Part shown: one piece after another, positions 1 through 64,000 of the stretch
Layout of the letters: the number at the start of each line of letters is the position of its first letter
How positions within the stretch are numbered: the stretch's first letter is position 1
The notes under the pieces: generated by a model
Seen by the model: only the letters and a program-made list of their open reading frames with translations
Database searches by the model: none
What the model was told of the DNA's origin: nothing
Origin: Brachyspira pilosicoli
GTDB lineage: Bacteria; Spirochaetota; Brachyspiria; Brachyspirales; Brachyspiraceae
Direction: 5' to 3'
DNA length: 64,000 bases
Assembly (NCBI RefSeq): GCF_036997485.1
Contig: NZ_JAWLPU010000001.1
Location: 558,001 to 622,000, forward strand
Position numbers and translations under genes: made by a program

Positions 1-558
1 CATGATGATATAGTTAAATTATTGCTTGATAATGGAAGCGAAATAAATAAAGTTAATAATGTTGGAGCTAATGCTTTATTTTATGCTATAGCTAAGGGCA
101 ATGGAGAAGTGGCTAAAATGCTTCTTGAGAGAAATGCCGATGCCAATGTAGTATCTAGTTATGGATATTACGGCAATATTACAACACTTGCTTTAGCTTC
201 ATCTTTAGGGTTAAATGATATAGTGTCATCACTTTTAATAGGTAAGGCTGACATTAATTATAGAATGGCTGATGGAAGAACTGCTTTAATATGGGCTAGT
301 ATATCTGGTAAGAAAGATATTGTTTTATCATTAATTAATGCTAATGCTGATGTTAATATTAAAGATAATGACGGTAAAACAGCTTTAATGTTTGCAGCAG
401 AGAATGGCGATTATGATTCGGTTCAATATTTACTTGACGGCAATGCAGATTTAAGTATAGTAGATAATTTATCAAAAAATGCTTTAATGTATGCTATGGA
501 AAACGGAAACACTGATATAGTGGATTTAATTACAAAAAGAAGCTTGGTGAAGAAATAA
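1..558 (+). CDS. Ankyrin-repeat protein, 5' end outside the window
   Basis: The reading frame is open from the first base (HDDIVKLLLDNGSEIN...), so the start lies upstream; a TTG at 22 should not be taken as the start. The visible part is about five ankyrin repeats of roughly 33 residues, with recurring LLL.NADVN and DGKTALMFAAENG patterns. Ankyrin repeats bind proteins, but the partner cannot be told from sequence. The protein ends with SLVKK and is followed by a strong hairpin terminator. Two further ankyrin genes lie at 43512 and 44275. The N-terminus is not visible, so export or lipidation cannot be judged. Confidence 0.9.
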   Translation, partial: HDDIVKLLLDNGSEINKVNNVGANALFYAIAKGNGEVAKMLLERNADANVVSSYGYYGNITTLALASSLGLNDIVSSLLIGKADINYRMADGRTALIWASISGKKDIVLSLINANADVNIKDNDGKTALMFAAENGDYDSVQYLLDGNADLSIVDNLSKNALMYAMENGNTDIVDLITKRSLVKK

Positions 559-599
559 TTTATTAAAATATAGAAAGTGTATGGGGTTTGGATTATATA

Positions 600-632
600 A
601 AAAGGCTTTGAACTATATGTTTAAAGCCTTTT
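600..632. terminator. Bidirectional terminator between ankyrin gene and lipoprotein operon
   Basis: AAAAGGCTTT (600-609) pairs perfectly with AAAGCCTTTT (623-632). The stem is A-rich on one side and T-rich on the other, so it can end transcripts from both convergent sides. A near-identical hairpin occurs at 1500-1532. Confidence 0.85.
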
Positions 633-649
633 GTATTGTGTAATTATTA

Positions 650-1057
650 TTATTGTTTTGTAATTGTACCAGTATGAAGTTTGTTGCCATCATCTATACT
701 GTAAGAACCAGTTTTATTATCACTATTAAACATTAATGTTAAAGTTAAAGTTAATGTTGATGTTGAATATGTTAATATTACATCATATGTTTCATTTCCT
801 TTATCCATAGCATTATTGCCATTAAAATCTACTCCTTTAGTATTTACATTTACAGAACCATCTTCTTTTATTGTAATAGTGCCGCTTCCAGTTCCTCCTG
901 TACTACTATCTTCTTTAAAATCCCAAGTACCAGCATGTTTAGCTATGCCTTGAGCAGTCTGTGTTCCATCTCCTGTTTTGTCTGCATTGCTGCAGCTTAC
1001 AGCTAAAACAGTCACTAAAAATAAAACCGAAATTAAACTTAAAAATTTTTTACTCAT
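650..1057 (-). CDS. Small surface lipoprotein, GTW-domain family, paralogue 1
   Basis: This is a 135-residue protein with a lysine-rich start, a hydrophobic segment and a lipobox LAVSC, so it should be lipidated at Cys22 and membrane-anchored. After a short Gly/Asp/Thr-rich linker it has GIAKHAGTWDF and alternating polar/hydrophobic strands, suggesting one small beta-barrel or beta-sandwich domain. AGGAG precedes the ATG. It is the distal gene after the paralogue at 1081-1473, with a gap of about 23 bp, so the two are probably co-transcribed. Threonine/leucine runs (TLTLTLTL) near residue 110 are notable. No function can be assigned. Confidence 0.85.
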   Translation of the reverse strand: MSKKFLSLISVLFLVTVLAVSCSNADKTGDGTQTAQGIAKHAGTWDFKEDSSTGGTGSGTITIKEDGSVNVNTKGVDFNGNNAMDKGNETYDVILTYSTSTLTLTLTLMFNSDNKTGSYSIDDGNKLHTGTITKQ

Positions 1058-1080
1058 ATTTTACTCTCCTTTTTTATATT

Positions 1081-1473
1081 TTATTCATTAATTATTTTTG
1101 ATATAGTTCCTTCTCCAATAAAGTCATCATATATAGTACCAGAATTATCAGATTCAAAAGTAATAGTTACTATAGAAGGATCTACAGTTGAGCCATGTTG
1201 TACATTCATAGTATATTTATTTCCAGAACCTTGTACATTTTCAGCCTTTCTTTCTCCTGCAGTATCTTTTATAATTACTATTCCATTAGTACCTATAATA
1301 ATATCATAAGTAGTCATACCATTATCAAATGTAGCTGTCCAAGTGCCTGCATATTTAGCTATGCCTTCAGGAGTTTGAGTTGTACCGCCGTCACCTGTTT
1401 TGTCTTTATTGCTGCAGCTTATAGTTAAAACACTCATTAAAAATAAAACCAAAATTAATATTTTTTTACTCAT
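1081..1473 (-). CDS. Small surface lipoprotein, GTW-domain family, paralogue 2
   Basis: This 130-residue lipoprotein has signal MSKKILILVLFLMSVLTISC with the lipid-accepting Cys at position 20. The mature part repeats the family pattern GIAKYAGTWTATF followed by beta-rich sequence ending in GEGTISKI. Its closest relatives in view are the neighbours at 650 and 1551. A hairpin at 1500-1532 separates it from the upstream paralogue, so it may have its own promoter in the short gap and then read into the 650-1057 gene. The function is unknown; it is a likely surface antigen. Confidence 0.85.
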   Translation of the reverse strand: MSKKILILVLFLMSVLTISCSNKDKTGDGGTTQTPEGIAKYAGTWTATFDNGMTTYDIIIGTNGIVIIKDTAGERKAENVQGSGNKYTMNVQHGSTVDPSIVTITFESDNSGTIYDDFIGEGTISKIINE

Positions 1474-1499
1474 AATTTCATCCTTTTTTATTTTAAAAT

Positions 1500-1532
1500 A
1501 AAAGGCTTTGAACTAGATGTTTAAAGCCTTTT
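1500..1532 (-). terminator. Terminator between lipoprotein paralogues
   Basis: AAAAGGCTTT (1500-1509) and AAAGCCTTTT (1523-1532) form a 10-bp stem, the same sequence as the hairpin at 600-632. It ends the 1551-2315 transcript. Sharing this hairpin suggests gene and terminator were duplicated together. Confidence 0.8.
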
Positions 1533-1550
1533 AATTTTTAAATTAAATAT

Positions 1551-2315
1551 TTATTGTTTTTGTTTAGACATATTACCACTTCCACTACTTTCAGGGTTAT
1601 CAGATATAGATAGAGTGAAACTTCCACTATTATCATTAATAAATTTCAAAGTGAGAATATATACACTGCTATCTGGACCATTTGGTGTAAATTTAACCTC
1701 ATATATTTCATTACCTTTGTCTGTAATATCGTTAATTGATGTCTGTTGTTCTGCTCCAATATTAAGGTCTATAGTACCATCATTTTTTATTGTCATAGTC
1801 ATATTAGCTTGTCCTTGTTGCTGATTAGGAGTAAGTGTCCAAGTACCTTCATAATACCATAAACCTTTGTTTCCGCCATTTTGTTTTCTTATAATTCCAG
1901 TTCCCCAAAATTCAGAACTATCAGTTATAGTACCTGAAGTTCCATCATTAAATGTAATTGTTATAGTATCATTTTCATCTGAAATACGCTTTATTTTCAT
2001 AGTATATGTATTTCCATTTTCTGTTATATCTGTAGCTTCTTTTTTAGTGAGTGAACCATCATCTATAGTTACTGTTCCATCATTACCTATAATAACCTCA
2101 TAACTATTAACATCACTAAATTTAGCTGTCCAAGTGCCTGCATATTTTGCTATGCCTTGAGGAGTTGGAGTTGTACCGCCGTCACCTGTTCCGCCTGTGC
2201 CGCCATTTCCGCTATTATTATCACCGCTTCCTGTTTTATTTGCATTGCTGCAGCTTAAAACAAGAATACTGCTCAAAAACAATATACTAACCAACCTTAA
2301 AACTCTTTTACTCAT
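1551..2315 (-). CDS. Two-domain surface lipoprotein, GTW-domain family, paralogue 3
   Basis: This is a 254-residue lipoprotein with lipobox LVLSC and a Gly-rich linker (GDNNSGNGGTGGTGDGG) before the first family domain, which starts at GIAKYAGTWTAKF. A second copy of the domain follows after IIRKQNGGNKG, starting LWYYEGTWTLTPN, so the protein is an internal duplication of the single-domain neighbours. AGGAG precedes the ATG. Upstream on this strand is a TTGAAA-17-TATATT promoter-like pair. It is probably exposed on the cell surface; its ligand is unknown. Confidence 0.85.
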   Translation of the reverse strand: MSKRVLRLVSILFLSSILVLSCSNANKTGSGDNNSGNGGTGGTGDGGTTPTPQGIAKYAGTWTAKFSDVNSYEVIIGNDGTVTIDDGSLTKKEATDITENGNTYTMKIKRISDENDTITITFNDGTSGTITDSSEFWGTGIIRKQNGGNKGLWYYEGTWTLTPNQQQGQANMTMTIKNDGTIDLNIGAEQQTSINDITDKGNEIYEVKFTPNGPDSSVYILTLKFINDNSGSFTLSISDNPESSGSGNMSKQKQ

Positions 2316-2435
2316 ATTTTACTCTCCTTTCTTACTTTTATTAAATATAACAAAAATAAATCATTTTTTCAAATTAATTTTTATTATAATTCCTTATATT
2401 TAATACTTATATTATATATAAAAAAATGGATTATT

Positions 2436-2906
2436 ATGAATAAATACAGCAAAAAAACAGAAATCAAAATATATAATTTTATAAAAAAAAATAACCCGAC
2501 AATCGAAGAAATAGCTAATGAATTAAATATAAGCTATGATAAATTAAAAAGCTATATCAATAAATCTAGTAAAAAATATAAGAAAACTCTAATAAAAAAA
2601 ATTAGAAAAGCAAAAGATGAATATTTTATTGACGCTAAAATAAAAATAGAAAATGCATTAATAAAAAAGTCATTAGGATATTATAGCAAGGATATTATAA
2701 AAGAAATAAAAATAGATAAAGAAGGCAATGAGTCTAAAACAAAAAAAATAGTTTATAAATATAATCCGCCAAGCGAAAGAGCAATAATAGTTTTTCTTGA
2801 ATTATTAAAAAAGCGCAATGATAAAAGATTAGAATATATAAGAAAAAAAATAGAAGAGAAAGAAGATAATAATAGAATTAATATAAGAGTAGGGTTTAAT
2901 AATTAA
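2436..2906 (+). CDS. Phage terminase small subunit-like protein
   Basis: This 156-residue very basic protein starts with a helix-turn-helix-like segment (TIEEIANELNISYDKLKSYI) typical of DNA-recognising small terminase subunits. A middle part (ALIKKSLGYYSKDII) and a C-terminal NPPSERAIIVFLELLKKR match the usual small-terminase pattern. Small subunits bind the packaging site and load the large subunit. Here the large subunit (3537-4904) is 630 bp away, separated by an antisense lipoprotein gene and a small inverted-repeat element, instead of adjacent as in phages. Lys and Ile are very frequent. The family call rests on pattern, not on a search. Confidence 0.65.
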   Translation: MNKYSKKTEIKIYNFIKKNNPTIEEIANELNISYDKLKSYINKSSKKYKKTLIKKIRKAKDEYFIDAKIKIENALIKKSLGYYSKDIIKEIKIDKEGNESKTKKIVYKYNPPSERAIIVFLELLKKRNDKRLEYIRKKIEEKEDNNRINIRVGFNN

Positions 2907-2910
2907 TAAA

Positions 2911-2939
2911 AAACCTATGCTAAAGAACAGCATAGGTTT
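2911..2939 (-). terminator. Terminator of the 2986-3294 lipoprotein gene
   Basis: AAACCTATGCT (2911-2921) and AGCATAGGTTT (2929-2939) form a perfect 11-bp stem with a 7-nt loop. On the minus strand it is followed by TTTATTAATT, so it best serves the leftward lipoprotein gene, although it may also help end the rightward terminase transcript. Confidence 0.8.
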
Positions 2940-2985
2940 AAAAAGGGACGAAAGAAAATAATTTGTATATAATATTATAGAAATA

Positions 2986-3294
2986 TTATTTTACCCTAGC
3001 ACCTTTACCTCTTACTCTTAATTTTGTAGAGAAACCAGATTTTACAATCTCATATCTAGGCATAATTAAAAAATCATAATTTGTATCTTTCAATGCTTCT
3101 GCTATAAGCTGTTCTTTCAAAGTTTCATCTCCAGAATCATATGGAAGCTCTGCTGTTAAAACTTCACCTACTACAATATCATCTCCTGTAAGCTGCAAAC
3201 TTTGAGGTATATTATCTACAGTTGCTATTGTTGAACAAGATAAAAAAACTAAAGCAAATAATACTGCTGCGGCAACATAAAAAGATTTTTTCAT
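2986..3294 (-). CDS. Small lipoprotein of unknown function
   Basis: This 102-residue protein has signal peptide MKKSFYVAAAVLFALVFLSC with the lipobox at FLSC. The mature part (DDIVVGEVLTAELP, then EALKDTNYDFLIMPRYEI) resembles small TRL/DUF6567-like lipoproteins, in which a short alpha/beta domain follows the anchor; that family call is tentative. AGGAG precedes the ATG. The gene lies antisense between the two terminase-like genes, so it either inserted there or the phage genes were split around it. A 10-bp palindrome lies upstream at 3354-3384. Confidence 0.75.
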   Translation of the reverse strand: MKKSFYVAAAVLFALVFLSCSTIATVDNIPQSLQLTGDDIVVGEVLTAELPYDSGDETLKEQLIAEALKDTNYDFLIMPRYEIVKSGFSTKLRVRGKGARVK

Positions 3295-3353
3295 TTATAT
3301 ATCTCCTATTCTTTTGTTTTTTTGAATTATATAAAATTTTCTAAAAAGTTGAT

Positions 3354-3384
3354 TTGAAGTATTAAAAAAAATTAAATACTTCAA
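3354..3384. promoter_or_regulatory. Perfect inverted repeat upstream of lipoprotein gene
   Basis: TTGAAGTATT (3354-3363) and AATACTTCAA (3375-3384) are perfect inverted arms around an 11-nt A/T spacer. It lies just upstream of a TATAAT-like element for the leftward lipoprotein gene. It could be an operator or a hairpin; no regulator is identifiable. Confidence 0.4.
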
Positions 3385-3404
3385 AAAAAAATTAGTTTTT
3401 TGTT

Positions 3405-3488
3405 AACGCACGGTAAGCATAGTTTATAAATAAAACAAATTTTGCTTAATAATTAAATTTATGTTTTTTTATTTTCACACCGTGCGTA
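3405..3488. repeat. Small intergenic inverted-repeat element, copy 1
   Basis: The ends ACGCACGGT (3406-3414) and ACCGTGCGT (3479-3487) are perfect inverted copies flanking about 64 bp of A/T-rich DNA. The left end continues as AAGC and the right end is preceded by TTTTCAC. Similar elements occur at 18767-18847 and 23477-23565. The size and terminal inverted repeats resemble a miniature mobile element. It sits directly upstream of the large terminase gene. Confidence 0.65.
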
Positions 3489-3536
3489 TAAGATTTCTTA
3501 TAATTACTTATAATTTTTACACATTTGAGACAATTT

Positions 3537-4904
3537 ATGAATATTGATATAAACATTTTAAAACCTTTTGAAAAATGGATTAACACTGAAAAACGACTAA
3601 AAATAGCATTCGGCGGACGAGGCGGCGGAAAAAGTGAATCTATTGCAAGAATATTAATAGCTAAAAGCTTTGAAATTAATGGAGTGATATTATGTGCGAG
3701 AGAGATTCAAAAATCTATTTCATACTCAACCTACCCTCTTCTTATAAGCATTATAAAAGAACTCAATTTAAATGAATTTTTTATAGTAAAAAGAAATGAG
3801 ATAATAAATAAAATTACAAACTCTAAGTTTATATTTTTAGGAATTAGAGAATGTTCTATAGAAGAGATTAAATCTATTTATAATGTAAGAATATGTTTTA
3901 TAGAAGAAGCCCAAACTCTCACACAAAGAAGTTATGAAATATTAGAGCCTTCCATAAGGGCAGATAAAAGTGAAATATGGCTTGCATTTAATCCCCGTTT
4001 TGAAACTGATTTTATTTATAGGGTTGTAAGTCAATTTAATTTAGATAATAAGGTTTATAGAGATAAAACAAACAAAGAGTATTATTATAAAGAATATGAA
4101 GATTCTAATATATTAATTACTTTTATTAACTATGACGGCAATTATTATTTTAGCGAAATATTAAATAAATCAAGATTATCCACATTAAAACTTATGCCAA
4201 AAATGTATGAACATATATGGCTTGGCAAAATTAAAAATAAACAAGGAAAAGTTTTTTTATATTCAAAATTAAAGTTCTATGATGAAAATAAAGAAAGAGA
4301 GAAAATATATTCTTATGAGCATAAAGCAATAGTAGACCCTGCATTTGGTGAGTATAATTGTTTTACTGCTGTTATAGTTTATACGCAAATAGGTAACGAT
4401 ATTTACTTGATAGACAGCGGGCTAATGCGTAATGATTCAAACTCAACAACTGATGAAGGCATCACAAATTTTTTAGTAAGCAGAAATGTAAAAAAAATAT
4501 TCTGCGAAAGTAATTTTGCTCAAAAGGAATTAGTAAAAAGACTTGAGAAACATTTTGAAGTAACGCCTTTTTTTGTGCATAAAAATAAAATAGAGAGAAT
4601 AGTAAATGCAAGTTATGTGATATATGAAAGAGTATATTTTCCTATAGGCTGGCAGGAAGTACCTGATGGTTCTGACACAGATAAATGGCTTCAAACAAAT
4701 AACGGACGCGGATATATAGCTCTTCGTCAATTGCTTAATTTTGATGATTCTATAACCAATATTAAAGGAGATGTTTTTAGTTATTTGGATTTTCCAGATG
4801 CTTTATCAAGCTTAATAAGTTTTGGAATGGAAGAGACAGAAGATAATGAAAAAATTGAAGAGGATAAAGATAATAGTTTGATGGATTTTATTTTTGGGAA
4901 TTAA
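3537..4904 (+). CDS. Phage terminase large subunit (PBSX/Terminase_3 type)
   Basis: This is the packaging motor ATPase and nuclease of tailed phages and gene transfer agents. Walker A GGRGGGKS is at residues 26-33, Walker B with adjacent glutamate (ICFIEEAQ) at about 119-126, and the coupling segment LAFNPRFETDFIYR follows. The RNase H-like nuclease begins with AIVDPAFGEYN near residue 260, with further acidic segments KIFCESNFAQKEL and YLDFPDALSSL. At 455 residues it is full length and every expected motif is intact. ATG 3537 is preferred over an in-frame TTG at 3525 because GAG lies a few bases before the ATG. No head, portal or capsid gene is adjacent. Confidence 0.9.
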   Translation: MNIDINILKPFEKWINTEKRLKIAFGGRGGGKSESIARILIAKSFEINGVILCAREIQKSISYSTYPLLISIIKELNLNEFFIVKRNEIINKITNSKFIFLGIRECSIEEIKSIYNVRICFIEEAQTLTQRSYEILEPSIRADKSEIWLAFNPRFETDFIYRVVSQFNLDNKVYRDKTNKEYYYKEYEDSNILITFINYDGNYYFSEILNKSRLSTLKLMPKMYEHIWLGKIKNKQGKVFLYSKLKFYDENKEREKIYSYEHKAIVDPAFGEYNCFTAVIVYTQIGNDIYLIDSGLMRNDSNSTTDEGITNFLVSRNVKKIFCESNFAQKELVKRLEKHFEVTPFFVHKNKIERIVNASYVIYERVYFPIGWQEVPDGSDTDKWLQTNNGRGYIALRQLLNFDDSITNIKGDVFSYLDFPDALSSLISFGMEETEDNEKIEEDKDNSLMDFIFGN

Positions 4905-4919
4905 TTTTTTATAAATTTT

Positions 4920-5325
4920 TTGTTGTTTTTTCCCGCATCAAAAAGTGCAAGTTCTATAGTTTTATAAGTATTCTAACTTCATATATAATAGTTTTTTATT
5001 CAACTTTTACCGCCGCAAAAAGTTGCAAAAAGTGCCAACATTTTAACTATATATGTTGGAATATAATTAAATATAAAAAATAATACCATATGTTTTCAGA
5101 TATACTTCATAAAAATGCAGCCTTTTTGCTTCTTTGTGGCAACAAAAGAAGTGGGGTGCGGGGCAAAGCCCTGCAAATATTTTAGTTAAACAAATAATTT
5201 TTTATATTAATGTATGTTTTGTTTTATTCAACTTTTTCCCGCAGCTACGCGGTGCGGACTTCGTCAAAGAACCAAAAAGTGCGAGTCTTATAACTTTATA
5301 TCTTTGGAATATGTAAAACTAAAAT
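4920..5325 (+). repeat. Composite intergenic repeat, locus 1
   Basis: The gene-free gap 4905-5366 holds A-type boxes (CAACTTTT...CCGCCGC, AAAAAGTTGCAAAAAGTG) near 4999-5036 and 5227-5284. A C-type box (AATGCAGCCTTTTTGCTTC ... AAAAGAAGTGGGGTGCGGGG) lies near 5114-5175, with A/T spacers resembling TTGGAATATGT between. The same modules recur at seven other gaps in the window. Open frames across this stretch follow the repeat and do not look like a gene. Confidence 0.8.
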
Positions 5326-5366
5326 AATATCTACATCTTGTAAATATATATAAAAAAGGAGCATAT

Positions 5367-6476
5367 ATGGATAATAATTTAAACTATATAAAAGAAATGA
5401 ATGAAGAGCTTATTAAAACTCAAACTTATATAGGCAGTATTAATAATGCTATCGGTGTTGAATTAAAAGAAAGTTCTAATGTTGCTGCTGACTCTATTAA
5501 TTTAATTAAAGAAAATATAAACAAAATAGATATAAAAAGTTTCTCTTCTGATATTAATAGTATACTTTCAAGCACATCAACTTTGTACGGAAGTATATCA
5601 TCAAGTTTTTTTTCATTTTTTGATTATGACTTGAGTATTTATGACAATGCTATAAATGATGCAAAACAAAAGCTTGAAGAGTTTAATAATTATCAAAATG
5701 AACTTAGAGAAAGCAACAAAGAAAAAGAAGAAGAGTATTATAATGATTTTTTAGCTCGCTTAGATGAGGAATTAGAACTTGCTATAGAAAATGATGATTT
5801 GATGAGTGCTGAGGCTATAAGAATAAAAAAAGAAGAAATAGCAAAAAAAAGAGAAGAAGAAAATAAATTATTATTATTAGAAAAAGAAAAGAATGAACAA
5901 AAAGAATTATTAGAGAGAAACTTAGCAGAGGCTGAATATAAAAAAGATTATGCTAAATGGGAAAATGAAGTAAAATTAGCGGAGATGGAAAAAAGTAAGG
6001 CTATTGCCGATGCTGTATTAATACCTTCTCTTGCAATAGCAAAGTCTGCATTAGGTGTTGCTACTTCTTTTGCTGAGGGAGGTTTGGTTGGTTTTGCTGC
6101 AGGGTTGGCTGTTTCTGCTACAACTATTGCTTCTGCTGTTTCTGCTGCTTCTGGAATAGTATCTTCAACAAATGCTTTAGACAGTGTAAAATCTAATCCC
6201 CCTACCCCTCCAAAGTTTGCTTTTGGCACTACAGGTTACACTATACCAGAGGGAGGTACTGCTATAGTTGGAGAGATGGGGGCTGAACTTGTTAGAAATA
6301 ATGGAGGTAAAATCACCGTTCAAAGTAATGCACAATTAAATGATAATTATAATTCAAAAGATGGTATGCATATAGAAAATGTGATTTTTAATGTATCTCA
6401 AGTATTAACAGAAGAAGAAGTTTATAAGTATATGAATGATTATAAATATAGAAACTCACAAATGTATGTAAGATAA
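5367..6476 (+). CDS. Phage tail tape-measure-like protein
   Basis: This 369-residue protein starts after a good AGGAG. Residues about 100-215 are a long charged coiled coil (KEEEYYNDFLARLDEELE..., EKEKNEQKELLERNL). A hydrophobic Ala/Gly-rich region follows at about 215-265 (FAEGGLVGFAAGLAVSAT). The C-terminal part has FAFGTTGYTIPEGG and AIVGEMGAELV, matching the conserved tail end of tape-measure proteins (VGExGxEL pattern). Tape measures set tail length and help DNA entry. It is shorter than usual for the family, so it may be a trimmed tail protein. It fits with the upstream terminase genes as part of a dispersed phage-like set. Confidence 0.7.
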   Translation: MDNNLNYIKEMNEELIKTQTYIGSINNAIGVELKESSNVAADSINLIKENINKIDIKSFSSDINSILSSTSTLYGSISSSFFSFFDYDLSIYDNAINDAKQKLEEFNNYQNELRESNKEKEEEYYNDFLARLDEELELAIENDDLMSAEAIRIKKEEIAKKREEENKLLLLEKEKNEQKELLERNLAEAEYKKDYAKWENEVKLAEMEKSKAIADAVLIPSLAIAKSALGVATSFAEGGLVGFAAGLAVSATTIASAVSAASGIVSSTNALDSVKSNPPTPPKFAFGTTGYTIPEGGTAIVGEMGAELVRNNGGKITVQSNAQLNDNYNSKDGMHIENVIFNVSQVLTEEEVYKYMNDYKYRNSQMYVR

Positions 6477-6650
6477 TTAATAAAATAATATATATAAAGT
6501 ATTAAAATATATTATTTAATTTTGAAGCATAAGCAATTTTATATTATGTTAATTTGAATAAAAAATCACAAAAAAGTTTTACAAAATGCATTTTTTCCTG
6601 TTTTTTATAGACAAATTGTAGGTTTTGTCCTAAATTTATCAAAAATCATA

Positions 6651-6678
6651 TTGACATTTTCTAAAAATTCCATATATT
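6651..6678 (+). promoter_or_regulatory. Promoter of the variable surface protein gene
   Basis: TTGACA (6651-6656), a 16-bp spacer and TATATT (6673-6678). Transcription would start near 6685, giving a leader of about 100 nt. The rest of the 6477-6788 gap is A/T-rich without other recognisable features. Confidence 0.75.
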
Positions 6679-6739
6679 TAAAGCTATGAGTAATTAGTTC
6701 TCTTAAGTGAGGACATTTTCATTTATTTTTTGTTTTAGG

Positions 6740-6764
6740 AGTTAATGCCCTAATGGGTGTAACT
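6740..6764 (+). promoter_or_regulatory. Hairpin in the surface-protein leader
   Basis: AGTTA...CCC (6740-6750) pairs with GGG...TAACT (6755-6764). It lies between two TTTAGGAG ribosome-binding-like sequences (near 6736-6741 and 6776-6781). An in-frame ATG at 6753 sits in its loop. Confidence 0.4.
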
Positions 6765-6788
6765 ATAAAAAAATTTAGGAGAAAAAAA

Positions 6789-7964
6789 ATGAAAAAGGTT
6801 TTATTAACCGCTATGGCTTTATTGACTATAGCAAGCACATCAGTATTTGGTATGTACGGTGCAGATTCTGATTGGATTGATTTCCTTGTACACGGTAATC
6901 AATTAAGAGCAAGAATGAATCAATTTGGATTCGTTTTAGGTAACGATATGATTAGAGGTACATTTGGTCTTAATTCTGAAGGTACTACTTTAGGTGCTAT
7001 AATGAATACTACTACAGTTACTCCAAATGGTGGAACTACTAAACAATTCTTTAATTTCCTTCCTACAGTTTCTGCAGGTATAGGTTATACTTCTGATGTA
7101 TTTGGTATTGGTCTTGGTTATAACTATACATATAAACATGATGTTGTACCAGCTCAAACTAAAAATGGTTATGGTCTAAGCATACACACTCCTGTATTAG
7201 CTATAAACGCTATGAATGACAGCTTAAGAATAGCTATACCTGTACAAATAGCTATGAAAAATGGTGATATACCTAATGTTTCAGATAGCACAAAATATAT
7301 GGGTATAAGCATGGACCCACAAATTAGATACTATACTGGCATTGAAGCTATCAATGAAATAAGACTTTATGTTTATTATGGTATGAATCAATATACTGGT
7401 CAAGATGGTACAAAACAAACAGCTTCTTCATTTGGTTTTGAATTAAGACCATATTTTGGTGCTACAGTAGGCGATGTTGCTCTTAAACCTTTTGTTAAAA
7501 TTGGTTATGACACTGCTTTAGATGCTAAAGGTAAATCTACTGCTGTTCCTGCTTCTACTAGAGTATCATCTAGTTCAGTTGTTTATTATAGTGCACCTGT
7601 AGCTGGAGATACTACAACTGTTACTTATGATTCTAACCCTTGGGAATTAAGATTAATTCCTACTTTAGGTTTATCTGCTAACAGCGATATAGTTTCTCTT
7701 TACTTAGAAGCTGGTGTAGGTTATGTTGCTAATGATACAGGTCGCAAATTGGATGCTGGAAGATATGGAATAACACATAAATTAGGTTGGAGCTCTTACG
7801 GTGAGATTTATATCACTCCTGTTAAAGATTTGGAATGGTATTTCGAAGCTGAAATTGGTAACTATAATTTAGATAATCTTGAGACTGCTGGAACTATTGG
7901 AGGAGATTTTAACGTTCAGTTCAATGCTTCTACTGGTATTACTTGGTATTTACCTGCTCTATAA
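6789..7964 (+). CDS. Variable surface protein, Serpulina_VSP family
   Basis: This 391-residue outer-membrane protein has the Brachyspira Vsp pattern. The signal peptide MKKVLLTAMALLTIASTSVFG is followed by MYGADSDWIDFLVHGNQLRA, then repeated amphipathic strands (GIGYTSDVFGIGLGYNYTY) and a C-terminal TGITWYLPAL. Members of this family are abundant antigenic proteins of the outer membrane in B. hyodysenteriae and relatives. ATG 6789 is chosen because AGGAG lies 7 bases upstream and a signal peptide starts there; an in-frame ATG at 6753 with its own upstream TAGGAG would add 12 basic residues. It is a single-gene unit with its own promoter and strong terminator. Codon use is typical of a highly expressed gene. 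Confidence 0.92.
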   Translation: MKKVLLTAMALLTIASTSVFGMYGADSDWIDFLVHGNQLRARMNQFGFVLGNDMIRGTFGLNSEGTTLGAIMNTTTVTPNGGTTKQFFNFLPTVSAGIGYTSDVFGIGLGYNYTYKHDVVPAQTKNGYGLSIHTPVLAINAMNDSLRIAIPVQIAMKNGDIPNVSDSTKYMGISMDPQIRYYTGIEAINEIRLYVYYGMNQYTGQDGTKQTASSFGFELRPYFGATVGDVALKPFVKIGYDTALDAKGKSTAVPASTRVSSSSVVYYSAPVAGDTTTVTYDSNPWELRLIPTLGLSANSDIVSLYLEAGVGYVANDTGRKLDAGRYGITHKLGWSSYGEIYITPVKDLEWYFEAEIGNYNLDNLETAGTIGGDFNVQFNASTGITWYLPAL

Positions 7965-7989
7965 TAGAGTATTAAAAGCTTAAAAAGAC

Positions 7990-8019
7990 AAGGGGGGCTT
8001 GATTGCGCCTCCCTTTTTT
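7990..8019 (+). terminator. Strong terminator of the surface protein gene
   Basis: AAGGGGGGC (7990-7998) pairs with GCCTCCCTT (8007-8015), including one G-U pair, followed by a run of T. It is among the most GC-rich terminators in the window, fitting a highly transcribed gene. Confidence 0.9.
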
Positions 8020-8024
8020 ATTGC

Positions 8025-8255
8025 ATAAAGTGCAAGTGTTTTGGCTTTATATGTTTAGAATATGTAAATCTAAAACAATATATATTTTATATATATAAAA
8101 AGTTGGGATTAATGAAATGCAGTCTTTTTGGTTCTTTGTGCCACGTCTTACCTAAAGGTACTTCCTAGGGTCGCCGACACTCCCTTCGGTCGCAAAAGAA
8201 GTTGGGTACACCCTATAGACACGCTTCGCAGGCTGGATAGCCACCGAAATATAAA
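8025..8255 (+). repeat. Composite intergenic repeat, locus 2
   Basis: It starts with AAAGTGCAAGTG, then a spacer with TTTAGAATATGTAAA, then a C-type box (AATGCAGTCTTTTTGGTTC). The C box is split by GC-rich inserts (ACCTAAAGGTACTTCC, CGCCGACACTCCCTTCGGTCG, ACGCTTCGCAGG). The inserts differ from those at other loci although the flanking box is shared. Confidence 0.75.
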
Positions 8256-8280
8256 AACAAAAAATTAATAAACTTAAATA

Positions 8281-9189
8281 TTAAATATTATCTATTTCCT
8301 CTATGCTTAAGCCTGTTAGCTCAGCTATAGTTTTTGTATCCATTCCCTTATCTTTCATTGCTTTTGCTATTATCAATGTGCTATATTTTTTACCTTCTTC
8401 TCTGCCTTCTTCTCTGCCTATTCCTATGCCTTTTTCTATGCCTTTTTCTATGCCTTGCTCTATACCTTTCTCCCATTCTCTATGAAGTGTTTCTCTTTGG
8501 AAATATTCTTCTGCTTCCTTTATCTTATATGCATCAAGTAAGGGATTTTCTGATATAAATGATTTGCATTTTTTATCTACTTCATCAAATATTGTATTTT
8601 CTTTTATTAGGTTTGACATTCTCTCGCCTCCAATAAAAAATTTGTACCAACTATTTAAATCTTTATTTAATTTTTTATCATAATTAAATTTCGGCAATTC
8701 CAAAAAATGAAATTGGCAATGGTCTGTAAGTATTTTATTGTGTTTTAATTCTTTTAATATATAACAGCTATAGCAATCTTCTATGCCGTCAAATAAGACA
8801 AAATCTAAAATATTGATGCTTATAACAGGAAGAAGTTTATTATAATCATCTCCTTTATTTAGGTTTAAACTATAATTGCTAGCCCAATAAAATAATGTTC
8901 TCTTAATAAAAGTTTCATTGCCTTGCAGCTGTATCTCTATTATAACAACTTCACCTGTGTCGGATGTGCATTTTATATCCACCACGCTTTCTTTTGAATT
9001 AAGATATTTCTGCAAATTAAATGGGTTTAATATCTCTAAAGTTTCAAAAGTTTTGAAGTTCAAATTATCCATAACAGCATTAACAAAATTTAATACTATT
9101 TTTTCATTTCCAAGATTTGAAAAAAGATATCTTACAAAACAATCATTCTTTTTGTTTAATGTATCTACAGTGATGTTAAACTCATTCAT
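8281..9189 (-). CDS. PD-(D/E)XK nuclease family transposase-like protein
   Basis: This 302-residue protein belongs to the PDDEXK_2 group often labelled transposase. The N-terminal NDCFVRYLFSNLGNEKI is followed by the nuclease core VVDIKC (Asp near 72) and VIIEIQLQ (E-x-Q near 85), then WASNYSLNLNKGDDY. The C-terminus has EKGIEKG/REEG-type repeats coded by 12-bp direct DNA repeats, then IIAKAMKDKGMDTKTIAELTG, a typical helix-turn tail. No terminal inverted repeats were found, so it is not shown to be mobile. A TTGACT-17-TATAAT promoter ends 6 bp before the ATG, implying a leaderless mRNA without a ribosome binding site. Confidence 0.85.
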   Translation of the reverse strand: MNEFNITVDTLNKKNDCFVRYLFSNLGNEKIVLNFVNAVMDNLNFKTFETLEILNPFNLQKYLNSKESVVDIKCTSDTGEVVIIEIQLQGNETFIKRTLFYWASNYSLNLNKGDDYNKLLPVISINILDFVLFDGIEDCYSCYILKELKHNKILTDHCQFHFLELPKFNYDKKLNKDLNSWYKFFIGGERMSNLIKENTIFDEVDKKCKSFISENPLLDAYKIKEAEEYFQRETLHREWEKGIEQGIEKGIEKGIGIGREEGREEGKKYSTLIIAKAMKDKGMDTKTIAELTGLSIEEIDNI

Positions 9190-9195
9190 AAATAT

Positions 9196-9224
9196 ATTAT
9201 AGCAAAATAGAAGCTAAAAGTCAA
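9196..9224 (-). promoter_or_regulatory. Promoter giving a leaderless PDDEXK transcript
   Basis: On the minus strand: TTGACT (9219-9224), a 17-bp spacer and TATAAT (9196-9201), with only 6 bp to the ATG at 9189. Transcription should begin at or within a base or two of the start codon. Confidence 0.7.
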
Positions 9225-9248
9225 AAACACTGTTATTTTAATATTCAA

Positions 9249-10532
9249 TTAAAAAATATCTTTTATGATGATAGTCTCATCTCTTCCAGCTCCAACAGAC
9301 ACTATTGATATTTCTGTGTCAATTACTTCGCTTAATCTTTTTAAGTATTTTTTAGCATTTTCTGGAAGTTTATCATATTCTCTAATGTTTGTAGTGCTTG
9401 TTTTCCAACCGTCAAACTCTTCGTATACAGGTTCAACTTTTGAAAGTATATCCAAATCTGCTGGATAATCTTCTAATATTTCGCCGTTATATTTGTAGGC
9501 AACACATATTTTTAGTTTATCCAATTCATCTAATATATCAAGCCTTGTAATAGCTATAGAATCAAGCCCATTAACATAAGAAGCATATTTTACAACACAA
9601 GCATCAAGCCATCCGCATCTTCTTGCTCTTCCTGTAACAGTACCGTATTCTCCGCCCTTATCTCTTATAAACTGCCCAACATCATCAAAAAGCTCTGAAG
9701 GGAAAGGACCCTCCCCAACTCTTGTAGAATAAGCCTTAACAACCCCTATAACATTATCTATCTTTCTCGGTCCAACTCCAGAACCAGTACAAGCACCTCC
9801 CGCAGCAGGATATGATGATGTTACAAATGGGTAAGTTCCATGGTCTAAGTCAAGCATTGTAGCCTGAGCACCTTCAAATAATATGTTTTTCTTTTCTTTT
9901 ATTGCTTTATTTAATATTGTAGTAGTGTCAGCAACATAAGGTCTTAATCTATCAGCATATTCTAAATACTCTTTCAATAACTCTTCGTAATTAATTCCTT
10001 CATGATTATAAAGCTTTTTAAGAAGTTTATTTTTAAGTTCAACATTAAACTTTAATTTTTTAGCAAATACTTCTTTATTCATTAAATCAACTATTCTTAT
10101 ACCTAAACGGCTTGCTTTATCCATATAACAAGGACCTATTCCGTTTTTAGTAGTGCCGAGTTTATTTTCACCCAAATCCTCTTCTTGAAGTTCATCTAAT
10201 ATTTTATGATAAGGCATAAGAACATGAGCTCTGTTAGATATTTTTAGATTAGACATATTAACTTTTTTTTCTATAAGACCGTCAATCTCACTTAAAAACA
10301 CCTTAGGCTCTATTACAACACCATTACCTATAATACACACTTTATCTTTATGAAGTATACCAGAAGGAAGAAGCCTTAATTTATATTTTATATTATCAAC
10401 AACAACGGTGTGTCCTGCATTACTTCCGCCCTGAGAACGAACCACATACTGAGCCTTATTAGCAAGATAATCAACAATTTTTCCCTTGCCTTCATCACCC
10501 CACTGTGTACCAACTATAATAACTGAAGCCAT
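9249..10532 (-). CDS. purA: Adenylosuccinate synthetase
   Basis: It joins IMP and aspartate using GTP in the first committed step to AMP. The N-terminal GTQWGDEGKGKIVDYLA is the GTP/IMP signature, and GSNAGHTVV, GIGPCYMDKASR, the EGAQATMLDLDHGTYPFVTSS stretch and VGPRKIDNVIGVVKAYSTRVGEGPFP follow in order. At 427 residues it is full length. AGGAGG precedes the ATG. A TTGAAA-17-TATAAT promoter lies about 75 bp upstream. purF (15325) and purC (30886) are also in the window but not in one operon. Confidence 0.97.
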   Translation of the reverse strand: MASVIIVGTQWGDEGKGKIVDYLANKAQYVVRSQGGSNAGHTVVVDNIKYKLRLLPSGILHKDKVCIIGNGVVIEPKVFLSEIDGLIEKKVNMSNLKISNRAHVLMPYHKILDELQEEDLGENKLGTTKNGIGPCYMDKASRLGIRIVDLMNKEVFAKKLKFNVELKNKLLKKLYNHEGINYEELLKEYLEYADRLRPYVADTTTILNKAIKEKKNILFEGAQATMLDLDHGTYPFVTSSYPAAGGACTGSGVGPRKIDNVIGVVKAYSTRVGEGPFPSELFDDVGQFIRDKGGEYGTVTGRARRCGWLDACVVKYASYVNGLDSIAITRLDILDELDKLKICVAYKYNGEILEDYPADLDILSKVEPVYEEFDGWKTSTTNIREYDKLPENAKKYLKRLSEVIDTEISIVSVGAGRDETIIIKDIF

Positions 10533-10606
10533 AAATATTTCCTCCTAAGTAAAATGTGTTTGTAAAAATATGTGTACAAACTTTTTATAAAAAACACACG
10601 AAAGAT

Positions 10607-10635
10607 ATTATATAAAAGAATTATCACAATTTCAA
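10607..10635 (-). promoter_or_regulatory. purA promoter
   Basis: On the minus strand: TTGAAA (10630-10635), a 17-bp spacer and TATAAT (10607-10612), giving a leader of about 70 nt. No purine riboswitch pattern was seen in that leader. Confidence 0.7.
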
Positions 10636-10685
10636 GCACTAAAAATCAATAAAGTTTTTATTTACTTTTGTTTTAATTGAATATA

Positions 10686-12122
10686 TTATTGTTTTCTAAG
10701 AATTACAATATGCTCATTACACATAGTTTCTGATTTTTTGCCTGCTATATTTGTTGGTGAGTTTAATGATGGCATTACTTTGTTAATTATATTTCTATTA
10801 ATTGTATAAACATAATCCATATTATATTTACTTGCAATTTCTGTTATTATCTTATCTGTTTTTAAAAGTTCTCCTTTAACAGTTCTGTTTGCAACCACCC
10901 AAAATTGATAAGCTCCTTTTTTAGTTTTTTTAGAAATTGAAGATATTGCTTTTTCTAAGTCTAAATAAAAACTATACACATCACCAGCGCGTTCTAAATC
11001 AATATTTTTAATAGACTTAAGTGATTTATTTAAAGTTTTACTTGGAATTGAAAATTCAAATCCTTTTTTAAACTTAGCTCCTCCCATCAATTTTTTATCA
11101 AGCGTCATTATTTCTTTTTGAGAAAGTTCAAATAAATCTAACCATTGAAGTGATAATCTGCTGTATTCTCCATAAGCAACCGTTGTTCTGCTGTCTCCAT
11201 AAGGAGGAGATGTAATTACTAAATCAATAGATAAATCAGGAATACAAAATAAGTCTATAACATTATTATTAAATATTTTAACTTTTGAATTACTATTATT
11301 TTTTAAACAGGCTTCAACAAAACTATACATTTTTTCAATATTACTTTCTAAAATATAAGTGAATTCTTTTAATACATCTGGAGTAAAATTTTCAACTTTT
11401 ATTGGAGACATTCTAAACATTTTAAACTCTCCGTTTCTGCGATTAGATACAATCCTAATTAATTCACTAAATGCCACAAATACAAAATTTCGTATATTTT
11501 CATTTTTGATTGTTAGAATATGTTTTTTAATCATTTGAAGCTGTAATATCACTCTCGGTTTAAACCAATAGCCAATATTTTTAAAATCAGGTACTTCAAA
11601 ATTAATTTTATTTAATTTTATATATTCTCTAAGATATTTTGGAGCATTATCTCCCCAACCATTTTTTGATGTAATATCAATTTTTTTCTTACAATACTCA
11701 TCTGCACCTTCATAAAAATTCATATTTTCATTATAATCATTATTAATATTTTCTAAAAAAACTGAAACTTCTTTTTTAAGCTCATGTATATTAAGTTTAT
11801 TAGTTTTTACTTTTGAAATAAGTATAGCAAGCGGATTAATATCGTTTCCATACACTGTTTTAATATTAGCAAGCATACCTTCAACAAGAACTGTACCTGA
11901 GCCAGAAAATGGGTCAAGCAAAGAATCAACCTCCATAATTTGCTTAACTATATTAATAATATTTCTGCTTATAGGCGGTACCATTACAGCTGGATAATTA
12001 TGTATAGTATATTCTTTTGTGTTTTCATTTTTGAAATCCCAATAATTGTTAGGAAGCTTTTTAAGTATAGATATTAATTTTTTATCTGTTTCTAACTGAT
12101 GAGCTATTGTTTTTTGTTTCAT
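10686..12122 (-). CDS. Orphan DNA methyltransferase (N4-cytosine or N6-adenine)
   Basis: This is a 478-residue S-adenosylmethionine-dependent DNA methylase. The cofactor motif LLDPFSGSGTVLVEG is at residues 68-82, followed by NDINPLAI. The catalytic motif TSPPYGD is at residues 304-310; SPPY is the form common in N4-cytosine enzymes. The two motifs are about 230 residues apart, with a long recognition-like region between them. No restriction endonuclease is adjacent: neighbours are purA and lon. It may therefore be a regulatory or solitary methylase, or the remains of a restriction system. No clear ribosome binding site precedes the ATG. Confidence 0.82.
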   Translation of the reverse strand: MKQKTIAHQLETDKKLISILKKLPNNYWDFKNENTKEYTIHNYPAVMVPPISRNIINIVKQIMEVDSLLDPFSGSGTVLVEGMLANIKTVYGNDINPLAILISKVKTNKLNIHELKKEVSVFLENINNDYNENMNFYEGADEYCKKKIDITSKNGWGDNAPKYLREYIKLNKINFEVPDFKNIGYWFKPRVILQLQMIKKHILTIKNENIRNFVFVAFSELIRIVSNRRNGEFKMFRMSPIKVENFTPDVLKEFTYILESNIEKMYSFVEACLKNNSNSKVKIFNNNVIDLFCIPDLSIDLVITSPPYGDSRTTVAYGEYSRLSLQWLDLFELSQKEIMTLDKKLMGGAKFKKGFEFSIPSKTLNKSLKSIKNIDLERAGDVYSFYLDLEKAISSISKKTKKGAYQFWVVANRTVKGELLKTDKIITEIASKYNMDYVYTINRNIINKVMPSLNSPTNIAGKKSETMCNEHIVILRKQ

Positions 12123-12186
12123 AATTAATAGATTTTTTATATAGAGTTTCTTTATTCTAAATTAATAATAAATAAAATCAATAATA

Positions 12187-12218
12187 AAAAGGCTCAAACT
12201 TTTAAGTTTAAGCCTTTT
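12187..12218 (-). terminator. lon terminator
   Basis: AAAAGGCT-c-AAACTT (12187-12201) pairs with AAGTTT-a-AGCCTTTT (12204-12218), with one internal mismatch. On the minus strand it runs into TTTTTATTATTG, just after the lon stop codon. Confidence 0.85.
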
Positions 12219-12239
12219 ATATTATAAATATATTAATAA

Positions 12240-14768
12240 TTATTTTTTTGCTTTTTTAGATTTACTTGATGCTTTATCAGTTTTTTTATTTTGTTTATTT
12301 AATTTAAACATAAAGTCAAACACCTCTTTTACATCTTTTACAGGGTAGAAAATAAGAGAGCTTTTAACTTTATCAGGTATTTCATCTAAATCTCTTTTAT
12401 TTTCAAAAGGTATTATAATATGCTTAATGAAACCTAATCTCTTAGCGGCTATAGTCTTTTCTTTAAGCCCTCCAATAGGAAGCACTTTTCCATTGAGAGA
12501 AAGCTCTCCTGTCATAGCAGTATCATTTCTAATAACTTTGTTCATAGCAAGCGATAATAAAGCAGTAGCCAAAGTAATACCCGCAGAAGGACCGTCTTTT
12601 GGAGTAGCACCTTCTGGTATGTGCAAGTGTATTATAGCGTCATTAAAATAATTCTCATCAACGCCGTAATTTTTAGCAACACTTTTTACATAGCTGTAAG
12701 CAATCTGCACACTCTCTGTCATCACCTCTCCAAGCTGACCTGTTATATTTATAGTGCCTGCATCTTTTTTCTCTTGTACTTTAATAGATTCTATAGTTAA
12801 AGTAGCCCCTCCCATAGAAGTCCAAGCTAAACCTATTGCATTTCCTGGTTTTAAATCTTTTTCTGTGAAGTCTTCTGTAAAGATTGGCTTTTTTAAGTAC
12901 TTTTCTAAATCTTTAGAATCTATAGTTATATTATAATTTTCTTTGTTGTTTGATACTACATCGGCAGCAATTTTTCTGCATATTTTTTCTATCATTCTCT
13001 CGAAGTTACGAACCCCCGCCTCTCTTGCATAACCATTAACTATATTCTCTATAGCCTTGTTTGTAAACTTAACATTTTTAGCAATTAAACCATGTGCTTT
13101 TAATTGTCTTGGTATTATATATTTTGTAGCAATTTTTAGTTTCTCTTCCATAATGTAGCCAGAGAGCCTAATTACTTCCATTCTGTCAAGCAAAGGTCTT
13201 GGAATAGTGTCTAATGTATTTGCTGTTGTAATAAACAAAATATTAGATAAATCAAAAGGCAAATCAAGATAATGGTCTCTAAAAGAAGAGTTCTGTTCTG
13301 GGTCTAACACTTCAAGCAATGCACTTGAAGGGTCGCCCTGAAAACTTGCACCTAATTTATCTATTTCATCAAGCATTAAAACAGGGTTTTTAGATTTAAC
13401 AATTTTTAAAGCCTCAATTATTTTACCAGGCATAGCACCAATATATGTTCTTCTGTGTCCTTTAATTTCTGCCTCATCTCTCATACCGCCTAATGAAAAC
13501 CTAAAGAAAGGTCTGTCTAATGCCTCTGCAATGCTTTTTCCTATAGATGTTTTACCAACTCCCGGAGGGCCTACAAAACATAGTATTGAAGATTTTTTAT
13601 TTGGGTTTAATTTTCTCACTGCCAAAAACTCATATATTCTCTCTTTTACATCTTCTAAGCCATAATGGTCTTTGTCTAATATTTTTTTGCTTTTTGTTAT
13701 GTCTTCTCTCTCTTTGTTTTCTTTGTTCCAAGGGAGTGCAAACAATGTATCAAGATAATTTTTTGAAACAGTATACTCTGGAGAATGTGTATCTATTGTA
13801 GAAATTTTTTCTATTTCTTGCTCCATTCTCTCTCTTACTTCATCTACAATTTTTAGTTCTTTTAACTCTTTTTTATATTTATCTATATCTTTTTGTTTTG
13901 GGTCTGTGTCGTAGCCTAATTCTTTTTTTATCTCTTTTAACTGCTCTTTTAGAAAATAATCTCTCTGCTGTTTTTGTATTTTGGAGTTAATGCTTCCTTG
14001 AATTTTTTGCTGAAGTTTTGTTATCTCTCTCTCTTTTTGAAGAAGCAGTAAAACTTTTTCTAATCTCTCTTGTACATCAAAAGTTTCTAATATTTCTTGC
14101 TGACTGGCTCTTTCAACATTTATCATAGAAGTTACAAAATCTGCTAATTTACCCGGGTCATCAACATTCACCATAGTAAGACGCATCTCTTCTGTAAAAA
14201 GAGGATTGCTTTCACTTAATGATTTCACCTCAGAAAGTAAAGCTCTTGTATATGCTTTTATCTCTTTTGCCTCTTTATCATTATTGGTTGTTACTATGTC
14301 TGGTATATATAATGGCTCTGCTCTAATTACAGGTTCTGTGGAAATATACCTTATTATTTTATATCTCTTAATTGAATTAATAAGCAGATTAAGCCCACCG
14401 TCTGGAAGATTAAGTTTTTTAAATACCTTTACAACAACACCAACTTTATATATTTCATCTATAGTCGTTTTTTTTATATCTTTAGGCTCATCTTGTATAT
14501 ACAAATTAAGACCTAAAAAGCCATCATTTTCTGCTATGGCTTTATTTACAGCATTAGCCTGAGAGGCTGGTATTGGAAATGGTGCATAAAGACCAGGAAA
14601 TAATGGCTTTCCCATAACAGGTATTATTATTAATCTTGATGGAAGTTTATCTTCAACTATTGATATTGCATTATCAGAATTGTCATCATTCTCTTGAGAC
14701 GTTTCAATAGTTTCATTTTCTATATTTTCGTTTTTTTCTATATCTTTATTTTCATTATTTTCACTCAT
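12240..14768 (-). CDS. lon: ATP-dependent protease Lon
   Basis: This 842-residue cytoplasmic AAA+ serine protease degrades misfolded and regulatory proteins. It has the LonA order: an N-terminal substrate domain (IIIPVMGKPLFPGLYAPFPI), a coiled-coil region, Walker A GPPGVGKT at 400-407, Walker B VLMLDEID at 463-470, and the protease domain with the catalytic Ser728 in KDGPSAG and Lys771 in GGLKEKTIAA. Ser and Lys are 43 residues apart as in E. coli Lon. A charged Asn/Glu-rich N-terminal extension and a Lys-rich tail are additions. The TTGACA-16-TATAAT promoter and GGAG before the ATG are clear. Confidence 0.97.
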   Translation of the reverse strand: MSENNENKDIEKNENIENETIETSQENDDNSDNAISIVEDKLPSRLIIIPVMGKPLFPGLYAPFPIPASQANAVNKAIAENDGFLGLNLYIQDEPKDIKKTTIDEIYKVGVVVKVFKKLNLPDGGLNLLINSIKRYKIIRYISTEPVIRAEPLYIPDIVTTNNDKEAKEIKAYTRALLSEVKSLSESNPLFTEEMRLTMVNVDDPGKLADFVTSMINVERASQQEILETFDVQERLEKVLLLLQKEREITKLQQKIQGSINSKIQKQQRDYFLKEQLKEIKKELGYDTDPKQKDIDKYKKELKELKIVDEVRERMEQEIEKISTIDTHSPEYTVSKNYLDTLFALPWNKENKEREDITKSKKILDKDHYGLEDVKERIYEFLAVRKLNPNKKSSILCFVGPPGVGKTSIGKSIAEALDRPFFRFSLGGMRDEAEIKGHRRTYIGAMPGKIIEALKIVKSKNPVLMLDEIDKLGASFQGDPSSALLEVLDPEQNSSFRDHYLDLPFDLSNILFITTANTLDTIPRPLLDRMEVIRLSGYIMEEKLKIATKYIIPRQLKAHGLIAKNVKFTNKAIENIVNGYAREAGVRNFERMIEKICRKIAADVVSNNKENYNITIDSKDLEKYLKKPIFTEDFTEKDLKPGNAIGLAWTSMGGATLTIESIKVQEKKDAGTINITGQLGEVMTESVQIAYSYVKSVAKNYGVDENYFNDAIIHLHIPEGATPKDGPSAGITLATALLSLAMNKVIRNDTAMTGELSLNGKVLPIGGLKEKTIAAKRLGFIKHIIIPFENKRDLDEIPDKVKSSLIFYPVKDVKEVFDFMFKLNKQNKKTDKASSKSKKAKK

Positions 14769-14796
14769 TTTATTTTCTCCAAAAATATGTTTTTAC

Positions 14797-14824
14797 ATTA
14801 TAAACAAACTAATTATTTTGTCAA
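14797..14824 (-). promoter_or_regulatory. lon promoter
   Basis: On the minus strand: TTGACA (14819-14824), a 16-bp spacer and TATAAT (14797-14802), about 30 bp before the start codon. No HrcA/CIRCE heat-shock operator was seen. Confidence 0.75.
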
Positions 14825-14929
14825 AATTTAATACATTTTAAATATAAAAAAATAAATAACATAATAATTATTTTTTTAAACATATATAATTATATTATTG
14901 TAAATAATGAACGATTTATAGTAAAGATT

Positions 14930-15250
14930 TTTAAAGTTTATACTATACGTGTGGCTTTAGTCACGGTGATATTTGACAAAAGGAAGTGCCTGCGACTGAA
15001 AGAAGTACCTTTAGGTGTGGGATTAGTATAAAAGAAGCAAAAGAACTGCATTTCTTAGCTAAAATACAAACATTATATTATTTATTATATTATTAATATA
15101 TAAGATTTAAATACTTGCACTTTCGCGAAGCGTGCCCGGAGGGTACATGCCACCAGTTCTTTTATCGACACTCTGCGTGCCGTAGGCAAGGTACCTTTCG
15201 GTATTGGTATAAAAGAACCAAAAGAACTACATTGTTTAGCTTAAAATGTT
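14930..15250 (-). repeat. Composite intergenic repeat, locus 3
   Basis: Between lon and purF, two reverse-oriented C-type boxes (AAAAGAAGCAAAAGAACTGCA near 15031-15052 and AAAAGAACCAAAAGAACTACA near 15210-15231) are joined by A/T spacer. They carry GC-rich inserts such as AGTACCTTTAGGTGTGGG, TTCGCGAAGCGTGCCCGGAG and GGTACCTTTCGGTATTGG. The rest of the 556-bp gap is A/T-rich with no gene. Confidence 0.75.
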
Positions 15251-15324
15251 GGTATTACAATATAGTTTATACAGAATAAAATAAAAATTTACACCAAATA
15301 CATTTATTTTATTATATATATTTT

Positions 15325-16716
15325 TTATTGTTTAGGTGTTGATGTTGGATATTCTCCATTAAAACAGCCTATACAATAGTTTGTGCCGCCTAAAGCTTTA
15401 AACATATCTTCTATAGATAAATATTCTAAACTATCTGCATTAATCTCTTTACAAATTTCTTCAACAGAAAGTTTTGCGCCTATAAGTTCTTTTTTTGAAG
15501 ATATATCAACTCCATAGTAGCAAGGGCTTTTTATAACAGGAGAAGCAGACCTAAAATGAACCTCTTTAGCACCTGCTTTTCTTACTATATCAATAAGTAT
15601 TTTGCTTGTAGTGCCTCTTACGAGTGAGTCGTCTATTAGTATAACTTTTTTGCCGTCTATTAAATGTTTTAAAGGATTGAATTTTAATTTCACAGTTTCT
15701 TCTCTGCTTGACTGTTCTGGCATAATGAAAGTTCTGCCAATATATCTATTTTTAACCAAACCAATGCTATAAGGTATACCGCTTTCTTTTGCAAAACCTA
15801 ATGCTGCAATGGTTCCAGAATCCTGTACGCCTATTACAATATCAGCATCTACTGTATTTTTTTTGGCAAGTAAAACACCTGTTTGAAACCTTACATTATA
15901 TACATTAATACCGTCTATATTGCTTTCAGGTCTTGCAAAATATATATGCTCAAAGGCACAAGGACAATTTTTTAATTTAGTATTTTTGTATTTTATAGAT
16001 TGAATACCATTATCGTCTATAATTACCATTTCGCCTGCTTCTATATCGCGTACAAATTTAGCCCCAACAGCATCTAAAGCACAAGACTCAGAAGCTAAAA
16101 AATAATCACCATTAGAATTAGTTCCTAACGATAAAGGACGTATTCCATGAGGGTCTCTAACTCCAATTAATTTTCCGTCTACAACTATAACTAAAGCAAA
16201 AGCTCCTTCAATTATATTGATAGTCTCTTTTATTCCGTCTATAAAATTATTTACAGTTTTTCTTGCTATTAACTTTATTATAACTTCACTGTCGGAAGTA
16301 GCATTGAATGTTGCTCCCTCCTGCTCTAATTTATCTCTTAATTGATATGCATTAGTAAGGTTGCCGTTATGTGCTATAGCTATTTGACCTAATCTAAATA
16401 GGTTCTCAAGAGGCTGAGCATTTTCTATTTTGCTTGCTCCTGTAGTAGAATATCTTACATGTCCTATAGCTATATTTCCTTCTGTTTCTTTTGGGATGTT
16501 ACTTGAAAATAAATCTGAAACGAGCCCCATAGATTTATAAGTAAATAAATGTTTATAATTTGATATTGTTATTCCAGCACTCTCTTGGCCTCTATGCTGA
16601 AGTGCATATAGTGCATAGTTAAGAGTTTTTAATATGTCTTTTTTTATTTCTTTTGAGTATATGCCGAATACTCCGCATTCTTCTTTAGGTTTGTCGCATT
16701 TAAAAAATTCATTCAT
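15325..16716 (-). CDS. purF: Amidophosphoribosyltransferase, iron-sulfur type
   Basis: It makes phosphoribosylamine from PRPP and glutamine, the first step of purine synthesis. Cys14 in EECGVFGIY is the glutaminase nucleophile, exposed after removal of a 13-residue propeptide. The PRPP-binding loop is VILIDDSLVRGTTS. Cysteines at NCPCAFEH, SPCYYG and NYCIGCFNGEYP fit the 4Fe-4S ligands of the Bacillus-type enzyme, so activity may be oxygen-sensitive, which suits an anaerobe. 463 residues is full length. No strong ribosome binding site precedes the ATG. The gene is divergent from the ATPase/TOPRIM pair. Confidence 0.96.
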   Translation of the reverse strand: MNEFFKCDKPKEECGVFGIYSKEIKKDILKTLNYALYALQHRGQESAGITISNYKHLFTYKSMGLVSDLFSSNIPKETEGNIAIGHVRYSTTGASKIENAQPLENLFRLGQIAIAHNGNLTNAYQLRDKLEQEGATFNATSDSEVIIKLIARKTVNNFIDGIKETINIIEGAFALVIVVDGKLIGVRDPHGIRPLSLGTNSNGDYFLASESCALDAVGAKFVRDIEAGEMVIIDDNGIQSIKYKNTKLKNCPCAFEHIYFARPESNIDGINVYNVRFQTGVLLAKKNTVDADIVIGVQDSGTIAALGFAKESGIPYSIGLVKNRYIGRTFIMPEQSSREETVKLKFNPLKHLIDGKKVILIDDSLVRGTTSKILIDIVRKAGAKEVHFRSASPVIKSPCYYGVDISSKKELIGAKLSVEEICKEINADSLEYLSIEDMFKALGGTNYCIGCFNGEYPTSTPKQ

Positions 16717-16884
16717 ATATTTTAACCAATTTTTTATTTTTTTGATTTATATATATTATAATTAATTAGTGTTTTACACAATAGTTATTAAAGAATTTTA
16801 TTATTTATATATATGTTTAAATATTTTGACAATAAATATTTATTGATATATTATTTATTTTATATAAAAAGTTGTAGGTTTTTT

Positions 16885-17949
16885 ATGGATAATATTCAAA
16901 TACCAAATATAAGCATAAGCAATTTTAAATGTTTCAAAGAGTTTAAAGTAGATAGTTTTAAAAGGTTTAATTTAATATTTGGTAAAAACAGTGTAGGAAA
17001 AAGCAATCTTTTAGAGGCTTTGCATATATATTCTGGTATGTTTATAAGTGATATTATTATAGCAAATTATATGCAAAGAAATATAGCATTAAATAATAAT
17101 TTGGAATTAATTTTTAATAATTTTAACTGCAATAATCCTATTAATATAAAAACTACAAAAAAAGAATTAAATATATACCCCATAAAGTCATTAACAGATA
17201 ATTACTTAGATGGTGTTTATTATCAAGTAGAAAATAGCAATGGAGAAATTATAAAACTTCCTCTTCTTATAAATACTAACAGACAGCTTGATAACAGTTT
17301 TGAATCAATTAATAATAAGATAATATTTGATAATCAAACTATATATTCAACATATTATAATATTAGATTATTACCTTATAGCTTTATTAATGATTATTTC
17401 TTTATAGAAGAAACTGCTAAAAGCGATATTATAAAGATGTTTAATAACCTTCAGAATTTAAAACAAGATAAAATTATAGTAGACTGTCTAAAATCTATAA
17501 TACCAAATTTAAGATCAATTAGAATATCATCGGATAGAATTTGTGAGGCAGATATTGGTCTTGATAGATATTTACCTATAAATGCATTAGGTTCTGGAAT
17601 ATATAAAATATTCAGTTATATAGTAAGTGCATCATTTATACGAAATGGCGTTTTACTTATTGATGAAATTGATAATGGTTTTCATTATAGTTCATTGCGT
17701 AATTTATGGATTTCTCTATTTGAAGTAGCCTATAGAAGTAGTGTTCAGATTTTTGCAACAACTCACTCCTATGAATGTATAAAAGCTTTTAATGATGTTT
17801 ATAACGAAGTAAAAAATAAATATAATTCAAATGACGACATTCAAGGTATAAGAATAGAAGCTGACAAAGAAGAAAAACATAAGTATCATTCTATTATATA
17901 CAATAGTGAAGAATTAAATAATGCTATGGATAATTGGGAGGTAAGATAA
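16885..17949 (+). CDS. AAA ATPase of a putative defence pair (OLD/AriA-like)
   Basis: This 354-residue ABC/SMC-like ATPase belongs to the AAA_15/AAA_21 type. It opens with ISISNFKCFKEFKVDSFKRF and Walker A GKNSVGKSNLLEALH near residues 32-46. Walker B LLIDEIDNGFH lies near 265, followed by QIFATTHSYECIKAF, the His switch. The ATG at 16885 has TAGG upstream; an earlier in-frame ATG at 16813 would add a hydrophobic stretch not expected for this family. The downstream TOPRIM-like gene begins 5 bp after the stop, so the two are translationally coupled. Such ATPase/TOPRIM pairs occur in OLD-type and PARIS-type anti-phage systems. Confidence 0.8.
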   Translation: MDNIQIPNISISNFKCFKEFKVDSFKRFNLIFGKNSVGKSNLLEALHIYSGMFISDIIIANYMQRNIALNNNLELIFNNFNCNNPINIKTTKKELNIYPIKSLTDNYLDGVYYQVENSNGEIIKLPLLINTNRQLDNSFESINNKIIFDNQTIYSTYYNIRLLPYSFINDYFFIEETAKSDIIKMFNNLQNLKQDKIIVDCLKSIIPNLRSIRISSDRICEADIGLDRYLPINALGSGIYKIFSYIVSASFIRNGVLLIDEIDNGFHYSSLRNLWISLFEVAYRSSVQIFATTHSYECIKAFNDVYNEVKNKYNSNDDIQGIRIEADKEEKHKYHSIIYNSEELNNAMDNWEVR

Positions 17950-17953
17950 AATA

Positions 17954-18613
17954 ATGCTCAATAATCCTATGGCTAAAAAAGTGCTTCTTGTTGAGGGTAA
18001 TGATGAAAGAGATTTATGTTCTCTTTTAATTAGCAAAAAATTAGGGTTAAACTATATAACAGGAAAATATGATAAATCTTTTATAGGAGATAATGATACT
18101 GTTCATATTATACCACTTAATGAAGTTGATAATAAAAACAACATTACTTCATTTATAAAAAGCCCTAATTATAATAATATAGAAAAACTCGGTATTTTAG
18201 TGGATGCTGAAGATAATGCTCAAGAAAGATTTAATATTTTTAATGATATTATAAAACTTAAATATAATGCAAATCAAAATATATACTATGATAATAATAA
18301 AGGTTTATTTCTAACAACAAAAACTAATGATAAAAATTCTGGTTGTTTAGAATATTTAGTTGAAGATATTATTTTAGAAAAAGATAAAGATTTGTATAAT
18401 AACTGTGTTAATAATTTTTTTGATTGTGCCAATAATTATATTAATCAAGGAAGTAATGAATATCATATACTAAAATCTAAAATACTTGCATTTATATCTG
18501 TAAAATGTAAGAAGAGAAATACTATAGGTGGATTATTTCAGGATTGTAATGATTATTTGAATTCAACAAAGTTAGATGATATTATAGATTTTTTAAAAAA
18601 TTTATTTAATTAG
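17954..18613 (+). CDS. TOPRIM-like protein partner (DUF3226-like)
   Basis: This 219-residue protein begins AKKVLLVEGNDERDLCSLL, where the Glu of VEGNDE is the first TOPRIM acid. LGILVDAEDNAQERF near residues 77-91 supplies the DxD-like acidic pair. SGCLEYLVEDIIL and a basic KCKKRNTIGG follow. This matches the DUF3226 type of single-domain TOPRIM proteins that sit next to AAA ATPases. The likely activity is metal-dependent nucleic-acid cleavage switched by the ATPase; this is inferred. A GGGAGG at the end of the upstream gene serves as its ribosome binding site. ATG 17969 is an alternative start. The exact family needs a profile search. Confidence 0.72.
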   Translation: MLNNPMAKKVLLVEGNDERDLCSLLISKKLGLNYITGKYDKSFIGDNDTVHIIPLNEVDNKNNITSFIKSPNYNNIEKLGILVDAEDNAQERFNIFNDIIKLKYNANQNIYYDNNKGLFLTTKTNDKNSGCLEYLVEDIILEKDKDLYNNCVNNFFDCANNYINQGSNEYHILKSKILAFISVKCKKRNTIGGLFQDCNDYLNSTKLDDIIDFLKNLFN

Positions 18614-18766
18614 TTTAATTTTATTGTTTATATACTTAAAAATTATTTAGAACTCCCGCCCTTTATTCTCTATAGCGTTTTATTGAAATTTTAATTTAAA
18701 TTATTTTATTGTTTAATTAGAAATGTTAACGCCCACCCAAGCTTTTATTAAGTAAAAAATCTATTT

Positions 18767-18847
18767 AACGCACGGTAAGCGAATTTTGTTTTTTATTAAA
18801 TTTGAATTTTTAATTAATTTATTGATGAAATTTTATTCACCGTGCGG
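18767..18847. repeat. Small intergenic inverted-repeat element, copy 2
   Basis: CGCACGGT (18769-18776) and ACCGTGCG (18839-18846) flank about 62 bp of A/T-rich DNA. The left end reads AACGCACGGTAAGC, as in copy 1, and the right end is preceded by TTATTCAC. It lies just after the ATPase/TOPRIM pair. The flanking AACGCCCACCCAAGCTTT at 18728-18745 is unusually GC-rich for a gap and may belong to the element family. Confidence 0.65.
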
Positions 18848-18875
18848 TGTAAATTTTTTTATAAAAATTTAGAAA

Positions 18876-20033
18876 TTAAAATAAAGCCTTCATAGCAATA
18901 TAGTATCTTCCATCTGTAGAGCCTTGAAAACCAAAGTAAACAGGGTCAAATTTTACATAAGCACTGTATTCCAAACAAAATAAATCTTTATCTTTATCAA
19001 ATCTATGTATGTTATCATCTTTATGCTCAATAGGTATATAAAATAAAGGACGTATAGCAATGTTAAGCATTTTCCATTCAAGCCCTAATTCAAATCTCAA
19101 ATAATGAGCATCATTGTCTCTCCAAGTATACTCTCCAAGCATATTAAGCCAAAGCTGATTATCCAAGAAAGGAACTTTACCCATAGCATAAAGCTGTATT
19201 ATATGATGAGTATAATCATTAGAATAATTAATATTGTCAAAAGCTTCCGGAGAGAGAGAGGACTTTTTATTGTACTGATACAAAAATTGTACTTTGAAAT
19301 AGTCTCCATTAATTTTAAAAACAGCTGCCAAAGGAGAAGAGTTTTCAGTAAACCCTTGTGAATAAGAAAGCTCATAATAATGCCCAATAAAGCCAGTTCT
19401 AAACCCCATAGCATTGTTTATCCTCGGTAAATACCAATGCGGAACATCTTCAAAACTTTCAGCAGAGCTATCAACTACAGAAGGTAAAAGCATAAAAGTA
19501 GATTCATTAATATCATTAACAGCCTTCATTCTAAAAGATAATAAAAGCCTTGTTAATGTTACAGTTTCTATACCTGCATCATAAACCTCTATGTTTCCAT
19601 TAGCTTTCACTTTTCCATTTTCACTAAATACATTTAATTTGCTTGAAAGCGTTACAAAAGGAGTTGCAGAAAATATCCAATCATAATGAAAACTTTTACC
19701 CACAGAAAAATACATGTTAGGCATAGAAAAGTTTCCGTTTTTTAAATCTACTCCTATAACAGTATTCATATGAAGCTCTATGGTTGATAATTCATATAAT
19801 AATCTTGAAGAGAAAATTCGAGGGTCAGGATTATCCCTCTTATAACTTTCATGTATATAATCATAAGGTATATATGATGTAGTAGGTCTAATAGGCTCTA
19901 AACCTATGTACGGCCAAATATCTATTACCCCTTTCAATAATTTCTGCTCTTTTTCAGAATATGGGGATTGCGCATTGAGTGCTAAACAATTAAGAATAAA
20001 GAAAATAAATATTATTTTTTTTAGCTGTTTCAT
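18876..20033 (-). CDS. Exported, probably outer-membrane, protein of unknown function
   Basis: This 385-residue protein has signal peptide MKQLKKIIFIFFILNCLALNAQ (cleavage probably after NAQ). The mature part has a proline/tyrosine-rich start (DIWPYIGLEPIRPTTSYIP) and then many alternating strands with aromatic ends (LHMNTVIGV, NMYFSVGKSFHYDW, LRFELGLEWKMLNIAIRP). It ends in YYIAMKALF, a terminal Phe typical of outer-membrane beta-barrels. I do not recognise a named family. It is a single leftward gene, divergent from the zapA operon, with no strong ribosome binding site. Confidence 0.75.
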   Translation of the reverse strand: MKQLKKIIFIFFILNCLALNAQSPYSEKEQKLLKGVIDIWPYIGLEPIRPTTSYIPYDYIHESYKRDNPDPRIFSSRLLYELSTIELHMNTVIGVDLKNGNFSMPNMYFSVGKSFHYDWIFSATPFVTLSSKLNVFSENGKVKANGNIEVYDAGIETVTLTRLLLSFRMKAVNDINESTFMLLPSVVDSSAESFEDVPHWYLPRINNAMGFRTGFIGHYYELSYSQGFTENSSPLAAVFKINGDYFKVQFLYQYNKKSSLSPEAFDNINYSNDYTHHIIQLYAMGKVPFLDNQLWLNMLGEYTWRDNDAHYLRFELGLEWKMLNIAIRPLFYIPIEHKDDNIHRFDKDKDLFCLEYSAYVKFDPVYFGFQGSTDGRYYIAMKALF

Positions 20034-20091
20034 CTATCTGTTTTAATTAAATTTTATTTTATTTACTCAATTCTATCATATAAATAAAAAA

Positions 20092-20119
20092 TTGACAATT
20101 GCATTATATGTGATATAAT
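20092..20119 (+). promoter_or_regulatory. Promoter of the coiled-coil/zapA operon
   Basis: TTGACA (20092-20097), a 16-bp spacer and an extended -10, TGATATAAT (TATAAT at 20114-20119). The predicted start is near 20126, leaving a short leader before the GTG at 20149. Confidence 0.78.
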
Positions 20120-20148
20120 TTTTTATACTATTGTTTTGGGAGATGAAA

Positions 20149-21105
20149 GTGAAAGAATTTAGTGTATTGGAAAATAAAGTAAAAGAATTGTTAGAAGAAT
20201 GGAAGATTCTTTCCTCAGAAAAAAATGCTTTACATAGAAATATTAATGACCTCATATTAGAAAAAGAAACTCTGCAAAATAATATAAATGAGTTACAAAG
20301 CCAATTGCAATCTCTCAAAGAAGATAAAACTATATTAGAAACGGATAAAAGAAATATTAATGATAACTATATCTCTCTCAAAGAGGAGAGAGATAATATA
20401 TTAAGAGAAAAAGATAATTTATTAAAAGAGTTAGAAGCTACAAAAATAGAAAGAGACAGCCTTAAAACAAATATAGAAAGGTTTGAAAAAGATTGTTTAA
20501 CTCTAATGGAAGAAAATGATAATCTTAAAAAAGAACTTCAAACTATAAGCAGCAGTATAGATAATATTAAAAAAGAAAATGAAGAAGTTCAAAGCAGTGT
20601 ATTTAGCTTAATCAGCAAAATAGACAAGGCTATGATAGATGATAATATTTCTGATAAATTGGATATAAATAACAATATTACAGATTTAGATATTAAAAAA
20701 ATTGCAGAAAGCATAGAAAATAACTCTGCTCCAGAAAATACTATAGAAGACAAAGAAGCACAATTGGAAGAATTAAAATCAAATATTGTAGAAGAAAGTT
20801 TTACTTCAGCATTAGAAGATGATACAAAAAAAGAAGAATATAATAATAATAAAAACTCTAATTATAATAATGTTGCTAATGTAAAAGTTAATGAAGATGA
20901 GGACCCTTTTTCTAGTGCTTATGATACAAGTTGGGACTCAGACATAGAAGATAATAATATAGAGACTATTGAAGAAGAATATAAAGAAGTAAGCCATCAA
21001 GATAATAATGATTCTTCTTATGATTTTGATGTTAATGAAGAAGATCAGTATATGTTTGGAGATGATGATGAGGAAGATTTCTTCTTTGATGATGACTCTA
21101 AATAA
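20149..21105 (+). CDS. Coiled-coil protein, ZapB-like partner of ZapA
   Basis: This protein of about 318 residues has a continuous coiled coil over the first 160 residues (KVKELLEEWKILSSEKNALH, ERDNILREKDNLLKELEATK). A very acidic Asn/Asp/Glu-rich tail ends DDDEEDFFFDDDSK. The start is best taken as GTG 20149, because GGGAG lies 6 bases before it; ATG 20143 touches that GGGAG and TTG 20131 lies upstream of it. zapA follows after 15 bp. In other spirochaetes a coiled-coil gene also precedes zapA, so a role at the division ring is likely. The acidic tail is unusual compared with the short ZapB of E. coli. Confidence 0.75.
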   Translation: MKEFSVLENKVKELLEEWKILSSEKNALHRNINDLILEKETLQNNINELQSQLQSLKEDKTILETDKRNINDNYISLKEERDNILREKDNLLKELEATKIERDSLKTNIERFEKDCLTLMEENDNLKKELQTISSSIDNIKKENEEVQSSVFSLISKIDKAMIDDNISDKLDINNNITDLDIKKIAESIENNSAPENTIEDKEAQLEELKSNIVEESFTSALEDDTKKEEYNNNKNSNYNNVANVKVNEDEDPFSSAYDTSWDSDIEDNNIETIEEEYKEVSHQDNNDSSYDFDVNEEDQYMFGDDDEEDFFFDDDSK

Positions 21106-21120
21106 TAATTAGGAAATATT

Positions 21121-21435
21121 ATGGGAAGTAATTTAGAGGTTAATATATTTGGAAGAAATTTGAGTATTAAATATGATGAAGAAAATATTGAATACTTAAA
21201 AGAGTTAGCATCATTTGTTGATGAAAGCATGAAAGAAATATCAGAAATTTATGGAGATAAACAGCCGAGAGATGTTATAGCCATACTTGCTTGCCTTAAT
21301 ATCGCCGATGCTTTTAAAAGAGAATTAAAAAATACTAAAGCCGGAGAAGATACACTATCTGCTTTTAAAGAAAGCATAGTATCAAGGTCTAATGAACTTA
21401 TTAGACTTATAGATGAAGTAACATTAAAAGATTAA
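21121..21435 (+). CDS. zapA: Cell division protein ZapA
   Basis: This 104-residue protein fits the ZapA pattern: an N-terminal beta part (LEVNIFGRNLSIKYDEENIEYLKELASFVDE without breaks), a central helix with VIAILACLNIADAFKREL and a C-terminal coiled coil for dimerisation. ZapA binds and bundles FtsZ filaments at midcell. TAGGAAAT precedes the ATG. It is co-transcribed with the upstream coiled-coil gene. The 110-bp gap after it is A/T-rich and holds no 6S RNA that I can recognise, although ssrS is near zapA in some bacteria. Confidence 0.9.
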   Translation: MGSNLEVNIFGRNLSIKYDEENIEYLKELASFVDESMKEISEIYGDKQPRDVIAILACLNIADAFKRELKNTKAGEDTLSAFKESIVSRSNELIRLIDEVTLKD

Positions 21436-21547
21436 ATAAAAAAATTATCAAAAATATTTTCTTTCTAAAAACTTACTAAAAAACTTATAAAAAATATAGA
21501 ATAAATATCTATTTTATTATTTTATAATAAAAAAAGGAAAAACATTG

Positions 21548-22171
21548 ATGGAAAAAAATTACGAATACCAAATTTCATTTATTAGTATAATTATTATAGG
21601 CTCTTATATAGCTTGCCAGATGATATCAAATATAGCGAGTGTAAAGATAGCAAATGTATTAAATTTAGCTGTAGACGGCGGTACTTTTCTCTATCCTTTA
21701 GCCTTTACAATAAGAGATATGTCCCATAAAACAATAGGTAAAAAAAATACACAAAAATTAATAATAGTATCAGCTATAATAAATATATTTAGTCCTCTTT
21801 ATTTTTATATAGTATCAAATATACCAGCAGACAGCAGTTGGCAGTTTAATGAAGCTTTTCAATTAACATTAAGTCCAGTACTTAGAATAGCAATAGCATC
21901 TATAGTAGGCTCTACAGTAGCAGAATTGGTTGATACAGAGATATATCATTTTTTTGTAACAAAAATCACTAAAAGATATCAATGGCTTAGAGTGTTAATT
22001 AGTAATGCTTTTAGTATACCAGTTGATAATTTATTGTTTGTAGTGATAGCTTTTTATGGAGCATTGCCTTTTGAAGCTTTGGTAGGAATCTTTATTTTTA
22101 ATTTCTTTGTAAAATATGCTGTAACTATTGTAAGTGTACCTATGATATATTTAGTTAAAGAAAACAATTAA
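21548..22171 (+). CDS. Queuosine precursor transporter, YhhQ/VUT family
   Basis: This 207-residue membrane protein has about six hydrophobic segments. Family motifs include SNIASVKIANVL near the N-terminus, DGGTFLYPLAFTIRDM, and AELVDTEIYHFF in the fifth region. YhhQ-type proteins import queuine or its deaza-purine precursors. tgt (56634) in this window would use such a base, and no queuosine biosynthesis genes are visible, so salvage is plausible. The start is ATG 21548 with AGGAAAAA before it; a TTG at 21545 is adjacent. I saw no preQ1 riboswitch in the gap upstream. Confidence 0.85.
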   Translation: MEKNYEYQISFISIIIIGSYIACQMISNIASVKIANVLNLAVDGGTFLYPLAFTIRDMSHKTIGKKNTQKLIIVSAIINIFSPLYFYIVSNIPADSSWQFNEAFQLTLSPVLRIAIASIVGSTVAELVDTEIYHFFVTKITKRYQWLRVLISNAFSIPVDNLLFVVIAFYGALPFEALVGIFIFNFFVKYAVTIVSVPMIYLVKENN

Positions 22172-22193
22172 TAATAAATATTAAACAATATAT

Positions 22194-22228
22194 AAAAAAG
22201 CTGCTCTCATTTAGAAAGCAGCTTTTTT
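22194..22228. terminator. Bidirectional terminator between transporter and flaB
   Basis: AAAAAAGCTGCT (22194-22205) and AGCAGCTTTTTT (22217-22228) form a perfect 12-bp stem with A and T runs. It serves the rightward transporter and the leftward flaB. Confidence 0.92.
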
Positions 22229-22254
22229 AATTTTCAATCAATCAATAAAAATCA

Positions 22255-23115
22255 TCATTGAACTAAACGTAATACGCCTTGGTTCATAGTGTTAGCCTGA
22301 GCAAGCATAGCTAAGTTAGTTTGACTAAGTATTTGATCTTTAGCAAATTTAACAGAAGCTTCAGCCATATCAGTATCTCTTATTCTGCTTTCAGAAGCCA
22401 TAGTGTTTTCATAACCTATCATTAAACCTTGAGCAGTAAGCTCTAATCTGTTTTGATAAGCACCAAGATTAGATCTTTGTTTAGAAACTTTCATTAAAGC
22501 TTCATCTAATAAACCTATAGCAGTATTAGCACTATCAATAGAAGAAATAGAAAGGCTAGTACCATCAGCAGTATTTTGTAAACCTAAAGCAGCAGCAGTC
22601 ATAGTACCTATATAAACTCTTCTTCTTTCGTCCATATTAGCTCCCATGTGAAACCACATACTTGCAGCAGGGTTACCGCCGGCATTAGGATCAGCAAATC
22701 TACCAGTAAGCATATTAAGAGTGTTGAATTGAGCCTGACTAGCAATACGATTAACTTCATCTACTAATTGAGAAACTTCAACTTGAATAAGCATTCTGTC
22801 ATCATCAGTATAGATACCGTTAGCAGATTGTACAGCTAATTCACGAATTCTTTGTAAGATGTCTTGGCTTTCTTGAAGGTAACCTTCAGTAGTTTGAATA
22901 AAAGAGATACCATCTTGAGTATTTCTTTCAGCCTGACGTAAACCGCGAATTTGTGTACGCATTTTTTCAGATACTGCTAAACCAGAAGCATCATCTCCAG
23001 CTCTGTTAATTCTTAAACCAGAAGATAGAGATGCCATATCTTTAGCAAGGTCTACATTCCTAAATTTTAAAGTACGTTGTGCATTTACTGCACTGATATT
23101 GTTATTGATGATCAT
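22255..23115 (-). CDS. flaB: Periplasmic flagellar filament core protein FlaB
   Basis: This 286-residue flagellin starts [20 protein letters not shown] and carries the conserved [40 protein letters not shown] and the C-terminal [20 protein letters not shown]. Only the short central region that is missing in spirochaete flagellins separates the two conserved ends. FlaB forms the core of the periplasmic filament that drives spirochaete motility. The start at 23115 is chosen because AGGGAGGA lies 5 bases upstream and this gives the family start; a reading frame continuing upstream to 23211 is not expected to be translated. It has a sigma-28-like promoter and a long structured leader. Confidence 0.96.
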
Positions 23116-23358
23116 CGTCATCCTCCCTGATAATTTATTCAAAAAGGCATCCGTGCCTAATTGGCAAAAAAATATTAAAGAGAATTTATGACTTTCCGAG
23201 ATTTTAAACAAATTAAGGTTTTTGGTAAGTCATAAACTCTCTGGGTATTCTTATCTGCAAATAAAAATACCAAAATATGGTTTATCAATTAATAATATAA
23301 AAACGTAAGGTTCGAGACCGCCAAATCTTTGGACCTTCGTTTTTCTATGTATTAATTC
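23116..23358 (-). promoter_or_regulatory. Long structured flaB 5' leader with CsrA-like sites
   Basis: About 240 nt lie between the predicted transcript start and flaB. In transcript order they hold: (1) a hairpin 23344-23299 with a 7+5 bp stem and a T5 end; (2) a 15-bp inverted repeat, arms 23227-23241 and 23180-23194; (3) a small hairpin AGGCA-CGGA-TGCCT (23158-23145) followed by T run, with an overlapping alternative pairing TGCC/GGCA (23154-23166); and (4) the ribosome binding site AGGGAGGA (23128-23121). The CGGA loop and the binding site both contain GGA, as CsrA targets do. Confidence 0.55.
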
Positions 23359-23364
23359 TCGGCT

Positions 23365-23392
23365 CTATCGGCATAAACTTAAATTTGGTTTA
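23365..23392 (-). promoter_or_regulatory. Sigma-28-like flagellin promoter
   Basis: On the minus strand: TAAA (23389-23392), a 16-bp spacer and GCCGATAG (23365-23372). This is close to the FliA consensus TAAA-N15-GCCGATAA. Confidence 0.7.
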
Positions 23393-23476
23393 GCATTTTT
23401 TTTATTTTTTTGTAATTTTTTAGGATTTTTTTATAATTTATAATTAAACCGCTATTTCCATATATAAAAAACTAAA

Positions 23477-23565
23477 CAACGCACGCAGAATATAATATTT
23501 AAATATATAAAAATTAAAATTATAAACTAAATTTTTAAACGGAATTTCGTTCACCGTGCGGTTGA
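23477..23565. repeat. Small intergenic inverted-repeat element, copy 3
   Basis: CAACGCACG (23478-23485 region) and CGTGCGGTTG (23555-23564) are imperfect inverted ends around A/T-rich DNA. The right end reads TTCGTTCACCGTGCG, matching copies 1 and 2. It lies upstream of the flaB promoter, beyond the sigma-28-like site. Confidence 0.55.
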
Positions 23566-23671
23566 TTACTTATTATACACAAAAAAGATAATTTATCTGA
23601 AATGATTTCATTTTACCGATCAATAATTTTTTATCACTTTTTTGTTGTCTGGTAAGTGAATTAAAAATTAA

Positions 23672-24475
23672 TTATCCTTCTATATAAGGTTTTGTAAAAT
23701 TAAAATCATAGTCGCTGTCTACTACTATACTGTGCCCCCAGAAAATATCGCCGTCATCAAACCAAAATGTTAAAATATCTTCGCATATAGTTATAGATGT
23801 TAAGGTTATTAATTTTGCGAAATCTTCTTTGTTTATATGAGGCTTGTCAGCATCATCGTTCCATCTGTTGGCATCTTCAAGCATGTTTTCTGCTATATAC
23901 TCTTTTAGTTTTTTGTCAATATCTTTTTTATTAGCAAATATTTTTTTAATTATATCAATACTGTTTTTATTAGATTCTTCATCAATATTTTCAAATGAGA
24001 TTGAAATATTATTATCATTCCAAGCAATATTTTTGCTAAACATGTCTATAGATTTATCAAGCTCAAAGTCTCCTAATTCTTCATCTTTGTAATAAACAGC
24101 CTCTGAATATTTTTCTAATATAATATTTAAATCATTATCTTTATAGTCAGTATCAATAATATCTTCAAGCAAAAATCTCATATACAAATCATTAGTATTC
24201 TTTTCTTTTCTCACTTTTAATCTTGCTATGCTTTTACTTTTAAGCGTTTGAAAATAGTCTTTTGTTTCTTTAACTTTTTTCTGAATAAGAATATTATCAT
24301 TTTCTATAATTTCATTAGAGGCAATATTTTGCAAAGCCATAGCATAAATATGTAAAGTATAATATTTATCTTTATTAACCTTACCAGCTCCTAAACATGA
24401 TTCTTTAAGCACGAACGCCATGTCTAAAATTTCATCATCAAAATTGCTATTGAAGTTTTCAATTTCCTTACTCAT
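23672..24475 (-). CDS. DUF2262-domain protein
   Basis: This is a 267-residue cytoplasmic protein with no signal peptide. The N-terminal two thirds are charged and mostly helical. The C-terminal part (INKEDFAKLITLTSITI, then FWFDDGDIFWGHSIVV near 240-255) matches the DUF2262 pattern with its WFDDGDxFWGHS core. The domain has no known reaction to my knowledge. It is a single gene flanked by repeat-rich gaps, with a weak ribosome binding site. Confidence 0.8.
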   Translation of the reverse strand: MSKEIENFNSNFDDEILDMAFVLKESCLGAGKVNKDKYYTLHIYAMALQNIASNEIIENDNILIQKKVKETKDYFQTLKSKSIARLKVRKEKNTNDLYMRFLLEDIIDTDYKDNDLNIILEKYSEAVYYKDEELGDFELDKSIDMFSKNIAWNDNNISISFENIDEESNKNSIDIIKKIFANKKDIDKKLKEYIAENMLEDANRWNDDADKPHINKEDFAKLITLTSITICEDILTFWFDDGDIFWGHSIVVDSDYDFNFTKPYIEG

Positions 24476-24564
24476 TTTTATATCCTATTATTAATAATGT
24501 ATACTATAGTTTATATATCAAAAATCTGCAATATATTTTCAAATAATAATAAGTTTTTTTATTT

Positions 24565-24763
24565 AACTTTTTCCCACCGCTACGCTCTGTGGACTTCGTC
24601 AAAGTTTTTACCATTCGGGTAAGATTCTCGAAGAACTGCATTTTTAGCCAAAATATAATGTTTATGCTATATTTTATACACACTCCTAAAGAATTAGATA
24701 TAGTATGTGCGTTTTTTGCAACTTTTTGACGAAGTCCGCACAGCGAGAGCGACAAAAAAGTTG
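24565..24763. repeat. Composite intergenic repeat, locus 4, palindromic arrangement
   Basis: Two A-type boxes face each other: AACTTTTTCCCACCGCTACG...GTGGACTTCGTCAAAG (24565-24606) and its inverted partner CTTTTTGACGAAGTCCGCAC...GACAAAAAAGTTG (24722-24763). About 110 bp of A/T-rich DNA with a GC-rich insert (CATTCGGGTAAG) lies between. The whole could fold into one long hairpin. It fills the 24476-24830 gap. Confidence 0.75.
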
Positions 24764-24830
24764 ATAACTTCTATATAATGTGCATAAATTGACAGAATGT
24801 AGTTGTTTCAGTATATACTCAAATTAATAA

Positions 24831-27800
24831 TTATTTGTATTTCACTTTTACTAATTTTAAGTCTACCGATATCATAAACAAGCTCGGCAAAAATATTAAT
24901 GTTAAAAGTGAAGCAAATAAAAGTCCATAAGCCATAGCCATAACCATAGGTACAATCAAATCTGCATTGCCGCCAATTCCATAAACCGTAGGAAGAAGTC
25001 CGAATATTGTAGTAACTGTTGTTAAAAATATTGCTCTAAACCTATCTCCTGCTCCTTCAACTACAGCATTAAATACATCTTGTTTTGATTGTATGTTTCC
25101 TTCTTCTAATATTCTGTTTATTAAGTCAACCATTATAATACCATTGTTAACAACAACTCCCGCAAGACCTACTATACCAACAGCTCCCACAAATGACATA
25201 GGCATTCTATGTGCAGCAAAACCTAATATAACTCCTACAACCCCAAAAGGTATTATTCCAAGTATCATAAGAGGCTGAATAAATTTATTGAATTGTAATA
25301 AAAGTATTAAATATATCGCTATAATCGCTACAACATATCCATATGCTATGCTTTTCATAGGCTCTTTAGTTTCTTTTACTTCGCCTCCAAACTCTATAGT
25401 TATATTAGGATAATCTTTAGAAATAGAATCAAAGAATTTCTGAACAGAGTCTGTTACTCTTATAGCAGTAGTTTTTCCTAATACTATATCAGTTGTTAGT
25501 GTTATGGATTTTTTACCGTTGTAGTGTCTTATACTTGATTGATTATTTGTAACTTCTATTGTTGCTATATCTTTTAATTGTATGAGCCTTCCATAAGTGC
25601 TTGGCATATATAAATTATTTAATACATTTGTGTCGTAGGTGTATTTTTTATCCATTCGCACCCTAAAATCAAGCTTGTTTTCAAATTGCTGAATGGAAGT
25701 GGCAACTATTCCAGAATATGCAGCCCTTAATTCTCTTGCAGCATAGGCAACATTTACACCAAGTTCGCTCATTCTGTCATAATCAAATAACACTCTAAGC
25801 TCTTCCATACCAATCTTGTCATCATCATCATAGTTTATAACGCCTTCTAATGTTAATAAATGTGCTTTTATTTTGTCTTTAACTTCTTTAACTTTTTCAG
25901 TATCATTTCCTATTATTTTTACATCTACAGCTTTACCGGGTGTTATAGGAAGTTTTGTATGTATTGTAAGAAGTGCTAATTCATCTCTAAGACCTGCCTC
26001 TTCTACAGCTTTTTCTAAATCATCAGCTATGTCATAAGCTACTTTTTTTCTGTTGTTTGCCGGTACTAAATATATAATTGTTCCTGCAAGATTGTCCATC
26101 TCTTCGGAAATATCAACAGTGTTTTTATCTAATTGCTTTCCAAGTAAACTATAAACTGCAATCATATCATTAGTATCTACTGTTTTATAAATAATGTCTT
26201 CTATTTCACTTAAATATTTTTCTGTTTTATATAATGGAGCTCCAACACCTGCATCCATATTAATAACAACAACATCAGCACTAGTATCATAAACAAGTAT
26301 AAATTGAGAAAATACAATCTTAAATATAAATATGCTTACAATAAATATACTTATAAAAAATATTAAAACTAAATATCTATGTTTGAGAGTAAGTCTCAAA
26401 AATTTAACAAAAGGTATTTTTAGCTTATCAAATAATTTATCTTTATCAAAATCGAGAGGATTTTTAAAATTAAATCTTTTTTTCTTTTTTATGCCTGTTA
26501 ATTCTTCATTAGTTATTAAGTTGTTTGGAAGTATTAATACAGCTTGAAATATACTTGCAATTAAAGCTATAATTACAACTTTAGGATATTGATTAAGAAG
26601 CCTTCCCATAGTGCCGCCCACAAAAAGAATAGGCACAAAAGAAGCAACTGTTGTGAGTGTTGATATAAGCATAGGCATAAACACTTCATGAACAGCATTC
26701 TTTGTGGCATCTAAACCTTTAAAACCTCTTTGGTGAAAGTTAAATATATTCTCTGATACAACTATAGAGTTATCTACAATCATACCAAGTACAGTGATAA
26801 GCCCGCCAAGAGATATAATATTAAATGTGATTCCAGAGTATGTCATAAATATCAAAGAAACTGATATAACAATAAGCATACCAAGTGAAGTAAATATTGC
26901 ACTCTTAAAATCCAAAAATATTATTAGTATTATAAATATGATAATAAAACCAGTGATGATATTTGATGATACGGCATTAAGAAGGTCGTTAATGGTTCTT
27001 GAGTTGTCAAACATAGGAACTATTTCTATATTGCTTGGAATAGTGGATTTATTTTTTTCAAAGTAAGCATTAACATTTTCTATTGTTTTTAATATATCAG
27101 CATCTTCTTTTTTTACTATGTTTATAGAGTATCCATTTTCTTTATTCACTCTCATATACACAGTTTTATCAACAAACATCTCTTCCACTCTTGCAACATC
27201 CGCTATTCTTATAGGCTTTCCGTTGAATATAGAACGAACTATAACATTTGTAATTGATAGAGGGTCCTGAAACTGCCCTGTTGTAACTAATAATTTATTG
27301 TTAGCATCAAGCCCATCGCTTTCATCTGGCTTCATACTTCCGCTTGTAAGCCTTACATTTCTTAAAGATAATGCCTGCACTATTTCGCTTAATGATGTGT
27401 AGTATTCTTGAAGTTTGTATGGATCTGCTATAATCTGAATCTCTGGGTCTGTTCTTCCATATACTTCAACGGTTGCCACTCCATCAACATATTTAAGCTC
27501 TTTTTCAAATCTTTTTGATATATCATAAAGCTCTTTTTCTGTGCCTTCCATTCCTTCTTTGAATTTTATTCCTATATTGTATATTGGAAGCCTATTAGCA
27601 TTGGCCTCTGTAATTTTTATCTCTGTAACATCTTTAGATACATTCGGTGCATTTTGAAGCCTTCTAAATATTTCATCTTTTATAGGTCTTGTATCTTTTA
27701 TTTTCATGTCTATTCTAATTGTAAGAATACCTGCATTTTCTATCATTATAGAATAAAACTCATCAATACCCGCTATAGTTTGAAGCTCATCTTCTATAGG

Positions 27801-27998
27801 TATCATAGCATTTTGCTCAACATCTTCAGGCGAAGCACCAGGGTATATTACCTGCACTATCATTACATCAAAGTTTGTAGAAGGGAAAGCCTCTTTTTTT
27901 ATGGCAGTATAAGAAAACATACCAACTGCTATGGTGATTAATATTATTACATTTACTAATAATCTGTTTTTAGCAAATAATTCTACAATTTTATCCAT
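24831..27998 (-). CDS. RND-family efflux transporter (AcrB/HAE1-like)
   Basis: This 1055-residue inner-membrane proton-driven pump opens with the family pattern RLLVNVIILITIAVGMFSY, then YPGASPEDVEQNAMIPIEDE. Two halves each carry one leading membrane helix, a large periplasmic loop and five to six helices. TM4 has GMIVDNSIVVSEN, which includes a proton-relay Asp. TM10-12 carry AVGIVGLAGVVVNNGIIMVD. It is probably co-transcribed with the TolC-like gene 42 bp upstream. No membrane-fusion protein gene is next to it, so the periplasmic adaptor must be elsewhere or be absent. The substrate is unknown. Confidence 0.92.
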   Translation of the reverse strand: MDKIVELFAKNRLLVNVIILITIAVGMFSYTAIKKEAFPSTNFDVMIVQVIYPGASPEDVEQNAMIPIEDELQTIAGIDEFYSIMIENAGILTIRIDMKIKDTRPIKDEIFRRLQNAPNVSKDVTEIKITEANANRLPIYNIGIKFKEGMEGTEKELYDISKRFEKELKYVDGVATVEVYGRTDPEIQIIADPYKLQEYYTSLSEIVQALSLRNVRLTSGSMKPDESDGLDANNKLLVTTGQFQDPLSITNVIVRSIFNGKPIRIADVARVEEMFVDKTVYMRVNKENGYSINIVKKEDADILKTIENVNAYFEKNKSTIPSNIEIVPMFDNSRTINDLLNAVSSNIITGFIIIFIILIIFLDFKSAIFTSLGMLIVISVSLIFMTYSGITFNIISLGGLITVLGMIVDNSIVVSENIFNFHQRGFKGLDATKNAVHEVFMPMLISTLTTVASFVPILFVGGTMGRLLNQYPKVVIIALIASIFQAVLILPNNLITNEELTGIKKKKRFNFKNPLDFDKDKLFDKLKIPFVKFLRLTLKHRYLVLIFFISIFIVSIFIFKIVFSQFILVYDTSADVVVINMDAGVGAPLYKTEKYLSEIEDIIYKTVDTNDMIAVYSLLGKQLDKNTVDISEEMDNLAGTIIYLVPANNRKKVAYDIADDLEKAVEEAGLRDELALLTIHTKLPITPGKAVDVKIIGNDTEKVKEVKDKIKAHLLTLEGVINYDDDDKIGMEELRVLFDYDRMSELGVNVAYAARELRAAYSGIVATSIQQFENKLDFRVRMDKKYTYDTNVLNNLYMPSTYGRLIQLKDIATIEVTNNQSSIRHYNGKKSITLTTDIVLGKTTAIRVTDSVQKFFDSISKDYPNITIEFGGEVKETKEPMKSIAYGYVVAIIAIYLILLLQFNKFIQPLMILGIIPFGVVGVILGFAAHRMPMSFVGAVGIVGLAGVVVNNGIIMVDLINRILEEGNIQSKQDVFNAVVEGAGDRFRAIFLTTVTTIFGLLPTVYGIGGNADLIVPMVMAMAYGLLFASLLTLIFLPSLFMISVDLKLVKVKYK

Positions 27999-28039
27999 AA
28001 TACCTCTTTATTCATAATATCTCGAGTTTTATTATGTTT

Positions 28040-29560
28040 TTAGTTGTTAAGAAGCACAAGCGAATTATAATCCATCACCGTGCTTATTATCATATATTCC
28101 AAATTAAGAAGTTCTGCCCGAGCATTTACTAAATCTAATCTTGCATTAATTATCTCATCAACAGGAAGCCTTCCCTGCCTAAACCTTTCGTTTTGAGTTC
28201 TCACCCTCGAAGCCAAAGCTTGTACTTCAAGTTTTTTATCTTCAAGCATTGTTTTATACGCCTCAAACTCATCGTAATAAGTACCAATCTGCACGTCAAA
28301 ATCTCTATTGACCCTGTCAAAATCTGCAGTAACTGCTGTTAAAGCATTATACGCATCTTCCATCTTGGCTTTAGCATCTCTTCCTCCTATAGGATAAGAA
28401 AACATTAAACCCACAAAATATTCAACATTCGTCATAGTTGAAAAAGAATTAAAATAACCGCTGTCATCTAAAGTGGATAATGATACACTTCCTACTATAG
28501 ATAAATCTGGAAGAGAATTATTTTTCATTATAGATAATGCATATTCGCTTCTTAATTTTAATTGATAAGCCATCTGCCCCTGAGCACTCTCCAAAAAAGG
28601 CACTACATTTATTTTTGTATTAATTGAAGTTTCAAGCATATTCTCCCAATCATCTTCATTAGGCTCAACATTCTCTTCTGGTATAAAAAACTGTATGTTT
28701 CTAATTATCTTTTTTAAAATTAACTCTGACTTATTTCTTGCTTCTCTATATTTTAAAGTTTGTCTTCTTGCATTTTGATAAGCGTCATTATCTATTACGC
28801 CGCTTGTGTATCTTTTGTATATTTGATTTTCAAAAGCCTTTGCCTCTCTAATCATTTCATCATAGAGTTTAATTAATTTTGTAGACATAATCCACTGATA
28901 ATATATTTTTTGATATGATGTTAATACGCTGTTATCATCTATTATTCTTTTTAGTTTTGCTATTGATAGCTGATACTCTGCATCCTTTATAGGATACATA
29001 TCTAATTTACCAAAAAAGTCTCTTAATATTGGCTGAGCTATTTGTATTTCAATGCTTGGGGCATAATATTTAAAATTGTTTGTGCTTAAATTTGGAAGTC
29101 TTCCTACAACAGTTCCTAAAGGAGTGTCTACAGGTATTTCTACTTCTCCCATTTTTAAATCACCAAAGTAGCTGTCATGCTGTATTTTTACAGACCACCT
29201 TGTGCCAGAATATGGTATAAGTCCGCTGAATCCTGCTCCTATTCTCATACCGTTATGCATAAAGTCCGCTGTTGGTATAATATTATATTCATCAAAGTGT
29301 TTTTGTGTTCCTATTGCCCCTGCCTGTAAATCAAACTTAACATCTCCAGAGCTTTTTGCTTTGGTTAGATTATTATATGCATTACTCTCTTGTATGGCTG
29401 TTAATTTCATTTCTGGTATTATATTTTTTATTCTTTCTATATACTCTGCATAAGAGAGTATTTCAGCATTGGTTTGAGTGTATATTGAATTGCTTAATAA
29501 AAATAAAAATGCGGTAAAATAATATAATAATTTTTTTGACACTTTTGTACAAAACCTCAT
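28040..29560 (-). CDS. TolC-family outer-membrane efflux protein
   Basis: This 506-residue protein has an N-terminal signal segment (LLYYFTAFLFLLSNSIYTQ) and long helical stretches with the OEP repeat pattern (NNLTKAKSSGDVKF, then RYTSGVIDNDAYQNARRQ and RVRTQNERFRQGRLPVDEII in the two halves). TolC proteins form a trimeric outer-membrane duct for RND pumps. It is the first gene of the operon with the RND pump. The start region has several basic residues before the hydrophobic part and no clear AGGAG, so the exact start is less certain. Confidence 0.88.
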   Translation of the reverse strand: MRFCTKVSKKLLYYFTAFLFLLSNSIYTQTNAEILSYAEYIERIKNIIPEMKLTAIQESNAYNNLTKAKSSGDVKFDLQAGAIGTQKHFDEYNIIPTADFMHNGMRIGAGFSGLIPYSGTRWSVKIQHDSYFGDLKMGEVEIPVDTPLGTVVGRLPNLSTNNFKYYAPSIEIQIAQPILRDFFGKLDMYPIKDAEYQLSIAKLKRIIDDNSVLTSYQKIYYQWIMSTKLIKLYDEMIREAKAFENQIYKRYTSGVIDNDAYQNARRQTLKYREARNKSELILKKIIRNIQFFIPEENVEPNEDDWENMLETSINTKINVVPFLESAQGQMAYQLKLRSEYALSIMKNNSLPDLSIVGSVSLSTLDDSGYFNSFSTMTNVEYFVGLMFSYPIGGRDAKAKMEDAYNALTAVTADFDRVNRDFDVQIGTYYDEFEAYKTMLEDKKLEVQALASRVRTQNERFRQGRLPVDEIINARLDLVNARAELLNLEYMIISTVMDYNSLVLLNN

Positions 29561-29724
29561 TATTATTATACTTTATATTTTATTTATGATTATTATTATA
29601 TCAAGTACAGAAAAATTACTATTGTATGATAAACGACATTTTTTTATTTTTGTAAATTATATTTATGGAAATTAAGCTTATTACTAATGTATTCTAAATA
29701 ATTATATTTTGCTATATAAGTTTT

Positions 29725-30180
29725 TATTTTATTCAACTTTTTCCCGCCTTCGCGGTGCGGACTTCGTCAAAGTTGCAAAAAGTGCAAGTTATCTAACTTT
29801 ATATATTAAGAATATGTATCAAGTATAAAATAATACTAATTATTTTAGCTAAAAAAATGCAGTTCTTTTGGTTCTTTTATACCAATAAAAGAACTGGGGG
29901 CGTGGGGGCAAAGCCACCACAAGCAAAAAACTTAAATTCTTTTAAGATATGTTAAACAACTATATTTTACAATGTAATTTTTTGTTTTATTCAACTTTTT
30001 CCCGCCGCAAAAAGTTGCAAAAAGTGCAAGTTATATGTTGTAATATGTATTAACATAAAATAATATATGATTTTGGATATGCTTAAAAGTTAGTTTTTTT
30101 AATGCAGCCTTTTTGGTTCTTTGTGGCAACAAAAGAACTGGGGGTGTGGGGGCTAGTCCCCGCAAATAATAAAAAACTTA
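29725..30180 (+). repeat. Composite intergenic repeat, locus 5, two direct units
   Basis: Two same-direction A-spacer-C units lie at about 29733-29924 and 29990-30168. Unit 1 has an A box with insert TTCGCGGTGCGGACTTCG. Unit 2 has the uninterrupted form CCCGCCGCAAAAAGTTGC. Both C boxes end in GGGGG...GCAAA-type purine-rich DNA. The second unit runs into the TTGACA...TATAAT promoter of the TetR gene. Confidence 0.8.
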
Positions 30181-30191
30181 AAAACTAAATT

Positions 30192-30220
30192 TTGACAAAA
30201 TATGCTTGTTTCAGTATAAT
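30192..30220 (+). promoter_or_regulatory. Consensus promoter giving a leaderless TetR transcript
   Basis: TTGACA (30192-30197), a 17-bp spacer and TATAAT (30215-30220). The ATG is at 30227, so the predicted transcript start falls on the start codon. No ribosome binding site is present. Confidence 0.75.
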
Positions 30221-30226
30221 CTAACT

Positions 30227-30781
30227 ATGACAGAAGAAAATAAAAAAGATTTGAGAATCATAAAAACTCAAAAATTATTAAAACAATCTTTACTCGAACT
30301 TTTTAAAACTCACTCCTTTAATGATATCACTGTTACAGAAATATGCGAAAAATCTATGATTAATAGGGTTACATTTTATGACCACTACAATAATAAAGAA
30401 GAACTTTTAAATAGCATCATAGAAGATATAAAAGAAGATATTATAAAAGAATTGAGGGACGATAATTTAATTTATAATTTTAAAAAGAATTACAGAAAAA
30501 TAATAGAAAAAATAATAAACTATTTTGATAATAACAAACAATATTTTAATACTTCATTAGTTAATTATAACAACACCCTTCTATTTATATCTCTTCTTCA
30601 CAAGATTTTATTAGGTTACTTAAATGAATGGTTAAAAGATGAGGAGAATATAGTAATACAAGAATTTATATCTGGTGGTTTGGTATCAATAATATATCAT
30701 TGGATAAAGGAAGACAGGAATATAAATAAAGATATATTAGTTAATAATATATGTAATTTATTAGAGAAGAGCTTAAAATAA
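30227..30781 (+). CDS. TetR/AcrR-family transcriptional regulator
   Basis: This 184-residue protein has an N-terminal TetR DNA-binding domain: IKTQKLLKQSLLELFKTHSF, then DITVTEICEKSMINRVTFYDHY with the helix-turn-helix at about 30-50. The C-terminal domain is helical (ISGGLVSIIYHWIKED), as in DhaS/TetR_C_7-type regulators. ATG 30227 is used because it follows the promoter directly; an in-frame TTG at 30206 would lie inside the promoter. It is divergent from the TolC/RND operon, across a repeat-filled gap of over 600 bp, and could control that pump; this is only suggested by position. Confidence 0.87.
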   Translation: MTEENKKDLRIIKTQKLLKQSLLELFKTHSFNDITVTEICEKSMINRVTFYDHYNNKEELLNSIIEDIKEDIIKELRDDNLIYNFKKNYRKIIEKIINYFDNNKQYFNTSLVNYNNTLLFISLLHKILLGYLNEWLKDEENIVIQEFISGGLVSIIYHWIKEDRNINKDILVNNICNLLEKSLK

Positions 30782-30885
30782 ATTATATATATTAGTTTTA
30801 ATAAAAAATGCAATAAAAAAATATAGTAAAATAATAAAAAAGGGTATATAATAAATAATCGTTTTAATAAATAGGAGTATAGGTT

Positions 30886-31602
30886 ATGTCCAAAGAAAAA
30901 AAAGAAATGATTTATGAAGGTAAGGCAAAAAAAGTTTATTCTACTGATAATGCTGATGAGATAATAGTTTATTATAAAGATGATGCCACAGCTTTTAACG
31001 GCGAAAAGAAAGGCTCTATAAAAGATAAAGGCGTCATGAACAATGAGATTACTACTTTACTTTTTAAGATGTTGGAGAAGAATGGTGTTAAGACACATTT
31101 TATAGAAAAGTTATCTGACAGAGAACAGCTTTGCCAGAAAGTAAAAATATTTCCATTGGAAGTGATAGTAAGAAATTTAATAGCAGGTTCTATGGCTAAA
31201 AGACTTGGTATAGAAGAAGGTACAGTTCCGCCTAATACTATTTTTGAGATATGCTATAAAAATGATGAATACGGCGATCCGCTTATTAATGACCATCATG
31301 CTGTTGCTTTAAAACTTGCTACTTATGATGAATTGAAATATATATATGAAGTAACTTCTAAAGTAAATAATTTATTAAAAGAAGCTTTAGATAAAATAGG
31401 AATTACATTAGTAGATTTTAAAGTAGAGTTTGGTAAAAATTCAAAAGGTGAAATACTTTTAGCAGATGAAATCACACCTGACACTTGCCGCTTCTGGGAT
31501 AAGGCTACTGGAAAAAAATTGGATAAAGATAGATTTAGAAGAGATTTAGGTTCTATAGAAGAGGCTTATATAGAAGTATTAAACAGACTTAACAATATTT
31601 AA
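30886..31602 (+). CDS. purC: Phosphoribosylaminoimidazole-succinocarboxamide synthase
   Basis: It condenses CAIR with aspartate using ATP to make SAICAR in purine synthesis. The N-terminal [20 protein letters not shown] and [33 protein letters not shown], and the signature [20 protein letters not shown] are all present. 238 residues is full length. TAGGAG lies upstream of the ATG. It is monocistronic, followed by a terminator. purF and purA lie elsewhere in the window, so purine genes are scattered. Confidence 0.96.
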
Positions 31603-31628
31603 ATAAATTTATATTATTATTTTTGAGG

Positions 31629-31661
31629 GGGCTTAACTATTAGTTTAGCCCTTTCATTTTT
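31629..31661 (+). terminator. purC terminator
   Basis: GGGCT-t-AACT (31629-31638) pairs with AGTT-t-AGCCC (31642-31651), with one T-T mismatch, followed by TTTCATTTTT. Confidence 0.8.
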
Positions 31662-31682
31662 ACACAATTTATTATATTTACT

Positions 31683-31711
31683 TTGACAAATAATATATAA
31701 TTTTGTATAAT
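31683..31711 (+). promoter_or_regulatory. Promoter of the ComFB-like gene
   Basis: TTGACA (31683-31688), a 17-bp spacer and TATAAT (31706-31711). It is followed by AAGGAG (31726-31731) and the ATG at 31738. Confidence 0.85.
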
Positions 31712-31737
31712 GTATTATAAAGTTTAAGGAGTTTGTT

Positions 31738-32400
31738 ATGTATTTAGTAAACCTAATGGAACAAAAAGTTTCTAAGTTGGCAGATGCATATCTACAAAAG
31801 AAAAATATTCCAGTTAATAGCAATATGCGTATGGATATTATTGCATATACATTAAATAGAGTAAAACCAGAATATGTTACAAGTGCTAGGGGGGTATTGT
31901 ACAGCTATAAAGACCCTATAGAAGATAATAAAGAAGTTTTAAATATTATATCTCAAGCTTGTGAGGTTGTTACAAAAAGAAGAGAAAGCAATGCTTCTTC
32001 AGATACTATACCAGTTATAGAAGAAAGCGGTTATTATATTACTTATCCGAGCATAATGGGTAATTTATTTGCTTCTAATAATACTGACAGAATAGAGAGC
32101 GCTAAGGTTTATATGTTCAGCAATAATGCTTTATTAAAGGGATATGGAGTTAACTTTCCAAATCCTGCTATAGTTGCTAAAAATGTGGCTGGTAAATATA
32201 TGTTTTGTTTTATGCCGCAAAAGACTGATTCTAATAAAAAAATAGATGTTAATTTGGATATAGTGGTAGAAGCTGAGAACTATCAAAAATTTAAGAGTTC
32301 TTTAACTTTTACTGTACAGCCTGAATATTATAATGCTGGTGATATGCCGTTATTTTCGGTTGAAGAAGTTAATGATATATCACTTGTAGAAAATAAATAA
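31738..32400 (+). CDS. ComFB-domain protein
   Basis: This is a 220-residue cytoplasmic protein. Residues 1-55 (YLVNLMEQKVSKLADAYL, then MRMDIIAYTLNRVKPEYV and TSARGVLYSY) match the late competence protein ComFB, a small helical domain that in other bacteria binds cyclic dinucleotides. The cysteines seen in many ComFB proteins are absent. The remaining 150 residues include a beta-rich segment (VYMFSNNALLKGYGVNFPNP) that I do not recognise. It has its own perfect promoter and ribosome binding site. Whether it relates to competence or to cyclic-di-GMP signalling is open. Confidence 0.75.
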   Translation: MYLVNLMEQKVSKLADAYLQKKNIPVNSNMRMDIIAYTLNRVKPEYVTSARGVLYSYKDPIEDNKEVLNIISQACEVVTKRRESNASSDTIPVIEESGYYITYPSIMGNLFASNNTDRIESAKVYMFSNNALLKGYGVNFPNPAIVAKNVAGKYMFCFMPQKTDSNKKIDVNLDIVVEAENYQKFKSSLTFTVQPEYYNAGDMPLFSVEEVNDISLVENK

Positions 32401-32459
32401 GTTATTTAATTTATTAAAAAATAAATAAAAATATTTTAAGTCGATATTGTTGTAGGTTA

Positions 32460-32999
32460 ATGAGATTTGTAAAGTTTGTAGTATTAATATGTTTTATAAT
32501 ATTTGGTATAATGATACTAAACATCATACATAAAAACAAAGCAGTGTATGATAAAAAAAATATGGTCCGTCCTTTTTCTTATAGTGATATAGTCTATTGC
32601 GTAAATGGGGAGGTAAAATCTTTGGCTTCCCTTTCATTTACAACATCATTTGACGATTTATCTAATTTGTTTGATATAGATAGAAACATGATTTATAATA
32701 ATATTCTAAAGAAAACCATAAATATATACGAAAACTTTGCTGAAATTAATGTATTTATTTCCCAAAAAAAAATAGAACAGATTACTCTTAATATTACAAA
32801 TAATATTGATATGTCTTTAAGCAGTATATTTAAGAATTTAGACAAATGCAATATATCATTGGAAACAGAAAAAATAGAAAATCCTAATGGTGATAGTTTA
32901 GCTGATATTTATACTCATAATGGAGATAGATATAAATTAGTGATAACTAAAACTGAAAGTGATTTGTCTATAGATTATGTGAATTTAAAAATTAATTAA
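32460..32999 (+). CDS. Membrane-anchored protein of unknown function
   Basis: This 179-residue protein has one N-terminal membrane helix (VVLICFIIFGIMILNIIH) and a mostly beta-rich extracytoplasmic part with NFAEINVFISQKKIEQITLN and NGDRYKLVITKTESDLSID. I see no known domain or cysteine pattern. TAGG precedes the ATG. It follows the ComFB-like gene by 59 bp and may share its transcript. The pepA promoter overlaps its stop codon, so it marks the end of this unit. Confidence 0.7.
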   Translation: MRFVKFVVLICFIIFGIMILNIIHKNKAVYDKKNMVRPFSYSDIVYCVNGEVKSLASLSFTTSFDDLSNLFDIDRNMIYNNILKKTINIYENFAEINVFISQKKIEQITLNITNNIDMSLSSIFKNLDKCNISLETEKIENPNGDSLADIYTHNGDRYKLVITKTESDLSIDYVNLKIN

Positions 33000-33027
33000 T
33001 TGACATAAAATAAACATTATATATAAT
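33000..33027 (+). promoter_or_regulatory. pepA promoter
   Basis: TTGACA (33000-33005), a 16-bp spacer and TATAAT (33022-33027). It begins directly after the stop codon of the preceding gene. Confidence 0.75.
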
Positions 33028-33061
33028 AGATATCATCATAGAATTCGTAAAGGACATATCG

Positions 33062-34531
33062 ATGAAACTCAAACACACAAGCAATTTTATAAAAAAAGAT
33101 ACTGTTGCAATCTTTGTTAAGGTTGAAAAAGAAAAACCTAAAGTTTGCACATTTAATGATGAGTATATAAAATTATTTAATAGTTTAGTAAAAGACAAAT
33201 ATTATACCATATCAACTCCATTTGCATTTGCTTTTTCGAGCAATACTAGAGTAATTTATATTACTTATAAAGAAGTAAAAAACTATATTTATGAAACTTG
33301 GAAAAATGCAGGCGCTTCTTTAATAAGAATAATGAATCAGCTGCATATATCTGATATAGAAGTAGATATGGCTGAGTTATTTGCTGAAATTGGTTCTGAA
33401 GAATCTTATATACAATTTTGTTTAGGAATGTTTTTAGCTTCTTACAGTTTTGATTATTATTTTGGAGAAAAAAGACTTAAAGAAAAGAACAATATTAATA
33501 ATATTTTACTTGTTTCTGACCATAAAAAAGATACTGAAAATGCTATTAATATTGCTTCTAATATATCTGAGCATATTTGTTGGGCAAGGGATATGGTTAA
33601 TGAACCAAGCAATACTATTAATTCTTTAACATTTATAGATAGGGCAAAAAAGATTGCAGAAAAGAAAAAATTAACTGCAACTATATTAGATGAAAAACAA
33701 TTAAAAACATTAAAGATGAATGGAATATTGGGAGTTAATGCTGGAAGTAAGAATCCTCCAAGATTACTTTGTATGCAATATAAAAAAGCTAAGGCTAAAA
33801 AGAATATAGTATTAGTTGGTAAAGGTATAACATTTGATACAGGCGGAATGAGTTTGAAGCCTGCTGATAGTATGCTTGGAATGAAAGATGATATGGCTGG
33901 TGCTGCTGCAGTTTGCGGAGCTTTATTTTTGGCTGCTGATATGAATCTTGATGCTAATGTTACTGCTATTTGTCCTCTAACAGACAACAAAACAGGAAGC
34001 GGGGCTATTAACCCTGGTGATATATTAAAAATGTATAATGGTGTTACTGTTGAGATTATTAGTACAGATGCAGAAGGAAGATTAATACTTGCTGATGCTC
34101 TTGCTTATGGTATAGAAAAATATAAACCTGATTATATAATAGATATAGCTACATTAACAGGTGCTTGTTCTATAGCTTTGGGAAGACATGCTACAGGACT
34201 TCTTTCTACAGATGAAAAATTATCTAAGGCTCTTAAAGAGGCTGGTGATGATACTTATGAAAGAGTATGGGAGCTTCCTATGTTTGATGAGTATAAAGAG
34301 CAAATAAAATCTGATGTAGCTGATATAAAAAACACTGGCGGAAGATATGCTGGTGCTATCACTGCTGCACAATTTCTTTCATACTTCACTGAAGGAACTA
34401 AATGGGCTCACTTGGATATAGCATGCTCTTCTATATCTGATGCCAATGAAAAATATTTAGCTAAAGGTGCTACTGGTGTTGGAGTTTATTTATTAGAAAA
34501 AACTATAGAAAAGCTAATAGAAATTAATTAA
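33062..34531 (+). CDS. pepA: Leucyl aminopeptidase, M17 family
   Basis: This 489-residue two-metal peptidase removes N-terminal residues from peptides in the cytoplasm. The catalytic domain has VGKGITFDTGGMSLKPAD, the metal-binding GMKDDMAGAAAV (Lys and Asp), and STDAEGRLILADAL with the conserved Asp, Glu and Arg. SDVADIKNTGGRYAGAITAA is close to the C-terminal family signature. The N-terminal domain is divergent as usual. AAAGGA precedes the ATG. It is probably monocistronic and followed by a strong terminator. Confidence 0.95.
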   Translation: MKLKHTSNFIKKDTVAIFVKVEKEKPKVCTFNDEYIKLFNSLVKDKYYTISTPFAFAFSSNTRVIYITYKEVKNYIYETWKNAGASLIRIMNQLHISDIEVDMAELFAEIGSEESYIQFCLGMFLASYSFDYYFGEKRLKEKNNINNILLVSDHKKDTENAINIASNISEHICWARDMVNEPSNTINSLTFIDRAKKIAEKKKLTATILDEKQLKTLKMNGILGVNAGSKNPPRLLCMQYKKAKAKKNIVLVGKGITFDTGGMSLKPADSMLGMKDDMAGAAAVCGALFLAADMNLDANVTAICPLTDNKTGSGAINPGDILKMYNGVTVEIISTDAEGRLILADALAYGIEKYKPDYIIDIATLTGACSIALGRHATGLLSTDEKLSKALKEAGDDTYERVWELPMFDEYKEQIKSDVADIKNTGGRYAGAITAAQFLSYFTEGTKWAHLDIACSSISDANEKYLAKGATGVGVYLLEKTIEKLIEIN

Positions 34532-34553
34532 TAATAATTATTATATATTTTTT

Positions 34554-34590
34554 AAGAGTTCTACTATATTGGTAGAACTCTTTTATTTTT
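34554..34590 (+). terminator. pepA terminator
   Basis: AAGAGTTCTAC (34554-34564) and GTAGAACTCTT (34572-34582) form a perfect 11-bp stem followed by TTATTTTT. Confidence 0.92.
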
Positions 34591-34622
34591 AAATCATTTT
34601 TATAAATAATTTATAATATATT

Positions 34623-36278
34623 TTAGCTTACTCTATCACTCTTCATTTTATAAACTTTGTCAGCTATATTGAGAGTAGATGTTCTATGCGAAACAAGTAC
34701 AATAGTTTTATTTTTGCTATTATCTTTTACAGATTTTAATATAACAGCTTCGTTCAAACTATCAAGATTGCTTGTAGGCTCATCAAGAAGCATAAAAGAT
34801 GCTTTATGTAAAAAACTTCTTGCTATGCCAATACGTTGTTTTTCTCCGCCTGATAAAGTGTCTCCGAGTTCTCCTACATTAGTATCATATCCATTTGGAA
34901 GGCTCATTATAAAGTCATGTAATGATGCTTTTTTGCATGCTTCAATAACTTCTTCTCTTGTAGCATCTTTATCTGCTATTTTTATATTATTTTCTATGGT
35001 GTCTTTAAAAATAGATGTTTCTTGTGTTACATAGCTTTCAATATCCCTTAAACTATCAGTGTTAATATCTTTTATATTAGAGCCAGATATTTTTAAGCTT
35101 CCTTTTTTTATATCCCAAAATCGCATAAATAGTTTAAGTAGTGTAGATTTTCCGCTTCCGCTTTTTCCGCTTATTCCTATTATCTTATTAGGCTCTATTT
35201 GTAAGTTGTAATCATTTAATATCTCTTCGCCTTCATAATCAAAGCATACATTCTCGCATTCAAGTCCATTAAACTCTAAATTACTCTCTCCGTCATAAAC
35301 TTCTTCTACAATAGGCTCTTCTGCAAGCAAATTAAGAACTCTCTCACCGCTTGCTAATGTCATAAATAAATTGTTTGATAAATTACTCAATGCTATTACA
35401 GGTCCGAATGAACTTGCCATTGCTATGGTAGGTATTAATATGTTAGATAAATCCTTGTCTTTTGATATTAACACACTTACTACAAGAATAGCTAATGTAA
35501 ATAATGATACTGCTGAAGTGGTGAGTCCTGATATTATGCCTTCATATTTTTTTAGTTTTTTATTTAAATCCATTAAGTCATCAGTTTTATTTTCTATTGC
35601 TTGTATTCTTTTTTCACCGTACCCAAATTGAAGTATCTCTTTTATACCCCATAAACTGTCAAGAAAATAGCTGTTTAATTTACCAAAATTATTTCTGTAT
35701 TCCATTCCGTCATTTTTTCCAAACTTTGATGAAAAATAAGGAATGATAAACCCTATAGTAAAATATCCTAATAATGCAATAGCTCCCAATACAATATTAA
35801 AGCTTCCTATAAATATTGTCATAATTATTGAAGTTAATACGCCTATAGCTATTGGTGAAATTGTATGAGCATAAAATACCTCAAGAAGTTCGATGTCGCT
35901 TGTAATAAGTGCTATTAAATTTCCTTTATCTCTTCCTTCAAGTTTTGCAGGGGATAATTTTCTTAGAGCCTTAAAAACCTTATCTCTAATTAATGCAAGC
36001 AATTTAAAAGCTATAAAGTGATTGCTTAACTGTTCAACATAGTGAAGCAAACCTCTTAAAGCTGCAAGCACCAAAACAGTAATGAATATTGTTTTTATTG
36101 TAAAGAAATTATTTAACCCTAAAAAAGTTAATATGGCATATCCGCCAAGAATTGTTATAGATATAGCACACAAGAATCCCAAGATTCCTGTAGTTATTGC
36201 CAATATCATAACATGCATAAGCGGAGCAATTAGCCCGATTAATTGTGCCATAATTTTAATACCGCTTCTTCGCATCAT
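34623..36278 (-). CDS. ABC exporter half-transporter, CydC-like subunit
   Basis: This 551-residue fused membrane and ATPase protein has about six helices in residues 1-300 (IAPLMHVMILAITTGILGFL). The nucleotide-binding domain follows: Walker A GISGKSGSGKSTLLK, signature LSGGEKQRIGIARS and Walker B FMLLDEPTSNLD. GGAG lies upstream of the start. The paired half-transporter at 36745-38493 lies upstream on the same strand, separated by a 466-bp repeat-filled gap. The two resemble CydDC-type heterodimers that export thiols or other small molecules; the substrate is not fixed by sequence. Confidence 0.88.
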   Translation of the reverse strand: MMRRSGIKIMAQLIGLIAPLMHVMILAITTGILGFLCAISITILGGYAILTFLGLNNFFTIKTIFITVLVLAALRGLLHYVEQLSNHFIAFKLLALIRDKVFKALRKLSPAKLEGRDKGNLIALITSDIELLEVFYAHTISPIAIGVLTSIIMTIFIGSFNIVLGAIALLGYFTIGFIIPYFSSKFGKNDGMEYRNNFGKLNSYFLDSLWGIKEILQFGYGEKRIQAIENKTDDLMDLNKKLKKYEGIISGLTTSAVSLFTLAILVVSVLISKDKDLSNILIPTIAMASSFGPVIALSNLSNNLFMTLASGERVLNLLAEEPIVEEVYDGESNLEFNGLECENVCFDYEGEEILNDYNLQIEPNKIIGISGKSGSGKSTLLKLFMRFWDIKKGSLKISGSNIKDINTDSLRDIESYVTQETSIFKDTIENNIKIADKDATREEVIEACKKASLHDFIMSLPNGYDTNVGELGDTLSGGEKQRIGIARSFLHKASFMLLDEPTSNLDSLNEAVILKSVKDNSKNKTIVLVSHRTSTLNIADKVYKMKSDRVS

Positions 36279-36314
36279 TTAAACTCCAATTTATTATTTT
36301 TTAGTATTATTATT

Positions 36315-36665
36315 TGTGGGGACTAGCCCCCACACCCCCACTTCTTTTGCGACCGAAGGAAGTGCCCTTGCGGCGTGCCACAAAGAAGCAAAAAGGCTAT
36401 ATTTTGAATAGCTTTATAATTTATATGTCTAAAATATAATCAATTATTTTATAGCTATTATTATTTGCACTTTTTGCAACTTTGACGAAGTCCACACCGT
36501 GTAAGGCGGGAAAAAGTTGAACAAAATATATTTTTTATATATACACTACAATTTTTACAGTTTCTAAAAACTAACTTTTATTTTTTATTATTTTCGGGGA
36601 CTAGTCCCCGAACCCCTACTTCTTTTATTGGTATAAAAGAAGCAAAAGAACTGTATTTTTTTATC
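36315..36665 (-). repeat. Composite intergenic repeat, locus 6, inside an operon
   Basis: Reverse-oriented C boxes lie near 36315-36400 (GGGGACTAGCCCCCACACCC and AAGAAGCAAAAAGGC) and 36595-36660 (CGGGGACTAGTCCCCGAACC). A reverse A box lies near 36470-36520 (TTGACGAAGTCCACACCG). Inserts such as TGCGACCGAAGGAAGTGCCC split the first C box. They separate the two ABC half-transporter genes; the gap holds no gene. Confidence 0.8.
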
Positions 36666-36744
36666 AAAACTAATTATTTTATACTAAATTATTATATTCA
36701 TAAAAAATCAGAAATTGACAAAATATAATTTTTTAAATATATAA

Positions 36745-38493
36745 TTATATCGCTATGCTTAAACTCTCTCCTTTTGTTATGCTCTCTAAATTTGTTTGCT
36801 CATTAAATATTCTCGCATACTCTCCATTTATACTCATCAATTCATTATGCGTACCTTCCTCCTCTATAACGCCGTCTTTTAAAAAATATATCTTGTCTGA
36901 AGGTATGCAGTTATAAAGCCTATGAGATATTAATATAACCGTTTTCTCTTTAGCAATATCTCTTATAATCTCCATAATGCTCTCCTCACTTTCAACATCA
37001 ACATTAGAAGTAGCCTCATCAAATATATATATATCAGCATTAAAAAGTATAGCCCTTGCTAATGCTAATCTCTGTTTTTGTCCGCCTGATAGGTTGGAAG
37101 CTTTCTCCATTATCTTTGTATTAAGACCGTCTTCAGTTTGTAAGAAATCATAAAGCTCTACTTTTTTTAATGCTTCATCCATCTTTCTTTCTGTGATAGT
37201 GCTTCCTGCCATTTTTAAATTATCATATACAGTGCCTTCAAATAAATAACTGTTATGATCAACTACCACTATTTTTTTATATAAATCATTTTTGTCTATT
37301 GTAGATAGTTCAATATCACCTATTTTTATAGAGCCTTTATAATTTTCATTTTTTAAAGATATGAGTCCTGCAATGGTGCTTTTTCCAGAACCAGAAACTC
37401 CCACTATAGAAACAAATGATTTTTCTTTTATATTTAGATTTATATTTTTTAATATGGTTTTATCTTCGTTGTATGCAAAACTTACATTGTTAAAAATAAT
37501 CTCTTCATTGTCTTTATTTATTTTATTTACTCTATTTTTATCTTCAGGCATATCAAGTATTTCAAACATCTTATCGCTTGCAGATATTCCATTCATAGCT
37601 ATATGGAAGAATGAACCCAAAAGTCTTAAAGGAATAAAAAACTCTGCAGAAAGCATTATTATAGTGAATGTGCCTGCAAGGTTGATATTTCCTTTCATAT
37701 ATTCAAGTATAGATACTATCACTCCTAAAGCAGCCCCGCCATAAGCAATTATGTCCATTATAGTAGTAGAGTTTAATTGCATAAAAAGAAGATTCATTGT
37801 AGCAATTCTAAACTTTTCTGCTTCAATATTCATCTCTTCATTTTTCTTTTCATCAGCTTTATATATTTTTAAAGTGGTAAGCCCCTGCACGTCTTCTAAA
37901 AATATCTCTCCCAAATCGCTATAGCTTCCCCAATATTTTTTTAATATCTTCTTTGCAATTTTTACTATAGCAACTATTGATAAAGGTATAAGAGGTACAC
38001 ATATTAAAAGTATAACAGCTGATTTTATGCTGATAGTAGAAAGGACACAAAAAAGCACAATAGGAGCTATCATACTATAAAAGAATTGCGGCAAATAACG
38101 TCCAAAATAAGTTTCTAATTGATCAACACCTTCCATAGATATTTGAACAATCTCGCTTGTTGAAAATTTTTCTTTATATCTGCTTCCAAGTGTAAGAAGT
38201 TTTGAGTACATTTTTTCTCTTAAAGTTTGTTTCACTCTGCCAGAAGCATAATACGACATTTGAGATAATAAAATATTAAATCTAAATCTTAAAATTATTA
38301 TAACAAAAAAAGCAATACATAATGTTATAATATCTTCTTTTGTTATATTTTTTTGATATGCTTTTTGTATAATATCTGCCATAAAAAATATTGCAGCTAT
38401 ATTAAGAGCTAAATTGGCAAGCTGTATTATTACATGCCAAGCTATATATTTTCTGGAATCCCCCATTAAAGCTATAAGCCTTTTATTAATCAT
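36745..38493 (-). CDS. ABC exporter half-transporter, CydD-like subunit
   Basis: This 582-residue protein has an N-terminal membrane domain of about six helices (LALNIAAIFFMADII, IITLCIAFFVIIILRFRF). The nucleotide-binding domain has Walker A VGVSGSGKSTIAGL, signature LSGGQKQRLALARA and Walker B IYIFDEATSNVD. It is the natural partner of the 34623-36278 subunit. The TetR gene ends 48 bp upstream on the same strand, so it likely belongs to the TetR-controlled operon. Both ATP sites look complete, so a degenerate site is not evident. Confidence 0.88.
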   Translation of the reverse strand: MINKRLIALMGDSRKYIAWHVIIQLANLALNIAAIFFMADIIQKAYQKNITKEDIITLCIAFFVIIILRFRFNILLSQMSYYASGRVKQTLREKMYSKLLTLGSRYKEKFSTSEIVQISMEGVDQLETYFGRYLPQFFYSMIAPIVLFCVLSTISIKSAVILLICVPLIPLSIVAIVKIAKKILKKYWGSYSDLGEIFLEDVQGLTTLKIYKADEKKNEEMNIEAEKFRIATMNLLFMQLNSTTIMDIIAYGGAALGVIVSILEYMKGNINLAGTFTIIMLSAEFFIPLRLLGSFFHIAMNGISASDKMFEILDMPEDKNRVNKINKDNEEIIFNNVSFAYNEDKTILKNINLNIKEKSFVSIVGVSGSGKSTIAGLISLKNENYKGSIKIGDIELSTIDKNDLYKKIVVVDHNSYLFEGTVYDNLKMAGSTITERKMDEALKKVELYDFLQTEDGLNTKIMEKASNLSGGQKQRLALARAILFNADIYIFDEATSNVDVESEESIMEIIRDIAKEKTVILISHRLYNCIPSDKIYFLKDGVIEEEGTHNELMSINGEYARIFNEQTNLESITKGESLSIAI

Positions 38494-38540
38494 AATTTTT
38501 CCTTTATCATATATATATTATTTTCTATTGTATCAACGTA

Positions 38541-39098
38541 TTAATAAATAGTTCTCTTAATTATCTCTTTTATAACAAAACTATCATAATCTCCTTTCAT
38601 CATGGAACTCATTATAAATGAAAATATAGTATCTATAAATTTACCCTCCGTAAAATTATCATCAAAAGCATCACTTCTCACTTTTTTATCATTCGAAAGA
38701 GTTTTGTATAATCCATCTTTCATATGTTTTATTATAGTGTTCATCATATTCACACCCTTATTCTTATTTTTACCAAATATCATAGAAGAGTGATAAGAAA
38801 AAAAGTTAGGATATTTTTTATTTCCTTTATCTAAACTTTGAAAAATTATATCAACACTGTCTATAAAACTGTCAGATTCTAAACATACATTTGAAGGATG
38901 AAATATATCAAACCACACACTTCCAACAACAGCAATAGTAAGTTCTTCTTTTGATTTAAAATAGTTATATATAGAACCAACCGCTATATTTGAAGCCTCA
39001 GCAACCGAGCGCATATTTATAGCATTTAGTCCTTTCTTTTTTATTAACTCTCTGCTTGCTTTTAATATTTCTTCTTTTGAAGTTATTATATTATTCAT
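38541..39098 (-). CDS. TetR-family regulator, probable autorepressor of the ABC exporter operon
   Basis: This 185-residue protein has an N-terminal TetR domain: ILKASRELIKKKGLNAINMR, then SVAEASNIAVGSIYNYFKSK with the helix-turn-helix. The C-terminal domain is helical and unassigned. ATG 39098 is chosen because TGAGGTG lies about 6 bases before it; a GTG at 39107 overlaps that site. It lies in a leftward run: DUF454 gene, outer-membrane-like gene, this gene, then two ABC genes. TGAAC-N3-GTTCA palindromes at the run's promoter are the probable binding sites. Confidence 0.87.
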   Translation of the reverse strand: MNNIITSKEEILKASRELIKKKGLNAINMRSVAEASNIAVGSIYNYFKSKEELTIAVVGSVWFDIFHPSNVCLESDSFIDSVDIIFQSLDKGNKKYPNFFSYHSSMIFGKNKNKGVNMMNTIIKHMKDGLYKTLSNDKKVRSDAFDDNFTEGKFIDTIFSFIMSSMMKGDYDSFVIKEIIKRTIY

Positions 39099-39112
39099 AA
39101 AAAACACCTCAA

Positions 39113-39709
39113 TTAAAAATAATACCGAGTACCTATGCTTATTCTACCAAACCCAGCCATATTTAACTTTCTAGGATATCCAAGTTTAGCACCATTAATA
39201 ATATCATGTATCCCGCCGCCAAATTCTAATACTATAGAAGAATGCTTGCTTACATTTATATTAAAACCAGCACCCCCTCCAACTTCCCAATAAAAAGGCT
39301 CTTCAAATAAAAATTTATGACTAGTATTAGGATTAAATGATATAAATCCAAAACTTCCAAAAGCAAAACCGTATCTTGATATGCTTATCTTCTCATCATA
39401 AGAATCTCTGCTGCCAAAAGTAATTTTCTGCATAAATCCTAATTCATATAAATCTGGATTATCATCATATATCTTCGAACCTACTATAGAAGTATAGCTT
39501 TTCATCTCAAAATTATTATACTTAAATAGTTTAAAACCTAATTCTATATTAACACTTGTCTTTATAGTATCTGCACTGCTATATAAACCTATAGAAAAAA
39601 ATCTGTTATCAATAGGAGATTCAATAGCGTTTCTTTTCTCCTCCTCTGTGTAAATAATATCAAAAAAACTAAATATAAAAATATTAACTATAATAATATA
39701 TCTATTCAT
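39113..39709 (-). CDS. Probable outer-membrane beta-barrel protein, unknown function
   Basis: This 198-residue protein has an N-terminal hydrophobic signal-like segment (YIIIVNIFIFSFFDII) and alternating strands: RFFSIGLYSSADTIKTSVNI, ISRYGFAFGSFGFISF, FYWEVGGGAGFNINV and SIVLEFGGGIHDI. It ends in RISIGTRYYF, a terminal Phe as in outer-membrane barrels. It resembles small OmpW/OmpA-barrel-size proteins but no family is recognised. It ends 14 bp before the TetR start, so it is in the same operon, and may be linked to export by the ABC pair. Confidence 0.72.
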   Translation of the reverse strand: MNRYIIIVNIFIFSFFDIIYTEEEKRNAIESPIDNRFFSIGLYSSADTIKTSVNIELGFKLFKYNNFEMKSYTSIVGSKIYDDNPDLYELGFMQKITFGSRDSYDEKISISRYGFAFGSFGFISFNPNTSHKFLFEEPFYWEVGGGAGFNINVSKHSSIVLEFGGGIHDIINGAKLGYPRKLNMAGFGRISIGTRYYF

Positions 39710-39735
39710 AAAAAACTATCCAAATCATTATTTTA

Positions 39736-40134
39736 TTATTCTTCAAACTCAGCATTATTTTCTACTCTATCATCATATTTTATAGTTTTTATGCATATAA
39801 AAAAATATAAATATTTTGCTATTATTAAAACAACTAATGCTATTCTCGCATGTAAATTATTCACAAATATAAATGCAATTATAAGCATAATAGTTACAGG
39901 TATAAGTATACTAAGTTTAGATTTCAAAGTCATAGATTTTGATTTAACAAAACTCTCTAAATGTTTTTTATAAAGTTTTGTAGATATAAACCAATCATGA
40001 AATTTCTTTGAACCCTTAGCAAAAAAGAATCCAGATAAAAGTAAAAAAGGTGCAGTAGGAAGTATAGGAATTATCACTCCTACAATGCCTATACCCATAA
40101 ATAAAAAACCTAAAACTATAAATAATACTCTCAT
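39736..40134 (-). CDS. YbaN/DUF454 small membrane protein
   Basis: This 132-residue inner-membrane protein starts VLFIVLGFLFMGIGIVGVII and PILPTAPFLLLSGFFFAKGS, the core of the DUF454 (YbaN) family. KFHDWFISTKLYKKHLESF follows, and then two more hydrophobic segments. No function is established for the family to my knowledge. It is the first gene after the TTGACA-17-TATAAT promoter with palindromic operators, so it heads the TetR-controlled operon. The ribosome binding site is weak (AAGG). Confidence 0.85.
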   Translation of the reverse strand: MRVLFIVLGFLFMGIGIVGVIIPILPTAPFLLLSGFFFAKGSKKFHDWFISTKLYKKHLESFVKSKSMTLKSKLSILIPVTIMLIIAFIFVNNLHARIALVVLIIAKYLYFFICIKTIKYDDRVENNAEFEE

Positions 40135-40150
40135 AATTTTCAGCCTTATA

Positions 40151-40165
40151 TTGAACTTTGTTCAA
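40151..40165. promoter_or_regulatory. TetR-type operator O1
   Basis: The perfect palindrome TTGAAC-TTT-GTTCAA lies in the leader of the DUF454 operon. An ATATTGAAC half-site and an inverted GTTCAATAT at 40184-40192 extend the pattern. Confidence 0.65.
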
Positions 40166-40206
40166 AATCTTCGTAAAATAAAAGTTCAATATAAAACCAA
40201 CCATAT

Positions 40207-40219
40207 TGAACATTGTTCA
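40207..40219. promoter_or_regulatory. TetR-type operator O2, at the transcript start
   Basis: The palindrome TGAAC-ATT-GTTCA touches the -10 element at 40219-40224 and covers the expected transcript start, which is ideal for repression. Confidence 0.68.
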
Positions 40220-40247
40220 TTATAAACCATGTTTTTAATTTTGTCAA
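40219..40247 (-). promoter_or_regulatory. Promoter of the DUF454-TetR-ABC operon
   Basis: On the minus strand: TTGACA (40242-40247), a 17-bp spacer and TATAAT (40219-40224). It matches consensus at all positions and is overlapped by operator O2. Confidence 0.85.
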
Positions 40248-40263
40248 CAAAAACCATATATAA

Positions 40264-40932
40264 TCATAAAGCTTTTTTCTTAATATTATTTCTATCTAAA
40301 GCTTCTTTTAATAATTCACCATTTGGATATCGTCTTTTAGACATATTAATATATTTTTGATAGTTTTCTTCATCTTTAGTTTTAAAATAATACTGTGAAA
40401 GCCAGATGTATGATAAATACTTTTGATATTCTTCTTTAGCATTATTTAAAGCATTATTAATATATTCAAATGCCTTTTTGTTGCTTCCGCCTGCTATAGC
40501 TGGAGCATGCATATAGCCTATACCTGTGCCGAGAAGAGCAAAAAAGTTTTTACTGTCTTTTTCTAATATTTTTTTATATATATCTTTGCTTTTTGAACCA
40601 AAAGAAATTTTTTCTGGAACATTGCTGAAGTAAACTATGTAATTCATCAATTCTGATACGCTTATTAAATAGTCAATATCATCAGACTTTTCATAATCTT
40701 TATTTTCTTCTATGGCTTTTTTTAAATAATTATATTTTTCTTTTTCATTAGTTATTTTTTTTGAATAAATTAAATAATATATATTTTTATAAGTTTGAGA
40801 TGAACTATTTTCTATTTCTTTTATATCATAATTAGATGAATAATAACTATTATAAAAACTGTTAATATCTTTGGAATTATAAGAATATAAAAGTCCTGAG
40901 AATAATGATAATATAATAATTAAACATTTCAT
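40264..40932 (-). CDS. Exported TPR-like protein
   Basis: This 222-residue protein has signal peptide MKCLIIILSLFSGLLYSYNS. The mature part is Lys/Tyr/Asn-rich and helical. The segment FALLGTGIGYMHAPAIAGGS followed by AFEYINNALNNA and YLSYIWLSQYYFKTKDEE looks like TPR repeats, with the GGS linker seen in some bacterial TPR proteins. ATG 40932 is chosen because AGGAG lies 8 bases upstream. A third TGAAC-N3-GTTCA site at 40961-40973 precedes it, so it may be controlled by the same TetR protein. Confidence 0.72.
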   Translation of the reverse strand: MKCLIIILSLFSGLLYSYNSKDINSFYNSYYSSNYDIKEIENSSSQTYKNIYYLIYSKKITNEKEKYNYLKKAIEENKDYEKSDDIDYLISVSELMNYIVYFSNVPEKISFGSKSKDIYKKILEKDSKNFFALLGTGIGYMHAPAIAGGSNKKAFEYINNALNNAKEEYQKYLSYIWLSQYYFKTKDEENYQKYINMSKRRYPNGELLKEALDRNNIKKKAL

Positions 40933-40960
40933 ATATAAATCTCCTAACAAGTTTTTTAAG

Positions 40961-40973
40961 TGAACAGTGTTCA
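40961..40973. promoter_or_regulatory. TetR-type operator O3
   Basis: The palindrome TGAAC-AGT-GTTCA lies 28 bp upstream of the TPR-like gene, matching O1 and O2 in both half-sites. Further upstream on the minus strand, TTGACA-17-TAGAAT is a possible promoter. Confidence 0.6.
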
Positions 40974-41121
40974 GTTTGTATTAAAAAATAAAAGCCCGAA
41001 TAAATACAGACCTTTATAATTCTTGTTTATTCTAAATAATTAATTATTTTTTGTCAACATTGAAAAACAAATATTTAAATAAATTACATAATAACTATAT
41101 TTTTGCATAAAAACTATTTTA

Positions 41122-42852
41122 TTAAAGAGAGAAATATATCTTTCCGCTTTCTATATCTGCTTTAACTACAAAAATTTTAACTCTATCCCCAAGCTCATAC
41201 ATCTTAACTTTATCAATATAAATACTTTGCATATCCTCATAAAATCTATAATTAGCACCAACATAAGTAGACTCAATAAAACCTTCTATATCAAGCCCTT
41301 CTATCTCAACTGTAATACCATTCCTTGAAAGCAAACTAATAAACCCATAATATTCATCTCCAAGTCTGTCTTTCATATACCTCGCCGCTTTTATTTGCCT
41401 TAATTGCCTCTCTGCCTTTTTTGATGTTCTGTCAAGCAAAGTACATTCATCTGCTATCGTCTTATATTTGTTATCATCATTAATATATGTTTTTTTATCT
41501 ATAATATAATCTTTTACTATTCTATGTATTATTAAATCGACATACCTTCTTATAGGCGAAGTAAAATAAGTATAATAATCAAAACCCAAACCGAAATGAC
41601 TTTTATTAACTACACTATATGATGATGGTGTCATAGAACGCATTAAAACACCAGTAAGAAGTTTCTCTTCTGACTTTCCTTTTATCTTTTCTAAAAAGTC
41701 AATTAAATCATAATTATTTTCATCTAACTTTTTTAATTCATAGCCTTTATTGTGTGCTAATATTTTAAAATTATTAAATCTATAATTATCAGGTGCGCCA
41801 TGATAGCGGTATATTACAGCCTCATAGTCTTTTAACTTTTTTGCTATTTCACTATTAGCCAAAAGCATTAAAGACTCTATTATAAGCATAGATTCCTTTT
41901 TCTCTTCAGCATAAAACTCTATAGGAACACCATTATCATCTAATACTATATTAATATCATCATTCTCAAAATCTACACCCTTGCTTCTTTTTTTATGCAA
42001 TATGTTTTTTACTTCCAAAGCATTGTTTATAAGCTCAATAAGCCAATCTTCATCATTAGCTTTTTTGTTTATAATATCTTCTACGTAATTGTAAGATAAT
42101 TTTTTGTCCGAGTTTATAATGCTTTTAACTACATCGCTTGCCAAAATATTCCCATCTTTATCTATAACGCAAATTAAAGTCAAAGTAAATCTATCAACTT
42201 TTTCATTGAGTGAAATGATGTCATTTGAAAGAATCTCTGGAAACATATTATATACTTTATCTATTAAGTAAGTGGAGTTTCCTCTTTTTTTTGCTTCTAT
42301 ATCAAGAGGAGAATCAGCCTCTATAAAATGGCTGACATCAGAAATATGCACATACACTTTATAATTATCTTCTATCTTTTCTATGCTAAATGCATCGTCT
42401 AAGTCTTTTGAATGCTCTGAGTCTATTGTAACAGTTTTTAAACTCCTCAAATCAGCCCTATCAGCAATATCATTAAAATTAGCATTGTTATTAATATTTT
42501 CTGCTAACTTTAATAAATCATCAGAAAAGTTTAATTTAATATTATAAGCATCTGCTATTATCTCTGAATCTAATTTAGCATCATCTATATTAATATTTAT
42601 TTTTTTAGCGTGAACTGAAGTTTTTACAGCTTCTTTGTTGGCACTATTTGGGTTTATAAATAAATACCCAGCTTTAGTTACCCTAAGTAAATTGCTGTCA
42701 GTTTTTTGTATATATCCATCGCTGATTGCTTTTCTTATTAAATTAGTAAGAGAAGTTTTTTCTAATGGAGTTTTTGCATTAAATTTTATAAATACATTAT
42801 AGTCCATTTGATTTTTAGACAATTTTGCTATAAGTTCTTCTATGGTTTTCAT
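41122..42852 (-). CDS. rnr: Ribonuclease R (VacB-type), short form
   Basis: This 3'-5' exoribonuclease of the RNB family degrades structured RNA. It has an N-terminal winged-helix-like segment (LTNLIRKAISDGYIQKT), then the RNB core VTIDSEHSKDLDDAFSIEKI (metal-binding Asp residues), SHFIEADSPLDIEAKKRGNS, YYTYFTSPIRRYVDLIIHR and a C-terminal S1-like domain ending ADIESGKIYFSL. At 576 residues it is shorter than E. coli RNase R because the cold-shock domains appear reduced. The promoter TTGACA-17-TATAAT lies just upstream. No neighbouring smpB or tmRNA is seen. Confidence 0.93.
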   Translation of the reverse strand: MKTIEELIAKLSKNQMDYNVFIKFNAKTPLEKTSLTNLIRKAISDGYIQKTDSNLLRVTKAGYLFINPNSANKEAVKTSVHAKKININIDDAKLDSEIIADAYNIKLNFSDDLLKLAENINNNANFNDIADRADLRSLKTVTIDSEHSKDLDDAFSIEKIEDNYKVYVHISDVSHFIEADSPLDIEAKKRGNSTYLIDKVYNMFPEILSNDIISLNEKVDRFTLTLICVIDKDGNILASDVVKSIINSDKKLSYNYVEDIINKKANDEDWLIELINNALEVKNILHKKRSKGVDFENDDINIVLDDNGVPIEFYAEEKKESMLIIESLMLLANSEIAKKLKDYEAVIYRYHGAPDNYRFNNFKILAHNKGYELKKLDENNYDLIDFLEKIKGKSEEKLLTGVLMRSMTPSSYSVVNKSHFGLGFDYYTYFTSPIRRYVDLIIHRIVKDYIIDKKTYINDDNKYKTIADECTLLDRTSKKAERQLRQIKAARYMKDRLGDEYYGFISLLSRNGITVEIEGLDIEGFIESTYVGANYRFYEDMQSIYIDKVKMYELGDRVKIFVVKADIESGKIYFSL

Positions 42853-42878
42853 AAATACTCTCTCAAAAATAATAATAA

Positions 42879-42907
42879 ATTATACTAAAGTGATTGCATT
42901 TTGTCAA
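42879..42907 (-). promoter_or_regulatory. rnr promoter
   Basis: On the minus strand: TTGACA (42902-42907), a 17-bp spacer and TATAAT (42879-42884), 26 bp before the start codon. Confidence 0.85.
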
Positions 42908-42932
42908 AAATTATTTTTATAATTTTGAACAT

Positions 42933-43360
42933 TTGCGGGGGACAGTATCAGCAAATATTTTACTATATATATTGGAATATGTATTAACTATAAAATAATA
43001 CCTGCATTTTAGCATAAAAAATGCAGTCTTTTTGCTTCTTTGGGTCACCAAAAGAAGTAGGGGTGCGGGGACTAGTCCACGAAAACAACAAAATTTAAAA
43101 ACAAAAAATTGACAAACTTAAAAATTTTCAGTATATACCAAAAAAAGAAGTGGGTGTGTGTAGCTATAGGGCACGCTTCGCAGAGGGCTAGTCCCCCATA
43201 AATATTTTAAATTACAAAATATAACTTTTAACAAACTTAAAAATTTTAGTGTATATAAACAATTATATTTTGTCATATAAGTTTTTATTTTATTCAACTT
43301 TTTCCCGCAGCAAAAAGTTTTTACCCTACGGGTACGCTTTGCGAAAGTGCAAATATTTTA
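42933..43360 (+). repeat. Composite intergenic repeat, locus 7
   Basis: The 659-bp gap after rnr holds a C-type box at about 43019-43085 (AATGCAGTCTTTTTGCTTC). A partial C box follows near 43140-43200 with the insert GGGCACGCTTCGCAGAGGGC. An A box near 43295-43350 (CAACTTTTTCCCGCAGCAAA) carries the insert TTTACCCTACGGGTACGC. TTGACA...TATA-type sequences close two of the modules. No gene was seen here. Confidence 0.8.
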
Positions 43361-43439
43361 TAAAAAATATAACCATAATAATATAGTGAAATAAATTTAT
43401 TATAGATAATAATAAAAAATTATACCCAATATATGTATA

Positions 43440-43467
43440 TTGATTTTTTATTTTAATTATTTATACT
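43440..43467 (+). promoter_or_regulatory. Promoter of ankyrin lipoprotein gene
   Basis: TTGATT (43440-43445), a 16-bp spacer and TATACT (43462-43467), followed by GGAGG just before the ATG at 43512. Confidence 0.6.
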
Positions 43468-43511
43468 TTTAAAATTAGTAATAAAAATATAAACAACAAT
43501 GGAGGTATATA

Positions 43512-44081
43512 ATGAAAAAACTAATTCTATCATTTTTATTGGGTATCTTTACTATATCTTGTTCAAATAATAATAATATATTAGATGCCATACTAAATAA
43601 TGATTTAGAAGGTCTCAAAAAATTAATAAATAAAGAAAATATTAATACTGGAATAACCATAAAGGATGAGGTTTCTATATTAGATAGATCTTATGAGATT
43701 AATAAAGAAACTCCTATCATATTAGCTGTACTTAATAAAAATAAAGATATGATAAGATATCTGCTTGATAATGGTGCTGATCCTTCTATTTATGATGGCA
43801 GAGAGAGAAATGCTTTTCTTTGGGCTTGCGGTGCAGGTGATGTTGAAATTATACAGATGTTAGTTGAACATGATCCTAATTTAGTTAATTCAAGAAGTGG
43901 CAATAATGCTAATGGAATTATTATAGCAGCGGATTTTCGTAATATAGATGTATTTGAATATTTAGTAAAAGATTTAGGTCTTGATGTAAATCACATGGAT
44001 GATTTAGGAGTAACTGCTCTGCTTTTATCTCGTAAAAAAGAGGCTAAAGAAAAATTAATAGAGCTTGGTGCAAAAAGATAA
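43512..44081 (+). CDS. Ankyrin-repeat lipoprotein
   Basis: This 189-residue protein has signal MKKLILSFLLGIFTISC with the lipobox Cys at 17, so it should be membrane-anchored outside the cytoplasm. Ankyrin repeats follow: ILDAILNNDLEGLKKLIN, then ETPIILAVLNKNKDMIRYLL and NAFLWACGAGDVEIIQMLV. GGAGG precedes the ATG. A second ankyrin gene with a cleavable signal follows 193 bp later, so the two may act together in the periplasm. The binding partner is unknown. Confidence 0.88.
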   Translation: MKKLILSFLLGIFTISCSNNNNILDAILNNDLEGLKKLINKENINTGITIKDEVSILDRSYEINKETPIILAVLNKNKDMIRYLLDNGADPSIYDGRERNAFLWACGAGDVEIIQMLVEHDPNLVNSRSGNNANGIIIAADFRNIDVFEYLVKDLGLDVNHMDDLGVTALLLSRKKEAKEKLIELGAKR

Positions 44082-44193
44082 GAATAATAAAAAGTTAGCC
44101 ATAGCAGCCAATAACTTTAGTTGCTGGCTTATATTGGCGATGCTGTAGGTAAGGAGCCTTATGGTTGGCATAGTAATAATAAAATATAATTTA

Positions 44194-44253
44194 TAAAAAT
44201 TGTGAGCCTCTAGCAAATTTATTTGATAGAGTTTGATTAGCGAACAATTTTTA
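44194..44253 (+). promoter_or_regulatory. Nested hairpin between the two ankyrin genes
   Basis: TAAAAATTGT (44194-44203) pairs with ACAATTTTTA (44244-44253). Inside it CTCTA/TAGAG and CAAAT/ATTTG pair as well. It is followed by T-rich DNA and may attenuate or end transcription before the second ankyrin gene. The preceding segment 44110-44180 is more GC-rich than its surroundings and also contains short inverted repeats. Confidence 0.45.
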
Positions 44254-44274
44254 TTAGTAATAATAGGAACTCAA

Positions 44275-45303
44275 ATGGTAAAAAAATATATTGTATTAAT
44301 TATTGTTGGAGTAGTTTTAATGGTAAATGATTCTTATGGTATAACTCAAGATGAAAGAAATTTTCTTCATGCATGCCGTTATGGTCAAATGTATGTAATT
44401 GAAGAATTAATTGATAAAGTTAATATTAATGTTCAAGATGAAGAAGACGGATTTACTCCTTTAATGAATGCTGTAACAGAAGGAGAAATAGAGGTTGTTA
44501 AAATTTTATTAGAGCATAATGCAGATGTTATTAAAATAAAAGATAATAAGGGAAGAAATGCATTTTTCTGGGCTGCTGTTTTAGATGAACTTGAAATCTT
44601 AAAACTATTTGAAAAATATAATCCTGATTTTAATGTGTCAGATAATTATGGTTCTAATGTTTTCTTTTTTACTAGAAAAAAGGAAACCGTTAATTATTTC
44701 ATTCAACATGGTGCAGATATAAATAAAAAAAATAAATCTGGAAGAACTCCCTTAATACAGCATTCTTTAGCATATGAAAATCAAGAACATGTAAAGTTTT
44801 TACTTGAAAAAGGTGCTGATATTAATGCTCAAGATAATGAAGGTGTTACTACATTAATGTTTGCTGTTCAAACTGATAAAGTACAAATAATAGATATATG
44901 TTTATCAGAAAATGCAGATATTAATATAAAAGATAATGAAGGAAAAACAGCTTTATTTCATACAATATCATCTTTTGGTGTTTTAGAGAATGTTAAGGCA
45001 ATGACGGAAGATATGTTTGGAGATCATGCCAAAACAGACTATATAAAAGATTATATGAATCAGAAGAAAATGGAAGAGACAGATAGGGCTATTAGACTTA
45101 TAAAGTTATTAGTATCTAATGGTGCCGATATTAATGCTCAAGACAATAAAGGAAATACTTTATTAATGTATGCTATAGCACTTCGCAATGAACCTCTTAT
45201 AAATGAGATATTAAAATTAAATCCTGATGTGAATATAAAAAATAAAAAAGGAAAAACAGCTAATGATATGGCAAAGGAGTACGGTTATAAAATAGTAAAA
45301 TAG
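44275..45303 (+). CDS. Exported ankyrin-repeat protein
   Basis: This 342-residue protein starts at ATG 44275, preceded by TAGGAAC; an earlier in-frame ATG at 44233 lies inside the hairpin region. The signal peptide VKKYIVLIIVGVVLMVNDSYG is followed by about eight ankyrin repeats, with recurring DNEGVTTLMFAVQ, NADINIKDNEGKTALF and GADINAQDNKGNTLLMYA. One long insert lies near residues 235-265 (MTEDMFGDHAKTDYIK). It is probably periplasmic. The repeats in this protein and in the 1-558 gene are alike, suggesting a local family. Confidence 0.88.
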   Translation: MVKKYIVLIIVGVVLMVNDSYGITQDERNFLHACRYGQMYVIEELIDKVNINVQDEEDGFTPLMNAVTEGEIEVVKILLEHNADVIKIKDNKGRNAFFWAAVLDELEILKLFEKYNPDFNVSDNYGSNVFFFTRKKETVNYFIQHGADINKKNKSGRTPLIQHSLAYENQEHVKFLLEKGADINAQDNEGVTTLMFAVQTDKVQIIDICLSENADINIKDNEGKTALFHTISSFGVLENVKAMTEDMFGDHAKTDYIKDYMNQKKMEETDRAIRLIKLLVSNGADINAQDNKGNTLLMYAIALRNEPLINEILKLNPDVNIKNKKGKTANDMAKEYGYKIVK

Positions 45304-45383
45304 TGAATGTTTTATAAATTGTAATATTTATGTTTTAATTTATATGTAATGATAATAAAAAATTAAAACTATATAGAACTAAT

Positions 45384-45419
45384 AAAAAACTTGTGAGTGT
45401 AGTAACAAATAAGTTTTTT
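45384..45419 (+). terminator. Terminator of the ankyrin genes
   Basis: AAAAAACTT (45384-45392) pairs with AAGTTTTTT (45411-45419), with TGT/ACA extending inside, and A/T runs on both sides. Confidence 0.75.
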
Positions 45420-45550
45420 ATATATAATAAAAAAATGTAGGCAATACACACTTACAGGGGCATAACAACAAAATAAAAAATTACAAGATTTTGAAAACTA
45501 TATATACCTGAATAAATATATTTTGTCAATTTTAGTTTTTTCAATTTTAT

Positions 45551-46063
45551 TGTTTGTGGCGGCTTTGCCACCGACCCCCCAACTTCTTTTACCGAGTAGG
45601 TACCTTTCGGTATTGGTATAAAAGAAGCAAAAAAACTATATTTTAAAAAAATCAAGCTTTAGCTGTTGCCCAAAATACATATGATATTATTTTATACATA
45701 TTCCAACATATAAAGCTAAAACATTTGCACTTTTTGCAACTTTGACGAAGTCCGCACAGCGAAGGCGGGAAAAAGAACAATAATTTTTTACTTAAAATTT
45801 TTCAACATAGACTAAGAATTTAGTATTTAAATTTATTGTTTGTGGTGGCTTTGCCCCCACACCCCCAGTTCTTTTACCGAGTAGGTACCTTTCGGTATTG
45901 GTATAAAAGAACCAAAAGAACTATATTTTAAAAAAATCAAGCTTTAGCTGTTGCCCAAAATACATATGATATTATTTTATACATATTCCAACATATAAAG
46001 CTAAAACATTTGCACTTTTTGCAACTTTGACGAAGTCCGCACAGCGAAGGCGTGAAAAAGTTG
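45551..46063 (-). repeat. Composite intergenic repeat, locus 8, recent tandem duplication
   Basis: Two reverse-oriented C-spacer-A units start at 45551 and 45837, 286 bp apart. Between AACTATATTTT (from 45634) and GAAGGCG (to 45767) the first unit is identical by eye to the second. The insert ACCGAGTAGGTACCTTTCGG is also shared. Only the GC-rich ends differ (CACCGACCCCCCAAC versus CCCCACACCCCCAGT). The 45304-46108 gap holds no gene. Confidence 0.85.
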
Positions 46064-46108
46064 ATTAAAAAAAATTACATTGCAAAATATATTGACTTAG
46101 ATATATAA

Positions 46109-48967
46109 CTATTCGTTTGTAACTAGCTTCTCTTCGCTGCCGTTTACAGCTCCGTCTTTATCAACCTTCACTGTAAATATTTTAGATACACCCTTTTCTT
46201 CCGCTGTAATTCCATAATAGGCATCGGCTATAGTGGCAGATACTTCATCGTGCGTGATAATTAAGAATTGAGTTTTATCTGATAAGCCCTTAACCATATT
46301 CTTATATCTTATAATGTTCGCTCCGTCTAAAGCAGCATCCACCTCATCGAGTATACAAAATGGACTAGGTCTATACAAAAATATAGCAAATACTAAAGCA
46401 AGCCCTGTCATAGTAAGCTCGCCTCCAGAATACGAGACTATGTTTTCCATTTTCTTGCCCGGCGGCTGTGCGAATATATCAATAGGACTGTTTAATAAAT
46501 CTTCTTCGTTTTGTATTTTTAAGCCGGCATTACCGCCGCCAAATAAGATTTTAAATGTCTCAGAGAATTTTTTGTTTATTTCATTAAATGTTTTAAGAAA
46601 ATCTTCTCCTGCCTTTTTGTTGGCATCAGCTATTATTTTTAATATCTCTTCTTTTGATTTCTCTAAATCTTCTTTTTGCTTGCTTAAAAACTCGAATCTA
46701 TTTTTTGCCTCTTGATATTCATCGAGTGCCATCTCATTAATATGACCTAAATTCTTAATCTTGTCATTAATAGTGTTCAGCTTGTTTCTAAAAACTTCTT
46801 CATCAATTAAGCCTTCTGTAACAGCCTCATACTCTTTCAAATTAATAGCATTAGTCTCATAAAAATTATTATATATATCATTAATCTTATCTTTTGTCTG
46901 ATTAATTCTCTCGCTTATTCTTGTAATATTTTCATTTGTTTCGTTTAACTTTTTTATATGTTTTGAGTGATTAACATCAAAGTTAGATAAAGCAGATTCA
47001 GCCTTTTTTATTTCGCTAGCCTTTAATCTTGCCTCACTCTCCATTTTTGTTTTTTTCTTTTCGAGTTCTTTAAAATTGTTTATATTGTCTTTTAGCTCTT
47101 TATCTAATAATTTATAATCTTCTTCTTGTTTTTGTATCTTATCATTTAATGTTGCAAACTCTTCTTCTACAATAGCTATACTTTTTATTATCATCTCTTT
47201 TCTATCTTCAGAAGCTTTTTTATTTGTCTCATATTTTGCTTTTGATATTGTGAGAGTAGTAAGATTAGAATTTGATAAATTAATGTTTTCTGTTGCTTTT
47301 TTTATTTCGTTGTTAAGCTCTTCTATTCTGTCAAGATTGCTTTGAATAGAAGATTCTAAAGAAGCTATCTCTTTATCTATAGCCTCTTTTTGCATATAAG
47401 TACCCTCTTTATCAAACAGCAAATCAACAAAAGGGTCTTTTATTTTAGTGTATTCTTTAAAAATATCTTGTAAAAGCAATGCATCTCTTTTTTCTGTATC
47501 AAGCATCTCTTTTAAATTTCTTACAAATGATGATAAAGAATTAAAACTAAGCTCATTGAGATTATCCAAAACACCATCTTCTTCAAACTCTTTTATAGTG
47601 TTCATTTTGGTGTTGATAGATCCAAGTAAGTTATTAAAACCTATATCAATATCAGCTTCATGCTTTCCTATATTCTGATAAAAACTATTACCCATTATAT
47701 CTTTTTTCTTTTCATCAATCTCGGTAATTATTTTATTTATCACTTCAAGCTGTCTTTCTCTGGCATCGGCTATTTTTAAAGTATTGTTTTGATTGTTTTG
47801 TGTGAGTATTGCTATTTCATCGTTGCAGCTAGCTATTTTATTTTGCTCGCTTGCAATATTGCCCTCTTCTATCTCTTGTTCTTTTAATGCTAATTCAATA
47901 TTTTCTAATATGTTTTTTATATCTTTATCTAATTCTAATATTTGATTTTTATCTTCTTCTATTCTTTTAGCTAAAGTATTTTTTCTGTTTATAGTTTCTT
48001 CTTTTTCTTTAAACTTATTTTCTAATTGTATCTTTAATTGATTAGACATTTTTTCTATATGAGTAAGTTCTGTTACTATTAATGACACCTGTTTGTCAAG
48101 CTCTATAGATAAGTTTCTTGTCTCTTCAAACTTTAATAGTTCCTGCTGTTTTTGATTATCTAAATCTAATAGGTTCTTCTCAAGTTCCTGCTTTTTATTG
48201 TTAAGCTCTTCAAGATTTTTATTATAATCCTCTAAAGTAATTTTTGCCTTTTTAATCTGATTAACATTTATACTTATGCTTATTTTTTTCTTATCGTCTA
48301 TAAGAGAATAATATTTTTCTGTGCGTGCCGCTTGGTCTTTTAATGATTTATAATTTTTCTCAGCATTCTTTATATCTATCTTAACATTATCAAGGTTTCT
48401 CTCAGAGTCTTCAAGTTTTTTGGTAGCCTCTCTTCTTCTCTCAAGATATTTACTAATACCCGCAGCATTTTCTATTATAGACCTTCTCTCTTCTGGTTTT
48501 TGTTTAGCAATCTCAGAAACTGTTCCCTGTTTAATTACAGAATATGCATTTTTACCTAACCCTGTATCAAGAAACATATCCACTATATCTTTAAGCCTTA
48601 CCTGCTCATCATTAATATAATATTCTGATAAACCCTTTCTATAATACTTCCTAGTAACTATTATCTCATCTTTATCATATTTTTTTATCCATCTTGAAGT
48701 ATTATCTAATGTTAAAGCTACTTGTGCCAAAGAGGACGGTTTTCTAGTGTCTGTACCATGAAATATAACACTTTCAAGCCCTTTAGAGCTATCTATTCTT
48801 AATCTGCTTGCAGACTGCTCCCCCATTACCCATAAAAAGGCCTCTACTATATTACTCTTACCTATACCATTAGGTCCAAGCACTACAGTAACACCTTCAT
48901 TAAACTCTATATTAGTTTCTATGGCAAATGATTTGAATCCGTGCAAATTAAGATTCTTTATATACAT
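46109..48967 (-). CDS. smc: Chromosome segregation protein SMC, compact form
   Basis: This 952-residue condensin-type ATPase starts MYIKNLNLHGFKSFAIETNI with Walker A GPNGIGKSNI at 31-40. The C-terminal domain has the signature VSYSGGELTMTGLALVFA and Walker B FCILDEVDAALD, then LIITHDE. Between them are two long coiled coils. Typical bacterial SMC is near 1180 residues; here the arms are shorter, and the middle (about 425-525) does not show the usual Gly-rich hinge sequence. The ATPase heads look complete, so it should be active. AGGAAAG lies before the ATG. Confidence 0.92.
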   Translation of the reverse strand: MYIKNLNLHGFKSFAIETNIEFNEGVTVVLGPNGIGKSNIVEAFLWVMGEQSASRLRIDSSKGLESVIFHGTDTRKPSSLAQVALTLDNTSRWIKKYDKDEIIVTRKYYRKGLSEYYINDEQVRLKDIVDMFLDTGLGKNAYSVIKQGTVSEIAKQKPEERRSIIENAAGISKYLERRREATKKLEDSERNLDNVKIDIKNAEKNYKSLKDQAARTEKYYSLIDDKKKISISINVNQIKKAKITLEDYNKNLEELNNKKQELEKNLLDLDNQKQQELLKFEETRNLSIELDKQVSLIVTELTHIEKMSNQLKIQLENKFKEKEETINRKNTLAKRIEEDKNQILELDKDIKNILENIELALKEQEIEEGNIASEQNKIASCNDEIAILTQNNQNNTLKIADARERQLEVINKIITEIDEKKKDIMGNSFYQNIGKHEADIDIGFNNLLGSINTKMNTIKEFEEDGVLDNLNELSFNSLSSFVRNLKEMLDTEKRDALLLQDIFKEYTKIKDPFVDLLFDKEGTYMQKEAIDKEIASLESSIQSNLDRIEELNNEIKKATENINLSNSNLTTLTISKAKYETNKKASEDRKEMIIKSIAIVEEEFATLNDKIQKQEEDYKLLDKELKDNINNFKELEKKKTKMESEARLKASEIKKAESALSNFDVNHSKHIKKLNETNENITRISERINQTKDKINDIYNNFYETNAINLKEYEAVTEGLIDEEVFRNKLNTINDKIKNLGHINEMALDEYQEAKNRFEFLSKQKEDLEKSKEEILKIIADANKKAGEDFLKTFNEINKKFSETFKILFGGGNAGLKIQNEEDLLNSPIDIFAQPPGKKMENIVSYSGGELTMTGLALVFAIFLYRPSPFCILDEVDAALDGANIIRYKNMVKGLSDKTQFLIITHDEVSATIADAYYGITAEEKGVSKIFTVKVDKDGAVNGSEEKLVTNE

Positions 48968-49111
48968 CTTCTTTCCTGTCTATATACTAATTATTTACAA
49001 TTTTATAATAATTATCGTCATTTACAATAATTAATTACAGTATAAATCTTAAAACATTATACAATCGTATTAAAAAAAAGCAATGAATTTATATACAAGT
49101 GAAAATGCTTT

Positions 49112-49552
49112 CTACTCTTCTTCTAAATTTCTTTTAGATACTATAATACCGTAACCTGTAATTTGTAATTCTACATTATTATTAAGCACAACAGTAAAAA
49201 ACTTATTTTCTCTAACTATAGAAGTTATTTTTGAAGCAGGGTATTCGTTATCTATTACTTTTACCATACTTCTATGTATACAGCTTCTTGGTATGCCGTT
49301 TGGATTATTTTCTAAATTATCTATTTTAATGCTTTTCCAAAGTCCGCTTTGATAAAATATAATATTAAAGCCTAATTTAGTATTAACTTCATATCCTCCG
49401 CCATTTTGATACAAGCTAACAGTATCTACAGTATCCCCAGGTAAATTAAGATTAATAAAATTTTTAGCCTGAAGAGGTAAAGAAGCCTCTGTAAGGTTTT
49501 GTGTGTATAAAAAAGAATACAAAATGATAAAAAATAATAAAATTTTCTTCAT
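49112..49552 (-). CDS. PepSY-like periplasmic protein
   Basis: This 146-residue protein has signal peptide MKKILLFFIILYSFLYTQ. Two half-repeats (LPLQAKNFINLNLPGDTVDT then GGYEVNTKLGFNIIFYQSG, and later VIDNEYPASKITSIVREN) match the PepSY-like/DUF2874 layout of two alpha-beta repeats. Such proteins are secreted and may inhibit peptidases or bind ligands; no function is proven here. It is a single leftward gene after smc's start, with no strong ribosome binding site. Confidence 0.75.
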   Translation of the reverse strand: MKKILLFFIILYSFLYTQNLTEASLPLQAKNFINLNLPGDTVDTVSLYQNGGGYEVNTKLGFNIIFYQSGLWKSIKIDNLENNPNGIPRSCIHRSMVKVIDNEYPASKITSIVRENKFFTVVLNNNVELQITGYGIIVSKRNLEEE

Positions 49553-49624
49553 AATAATAAATTAGTGTGCATTATATATTCGTATTTTATCTATTTAAAT
49601 TTAATATATATTATATAAAAATTA

Positions 49625-49649
49625 AGGCTACAGCAAAAAGCCATAGCCT
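49625..49649 (-). terminator. rpsT terminator
   Basis: AGGCTACAGC (49625-49634) and GCCATAGCCT (49640-49649) form a 10-bp stem with two G-U pairs. On the minus strand it runs into TTAATTTTTAT. Confidence 0.82.
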
Positions 49650-49685
49650 CAATATGAACACACAACTTGAGAATTATCTTAAAAA

Positions 49686-49949
49686 TTATTTCAAAGCGTT
49701 AATTTTTTTCATCATTTCTGATTTTTTAACACTAGCTCTGTTAGTATGAATAACAGATTTTCTAGCAGCTTTATCTAAAGCACTAGCATATTTATTATAT
49801 TCAGCTATAGAAGCATCTTTATCATTAGCATCTATAGACTTTAATACTTTCTTTTTTTGAGTATTTAAAAAGCTTTTTATTTTTCTGTTATAAAGATTTC
49901 TCGTAACATTTTGTCTTAATCTTTTAGAAGCGGATCTTATATTAGGCAT
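49686..49949 (-). CDS. rpsT: 30S ribosomal protein S20
   Basis: This is an 87-residue basic helical protein that binds 16S rRNA in the small subunit. It starts PNIRSASKRLRQNVTRNLYN and has the family pattern LDKAARKSVIHTNRASVKKS near the C-terminus. Full length. It follows tRNA-Asp by about 37 bp on the same strand and is probably in the same transcript. S20 can repress its own translation in other bacteria; no such structure is visible here. Confidence 0.96.
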   Translation of the reverse strand: MPNIRSASKRLRQNVTRNLYNRKIKSFLNTQKKKVLKSIDANDKDASIAEYNKYASALDKAARKSVIHTNRASVKKSEMMKKINALK

Positions 49950-49986
49950 TCATTATACTCCAGTGAAGTTAGTTAAAATAAAAATC

Positions 49987-50060
49987 GGAGTTAACGGGGC
50001 TCGAACCCGCGACCTCCTGCGTGACAGGCAGGCGCTCTAACCAAACTGAGCTACAACTCC
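49987..50060 (-). tRNA. tRNA-Asp (GTC anticodon)
   Basis: Read on the minus strand this is a 74-nt cloverleaf. Acceptor GGAGTTG pairs with TAACTCC, the D arm is GCTC...GAGC, and the anticodon stem CCTGC/GCAGG surrounds loop CTGTCAC with anticodon GTC. The T arm is GCGGG-TTCGAGC-CCCGT. No CCA is encoded. It lies directly upstream of rpsT. Confidence 0.95.
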
Positions 50061-50187
50061 AAAAAACTTTTTAAGTTAGATTATTATACTACAAATATAT
50101 TTTTTGTCAAGTGCAAAATAACTTTTTTAAAAATAATTTATAGCACAAAATATTTAAAATAAACACTAATAAATAACATAAGATTTT

Positions 50188-50216
50188 TTGATTTTTTATA
50201 CTTTTAACTATATAAT
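50188..50216 (+). promoter_or_regulatory. gpmA promoter
   Basis: TTGATT (50188-50193), a 17-bp spacer and TATAAT (50211-50216), with AAGGAG before the ATG at 50250. Confidence 0.72.
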
Positions 50217-50249
50217 AAATAAAAATACACTTTTATAAGGAGTTTATTA

Positions 50250-50996
50250 ATGACTAAAGTTGTTTTAATAAGACATGGAGAAAGTGTTTGGAATAAAGAA
50301 AACCTCTTTACTGGTTGGGCTGATGTTACTTTATCAGAAAAAGGCATTGAAGAGGCTAAAGCCGGCGGTGTAGAACTAAAAAAAGCTGGATTTACTTTTG
50401 ACAAAGCTTACACTTCAACTCTTACTCGCGCAATCAAAACTTTAAATTTGGTATTAGAAGAAATGGGACTTTTATGGATACCAGTAGAAAAATGCTGGCA
50501 ATTAAATGAAAGACATTATGGCGCTTTACAAGGATTAAACAAATCTCAAACTGCTGAAAAATATGGTGAAGATCAAGTTAAAATATGGAGAAGAAGCTAT
50601 GATACTCCGCCTCCTGCTTTAGAAAAATCTGATGAAAGATATCCTGGAAATGACCCTCGATACAAAAACTTATCTGAAAAAGAACTTCCTCTTACAGAAT
50701 GTTTAAAAGACACTGTTGCAAGAGTTGTTCCTTTCTGGGAAAACGTTATACTTCCAGATATTAAAGCTGGTAAAAAAATTATAATCGCTGCTCATGGTAA
50801 CAGCTTAAGAGCATTAGTTAAATATTTAGATAATATTTCTGATGCTGATATCACAGAGCTTAATATACCTACTGGAATGCCTTTAGTTTATGAGCTTGAT
50901 GATAATTTCAAAGCTATTAATAAACAATATTTAGGTGACCCTGAGGCTGTTAAAAAAGCTATGGAAGCTGTGGCAAATCAAGGAAAGAAAAAATAA
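50250..50996 (+). CDS. gpmA: 2,3-bisphosphoglycerate-dependent phosphoglycerate mutase
   Basis: It interconverts 3- and 2-phosphoglycerate in glycolysis. It starts [20 protein letters not shown] with the catalytic His in RHGES, followed by [31 protein letters not shown] contains the acid/base Glu, and [17 protein letters not shown] contains the second His. At 248 residues it is the typical dPGM length. AAGGAG lies upstream. The gene stands alone, with promoter and terminator visible. Confidence 0.97.
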
Positions 50997-51024
50997 TAAT
51001 TAGTTTTTTAATTAGACATTTTAT

Positions 51025-51077
51025 AAAAGCAGCTAATTACTTTCTAAAAAATAGAAAATAACCAGCTGCTTTTTTTA
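51025..51077 (+). terminator. gpmA terminator
   Basis: AAAAGCAGCT (51025-51034) pairs with AGCTGCTTTT (51064-51073), with a nested TTTCTA/TAGAAA stem inside, followed by a T run. Confidence 0.88.
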
Positions 51078-51107
51078 TACAATTTACAAAAGTTATAATA
51101 GATAATT

Positions 51108-52355
51108 TTATCCTACTATAGGTTCAAATATAGGATTTTGCTCTTCTAATTCGAGGCAAACACAATAATTATATTTATCATACATATCCTTAGGTAAATC
51201 AACTTCTATTACACTATTTCCTTCACAAGCTTTCAAGCAATCACATTTTAATTCTCTTTTATCTTTAAGAACATAAGCTTTCTTTACTTTATTTCCTACA
51301 TTTAGAAGCTCTATATATTTCCTAGGAGATAATACATGAACAAATAGTTTATAATCTTTTTGAGTAAATTGAGCCCATTCCAACTCGTATGGGTATATAT
51401 CAACTTTCTTGCTTGCAAATATAGCCTCTTCATTATCTTTTACATATTGACCTACAGTGTCTAATATATCTATACTTTCTTTAGGCACATTGCCCAAACT
51501 ATCAGGACCAATATTTAGAAGATAGTTTCCGCCTCTGCTTACAATTTTTAAAAGTATCCTTATAATATCATTAGGATTTTTCCAATTATGATCATCTTTT
51601 TTAAATCCCCAAGTATCATTCAAAGTAGCAGGTATTTCCCAATCTCCATCATATGGAAGCCTAGGTATAAAATTATCACCTGTTGTCATATATTCGCCTA
51701 TTTGATTGCCTATTCTTCCGCTTACTATACAATTAGGCTGTATTGATTTTACTAAATCATATAATGATTTGCTTTGTTCTGGTGTACTTTCCATAGGAGT
51801 ATCAAACCATATTAAAGCTATATCTCCGTATTCTGTCAATATTTCTTTTAACTGGGGTTTTACTTTATGGTCTAAGTAATACTGGTAATCTTTTTTTGAA
51901 TTATCTTTTCCTGCCATAAGTCCATTAGGGTCATGCCAATCTTGAGCTTGAGAATAATATAATCCCAATTTCATAGAATATTTTTCGCAGGCTAATTGAA
52001 GCTGTTTTAATATATCTTTTTTATATGGGGTTGCTTTTACAACATTATAGCTGCTGCATTTAGAGTCATACATAGCAAAACCTTCATGATGTTTAGAAGT
52101 AAATACAATATATTTCATTCCCCAATCTTTAGCTTTTTTCACTATATATTCAGCATCAAAATTCACAGGATTAAATTGAGCTGCTAACTTCTCATATTCC
52201 TCTACAGGTATATTTAAAGTATTCATTATCCATTCGCCTATTCTCTCAGTTTTCTTGCCTTTATATTCTCCAGCTAATATAGAATATAATCCCCAATGTA
52301 TAAATAAGCCGAACTTAGCATCTTTAAACCATTGCTGTTTAGTATCTTTAAGCAT
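51108..52355 (-). CDS. Alpha-L-fucosidase, GH29 family
   Basis: This 415-residue glycoside hydrolase is predicted to remove terminal fucose. It has the GH29 start QQWFKDAKFGLFIHWGLYSI, YIVFTSKHHEGFAMYDSKCS (substrate-binding His residues), LGLYYSQAQDWHDP and DIALIWFDTPM, where the Asp is the likely nucleophile. NIGPDSLGNVP closes the barrel. There is no signal peptide, so it should act in the cytoplasm on imported fucosylated glycans. It is the last gene of an operon with a sugar-binding lipoprotein and two permeases. In a gut spirochaete the natural source would be mucin or host glycans; this is inferred. Confidence 0.93.
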   Translation of the reverse strand: MLKDTKQQWFKDAKFGLFIHWGLYSILAGEYKGKKTERIGEWIMNTLNIPVEEYEKLAAQFNPVNFDAEYIVKKAKDWGMKYIVFTSKHHEGFAMYDSKCSSYNVVKATPYKKDILKQLQLACEKYSMKLGLYYSQAQDWHDPNGLMAGKDNSKKDYQYYLDHKVKPQLKEILTEYGDIALIWFDTPMESTPEQSKSLYDLVKSIQPNCIVSGRIGNQIGEYMTTGDNFIPRLPYDGDWEIPATLNDTWGFKKDDHNWKNPNDIIRILLKIVSRGGNYLLNIGPDSLGNVPKESIDILDTVGQYVKDNEEAIFASKKVDIYPYELEWAQFTQKDYKLFVHVLSPRKYIELLNVGNKVKKAYVLKDKRELKCDCLKACEGNSVIEVDLPKDMYDKYNYCVCLELEEQNPIFEPIVG

Positions 52356-52394
52356 TTTTAGCTCTCCTCGTCTATAATTTTTTGTTTTAATTTT

Positions 52395-53219
52395 TTAACC
52401 TTTAATAGAACCAGCCATCATACCAGCTTGAACTTTTTCATGGAAGAATATATATAATACAAGCATAGGAAGAACAGCTATAATTATGCAAGCAAATATA
52501 GGTCCTAATCTCTGCTGATATCCGCCTGAAAAAGCAAGCATGGATCTAGCTACAGTATATTTAGACTCATCTGTAAATAATATCATAGAGAAAATCAACT
52601 CTCCATATCCTGCTATAAAAGCTAATATAGCCTCTGTAGAAATTATTGGTATTGATACAGGATACAATATTCTAAATAATAATTGAAAGTCGTTACATCC
52701 GTCTATAATAGCTGCCTCATCTATTTCTTTATCTATTCCATCTAAATATCCAGTAAATAAAAACACTGCCTGTGATAATCCAAAAGCTACATAAACTAAT
52801 ATTATAAACCAATAAGTATTTTTACCATTAAGTATAGTAGAAAGGCTTGATATAGGGATTATAGTACAATGTACAGGTATCATAACTCCTACAACAAATA
52901 ATAAATATATTAATGATTTATATTTAAACTTTTTTCTTGATAAAATATATGCTGTAAACATTCCTATTACTATGGTTAGTGCAGTAGATACTATAGCAAT
53001 AAAAATAGAATTTAATATTCCTCTCCCTATTTTTGCTACAGTAAAAGCATCAGTATAATTTTGCCAAATCCATTCCTTAGGCAATGAAAACATACTTAAA
53101 TATATTCCATTATTGTCTTTAAATGAAGACAATAAAGTAATAGCAAGAGGAAATAAAGTTGTTATACCCCATAATATAGCAAAGGCATAAGCTCCATATT
53201 TAAACATTTTTCTGCTCAT
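52395..53219 (-). CDS. Sugar ABC transporter permease, MalG-type
   Basis: This 274-residue inner-membrane protein has about six helices. The EAA loop motif EIDEAAIIDGCNDFQLLFRI near residue 180 contacts the ATPase. It starts with YGAYAFAILWGITTLFPLAI and ends EKVQAGMMAGSIKG, typical of carbohydrate permease 2. It pairs with the 53234-54115 permease 15 bp upstream. The operon lacks an ATPase gene, so a shared MsiK-type ATPase encoded elsewhere is needed. Confidence 0.93.
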   Translation of the reverse strand: MSRKMFKYGAYAFAILWGITTLFPLAITLLSSFKDNNGIYLSMFSLPKEWIWQNYTDAFTVAKIGRGILNSIFIAIVSTALTIVIGMFTAYILSRKKFKYKSLIYLLFVVGVMIPVHCTIIPISSLSTILNGKNTYWFIILVYVAFGLSQAVFLFTGYLDGIDKEIDEAAIIDGCNDFQLLFRILYPVSIPIISTEAILAFIAGYGELIFSMILFTDESKYTVARSMLAFSGGYQQRLGPIFACIIIAVLPMLVLYIFFHEKVQAGMMAGSIKG

Positions 53220-53233
53220 TTATAACCCTCCGA

Positions 53234-54115
53234 TTATTCTTCTTTTTTGAATAAAGTTTTTGTCAATAAAAAGCTTAATATCATACCAAGTAATAGAAGT
53301 ATAACCCCTATAGCACTGCTTGTACCAAAAGATTTAAAAGTAAATGCTTCGTTATATAATAATGTAGCAGGTACTTCTGATGTTCTGTTTGGTCCTCCTT
53401 TTGTCATAGCCCATACTAAATCAAAAACTTTTAGACATCCTGTTATACACAATATAGAAAATATTTTAAATGATTCTTTAGATAAAGGTATAGAAATATA
53501 TATCAATTTTTTTATACCTGTACAGCCGTCTAATTCAGCAGACTCATAAATAGAATTAGGAATAGCTATTAATCCTGCAGCAAATATGAGCATATTATAT
53601 CCTGCATAAGTCCATTCATTTACAAGAACAATAGACCATATATTTAAAGTAGGAGTAGAAAGCCACTCTTTTGCTAAAAAATCTAAGCCGACTGCTTTTA
53701 ATATCACATTCAAAGCACCATAAGTAGGGTTTAATATATATACCCACATTAAAGCTATCGCTGTACCTGAAAGCATAATAGGCATAAAAAATGAAGTTTT
53801 CATCAATTTTGTGCCTCTTAGCTTGGAAGTAATAAGCAATGCTAAAATAAATGATAAAGGCATCAATATTAAAAATCCACCTATCATAAAATAGAATGAA
53901 TTTAATAATGCTTTAAAAAAACTTGGGCTTTTTAAAACATTTATAAAATTATTTAATCCTACAAATTTTAAAGGAGAACCAAATATACCCTTCCAGCTAA
54001 AAAAAGACAAATATATTGTGTTTAGCACAGGATATATTATTAGACCAAAAAATATTATTAAAGCTGGAGCCAAAAATAATATAATTATAAAAGTATCCTT
54101 TCTTTTTTTATTCAT
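53234..54115 (-). CDS. Sugar ABC transporter permease, MalF-type
   Basis: This 293-residue permease has about six helices (FIIILFLAPALIIFFGLIIY at the start). The EAA motif is SIYESAELDGCTGIKKLIYI near residue 205, and WAMTKGGPNRTSEVPATLLY is typical of carbohydrate permease 1. It lies between the binding-protein gene (12 bp upstream) and the second permease in one operon. The specificity is inferred from the downstream fucosidase, not from its own sequence. Confidence 0.93.
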   Translation of the reverse strand: MNKKRKDTFIIILFLAPALIIFFGLIIYPVLNTIYLSFFSWKGIFGSPLKFVGLNNFINVLKSPSFFKALLNSFYFMIGGFLILMPLSFILALLITSKLRGTKLMKTSFFMPIMLSGTAIALMWVYILNPTYGALNVILKAVGLDFLAKEWLSTPTLNIWSIVLVNEWTYAGYNMLIFAAGLIAIPNSIYESAELDGCTGIKKLIYISIPLSKESFKIFSILCITGCLKVFDLVWAMTKGGPNRTSEVPATLLYNEAFTFKSFGTSSAIGVILLLLGMILSFLLTKTLFKKEE

Positions 54116-54126
54116 AAATTATCCTA

Positions 54127-55416
54127 TTATTGATTCAAACGTTCTACAATTTGTTTGCCGCATTCTTCAGGAGTGTTACCCATACCTAATCCTTGCAAAG
54201 CATTTCTAACTGAATCCAACATATGTGAAGCAGGGTCAGAATTTTGAACATCTGAACCTAATGCCTCGTAACTGTTCAATATTTTAAATACTTCATCTAA
54301 AACAGGATTGTCAGGAGCATTTTCTGAAGGGGTAAATTTAACAGGAGGTATAGCAGCTGCCACCTCGTTTAAGCCTCTAAAATATTCTTCTGATGTAATA
54401 TATTTTAAAAACTTTATAGATGCTTCTATTTCTTCTTCAGACTTGTTTAGTTTAGAAACATATAACATATCTGAAGCTCCGCCTTGGGCATGTGTTTTAT
54501 ATTGAGGATTAATATATGGAAAAGCAACAACACCTATTTTATTATATATATCTTTACCAACAGTTTCTAATACATACCAAGAACCATTCCACATCATAGC
54601 AGACTTTTCTGATTCAAATGAAGCTACCTCTGTACCATAATCTGTATTTAATATATCTGTACCTAAATATCCTTTTTCTAACATATCATAAATCTTTTGA
54701 TAAGTTCCTATCATTTCAGGGCTGTCATAAGACAAAGTTCTATCAGCAAGCTTTTTAGCGGCACCTACGCCTAATGTCTTATATACTATATTATTATGCA
54801 AGTGTCCCAATCTCCAAATATCTTTTTCACCTGCTTGAAAAGGTTTAATACCTGCTTGCTTTAATTTTTCGCATACTGCCAATAATTGATCATAAGTTTC
54901 TGGCGGAGTCAAACCGTTTTTAGCAAAAATATCTTTATTATAATAAAGTAATATAGTGTATGATTTAAAAGGAACACCCCAAATTCCATCATAATCATCA
55001 TATTTCAAATCGCTAAAAAGTGAAGCATAAAAACTATCATACCAAGCTTTATCTGTATCAAAATATGTTTGTATATTTACTAAAGCATCTGCATCTAAAT
55101 AATCTTTAACTCTTGAACCGCCGTATTCAAGAAAAATATTAGGAGTATCTCCATTAGCAAAAGAAACTCTCAACTTATCCAAATAATTGGCTTCCTGAAC
55201 AACATAATCTGTAACCACTTTTACACCATTATTCATATTATTGAATTCTTCTACCTTCTGTCTGAAATAAACTTCATCCGGACTTTCAGAACCGTATCTC
55301 GTAAATACTTGAATAATAATGCTGCCATCTTCAGCTACATTTTTTGATGATTTGTTACAAGAGATTATAAGAATTACACTTGTTAAAACAAATAAATAAA
55401 ACACTATTCTTTTCAT
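54127..55416 (-). CDS. Sugar-binding lipoprotein, ABC transporter (family 1)
   Basis: This 429-residue binding protein has signal KRIVFYLFVLTSVILIISC with a lipobox Cys at 20. The mature part has the family 1 pattern IIIQVFTRYGSESPDEVYFR, WGVPFKSYTILLYYNKDIFA, AMMWNGSWYVLETVGKD and the Cys-containing EECGKQIVERLNQ end. It captures oligosaccharides for the two permeases. A promoter-like TTGACA-16-TATGCT lies 37-64 bp upstream on this strand. The likely ligand is a fucosylated glycan. Confidence 0.92.
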   Translation of the reverse strand: MKRIVFYLFVLTSVILIISCNKSSKNVAEDGSIIIQVFTRYGSESPDEVYFRQKVEEFNNMNNGVKVVTDYVVQEANYLDKLRVSFANGDTPNIFLEYGGSRVKDYLDADALVNIQTYFDTDKAWYDSFYASLFSDLKYDDYDGIWGVPFKSYTILLYYNKDIFAKNGLTPPETYDQLLAVCEKLKQAGIKPFQAGEKDIWRLGHLHNNIVYKTLGVGAAKKLADRTLSYDSPEMIGTYQKIYDMLEKGYLGTDILNTDYGTEVASFESEKSAMMWNGSWYVLETVGKDIYNKIGVVAFPYINPQYKTHAQGGASDMLYVSKLNKSEEEIEASIKFLKYITSEEYFRGLNEVAAAIPPVKFTPSENAPDNPVLDEVFKILNSYEALGSDVQNSDPASHMLDSVRNALQGLGMGNTPEECGKQIVERLNQ

Positions 55417-55709
55417 ATTTATTTTCCTATAAAAAATATAATATACTAAATTAGCATATAAATATAATTACAAATGTCAATAAATATATAATTTTTTTAA
55501 TTAAAAAAACATTTTAGTCAAAAAAAAATAATTAATAAACTAAAATTTTGATGTTTGTTTCATAAATATAAAATTATAAAATATAATAATTTTTTTATTT
55601 CATAACTTCAAAATTATATCTATTCAAAATTATTACATCCTTGATTTTTTAGTGCATAACATATAATATAAAATTACAAAAATTAATAAATAATAATTAA
55701 GGAAAATTG

Positions 55710-56624
55710 ATGAAATACCCTGAATTTTTTACTCCGTTTGTATTTCCAGAAAATATACCAATACTTGGTGCTATTAGATGGTATGGACTTATGTATATAG
55801 TAGGAATTGGAGTTTCTTGCTTAATACTTAATCGTTTAGAAAAAAAAGGCTGGATTAAATTTAACAATTCAAAGGACGGCGGTGCTTATGATATGGTTTT
55901 TTATGCTGCTGTTGGTGCTATAATTGGAGCGAGGGTTGGATATTTTTTACTTTACTCACCTTCTTCTTTTTTAAAGCCTTGGGAGATATTAGGGTTTAAT
56001 CTTGATAATGGAATAACTTTTTTAGGTTTTGCAGGAATGTCCTTTCATGGCGGACTTATAGGAATGATTATTGGAGGATATATATTCAGCAAAAAATATA
56101 AATATGAATTTTTAACTATAGCAGACCATGCAACACTCCCTTCAAGTTTTGCTTTATTTTTTGGAAGGATAGGAAACTTCATGAATGCCGAACTTTACGG
56201 AAGGGTTACTGATTCGCCTCTTGGAATGATATTTCCAAATTATGATGCCGTTGGAGGATATGAAAATTGGAAGGAATTGATACCGGCAATTAGACCATAC
56301 ACAGAATTAAGATACCCCTCACAATTATATGAAGCATTTCTTGAAGGTTTAGTTCTTGCTTTAGTGTCTTACATAATATTAGCATTAAGTCAAAAAAATA
56401 AGAATATAAGAAAAGGAACAAGACTATTTGTATGGATATTTTTATACGGACTTTTTAGAGCTGTGATAGAGCAGTTTTTCAGAGATGTTACAGAATGGAC
56501 TATTGGCAATATCACATCTGGGGCAATATATTCTATAATAATGATGATAGTATCTTTAATAATGCTTATATATATTTACACAAAAAAGCCAGATACAAAA
56601 ACATTAAAACAAAATAAAAAATAA
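55710..56624 (+). CDS. lgt: Prolipoprotein diacylglyceryl transferase
   Basis: It attaches diacylglycerol to the lipobox cysteine of lipoproteins, the first step in making the many lipoproteins in this window. It is 304 residues with about seven helices. Key motifs are GMSFHGGLIGMIIGGYIFSK (the HGGL region with an essential His) and FFGRIGNFMNAELYGRVTDS, the Lgt signature containing the essential Arg. AAGGAAAA precedes the ATG; a TTG at 55707 is adjacent. tgt begins 9 bp after its stop, so they share an operon. Confidence 0.96.
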   Translation: MKYPEFFTPFVFPENIPILGAIRWYGLMYIVGIGVSCLILNRLEKKGWIKFNNSKDGGAYDMVFYAAVGAIIGARVGYFLLYSPSSFLKPWEILGFNLDNGITFLGFAGMSFHGGLIGMIIGGYIFSKKYKYEFLTIADHATLPSSFALFFGRIGNFMNAELYGRVTDSPLGMIFPNYDAVGGYENWKELIPAIRPYTELRYPSQLYEAFLEGLVLALVSYIILALSQKNKNIRKGTRLFVWIFLYGLFRAVIEQFFRDVTEWTIGNITSGAIYSIIMMIVSLIMLIYIYTKKPDTKTLKQNKK

Positions 56625-57761
<1,137 letters not shown>

Positions 57762-57798
57762 TAATAACTTTTAAAAGGAGGAGGAAAAATATTATATT

Positions 57799-58620
57799 AT
57801 GGCAAAAGATTATAGCGAACATATAAAAAAATATAATGAAATACTAAATAATAACCCTAATGATATAAACGCCCTCACTTCTTTAGCAAGAATATATATA
57901 AAAGAAAATAAGTTAAATGAGGCTGAGAAATATTATAATAAAATATTAGAAAACAACCCTGATAATACTGAAGCTTTGTATATTATAGGCTTTATTAATA
58001 TGCAAAAAAGTAATTATAAAAAATCAATAGATAATTTTATTAAATTAATAGAGCTTGGAATAGATAATGCTTTTATATATGAATATTTAGCTGCAATGGA
58101 TAAAAATAATAGAGAAACATTTTTAAATAAAGCAATAGAAAAACATAATAAAAACAAATTAAAAAGAAAAGATTATGAAAGGCTTTCATATATGGCATAT
58201 CAGAGCTATAAATGGAAAATGTATGATTTCGCTCTATATTATGCTGAACTTTCATATTCCATAAAGCAAACTAATGATATTACAAATTTACTTGGATGTA
58301 TTTGTTTTTATAAAGAAGAATATGACAAGGCACTTTCTTATTTTCACGAGCTTAATTTTAATTGCAATAAAGAAAATATATATGCATTATGCAATATAGC
58401 TTCTTGTTACAGAAAAAAAAATAGTAATAATATGGCTATAAAATATTTAGATAAAGCAAAAGAATTAGATGATAATAATAAATTAATATATTACAATATA
58501 GGAACTATATACGATAAGATTGGAAATAGAAAATCAGCTTTAGAAAACTTTAATAAAGCTATAGAAATTGATTCAGATTATATTGAAGCAATAGAAGCAA
58601 AAAAATTGATATATAATTAA
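57799..58620 (+). CDS. TPR-repeat protein
   Basis: This 273-residue protein consists of tetratricopeptide repeats: NDINALTSLARIYIKENKL, KYYNKILENNPDNTEALYII, LIYYNIGTIYDKIGNRKSAL and more, about six to seven repeats of 34 residues. There is no signal peptide, so it is likely cytoplasmic and used for protein binding. AGGAGGAGG lies before the ATG but is somewhat distant (about 12 bases). It follows tgt by 37 bp and may share the lgt-tgt transcript. The partner is unknown. Confidence 0.85.
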   Translation: MAKDYSEHIKKYNEILNNNPNDINALTSLARIYIKENKLNEAEKYYNKILENNPDNTEALYIIGFINMQKSNYKKSIDNFIKLIELGIDNAFIYEYLAAMDKNNRETFLNKAIEKHNKNKLKRKDYERLSYMAYQSYKWKMYDFALYYAELSYSIKQTNDITNLLGCICFYKEEYDKALSYFHELNFNCNKENIYALCNIASCYRKKNSNNMAIKYLDKAKELDDNNKLIYYNIGTIYDKIGNRKSALENFNKAIEIDSDYIEAIEAKKLIYN

Positions 58621-58669
58621 TTTTATTAAAAAAATCATTAAAAAATTAATAAAAAACATATAATATCCA

Positions 58670-58697
58670 TTGACATTTTTGTAAATAGTATTACAAT
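58670..58697 (+). promoter_or_regulatory. Promoter of the first histidine leader and binding-protein genes
   Basis: TTGACA (58670-58675), a 16-bp spacer and TACAAT (58692-58697). Transcription would begin near 58704, just ahead of the leader-peptide ribosome binding site. Confidence 0.72.
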
Positions 58698-58728
58698 TAA
58701 GAGTAACAAATCAAATTAGGAGATAAAA

Positions 58729-58803
58729 ATGAATAAGATGTATTTTTCTGCATTTCAATTATCAAAATCTTTCTCTCCTAAACATCATCATCATCATCAT
58801 TAA
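58729..58803 (+). CDS. Histidine-run leader peptide 1 (24 residues)
   Basis: This tiny gene has a good ribosome binding site (TAGGAG at 58717-58722) and an ATG, and encodes a peptide whose end is SFSPKHHHHHH, six CAT codons followed by two stop codons (TAATAA). It lies between a clear promoter and the amino-acid-binding lipoprotein gene, 111 bp ahead of it. Runs of histidine codons at the end of a short leader are the hallmark of attenuation control of histidine genes (hisL), where ribosome stalling reports low charged tRNA-His. A second, related leader precedes the next paralogue. No strong terminator hairpin is visible downstream, so the mechanism is open. A metal-binding role of the peptide is the alternative. 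Confidence 0.75.
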   Translation: MNKMYFSAFQLSKSFSPKHHHHHH

Positions 58804-58914
58804 TAATCATTTCTTTAATAAACAAATATAAAAAACAATTTTAAAAACATTATTTTTTTATTACGTTTATATAGATTAATTTAAAAAAATTATTTAACTT
58901 AGGAGGAAAAAACT

Positions 58915-59715
58915 ATGAAACGTATATTAATTTTATTTTCTATGATTATTTTTGCTATATCTTGCTCAAAAACAGAAACGCAAAACACACAAACTGACAA
59001 CTCTCTACAAAAAGTAAAAGACAAAGGCAAACTTGTATTAGGCTTGGATGATACTTTTGCCCCTATGGGTTTTAGAGATGAAGCTGGAAATATAGTTGGT
59101 TTTGATATAGATTTAGCTCAAGAAGTTGCTAATCGCTTAGGAGTAAAATTAGAAGTTAAGCCTATAGATTGGGCAAGCGGTATATTAAGCTTAAATAAGG
59201 GCGATGTTGATGTTTTATGGAATGGATTTACAATTAATGAAAGCAGAAAACAGCAAATTAATTTCTCTAAGCCATATCTTAATAACAGACTTATAATAGT
59301 AAAATCTTCTGACAGAAAAGACATTAACAGCAAAGAAGACTTAAAAGGAAAAGTGTTAGGGGTACAGGTTGGAAGCAATCAGGAGGCATTAGAAGCTGAT
59401 CCTATAAGCAAAGAGGCTAAAGAGGTTAGACCTTATGATGTTAATGTTAATGCTTTCTTAGATTTACAAGCTAAGAGAATAGATGTTGTTGTAATAGATG
59501 AAGTTGCAGCACGTTATTATATATCTGAAGAGAATGTTAATTTTGAGGTTGTAGAAAATAGTCCATTAACTGAAGAGCTTTATGGTATAGGATTTAGAAA
59601 AAATGATGTAGAATTATTGAATGCTGTTGACAAAGCTTTAGATGATATGAGAGCTGATGGAAAAGCAGCAGAGATTTCTACTAAATGGTTTGGTAAAGAC
59701 ATAGTTGTAAAATAA
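58915..59715 (+). CDS. Amino-acid-binding lipoprotein, SBP family 3, paralogue 1
   Basis: This 266-residue ABC-type binding protein has lipobox FAISC (Cys at 17). It shows the family 3 pattern: GKLVLGLDDTFAPMGFRDEA, IVGFDIDLAQEVANRLGV, NESRKQQINFSKPYLNN (the Arg that binds the ligand carboxylate), LGVQVGSNQEAL and VVVIDEVAARYYI (Asp for the amino group). These fit a free amino acid as ligand. AGGAGG precedes the ATG. There is no permease or ATPase nearby. The upstream His-run leader hints that the ligand is histidine; this is inference. A hairpin (59723-59755) follows the gene. Confidence 0.9.
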   Translation: MKRILILFSMIIFAISCSKTETQNTQTDNSLQKVKDKGKLVLGLDDTFAPMGFRDEAGNIVGFDIDLAQEVANRLGVKLEVKPIDWASGILSLNKGDVDVLWNGFTINESRKQQINFSKPYLNNRLIIVKSSDRKDINSKEDLKGKVLGVQVGSNQEALEADPISKEAKEVRPYDVNVNAFLDLQAKRIDVVVIDEVAARYYISEENVNFEVVENSPLTEELYGIGFRKNDVELLNAVDKALDDMRADGKAAEISTKWFGKDIVVK

Positions 59716-59722
59716 CAAAAAA

Positions 59723-59755
59723 TTAATGGGGGCTAAATAATAAAGCCTCCATTAA
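59723..59755. other. Strong hairpin without a T run
   Basis: TTAATGGGGGCT (59723-59734) pairs with AGCCTCCATTAA (59744-59755), 12 bp with one G-U. On the plus strand it is followed by A-rich DNA, so it is not a standard rightward terminator; it could be a 3' stabiliser or partial attenuator between paralogues 1 and 2. Confidence 0.6.
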
Positions 59756-59790
59756 AAAATAAATAATTCAAAAAAAATAGGAGATTAAAA

Positions 59791-59862
59791 ATGAATAACA
59801 TTAAATGCTTTTTCAAAGTTCAATTCTTAAAACAATATTCTCCTAAACATCATCATCATTAA
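59791..59862 (+). CDS. Histidine-run leader peptide 2 (23 residues)
   Basis: This is a second tiny gene with AGGAG (59779-59783) and an ATG. Its peptide ends QYSPKHHHH, four CAT codons then TAATAA. It shares the SPK-His end and the N-terminal MN...F pattern with leader 1, and the DNA just after its stop is also similar (TAATAAT..TTTCTTT). It lies 112 bp before the second binding-protein gene, at almost the same spacing as leader 1. No own promoter is evident, so it is probably read through from the first gene. The third paralogue has no such leader. Confidence 0.72.
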   Translation: MNNIKCFFKVQFLKQYSPKHHHH

Positions 59863-59974
59863 TAATTTCTTTTTATTTTATAAACATCAATTTTAAAACA
59901 ATATTATATTTACTAACTTAAGAAAAAATTTATTTAAAAATTATAATTTAAAAATTTAAAAACAGGAGAAAACT

Positions 59975-60790
59975 ATGAAACGTATAATAACTTTATTCTT
60001 TATATTTATTTTTGCTATATCTTGCTCAAAAACAGAAACACAGAATGCTGCTCAAATTTCAGCAGATAATTCTTTACAAAAAGTAAAAGAAAGCGGAAAA
60101 CTAGTATTAGGTTTAGATGACACTTTTGCCCCCATGGGTTTTAGAGATGAAGATGGAAACATAGTTGGTTTTGATATAGACTTAGCCAAAGAAGTTGCAA
60201 ACCGCCTCGGGGTGGAGTTAGAGGCAAAACCTATAGATTGGTCCAGTGCTGTATTGAGCTTAAAGAAAGGCGATGTTGATGTGGTATGGAATGGCTTTGC
60301 TATTAGTGAAAGCAGAAAACAACAGGTTAATTTTACTAAACCATATCTTAATAACAGACTTATGATAGTAAAAAACGCAGACAGAGCTGATATTAAAACT
60401 AAAGAAGATTTAAAAGGAAAAATATTAGGAGTACAAACAGGAAGCAGTAATTATGAATCATTAGAAGCTGACCCTATAAGCAAAGAAGCTAAAGAAATTA
60501 GACAATATGATTTTAATGTTAATGCTTTTTTAGATTTAGAGGCTAAAAGAATAGATGCTGTAATAGTAGATGAAATAGTGGCTCGTTATTATATATCTAA
60601 AGAAAATGCTGATTTTGAACTTTTAGAAGAATACCCTATTACATATAAATCTTTTGGAGTTGGAATTAGAAAAACAGATGCAGAACTATTAAATGCTATC
60701 GATAAAGCTTTAGATGATATGAGAGCTGATGGAAAAGCGGCTGAAATATCTACTAAATGGTTTGGTAAAGATGTATTTGTAAGAGGATAA
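59975..60790 (+). CDS. Amino-acid-binding lipoprotein, SBP family 3, paralogue 2
   Basis: This 271-residue paralogue of the preceding gene has lipobox FAISC. Ligand-site segments are kept: GLDDTFAPMGFRDEDGN, SESRKQQVNFTKPYLNN, LGVQTGSSNYESL and AVIVDEIVARYYI. It carries a short insert (SSNYESL) relative to paralogue 1, shared with paralogue 3. AGGAGAAAA precedes the ATG. It lies between leader 2 and paralogue 3. High similarity of the three genes indicates recent duplication. Transport partners are not encoded here. Confidence 0.9.
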   Translation: MKRIITLFFIFIFAISCSKTETQNAAQISADNSLQKVKESGKLVLGLDDTFAPMGFRDEDGNIVGFDIDLAKEVANRLGVELEAKPIDWSSAVLSLKKGDVDVVWNGFAISESRKQQVNFTKPYLNNRLMIVKNADRADIKTKEDLKGKILGVQTGSSNYESLEADPISKEAKEIRQYDFNVNAFLDLEAKRIDAVIVDEIVARYYISKENADFELLEEYPITYKSFGVGIRKTDAELLNAIDKALDDMRADGKAAEISTKWFGKDVFVRG

Positions 60791-60857
60791 TTTAATACAG
60801 TATAACAAAAACTAAATAAAAAAACAAATAATTAAATAAAAAAATAGGAGAAAAACA

Positions 60858-61667
60858 ATGAAACGTATATTAATTTTATTATCAATATTTATTTTTGCTT
60901 TATCTTGTTCAAAAAATCAAACACAAAATACCGAAGCAGCAGATAATTCTTTAGAAAAAGTAAAAGAAAGCGGAAAACTTGTATTAGGCTTAGATGATAC
61001 TTTGGCACCAATGGGGTTTAGAGATGATAATGGTGATATAGTTGGTTTTGATATAGACTTAGCAAGGGAAGTTGCTAATCGTTTAGGGGTAGAGCTTGAG
61101 GCCAAACCTATAGATTGGTCTAGTGCTATATTGAGCTTAAAAAAAGGAGATATTGATGTGATATGGAATGGATTTGCTGTTAATGAAAGCAGAAAACAGC
61201 AAGTTAATTTCACTAAACCATATCTTTATAATAGACTTATGATAGCAAGATATTCTGACAGAAATGATATTAAAAGTAAAGAAGATTTGAAAGGAAAAAT
61301 AGTAGGGGTACAAAGCGGAAGCAGTAATTATGAAACATTAGTAAATGACCCTATAAGTAAAGAAGTTAAAGAGATTAGACAATATGATTCTTATGTTAAT
61401 GCTTTTTTGGATTTAGAGGCTAAAAGAATAGATGCTGTAGTGGTAGATGAAATAGTAGGACGTTATTACATATCTAAAGAAAAAGCTGATTTTGAAGTAT
61501 TAGAAGATAACCCTATTACATCTCAATATCTTAGTGTAGGTCTAAGAAAAACAGATACAGAATTGTTAAATGCTATTGATAAAGCTTTAGATGATATGAG
61601 AGCTGATGGAAAAGCGGCTGAAATATCTACTAAATGGTTTGGCAAAGATATATTTATAAAAGGATAA
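60858..61667 (+). CDS. Amino-acid-binding lipoprotein, SBP family 3, paralogue 3
   Basis: This 269-residue third copy has lipobox FALSC. The ligand-site motifs are intact (NESRKQQVNFTKPYLYN, VGVQSGSSNYETL, AVVVDEIVGRYYI). TAGGAG lies upstream. The 67-bp gap before it is A/T-rich and lacks a histidine-run leader, unlike paralogues 1 and 2, so it may be expressed by read-through. It is the last rightward gene before the convergent mmd operon, with a shared hairpin terminator between. Confidence 0.9.
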   Translation: MKRILILLSIFIFALSCSKNQTQNTEAADNSLEKVKESGKLVLGLDDTLAPMGFRDDNGDIVGFDIDLAREVANRLGVELEAKPIDWSSAILSLKKGDIDVIWNGFAVNESRKQQVNFTKPYLYNRLMIARYSDRNDIKSKEDLKGKIVGVQSGSSNYETLVNDPISKEVKEIRQYDSYVNAFLDLEAKRIDAVVVDEIVGRYYISKEKADFEVLEDNPITSQYLSVGLRKTDTELLNAIDKALDDMRADGKAAEISTKWFGKDIFIKG

Positions 61668-61677
61668 TTAATAAAAA

Positions 61678-61708
61678 TTAGAACAGAGGCATAAATCCTC
61701 TGTTCTAA
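61678..61708. terminator. Terminator between binding-protein genes and mmdB
   Basis: TTAGAACAGAGG (61678-61689) and CCTCTGTTCTAA (61697-61708) form a perfect 12-bp stem. On the minus strand it is followed by TTTTTATT, serving mmdB. In the plus direction it is followed by A6 then TTTAATTT. Confidence 0.88.
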
Positions 61709-61752
61709 AAAATTTAATTTATAAAAATTTAATTTATATAAAAAATAATAAA

Positions 61753-62883
61753 TCAATGGAAAAAAGCAAGGAATATTCCAACAGTGATAGCACCGGAAAT
61801 TATACCAGAAATATTAACAGCCATAGCATGAAGAAGCAAACAGTTAGAAGAACTATTTTCTTGACCATATATATGAGCTCCCCAAGCAGGCACCGGGAAA
61901 GCACTAAGTCCTGCAGAACCTATTATAGGATTAACCTTGCCGCCTGTAAGTACATTGATAACCTTAGCAACTAAAACACCTATTATAGTATTTAATATTA
62001 ATGATAAAAATCCAAATACAAATATTAATACTGTGCTTAAAGATATAAAAGTATCAGCAGAAGCAGAAGAGCCTATAGCTATACCAATAAGCATAGTAAG
62101 AATTCCTGTCAAAGATTTTTGTATTGTAACTGAGAAATTTTTAATAATATCAGATTCTCTTAAAATACTTCCAAAAAGAAGAGCAGCTATAAGCGGGAAT
62201 GAATTAGCCAAAAATATACCGCAAAGAGCCATAGCAACCACAGCAAATATAATCTTCTCTCCCCTTGAAACATGTCTTAAATATGACATAGATATAGTTC
62301 TTTCTTTCTTTGTAGTTAAAACTTTAGTAACACCAATCTGTAGTATAGGCAAAAGTTCCATATAAAGATATGATGCCATTACAATAGGGGCAAAATATCT
62401 CGCATCAGTTACTAAAGTAGTCATATACATAGCCAAAGAACCATCAGCTGCGCCTATAATAGAAGTAGCAGCAGCCACATCAGAGCCTATTAAATTGCTT
62501 ACCATAAAAAATACAACAAATATACCAATTTGAGAACTAGCACCTATAAAAAAATTTTTGGGATCAGCAAGTACAAGACCTAAATCTATCATAGTACCAA
62601 CGGCGAAAAATACAAGCACAGAATAAACGCCGCTGCTTGCACCATTATATATCATACCCAAAAAACCATTAATAACATCTTCAGTGATTTTAGGTAAAGG
62701 CATATTAGCAGCAAGTATAGCAACTCCCATAGGTAAAAGAAGTAAAGGTTTCTTATTATAATATATAGACATATAAATTAAATAAGCACCTATCAATATC
62801 ATTATTATCTGCGAAAAAGACGGCGGATAAAAACCTGCAAATAAATAGTTAAAATCCAACCCTAAAGAATTATTCATATTCAC
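61753..62883 (-). CDS. mmdB: Na+-pumping methylmalonyl-CoA decarboxylase, beta subunit
   Basis: This 376-residue membrane subunit couples decarboxylation of the carboxybiotin to Na+ export. It has about nine helices, with LPMGVAILAANMPLPKITED near the N-terminus, DLGLVLADPKNFFIGASSQI, the conserved IIGAADGSLAMYM (Asp and Ser for Na+), and GSAGLSAFPVPAWGAHIYGQ followed by ENSSSNCLLLHAMAVNISG. It is the last gene of the mmdA-D-C-B operon, 16 bp after mmdC. Oxaloacetate and glutaconyl-CoA decarboxylases share this subunit type; the alpha subunit decides in favour of methylmalonyl-CoA or a similar acyl-CoA. Confidence 0.94.
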   Translation of the reverse strand: MNMNNSLGLDFNYLFAGFYPPSFSQIIMILIGAYLIYMSIYYNKKPLLLLPMGVAILAANMPLPKITEDVINGFLGMIYNGASSGVYSVLVFFAVGTMIDLGLVLADPKNFFIGASSQIGIFVVFFMVSNLIGSDVAAATSIIGAADGSLAMYMTTLVTDARYFAPIVMASYLYMELLPILQIGVTKVLTTKKERTISMSYLRHVSRGEKIIFAVVAMALCGIFLANSFPLIAALLFGSILRESDIIKNFSVTIQKSLTGILTMLIGIAIGSSASADTFISLSTVLIFVFGFLSLILNTIIGVLVAKVINVLTGGKVNPIIGSAGLSAFPVPAWGAHIYGQENSSSNCLLLHAMAVNISGIISGAITVGIFLAFFH

Positions 62884-62899
62884 CTCTCGAAATTATATC

Positions 62900-63313
62900 T
62901 TACTTAATCTGCAATATTACTTGACCTTCTACAACAGATGAACCTTTCTCAACATGTATAGATATAACTTCTCCAGAAGCAGGAGCAGTAAGTTCATTTT
63001 CCATTTTCATAGCTTCTAATACAGCAACAACCTGTCCTTCTGTTACTTTGTCTCCTATAGCAACATTAAATGATAATATAGTGCCAGGCATAGTAGCTTT
63101 TACTGATATTGCATTCTCATCTATAGCAGGAGCTTTTTGAGCAACAGGTGCTGGTGTAGGTGCTGAAGCTTTTGTATTAGCCGCCTGATTATTTACAACT
63201 TTATTAACAGCAGCAGATAAAACTTTATTTGAAGCAGCAGACTCATTTCTTATCTCTTCAACAGATACATCATAACTTTTTCCATTAACAGTTACTTTAT
63301 AATTTTTAATCAT
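62900..63313 (-). CDS. mmdC: Biotin carboxyl carrier subunit of the decarboxylase
   Basis: This 137-residue carrier has an N-terminal short domain (YKVTVNGKSYDVSVEEI) and an Ala/Pro-rich hinge (TKASAPTPAPVAQKAPA). The C-terminal biotinyl domain carries LEAMKMENELTAPASGEV, where the Lys in AMKM is biotinylated. AGGAG lies upstream. The carrier swings carboxybiotin from the transferase to the membrane beta subunit. It matches the gamma subunit of Veillonella-type methylmalonyl-CoA decarboxylase. Confidence 0.93.
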   Translation of the reverse strand: MIKNYKVTVNGKSYDVSVEEIRNESAASNKVLSAAVNKVVNNQAANTKASAPTPAPVAQKAPAIDENAISVKATMPGTILSFNVAIGDKVTEGQVVAVLEAMKMENELTAPASGEVISIHVEKGSSVVEGQVILQIK

Positions 63314-63349
63314 CTTTTATCTCCTAATTATTTTTTATTTTCTCTTATT

Positions 63350-63655
63350 TTATTTTATTCTGTCAGCCATACCCCATACAGGAGTTTTAGACTCTTTTAT
63401 TGAAGTTATTACAAATTTAGAATTACCGCTATAAGCAGTGATACAAGCAGTAATAGCTGCTACAAGCTCACTGTCATCTAATAAATCCTCTTCTTTAGTT
63501 TTGCTCTCTTCTACAACCTTGCTAATCTCTTCTTCTTTCTTTATGTTTCTTGGCTTAAAAATAATACTTAAAACTAAAGCTAAAACATAAAAAACCAAAG
63601 CAACAATTAAAACAGATATTATACCGAATATTGTAATAGCAGCATTATGATCCAT
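63350..63655 (-). CDS. mmdD: Decarboxylase small membrane subunit (OadG/MmdD type)
   Basis: This 101-residue protein has one N-terminal membrane helix (AAITIFGIISVLIVALVFYVLALVLSI without a break). A charged linker (KKEEEISKVVEESKTKEED) and a C-terminal part ELVAAITACITAYSGNSKFVI follow, the OadG pattern. It helps assemble the complex. AGGAG precedes the ATG. It lies between mmdA and mmdC as in other bacteria. Confidence 0.88.
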   Translation of the reverse strand: MDHNAAITIFGIISVLIVALVFYVLALVLSIIFKPRNIKKEEEISKVVEESKTKEEDLLDDSELVAAITACITAYSGNSKFVITSIKESKTPVWGMADRIK

Positions 63656-63693
63656 AATTTATTTACTCCTTTTATTATAATTACAATACAAAA

Positions 63694-64000
63694 TCACAAA
63701 GGTATATTACCATGTTTGCGAGGAAGTCTTGTTTCTCTTTTGCTTACTAATAAATGAAGTGCATTAATGAGATAGCTTCTAGTATATTCAGGCTCTATTA
63801 CATCATCAACATATCCTCTAACAGCAGCTCTGTAAGGGTTAGCAAACTCTTTTTTGTATTCTTCTATCTTTTCAGCTCTCATTTTCTTAGGGTCTTCAGC
63901 TTTTTCTATATCTTTTTTAAATATGATATTCGCAGCACCGTCAGGTCCCATAACAGCAATCTCAGCAGAAGGCCAAGCATAAACCATATCAGCACCTAAA
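63694..64000 (-). CDS. mmdA: Methylmalonyl-CoA decarboxylase alpha subunit, 3' end only
   Basis: The frame is open to the right edge (LGADMVYAWPSAEIAVMGPD), so this is the C-terminal 100 or so residues of a PccB-like carboxyltransferase. GADMVYAWPSAEIAVMGPDG, then YRAAVRGYVDDVIEPEYTRS and LPRKHGNIPL, are the conserved end of the family. This type acts on acyl-CoA rather than on oxaloacetate, so methylmalonyl-CoA (or glutaconyl-CoA) is the substrate. The ATG at 63987 is internal and not the start. Confidence 0.93.
   Translation of the reverse strand, partial: LGADMVYAWPSAEIAVMGPDGAANIIFKKDIEKAEDPKKMRAEKIEEYKKEFANPYRAAVRGYVDDVIEPEYTRSYLINALHLLVSKRETRLPRKHGNIPL

What the first reader, a model, noticed from the sequence alone, without database searches (positions are those of the whole stretch)
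16885..18613. Coupled ATPase and TOPRIM-like pair, a candidate anti-phage system
An OLD/AriA-like ATPase is followed 5 bp later by a small TOPRIM-like protein with VEGNDE and LVDAEDN acids. PARIS uses an AAA_15 ATPase with a DUF4435 TOPRIM effector; here the partner looks like DUF3226 instead, so it may be a related but distinct type. It stands alone among housekeeping genes next to a small inverted-repeat element, as mobile defence genes often do.
Basis: partly seen in the sequence, partly recalled or inferred. Interest (0 to 1): 0.6.

Follow-up and report, generated by a model that had tools for sequence, protein, structure and literature searches.

The report
Split ATPase–nuclease phage-defence gene pair
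Two neighbouring genes in a gut spirochaete encode an ATP-driven sensor and a small TOPRIM nuclease that together look like an anti-phage nuclease cut into two proteins; the type is listed as a defence candidate, but no functional test of it was found.

Summary
ORF A (16885-17949) is an AAA_15/AAA_21 ABC-type ATPase; ORF B (17954-18613, 4 nt later) belongs to Pfam DUF3226. The predicted fold of B is TOPRIM, nearest to PDB 2p62 (unannotated Pyrococcus protein) and OLD-nuclease C-terminal regions, with the OLD two-metal acids and lysine conserved in 85 relatives. The pair is a unit: 73 of 80 nearest A relatives have a DUF3226 gene next to them, as do 30 of 30 spirochaete loci examined. Defence is inferred, not shown: relatives lie in the P2 gpA-portal hotspot that holds old/tin, in a P4-like satellite, in lambda-type prophages, and on 4.2-kb plasmids. 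In Brachyspira the pair is patchy (12 of 26 genomes) and its nuclease gene is broken in 3 of 12. It is not PARIS (no DUF4435) nor the RloA/RloB form of AbiL; PADLOC already lists it as candidate PDC-M38, overlapping one AbiL-labelled model set. One hallmark I found no report of: A ends in [E/D]-x-Arg at its extreme C-terminus (76 of 80 relatives; 0 of 17 control ATPases), where single-chain GajA enters its TOPRIM domain. The inverted-repeat element is not supported.

The parts
16826..16854 (+). Probable promoter of the pair (TTGACA, 17 nt, TATTAT)
   Evidence: 11 of 12 matches; but 22 sites found against 23.7 in shuffles, so the match alone means little. The same box arrangement stands before the pair at its secF site in G013.
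16885..17949 (+). Gene A: AAA_15/AAA_21 ABC-type ATPase, 354 aa, presumed sensor and holder of B
   Evidence: model pLDDT 93.8; PtuA Z 18.4, AriA Z 17.3, GajA Z 17.0
16981..17004 (+). Walker A GKNSVGKS (A residues 33-40)
   Evidence: G33 and K39 87 of 87 in alignment A4
17305..17484 (+). Most variable stretch of A (residues 141-200), candidate trigger-recognition surface
   Evidence: Mean majority fraction 0.53-0.72 in 12 genus orthologues; identity to the G025 allele is 66-68% at 17300-17499, against 94% at the start of A and 87-100% at its end
17650..17679 (+). Walker B VLLIDEIDNG (A residues 256-265)
   Evidence: D260, E261, G265 87 of 87
17938..17946 (+). C-terminal Glu-Val-Arg of A; the same bases hold a GGAGGT that may be B's ribosome-binding site
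   Evidence: [ED]xR tail in 76 of 80 relatives, 0 of 17 other ATPases; six Arg codons used
17954..18613 (+). Gene B: DUF3226 TOPRIM protein, 219 aa, presumed nuclease effector
   Evidence: pLDDT 89.0; 2p62 Z 12.7; OLD C-terminal regions Z 8.0-9.2
17993..18007 (+). TOPRIM Glu14 and the acid at i+4 (E18)
   Evidence: E14 85 of 85; D or E at 18 in 81 of 85; correspond in order to Bp OLD E400/E404
18203..18211 (+). DxD-type motif, here D84-A-E86
   Evidence: D84 85 of 85; D/E86 83 of 85
18341..18352 (+). GxLE motif (G130, E133), third metal acid
   Evidence: G130 83 of 85; E133 82 of 85 plus 3 D; corresponds in order to Bp OLD E508
18473..18475 (+). K174, candidate catalytic lysine
   Evidence: K 83 of 85, R 2; corresponds in order to Bp OLD K562

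Best explanation
The pair is a two-gene anti-phage (probably abortive-infection) system of the split-OLD kind. A is an ABC-type ATPase that assembles, binds ATP and holds B in check; B is a metal-dependent TOPRIM nuclease. A phage product or a phage-caused change is sensed by A, most likely through its variable stretch at residues 141-200; ATP-driven rearrangement frees or licenses B, which then cuts nucleic acid (tRNA as AriB does, or DNA as GajA/OLD do) and stops phage growth, with the cell probably lost. A's C-terminal [E/D]-x-Arg tail, lying where one-chain OLD proteins run into their TOPRIM domain, is proposed as the latch that docks B. Shown here: families, predicted folds, conserved catalytic set, near-obligate pairing, accessory distribution, company in phage hotspots. 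Inferred: assembly, sensing, release, substrate, cell death, the latch.
For: TOPRIM fold and OLD-type catalytic set. Pairing: 73 of 80 nearest A relatives, 30 of 30 fetched spirochaete DUF3226 loci out of 45 matches, 16 of 19 viral-contig A relatives; correlated A and B divergence r 0.66 in 56 non-redundant loci, 0 of 2000 permutations (shared host ancestry contributes). Company: three IMG/VR contigs with the pair at the P2 old/tin locus, two of them (L284, L285) between gpA- and portal-type genes and one (L289) beside portal and terminase with its upstream side cut off (the locus is described in PMC9122126, passages); a P4-like satellite in E. coli MB06172; lambda-type neighbours in L288 and L291; plasmids, 143 records, one 4,167-bp plasmid read in full with only HTH, Rop, ATPase and DUF3226 genes annotated. 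Gain and loss: 12 of 26 genus genomes, B broken or gone in 3 of 12, the secF-SWIM interval with and without the pair, a fossil of the first codons of A in G012. PADLOC lists A and B as defence candidate PDC-M38.
Against: No functional data for any DUF3226 pair were found. In the window the pair is not in a defence island. Foldseek alone gave no match below E 0.001 for B; its best was the PARIS entry 8ux9 at 0.023, so the fold call leans on the second aligner, where Z 6-8 includes unrelated three-layer folds. Three genus genomes keep A with a closed frame but without a whole B, which a pure sensor-effector pair does not explain unless these are recent losses. Some OLD-type proteins have housekeeping roles (Cran1, PMC12796447, passages).
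Confidence: 0.8

Rival explanations
1. It is a PARIS subtype: AriA-like ATPase with a diverged AriB.
For: A matches AriA models (3.6e-20) and solved AriA (Z 17.3); B's fold resembles AriB (8v46 Z 6.5, rmsd 5.1, 171 aligned); PADLOC AriB is hit by 9 of 85 B relatives, best 3.8e-6.
Against: PARIS was detected as AAA_15 or AAA_21 plus DUF4435 with score limits (PMC9122126, passages). The window B has no DUF4435 match at E up to 1; 3 of 85 relatives match it, best 0.0016. A scores higher with AbiLi and PDC-M38A than with AriA.
Confidence: 0.08
2. It is AbiL of the lactococcal kind.
For: PADLOC model AbiLi PDLC02336 is the best match of A (1.4e-48) and AbiLii PDLC02338 matches 18 of 85 B relatives.
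Against: The other AbiL model set (PDLC02335/02337) catches RloA/RloB proteins, which have a different, longer ATPase without the C-terminal Arg; the window B matches neither AbiLii model. PMC10440598 (passages) ties AbiLii to RloB. The lactococcal sequence itself could not be compared.
Confidence: 0.15
3. It is a toxin-antitoxin addiction module without a phage role; A neutralises B.
For: Small plasmids carry it; B is lost while A stays in 3 of 12 genus genomes, never the reverse; other AAA/TOPRIM_OLD pairs were tested in toxicity-neutralisation assays (PMC10440598, passages).
Against: Location in P2 and P4-like loci points to phage competition; the two ideas are compatible, as in PARIS.
Confidence: 0.15
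4. It is a housekeeping DNA or RNA maintenance pair.
For: In 8 of the 12 genus genomes that hold it, it follows secF; purifying selection; Cran1 shows OLD proteins can serve the cell cycle.
Against: No close orthologue in 14 of 26 genus genomes, absent between the same neighbours in five, fossil in G012, several further diverged copies per genome in others.
Confidence: 0.07

Closest known systems
PDC-M38 (PADLOC candidate system, models PDC-M38A/PDC-M38B)
   Same: Both genes match: A 6.6e-48, B 8.5e-9; 80 of 85 B relatives match
   Different: A candidate only; no paper found under that name
PARIS (AriA/AriB; class 4 OLD)
   Same: Two genes, ABC ATPase and TOPRIM; similar folds
   Different: Effector DUF3226 and not DUF4435; A is shorter (354 aa against 464 in the solved chains)
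AbiL / RloA-RloB
   Same: ATPase plus TOPRIM-type partner; profile match of the TOPRIM half of A3 to RloB, probability 91%
   Different: RloB family and its ATPases of about 410-460 aa without the C-terminal Arg
Gabija GajA and OLD nucleases
   Same: A aligns with GajA residues 1-372 (Z 17.0, 22% identity), B with OLD C-terminal regions; same catalytic set in order
   Different: Split into two proteins; no helicase partner at this locus
PDB 2p62 (PH0156, Pyrococcus horikoshii)
   Same: Best fold match of B: Z 12.7, rmsd 3.2, 183 aligned
   Different: 14% identity; titled hypothetical protein; no paper found under its name

Membership tests
PDC-M38 | PDC-M38A-type ATPase and PDC-M38B-type partner, adjacent | tested here: met
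   (A 6.6e-48; B 8.5e-9); adjacency
DUF3226 (PF11536) | Score over Pfam's cut-off | tested here: met
   63.7 bits against 27
OLD-type ATPase-TOPRIM | ABC-type ATPase with Walker A, Walker B and H-loop His | tested here: met
   (K39, D260, E261, H294 87 of 87)
OLD-type ATPase-TOPRIM | TOPRIM fold with Glu, DxD and the OLD third acid and lysine | tested here: met
   the window has DxE, as do 19 of 85; equivalence to OLD residues is by order and motif, not by coordinates
OLD-type ATPase-TOPRIM | Metal-dependent nuclease activity | not testable with these tools
   Needs purified protein
PARIS | AAA_15 or AAA_21 ATPase over the published limits (32, 27) | tested here: met
   64.7 and 56.4 bits; limits
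PARIS | DUF4435 partner over 27 bits | tested here: not met
   No DUF4435 match of the window B; 3 of 85 relatives, best E 0.0016
AbiL (RloA/RloB form) | RloB (PF13707) partner | tested here: not met
   No match of the window B; 1 of 85 relatives, 0.0032
AbiL (PADLOC PDLC02336/02338 form) | AbiLi and AbiLii models both matched | tested here: inconclusive
   AbiLi 1.4e-48; AbiLii not matched by the window B though by 18 of 85 relatives
Gabija | GajB UvrD-like helicase beside GajA | tested here: not met
   Neighbouring genes have other families or none
Anti-phage system | Protection against phage | not testable with these tools

The most novel reading that the evidence does not exclude
DUF3226 pairs are a third, unnamed class of split OLD nuclease beside PARIS and RloAB, spread through bacteria and archaea, in which the ATPase holds its nuclease by a C-terminal Glu/Asp-x-Arg latch left at the point where the ancestral single chain was cut; phage sensing pulls the latch and frees the nuclease.
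Probability: 0.3. Interest if true: 0.7.

Novelty: new member of a known kind. Interest (0 to 1): 0.5.

Why it matters
It gives a function hypothesis and a catalytic set to a domain of unknown function, and shows that the pair sits in the phage and satellite loci where old, tin and other tested defences sit. The near-invariant C-terminal Arg makes the control step of split ATPase-TOPRIM systems testable with single-residue changes. Searches for DUF3226, PDC-M38 and PH0156 found no paper in the held open-access library; papers outside it were not searched.

Tried and rejected
Inverted repeats or a MITE as the mobile unit: rejected. Rfam match around the pair: none. PDB by sequence for B: only chance antibody-chain matches. 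Phage records with the pair: no B match for the window or for L205, no near match for L284; A of the window hit two Acinetobacter phage records over 25% of its length. The window B has no tblastn match among plasmids, nor has L142's B; the more typical B of L205 does. The Shine-Dalgarno as full cause of the conserved A tail: rejected for the Arg, since six Arg codons occur (AGA 21, CGC 18, CGT 14, CGG 12, CGA 8, AGG 3) and 23 of 76 use GAA for the Glu; the GAG-GTN preference may still reflect a ribosome-binding site. A single-chain form of A plus B in long ORFs of the loci fetched by then: none found. Profile comparison with DUF4435 rests on three sequences (probability 83%, 66 columns). Literature on Brachyspira with anti-phage defense and on a split-OLD term set: nothing; the PDC systems named in the S. 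thermophilus passages seen (PMC11514479) do not include this one.

Rows dropped: alignment A4 (87 rows) leaves out 8 of the 80 genome loci (L178, L183, L206, L227, L244, L247, L256, L257), so its 87-of-87 Arg count is favourable; the unfiltered count is 76 of 80 (exceptions L183, L206, L227, L234). Alignment A3 uses 67 of the 69 B references (L181 and L244 left out), two more genus sequences, 15 other spirochaete sequences and the window. Only 30 of 45 DUF3226 matches were fetched. The 17 control ATPases are those with a Walker A and a Walker-B-like motif and a stop inside the locus among L258-L283.

Full report
Setting. The window is G000:C1:558001-622000 of a 2.72-Mb genome; its relatives with names are Brachyspira (contigs that equal those of G025 and G015 in length are titled B. 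pilosicoli and B. alvinipulli). The pair lies between a purF-type gene and a 385-aa outer-membrane-like gene.

The two proteins. A (16885-17949, 354 aa) matches AAA_15 and AAA_21 over cut-off; B (17954-18613, 219 aa) matches DUF3226 over cut-off. In PADLOC, A matches AbiLi PDLC02336 (1.4e-48), PDC-M38A (6.6e-48) and, lower, AriA (3.6e-20); B matches two PDC-M38B models (8.5e-9, 4.6e-5) and nothing else at E up to 1. The start at 16885 is preferred because orthologues align from there and the conserved promoter-like boxes at 16826-16854 lie after the alternative start at 16813.

B is a TOPRIM protein. A model made with 85 sequences has mean pLDDT 89.0 and pTM 0.87. The second-look aligner puts it nearest to 2p62, a Pyrococcus protein of unknown function (Z 12.7, rmsd 3.2, 183 residues), then to C-terminal regions of two OLD nucleases (Z 8.0-9.2), a small TOPRIM protein (2fcj, Z 7.1), AriB and retron Eco2 (Z 6.5 each). 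Foldseek by itself was weak, best E 0.023 for PARIS entry 8ux9. In the 85 sequences E14 and D84 are invariant, position 18 is D/E in 81, 86 is D/E in 83, G130 is G in 83, E133 is E in 82 and D in 3, K174 is K in 83. Bp OLD uses E400, E404, D455, D457, E508 and K562 in the same order (PMC6755086, passages). That equivalence is by order and motif; I had no coordinates to superpose.

A is an ABC-type head. Its model (pLDDT 93.8) matches PtuA (Z 18.4), AriA (Z 17.3), GajA (8x5i, Z 17.0, 22% identity) and SMC/Rad50 heads. A residues 3-354 align with GajA 1-372; GajA's catalytic TOPRIM Glu is E379 (PMC8136825, passages). So A ends about where GajA's chain enters the TOPRIM domain, and B begins there: the two read as an OLD protein cut at the domain joint.

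The pair is a unit. A scan of genome contigs with the A family kept the best 80 relatives; 73 of 80 have a DUF3226-type gene directly downstream, often overlapping by 1 or 4 nt. Of the seven others, two are Brachyspira with lost or cut B (L182, L183); the other five (L196, L209, L213, L221, L231) show no partner ORF or an unrelated one and were not studied. In 296 spirochaete-phylum genomes, 31 have a DUF3226 match; all 30 fetched loci of 45 matches have an A-type ATPase next to it. In IMG/VR, 16 of 19 A relatives have B next to them. A and B divergence correlate (r 0.76 in 77 loci; 0.66 in 56 below 50% identity; 0 of 2000 permutations each), which shared host ancestry partly explains.

A C-terminal hallmark. 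The last residues of A are [E/D]-x-Arg with at most four residues after, in 76 of 80 relatives; in the selected alignment the Arg column is 87 of 87, as constant as the Walker lysine, though most rows are only 20-36% identical to the window protein. Seventeen other P-loop ATPases from loci with RloB or DUF4435 genes have it in 0 of 17. Any seven-residue window of the A proteins has it in 3.1% of cases. Six Arg codons are used, so selection is at protein level, though GAGGT of Glu-Val also suits a ribosome-binding site for B. In G011, where B is cut short, the tail reads WEVDK; in G015, where B is gone, WEVR remains. One case for, one against.

Accessory in the genus. Close A orthologues (69-78% identity) occur, with the window's own, in 12 of 26 genus genomes; B is intact in 9, frameshifted in G022, cut in G011 and absent in G015. 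In 8 of the 12 the pair, or what is left of it, follows secF (G003, G013, G015, G016, G020, G022, G023, G024); in five other genomes secF is followed directly by the SWIM gene that elsewhere follows the pair (G004, G005, G009, G012, G019). G012 keeps the promoter region and first codons of A as a fossil, so at least one absence is a loss. The window's genome and G025 carry the pair elsewhere, beside the outer-membrane gene; G001, G007 and G018, closest by purF, lack it. PurF and the outer-membrane gene are about 60 kb apart in G007 and G018, and the genes next to them there lie about 370 and 185 kb away in the window's genome: the pair marks a rearrangement joint. In G025 an rve-type transposase and a DNA methylase stand next to it.

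A mosaic ATPase. Against G025 at the same place, the start of A is 94% identical and its last bases nearly 100%, B is 93-98% for most of its length (85% near its end), but the middle of A falls to 66-68% (17300-17499); synonymous divergence is 0.51 for A and 0.13 for B. The same stretch, residues 141-200, is the most variable in 12 orthologues. Exchange of part of A fits; a sensing role for it is my inference.

Company elsewhere. L284 and L285 hold the pair between a gpA-type replication gene and a P2-type portal gene, L289 beside portal and terminase: the locus where P2 has old and tin and where tested defences lie (PMC9122126, passages). E. coli MB06172 has it beside polarity-suppression and ogr/Delta genes, with an integrase at ssrA, a P4-like satellite by my reading; that allele is in 1 of 5426 E. 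coli genomes. L288 lies between P-like and Q-like genes, L291 after an O-like gene. Plasmids: 143 records match the B of L205, 136 of them Klebsiella; p48896_6 (4,167 bp) has four annotated genes, two of them the pair; a Salmonella plasmid of 3,793 bp likewise; 9 of 5426 E. coli genomes match the Klebsiella-type pair, on plasmids only.

Mechanism and naming. The likeliest reading is a sensor ATPase that holds and then frees or licenses a TOPRIM nuclease. AriA holding AriB, with AriB a tRNA nuclease, is one model (PMC12409363, passages); GajA, inhibited by nucleotides and cutting DNA, is the other. I cannot choose between tRNA and DNA. F. nucleatum AbiLii is toxic in E. coli while lactococcal AbiLii was not (PMC3985639, passages); which family these belong to was not tested. 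By the published rule the pair is not PARIS; by Pfam it is not RloAB; by PADLOC it is PDC-M38, with a separate AbiL-labelled model pair that overlaps it. Hence: a new member of a catalogued candidate kind for which I found no test, with a tail motif for which I found no report.

Noticed in passing
window 17305-17484 against L048: The middle of the ATPase is far more diverged than its ends and than B between the two nearest alleles at the same site, as if part of A had been exchanged.
   Followed up: partly
window 16716-18876: The pair sits on a chromosome rearrangement joint: purF and the outer-membrane gene are about 60 kb apart in G007 and G018, and the genes next to them there lie at C1:942422 and C1:391524 in this genome.
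   Followed up: partly
L048:6884-9102: In G025 an rve-type transposase and an N6/N4 DNA methylase gene stand directly upstream of the pair.
   Followed up: no
L303 and similar plasmids: A family of about 4.2-kb ColRNAI-type Klebsiella plasmids whose main cargo is a DUF3226 pair.
   Followed up: partly
window about 5005-5182, 24635-24838, 29695-29936, 42951-43291, 45574-46071: Dispersed short repeats (about 80-240 bp, 67-88% identity) that recur in other genus genomes, some just upstream of A in G011 and G015.
   Followed up: no
L286:7791-8924: A second, different ATPase of the same superfamily about 2 kb downstream of the DUF3226 pair on a viral contig.
   Followed up: no
L149:2-2508: A larger variant: A frame of 491 aa (cut by the locus edge) and B of 344 aa, still adjacent, with an Arg tail (DLRGESK).
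   Followed up: no

Follow-up and report, generated by a model that had tools for sequence, protein, structure and literature searches.

Two short open reading frames (ORFs) that end in runs of histidine codons were identified upstream of paralogous genes for amino-acid-binding lipoproteins on the genome of the gut spirochaete Brachyspira pilosicoli, and sequence comparison with RNA modelling suggests that each leader, together with the ribosome-binding site (RBS) of the next gene, probably forms a histidine-responsive translational attenuator, one for each leader-bearing cistron, which works without a terminator. The window analysed is a stretch of 64,000 nucleotides (NCBI RefSeq assembly GCF_036997485.1, contig NZ_JAWLPU010000001.1, positions 558,001 to 622,000), with features given on its plus strand. 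In the proposed mechanism, ribosomes supplied with ample charged tRNA-His would pass the run of CAT codons, terminate and leave the leader, upon which the sequence TCTCCT(AA) just upstream of the CAT run would pair with the Shine-Dalgarno (SD) sequence of the downstream binding-protein (SBP) gene and turn this gene off. Under histidine shortage, a ribosome stalled on the CAT codons would cover this anti-Shine-Dalgarno (anti-SD) strand with its footprint, freeing the SD of the SBP gene and leading to more of the uptake lipoprotein. We infer these steps, namely leader translation, ribosome stalling, the structural switch and induction, from the arrangement of the sequence and from predicted structures.

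Leader ORF A (MNKMYFSAFQLSKSFSPKHHHHHH, 58729-58803) consists of 24 codons, is preceded by the SD TTAGGAGA (58716-58723) and ends in six CAT codons (58783-58800) followed by TAATAA, with its anti-SD at 58774-58782 (TCT CCT AAA, encoding Ser-Pro-Lys). Leader ORF B (MNNIKCFFKVQFLKQYSPKHHHH, 59791-59862) consists of 23 codons, with the SD TAGGAGA (59778-59784), the anti-SD TTCTCCTAAA (59838-59847) and four CAT codons (59848-59859), again followed by TAATAA. The encoded peptides end in SPK-His6 and SPK-His4, and gaps of 111 nt and 112 nt separate the leaders from the ATG codons of SBP-A (58915) and SBP-B (59975), respectively. As in known leader attenuators, a short ORF with its own SD is situated upstream of the target gene and is enriched at the critical position in codons for the amino acid to be sensed (six or four CAT). 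A preliminary description of this DNA, made from its letters alone, had reported the two duplicated leaders ahead of paralogous SBP_bac_3 genes, and was confirmed exactly; the promoter TTGACA-16-TACAAT that it placed before leader A was located at 58670-58697. This sigma-70-type operon promoter matches the consensus at 11 of 12 positions and is the best promoter-like site of the region. The anti-SD against the SBP gene, the third SBP gene, the distribution across the genus and the link with loss of histidine biosynthesis were all absent from that description.

Leaders A and B are the only SD-preceded short ORFs of the window that end in a His cluster. They were also the only two occurrences of TCTCCT-N(0-9)-(CAY)3 in a pattern search of the whole 2.7-Mb genome, and in the three nearest locus-bearing genomes this pattern was found in orthologous leaders only (A, B and C in G007; A and B in both G025 and G018). 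A phage origin was considered and rejected, as no near match was found.

The leaders resemble hisL of the enterobacterial his operon, a short ORF that monitors charged tRNA-His through its His run and in which stalling turns the downstream gene on. In Proteobacteria and some Firmicutes, his operons are known to be preceded by His-leader attenuators with terminators (PMC9413887). Given a terminal His run as in hisL, stalling might be expected to choose between an antiterminator and an intrinsic terminator before the SBP gene. Transcription attenuation of this type is, however, very unlikely here. No terminator-like site was found on the coding strand between either leader and its own SBP gene, in line with the earlier remark that no strong terminator follows the leaders; the strand lying under the stalled ribosome is, in the predicted structures, the one that pairs with the SBP SD; and leader B follows SBP-A with no promoter-like site of at least 10 consensus matches between them. 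Such a location of leader B, downstream of SBP-A and lacking a strong promoter, is more in keeping with a translational device for each cistron than with termination of transcription. The B. pilosicoli leaders differ from hisL further in that the targets are uptake SBP genes, the output is predicted at their RBS, and the His run extends up to the stop codon. A non-classical mechanism, possibly stalling that exposes the next RBS, had been put forward in the preliminary description, and appears favoured by the comparative evidence and the RNA modelling.

The sequence TCTCCT was found unchanged in all nine intact leaders of the B. pilosicoli group (types A, B and C), which derive from four related genomes, so that these paralogues and close species are not independent samples. 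The peptides of leaders A, B and C differ outside of SP(K/R/Y) and the His run, with divergent N-terminal two thirds, and in leader G018b (leaders being named by genome and type, with G000 as the genome of the window) lysine is replaced by tyrosine with TCTCCT kept. In G000, Ser and Pro are most often encoded by TCT and CCT, respectively. In the predicted minimum-energy structures, the SD of the SBP gene was paired with the TCTCCT of its own leader in nine of nine cases. The SD in question is TTAGGAGG (58899-58906) for SBP-A, which the predicted OFF state shows bound to the anti-SD of leader A, and AGGAGAA (59964-59970) for SBP-B, which is complementary to the anti-SD of leader B over 7 bp. 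In G000a, G007a, G000b, G025b, G007b, G018b and G007c, the helix stops 0-2 nt short of the first His codon. In G025a and G018a, TTC (Phe) stands in place of the first CAT and the helix reaches into that codon; these two differ at both sides of the pairing, with AAATTC versus AAACAT in the leader and AATTTAGG versus AACTTAGG in the RBS of the SBP gene, giving ten contiguous Watson-Crick pairs (CUCCUAAAUU/AAUUUAGGAG).

When pairing energy and position were considered jointly, p values were 0.001-0.018 by codon shuffle and 0.0005-0.007 by base shuffle, while pairing energy without the position criterion was weak (codon-shuffle p 0.009-0.10). A pairing that would sequester the SD in the unstalled state, as in translational attenuators, is predicted by the folding and shuffle analyses. 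The degenerate leader G018c is without TCTCCT and has two His only, and the SD of its SBP gene is predicted to be open in both states modelled (0.6 kcal/mol).

An anti-SD can pair with any SD, that of the leader itself included. The SD of leader A, TTAGGAGA, is a perfect 8-bp complement of the leader's own TCTCCTAA in type A, with 6-7 bp in types B and C, and in some leaders of the main clade of Brachyspira (G009, G004, G015 and G002) the region around the His codons pairs with the leader's own SD region (p 0.01-0.04). The anti-SD might therefore act mainly on the leader's own SD, as feedback on leader translation that affects the SBP gene only indirectly. This is distinctly unlikely, given that the predicted structures of all nine intact leaders pair the anti-SD with the SBP SD and that in G025a and G018a the helix with the SBP SD is lengthened and that with the leader SD is not. 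Under the attenuator model, a ribosome initiating on the leader would block pairing of the anti-SD with the leader's SD, biasing the strand towards that of the SBP gene; as the anti-SD can also close the leader's SD, the strand may toggle between the two.

The free-energy cost of opening the SD of the SBP gene was then calculated with a ribosome footprint placed at leader initiation or stalled at each terminal His codon. For leader A (G000a), the predicted cost fell from 7.0 kcal/mol to 1.0-1.2 at His codons 1-4, and was 2.5 at the fifth and 5.4 at the sixth; this rise indicates that the early CAT codons would be the effective ones. Costs in kcal/mol at initiation and stall, respectively, were 5.8 and 1.1-1.4 for G007a, 8.9 and 1.3-1.8 for G025a, and 6.8 and 2.6 for G018a. 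For leader B (G000b) the cost changed from 6.2 to 2.5-3.1 kcal/mol, with similar calculations giving 6.0 to 2.5-3.0 for G025b, 6.6 to 1.4-3.0 for G018b and 6.8 to 1.4 for G007c. The effect was weaker for G007b (3.4 to 0.7-2.9 kcal/mol). It persisted when the temperature was set to 39 C and when the footprint was made smaller or larger, with the last His codons of leader A no longer effective under the smallest. A codon-shuffle test of the stall at the first His codon, covering 16 of 27 leaders (leader C and ten others being left out), gave p values of 0.01-0.03 for type A and 0.03-0.44 for type B, the value of 0.44 for G007b being not significant. Relief of sequestration by a stalled ribosome, another property of translational attenuators, is predicted by the footprint model, in which main-clade leaders showed little stall effect.

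Comparison across a set of 26 Brachyspira genomes showed SBP relatives in all 26, with only distant ones in G001 and G020. An SD-preceded short ORF, situated after a TTGACATTTTT-type promoter and upstream of a close SBP orthologue, was found in nearly all genomes readable at this locus; the gene start of G006 was left out of close reading, and the contig of G001, a clade member, ends before the locus. The exceptions are G021, where a similar promoter lies directly before the SBP gene without a leader, and G010, where no leader was found. Main-clade leaders end in LHTTFVH, HHTTH, NKHHTN, HYTNHRYHR, HFTTNH, HHTTAY or TFKH, with one to four His in a typical peptide. When the last 8 codons of six main-clade leader types are taken together, 12 of 48 are His (background 0.8%; p=4e-15), compared with 3 of 77 in the remainder. 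Judging from this distribution, the leader is old in Brachyspira. The leader ORF is genus-wide, and the long His run is restricted to G000, G007, G025 and G018 (the B. pilosicoli group), genomes without histidine biosynthesis and with three SBP copies. The best explanation of the sequences compared is that the leader with poly-His and anti-SD elaborates an older Brachyspira leader with His codons.

Folding and shuffle analyses of the main-clade leaders gave no comparable pairing with the SD of the SBP gene, placing the anti-SD in one clade only, and an anti-SD mechanism in these leaders was rejected as not supported by the folding, stall-model and shuffle comparisons. Leaders with His codons and no such anti-SD were observed at L043, L049, L044 and L052. 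The leaders of G003 and G023 (L048, L037) share a 16-nt gap and have lost their terminal His codons, and both genomes retain histidine biosynthesis genes. Among some of the listed sites with CAT4 near TAA across the genus (L144-L173), screening gave a single SD-preceded short ORF with His codons clustered towards the end (L154, start TTG), which was not convincing as a leader, and no His-codon leader was seen upstream of hisG or hisB of prototrophic Brachyspira in L174, L178 and L179.

Since main-clade leaders keep their His codons without an anti-SD against the SBP gene, another output may operate there. Rho-dependent or mRNA-stability control, whereby a stalled or terminating ribosome would alter Rho loading or RNase access with the anti-SD pairing being incidental, would be compatible with such leaders. 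As an explanation for the B. pilosicoli group it is unlikely, as it accounts neither for the position-specific anti-SD of leaders A, B and C nor for the joint loss of anti-SD and His run in G018c, and the region, being rich in AU and poor in C, does not resemble the usual Rho-loading sites. The peptide itself could also be functional, as a metal-binding oligo-His or secreted peptide, oligo-His being able to bind Ni and Zn in general. This alternative, the metal-binding form of which was raised in the preliminary description, found no support and is extremely unlikely: leader peptides A and B had no match in Pfam, nor leader A in NCBIfam, their N-terminal two thirds differ among A, B and C, main-clade peptides carry few His, and the neighbouring genes encode SBP_bac_3 amino-acid-binding proteins. 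Translational attenuation thus remains the preferred reading for the poly-His leaders.

Both histidinol dehydrogenase (hisD, PF00815) and IGPD (PF00475) were absent from G000, G007, G025, G018, G001 and G010. Both were present in 18 of the 20 remaining genomes, with G020 lacking PF00815 only and G008 lacking PF00475 only, each in an incomplete assembly (85-86%). The tgt tree places G010 beside the poly-His clade (support 0.993), so that the histidine gene loss could be one event, and the coincidence of poly-His leader and auxotrophy therefore counts as one clade and not as repeated evidence. As G010 is auxotrophic by the same two genes yet leaderless, auxotrophy does not require the leader. 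Passages of the B. pilosicoli genome paper (PMC2897892) report an incomplete histidine gene set and three PAAT binding proteins absent in B. hyodysenteriae and B. murdochii, and connect these two facts; leaders are not mentioned in those passages.

The SBP genes are SBP-A (58915-59715), its paralogue SBP-B (59975-60790) and a third paralogue, SBP-C (60858-61667). In the SBP tree, A, B and C are paralogues inside the poly-His clade with G010 as sister, which indicates that leader-gene units were duplicated there; together with leaders A, B and C in one clade, this bears out the suggestion that the leader-plus-gene unit is duplicated. The switch would have been duplicated with the SBP gene, and with the leader unit copied along, two cistrons of the cluster would each have their own. 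Leader C survives intact in G007 (MNNNFYTMQLLKNYSPRHHHH) and in degenerate form in G018, with none found in G000 or G025; in G000 the gap before SBP-C (60791-60857) is only 67 nt and leaderless. Leader loss before SBP-C seems from these sequences to have been piecemeal.

All three products were identified as SBP_bac_3 proteins (PF00497), with Pfam scores of 144.6, 142.1 and 140.5 bits against a gathering score of 26.4. They fall under every listed NCBIfam cut-off, and the ligand is therefore not given by annotation. Histidine as the ligand is suggested by structure: the best solved match of an AlphaFold model of SBP-A (pLDDT 90.4) was 4ohn, an SBP of S. pneumoniae with bound histidine according to the title of the structure entry, although arginine- and glutamine-binding relatives came close behind. 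The TM-score was modest at 0.65, likely due to a difference between open and closed conformations. No paper naming 4OHN was found in a search of the open-access literature. In Lentilactobacillus laojiaonis, a homologue (L119) occupies the third position of a permease-ATPase-SBP cluster preceded by a T-box (L119:1315-1539), the specifier of which was read as CAC (His) from the alignment. The same arrangement has been described for hisYZ*X operons, and a histidine T-box lies upstream of hisXYZ* transport operons in Firmicutes (PMC9413887). These T-boxes are similar to the proposed switch in that uncharged tRNA-His is sensed and a homologous transporter controlled, as in L119. They differ in being direct tRNA-binding RNAs with a transcription read-out and no leader ORF, and no T-box (RF00230) was found in the window, where the sole Rfam match above threshold was a tRNA gene.

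In the leaders of the antibiotic-inducible translational attenuators ermC and cat-86, a stalled ribosome frees an SD that is sequestered by RNA pairing. The model for Brachyspira likewise frees a sequestered SD by stalling on the leader, but would respond to uncharged tRNA instead of a drug, and takes its sequestering strand from the codons just before the sensing codons. In the case of rtpA (anti-TRAP) of B. subtilis, the leader stop lies near the SD of rtpA, which is blocked by the terminating ribosome, whereas in B. pilosicoli 111-112 nt separate leader and gene, and it is the leader RNA that is predicted to bind the SD. As with the Brachyspira model, the rtpA leader peptide coding region sets translation initiation of the next gene through uncharged tRNA, here tRNA(Trp) (Chen and Yanofsky 2003/2004, as described in a passage of PMC11255114). 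Attenuated downstream translation has also been reported for mycobacterial poly-cysteine short ORFs (Canestrari et al. 2020, according to a passage of PMC9031893). These are likewise upstream ORFs in which codons for a single amino acid follow one another without interruption and, going by that citing description, differ in being leaderless, actinobacterial and of Cys, as opposed to SD-preceded, spirochaetal and of His.

Both attenuators acting at translation and leader peptides in which the sensed codon is repeated in a run are already known (PMC9413887; PMC9031893; PMC11255114). What appears new is the arrangement, in which the sequestering strand lies inside the leader ORF right before the sensing codons, on a transport gene, duplicated per cistron and in a spirochaete. 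Searches of the open-access literature returned no report of the leader, nor of any amino-acid-sensing attenuator in Brachyspira. It is possible, though on balance somewhat doubtful, that this is a minimal starvation switch in a full sense: leader codons would supply the anti-SD, the strand 5' of the sensing codons would toggle between the SDs of leader and SBP gene with neither a terminator nor a separate downstream hairpin, copying with the gene would give each cistron separate histidine control, and the whole would have grown out of a simpler His leader in a lineage that no longer makes histidine. If true, this would show how an auxotroph can let the missing amino acid directly control the genes for its own scavenging, by means of a very small overlap of coding and regulation (about ten bases plus the codon run). 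The genus would also offer a series of no leader, few-His leader, poly-His leader with anti-SD, and degenerate leader. For the three binding proteins that passages of the genome paper (PMC2897892) tie to histidine need, it would point to their possible regulation.

We also infer that SBP-A, SBP-B and SBP-C are carried on one transcript. Between SBP-A and leader B, an inverted repeat (TTAATGGGGGCT...AGCCTCCATTAA, 59723-59755) was observed, which is present too in the three relatives, has no T-run after its second arm and may play a role in mRNA stabilisation or processing. Permease and ATPase genes are found directly upstream of the leader in prototrophic Brachyspira; their homologues in G000 lie together at L210 (G000:C1:1090500-1093500), far from the window locus and with no adjoining SBP gene. 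Between SBP-C and the convergent gene for a Na+-translocating decarboxylase beta subunit, a minus-strand hairpin of 12 pairs with a T-rich tail was identified at 61678-61708, and is likely to be a terminator.
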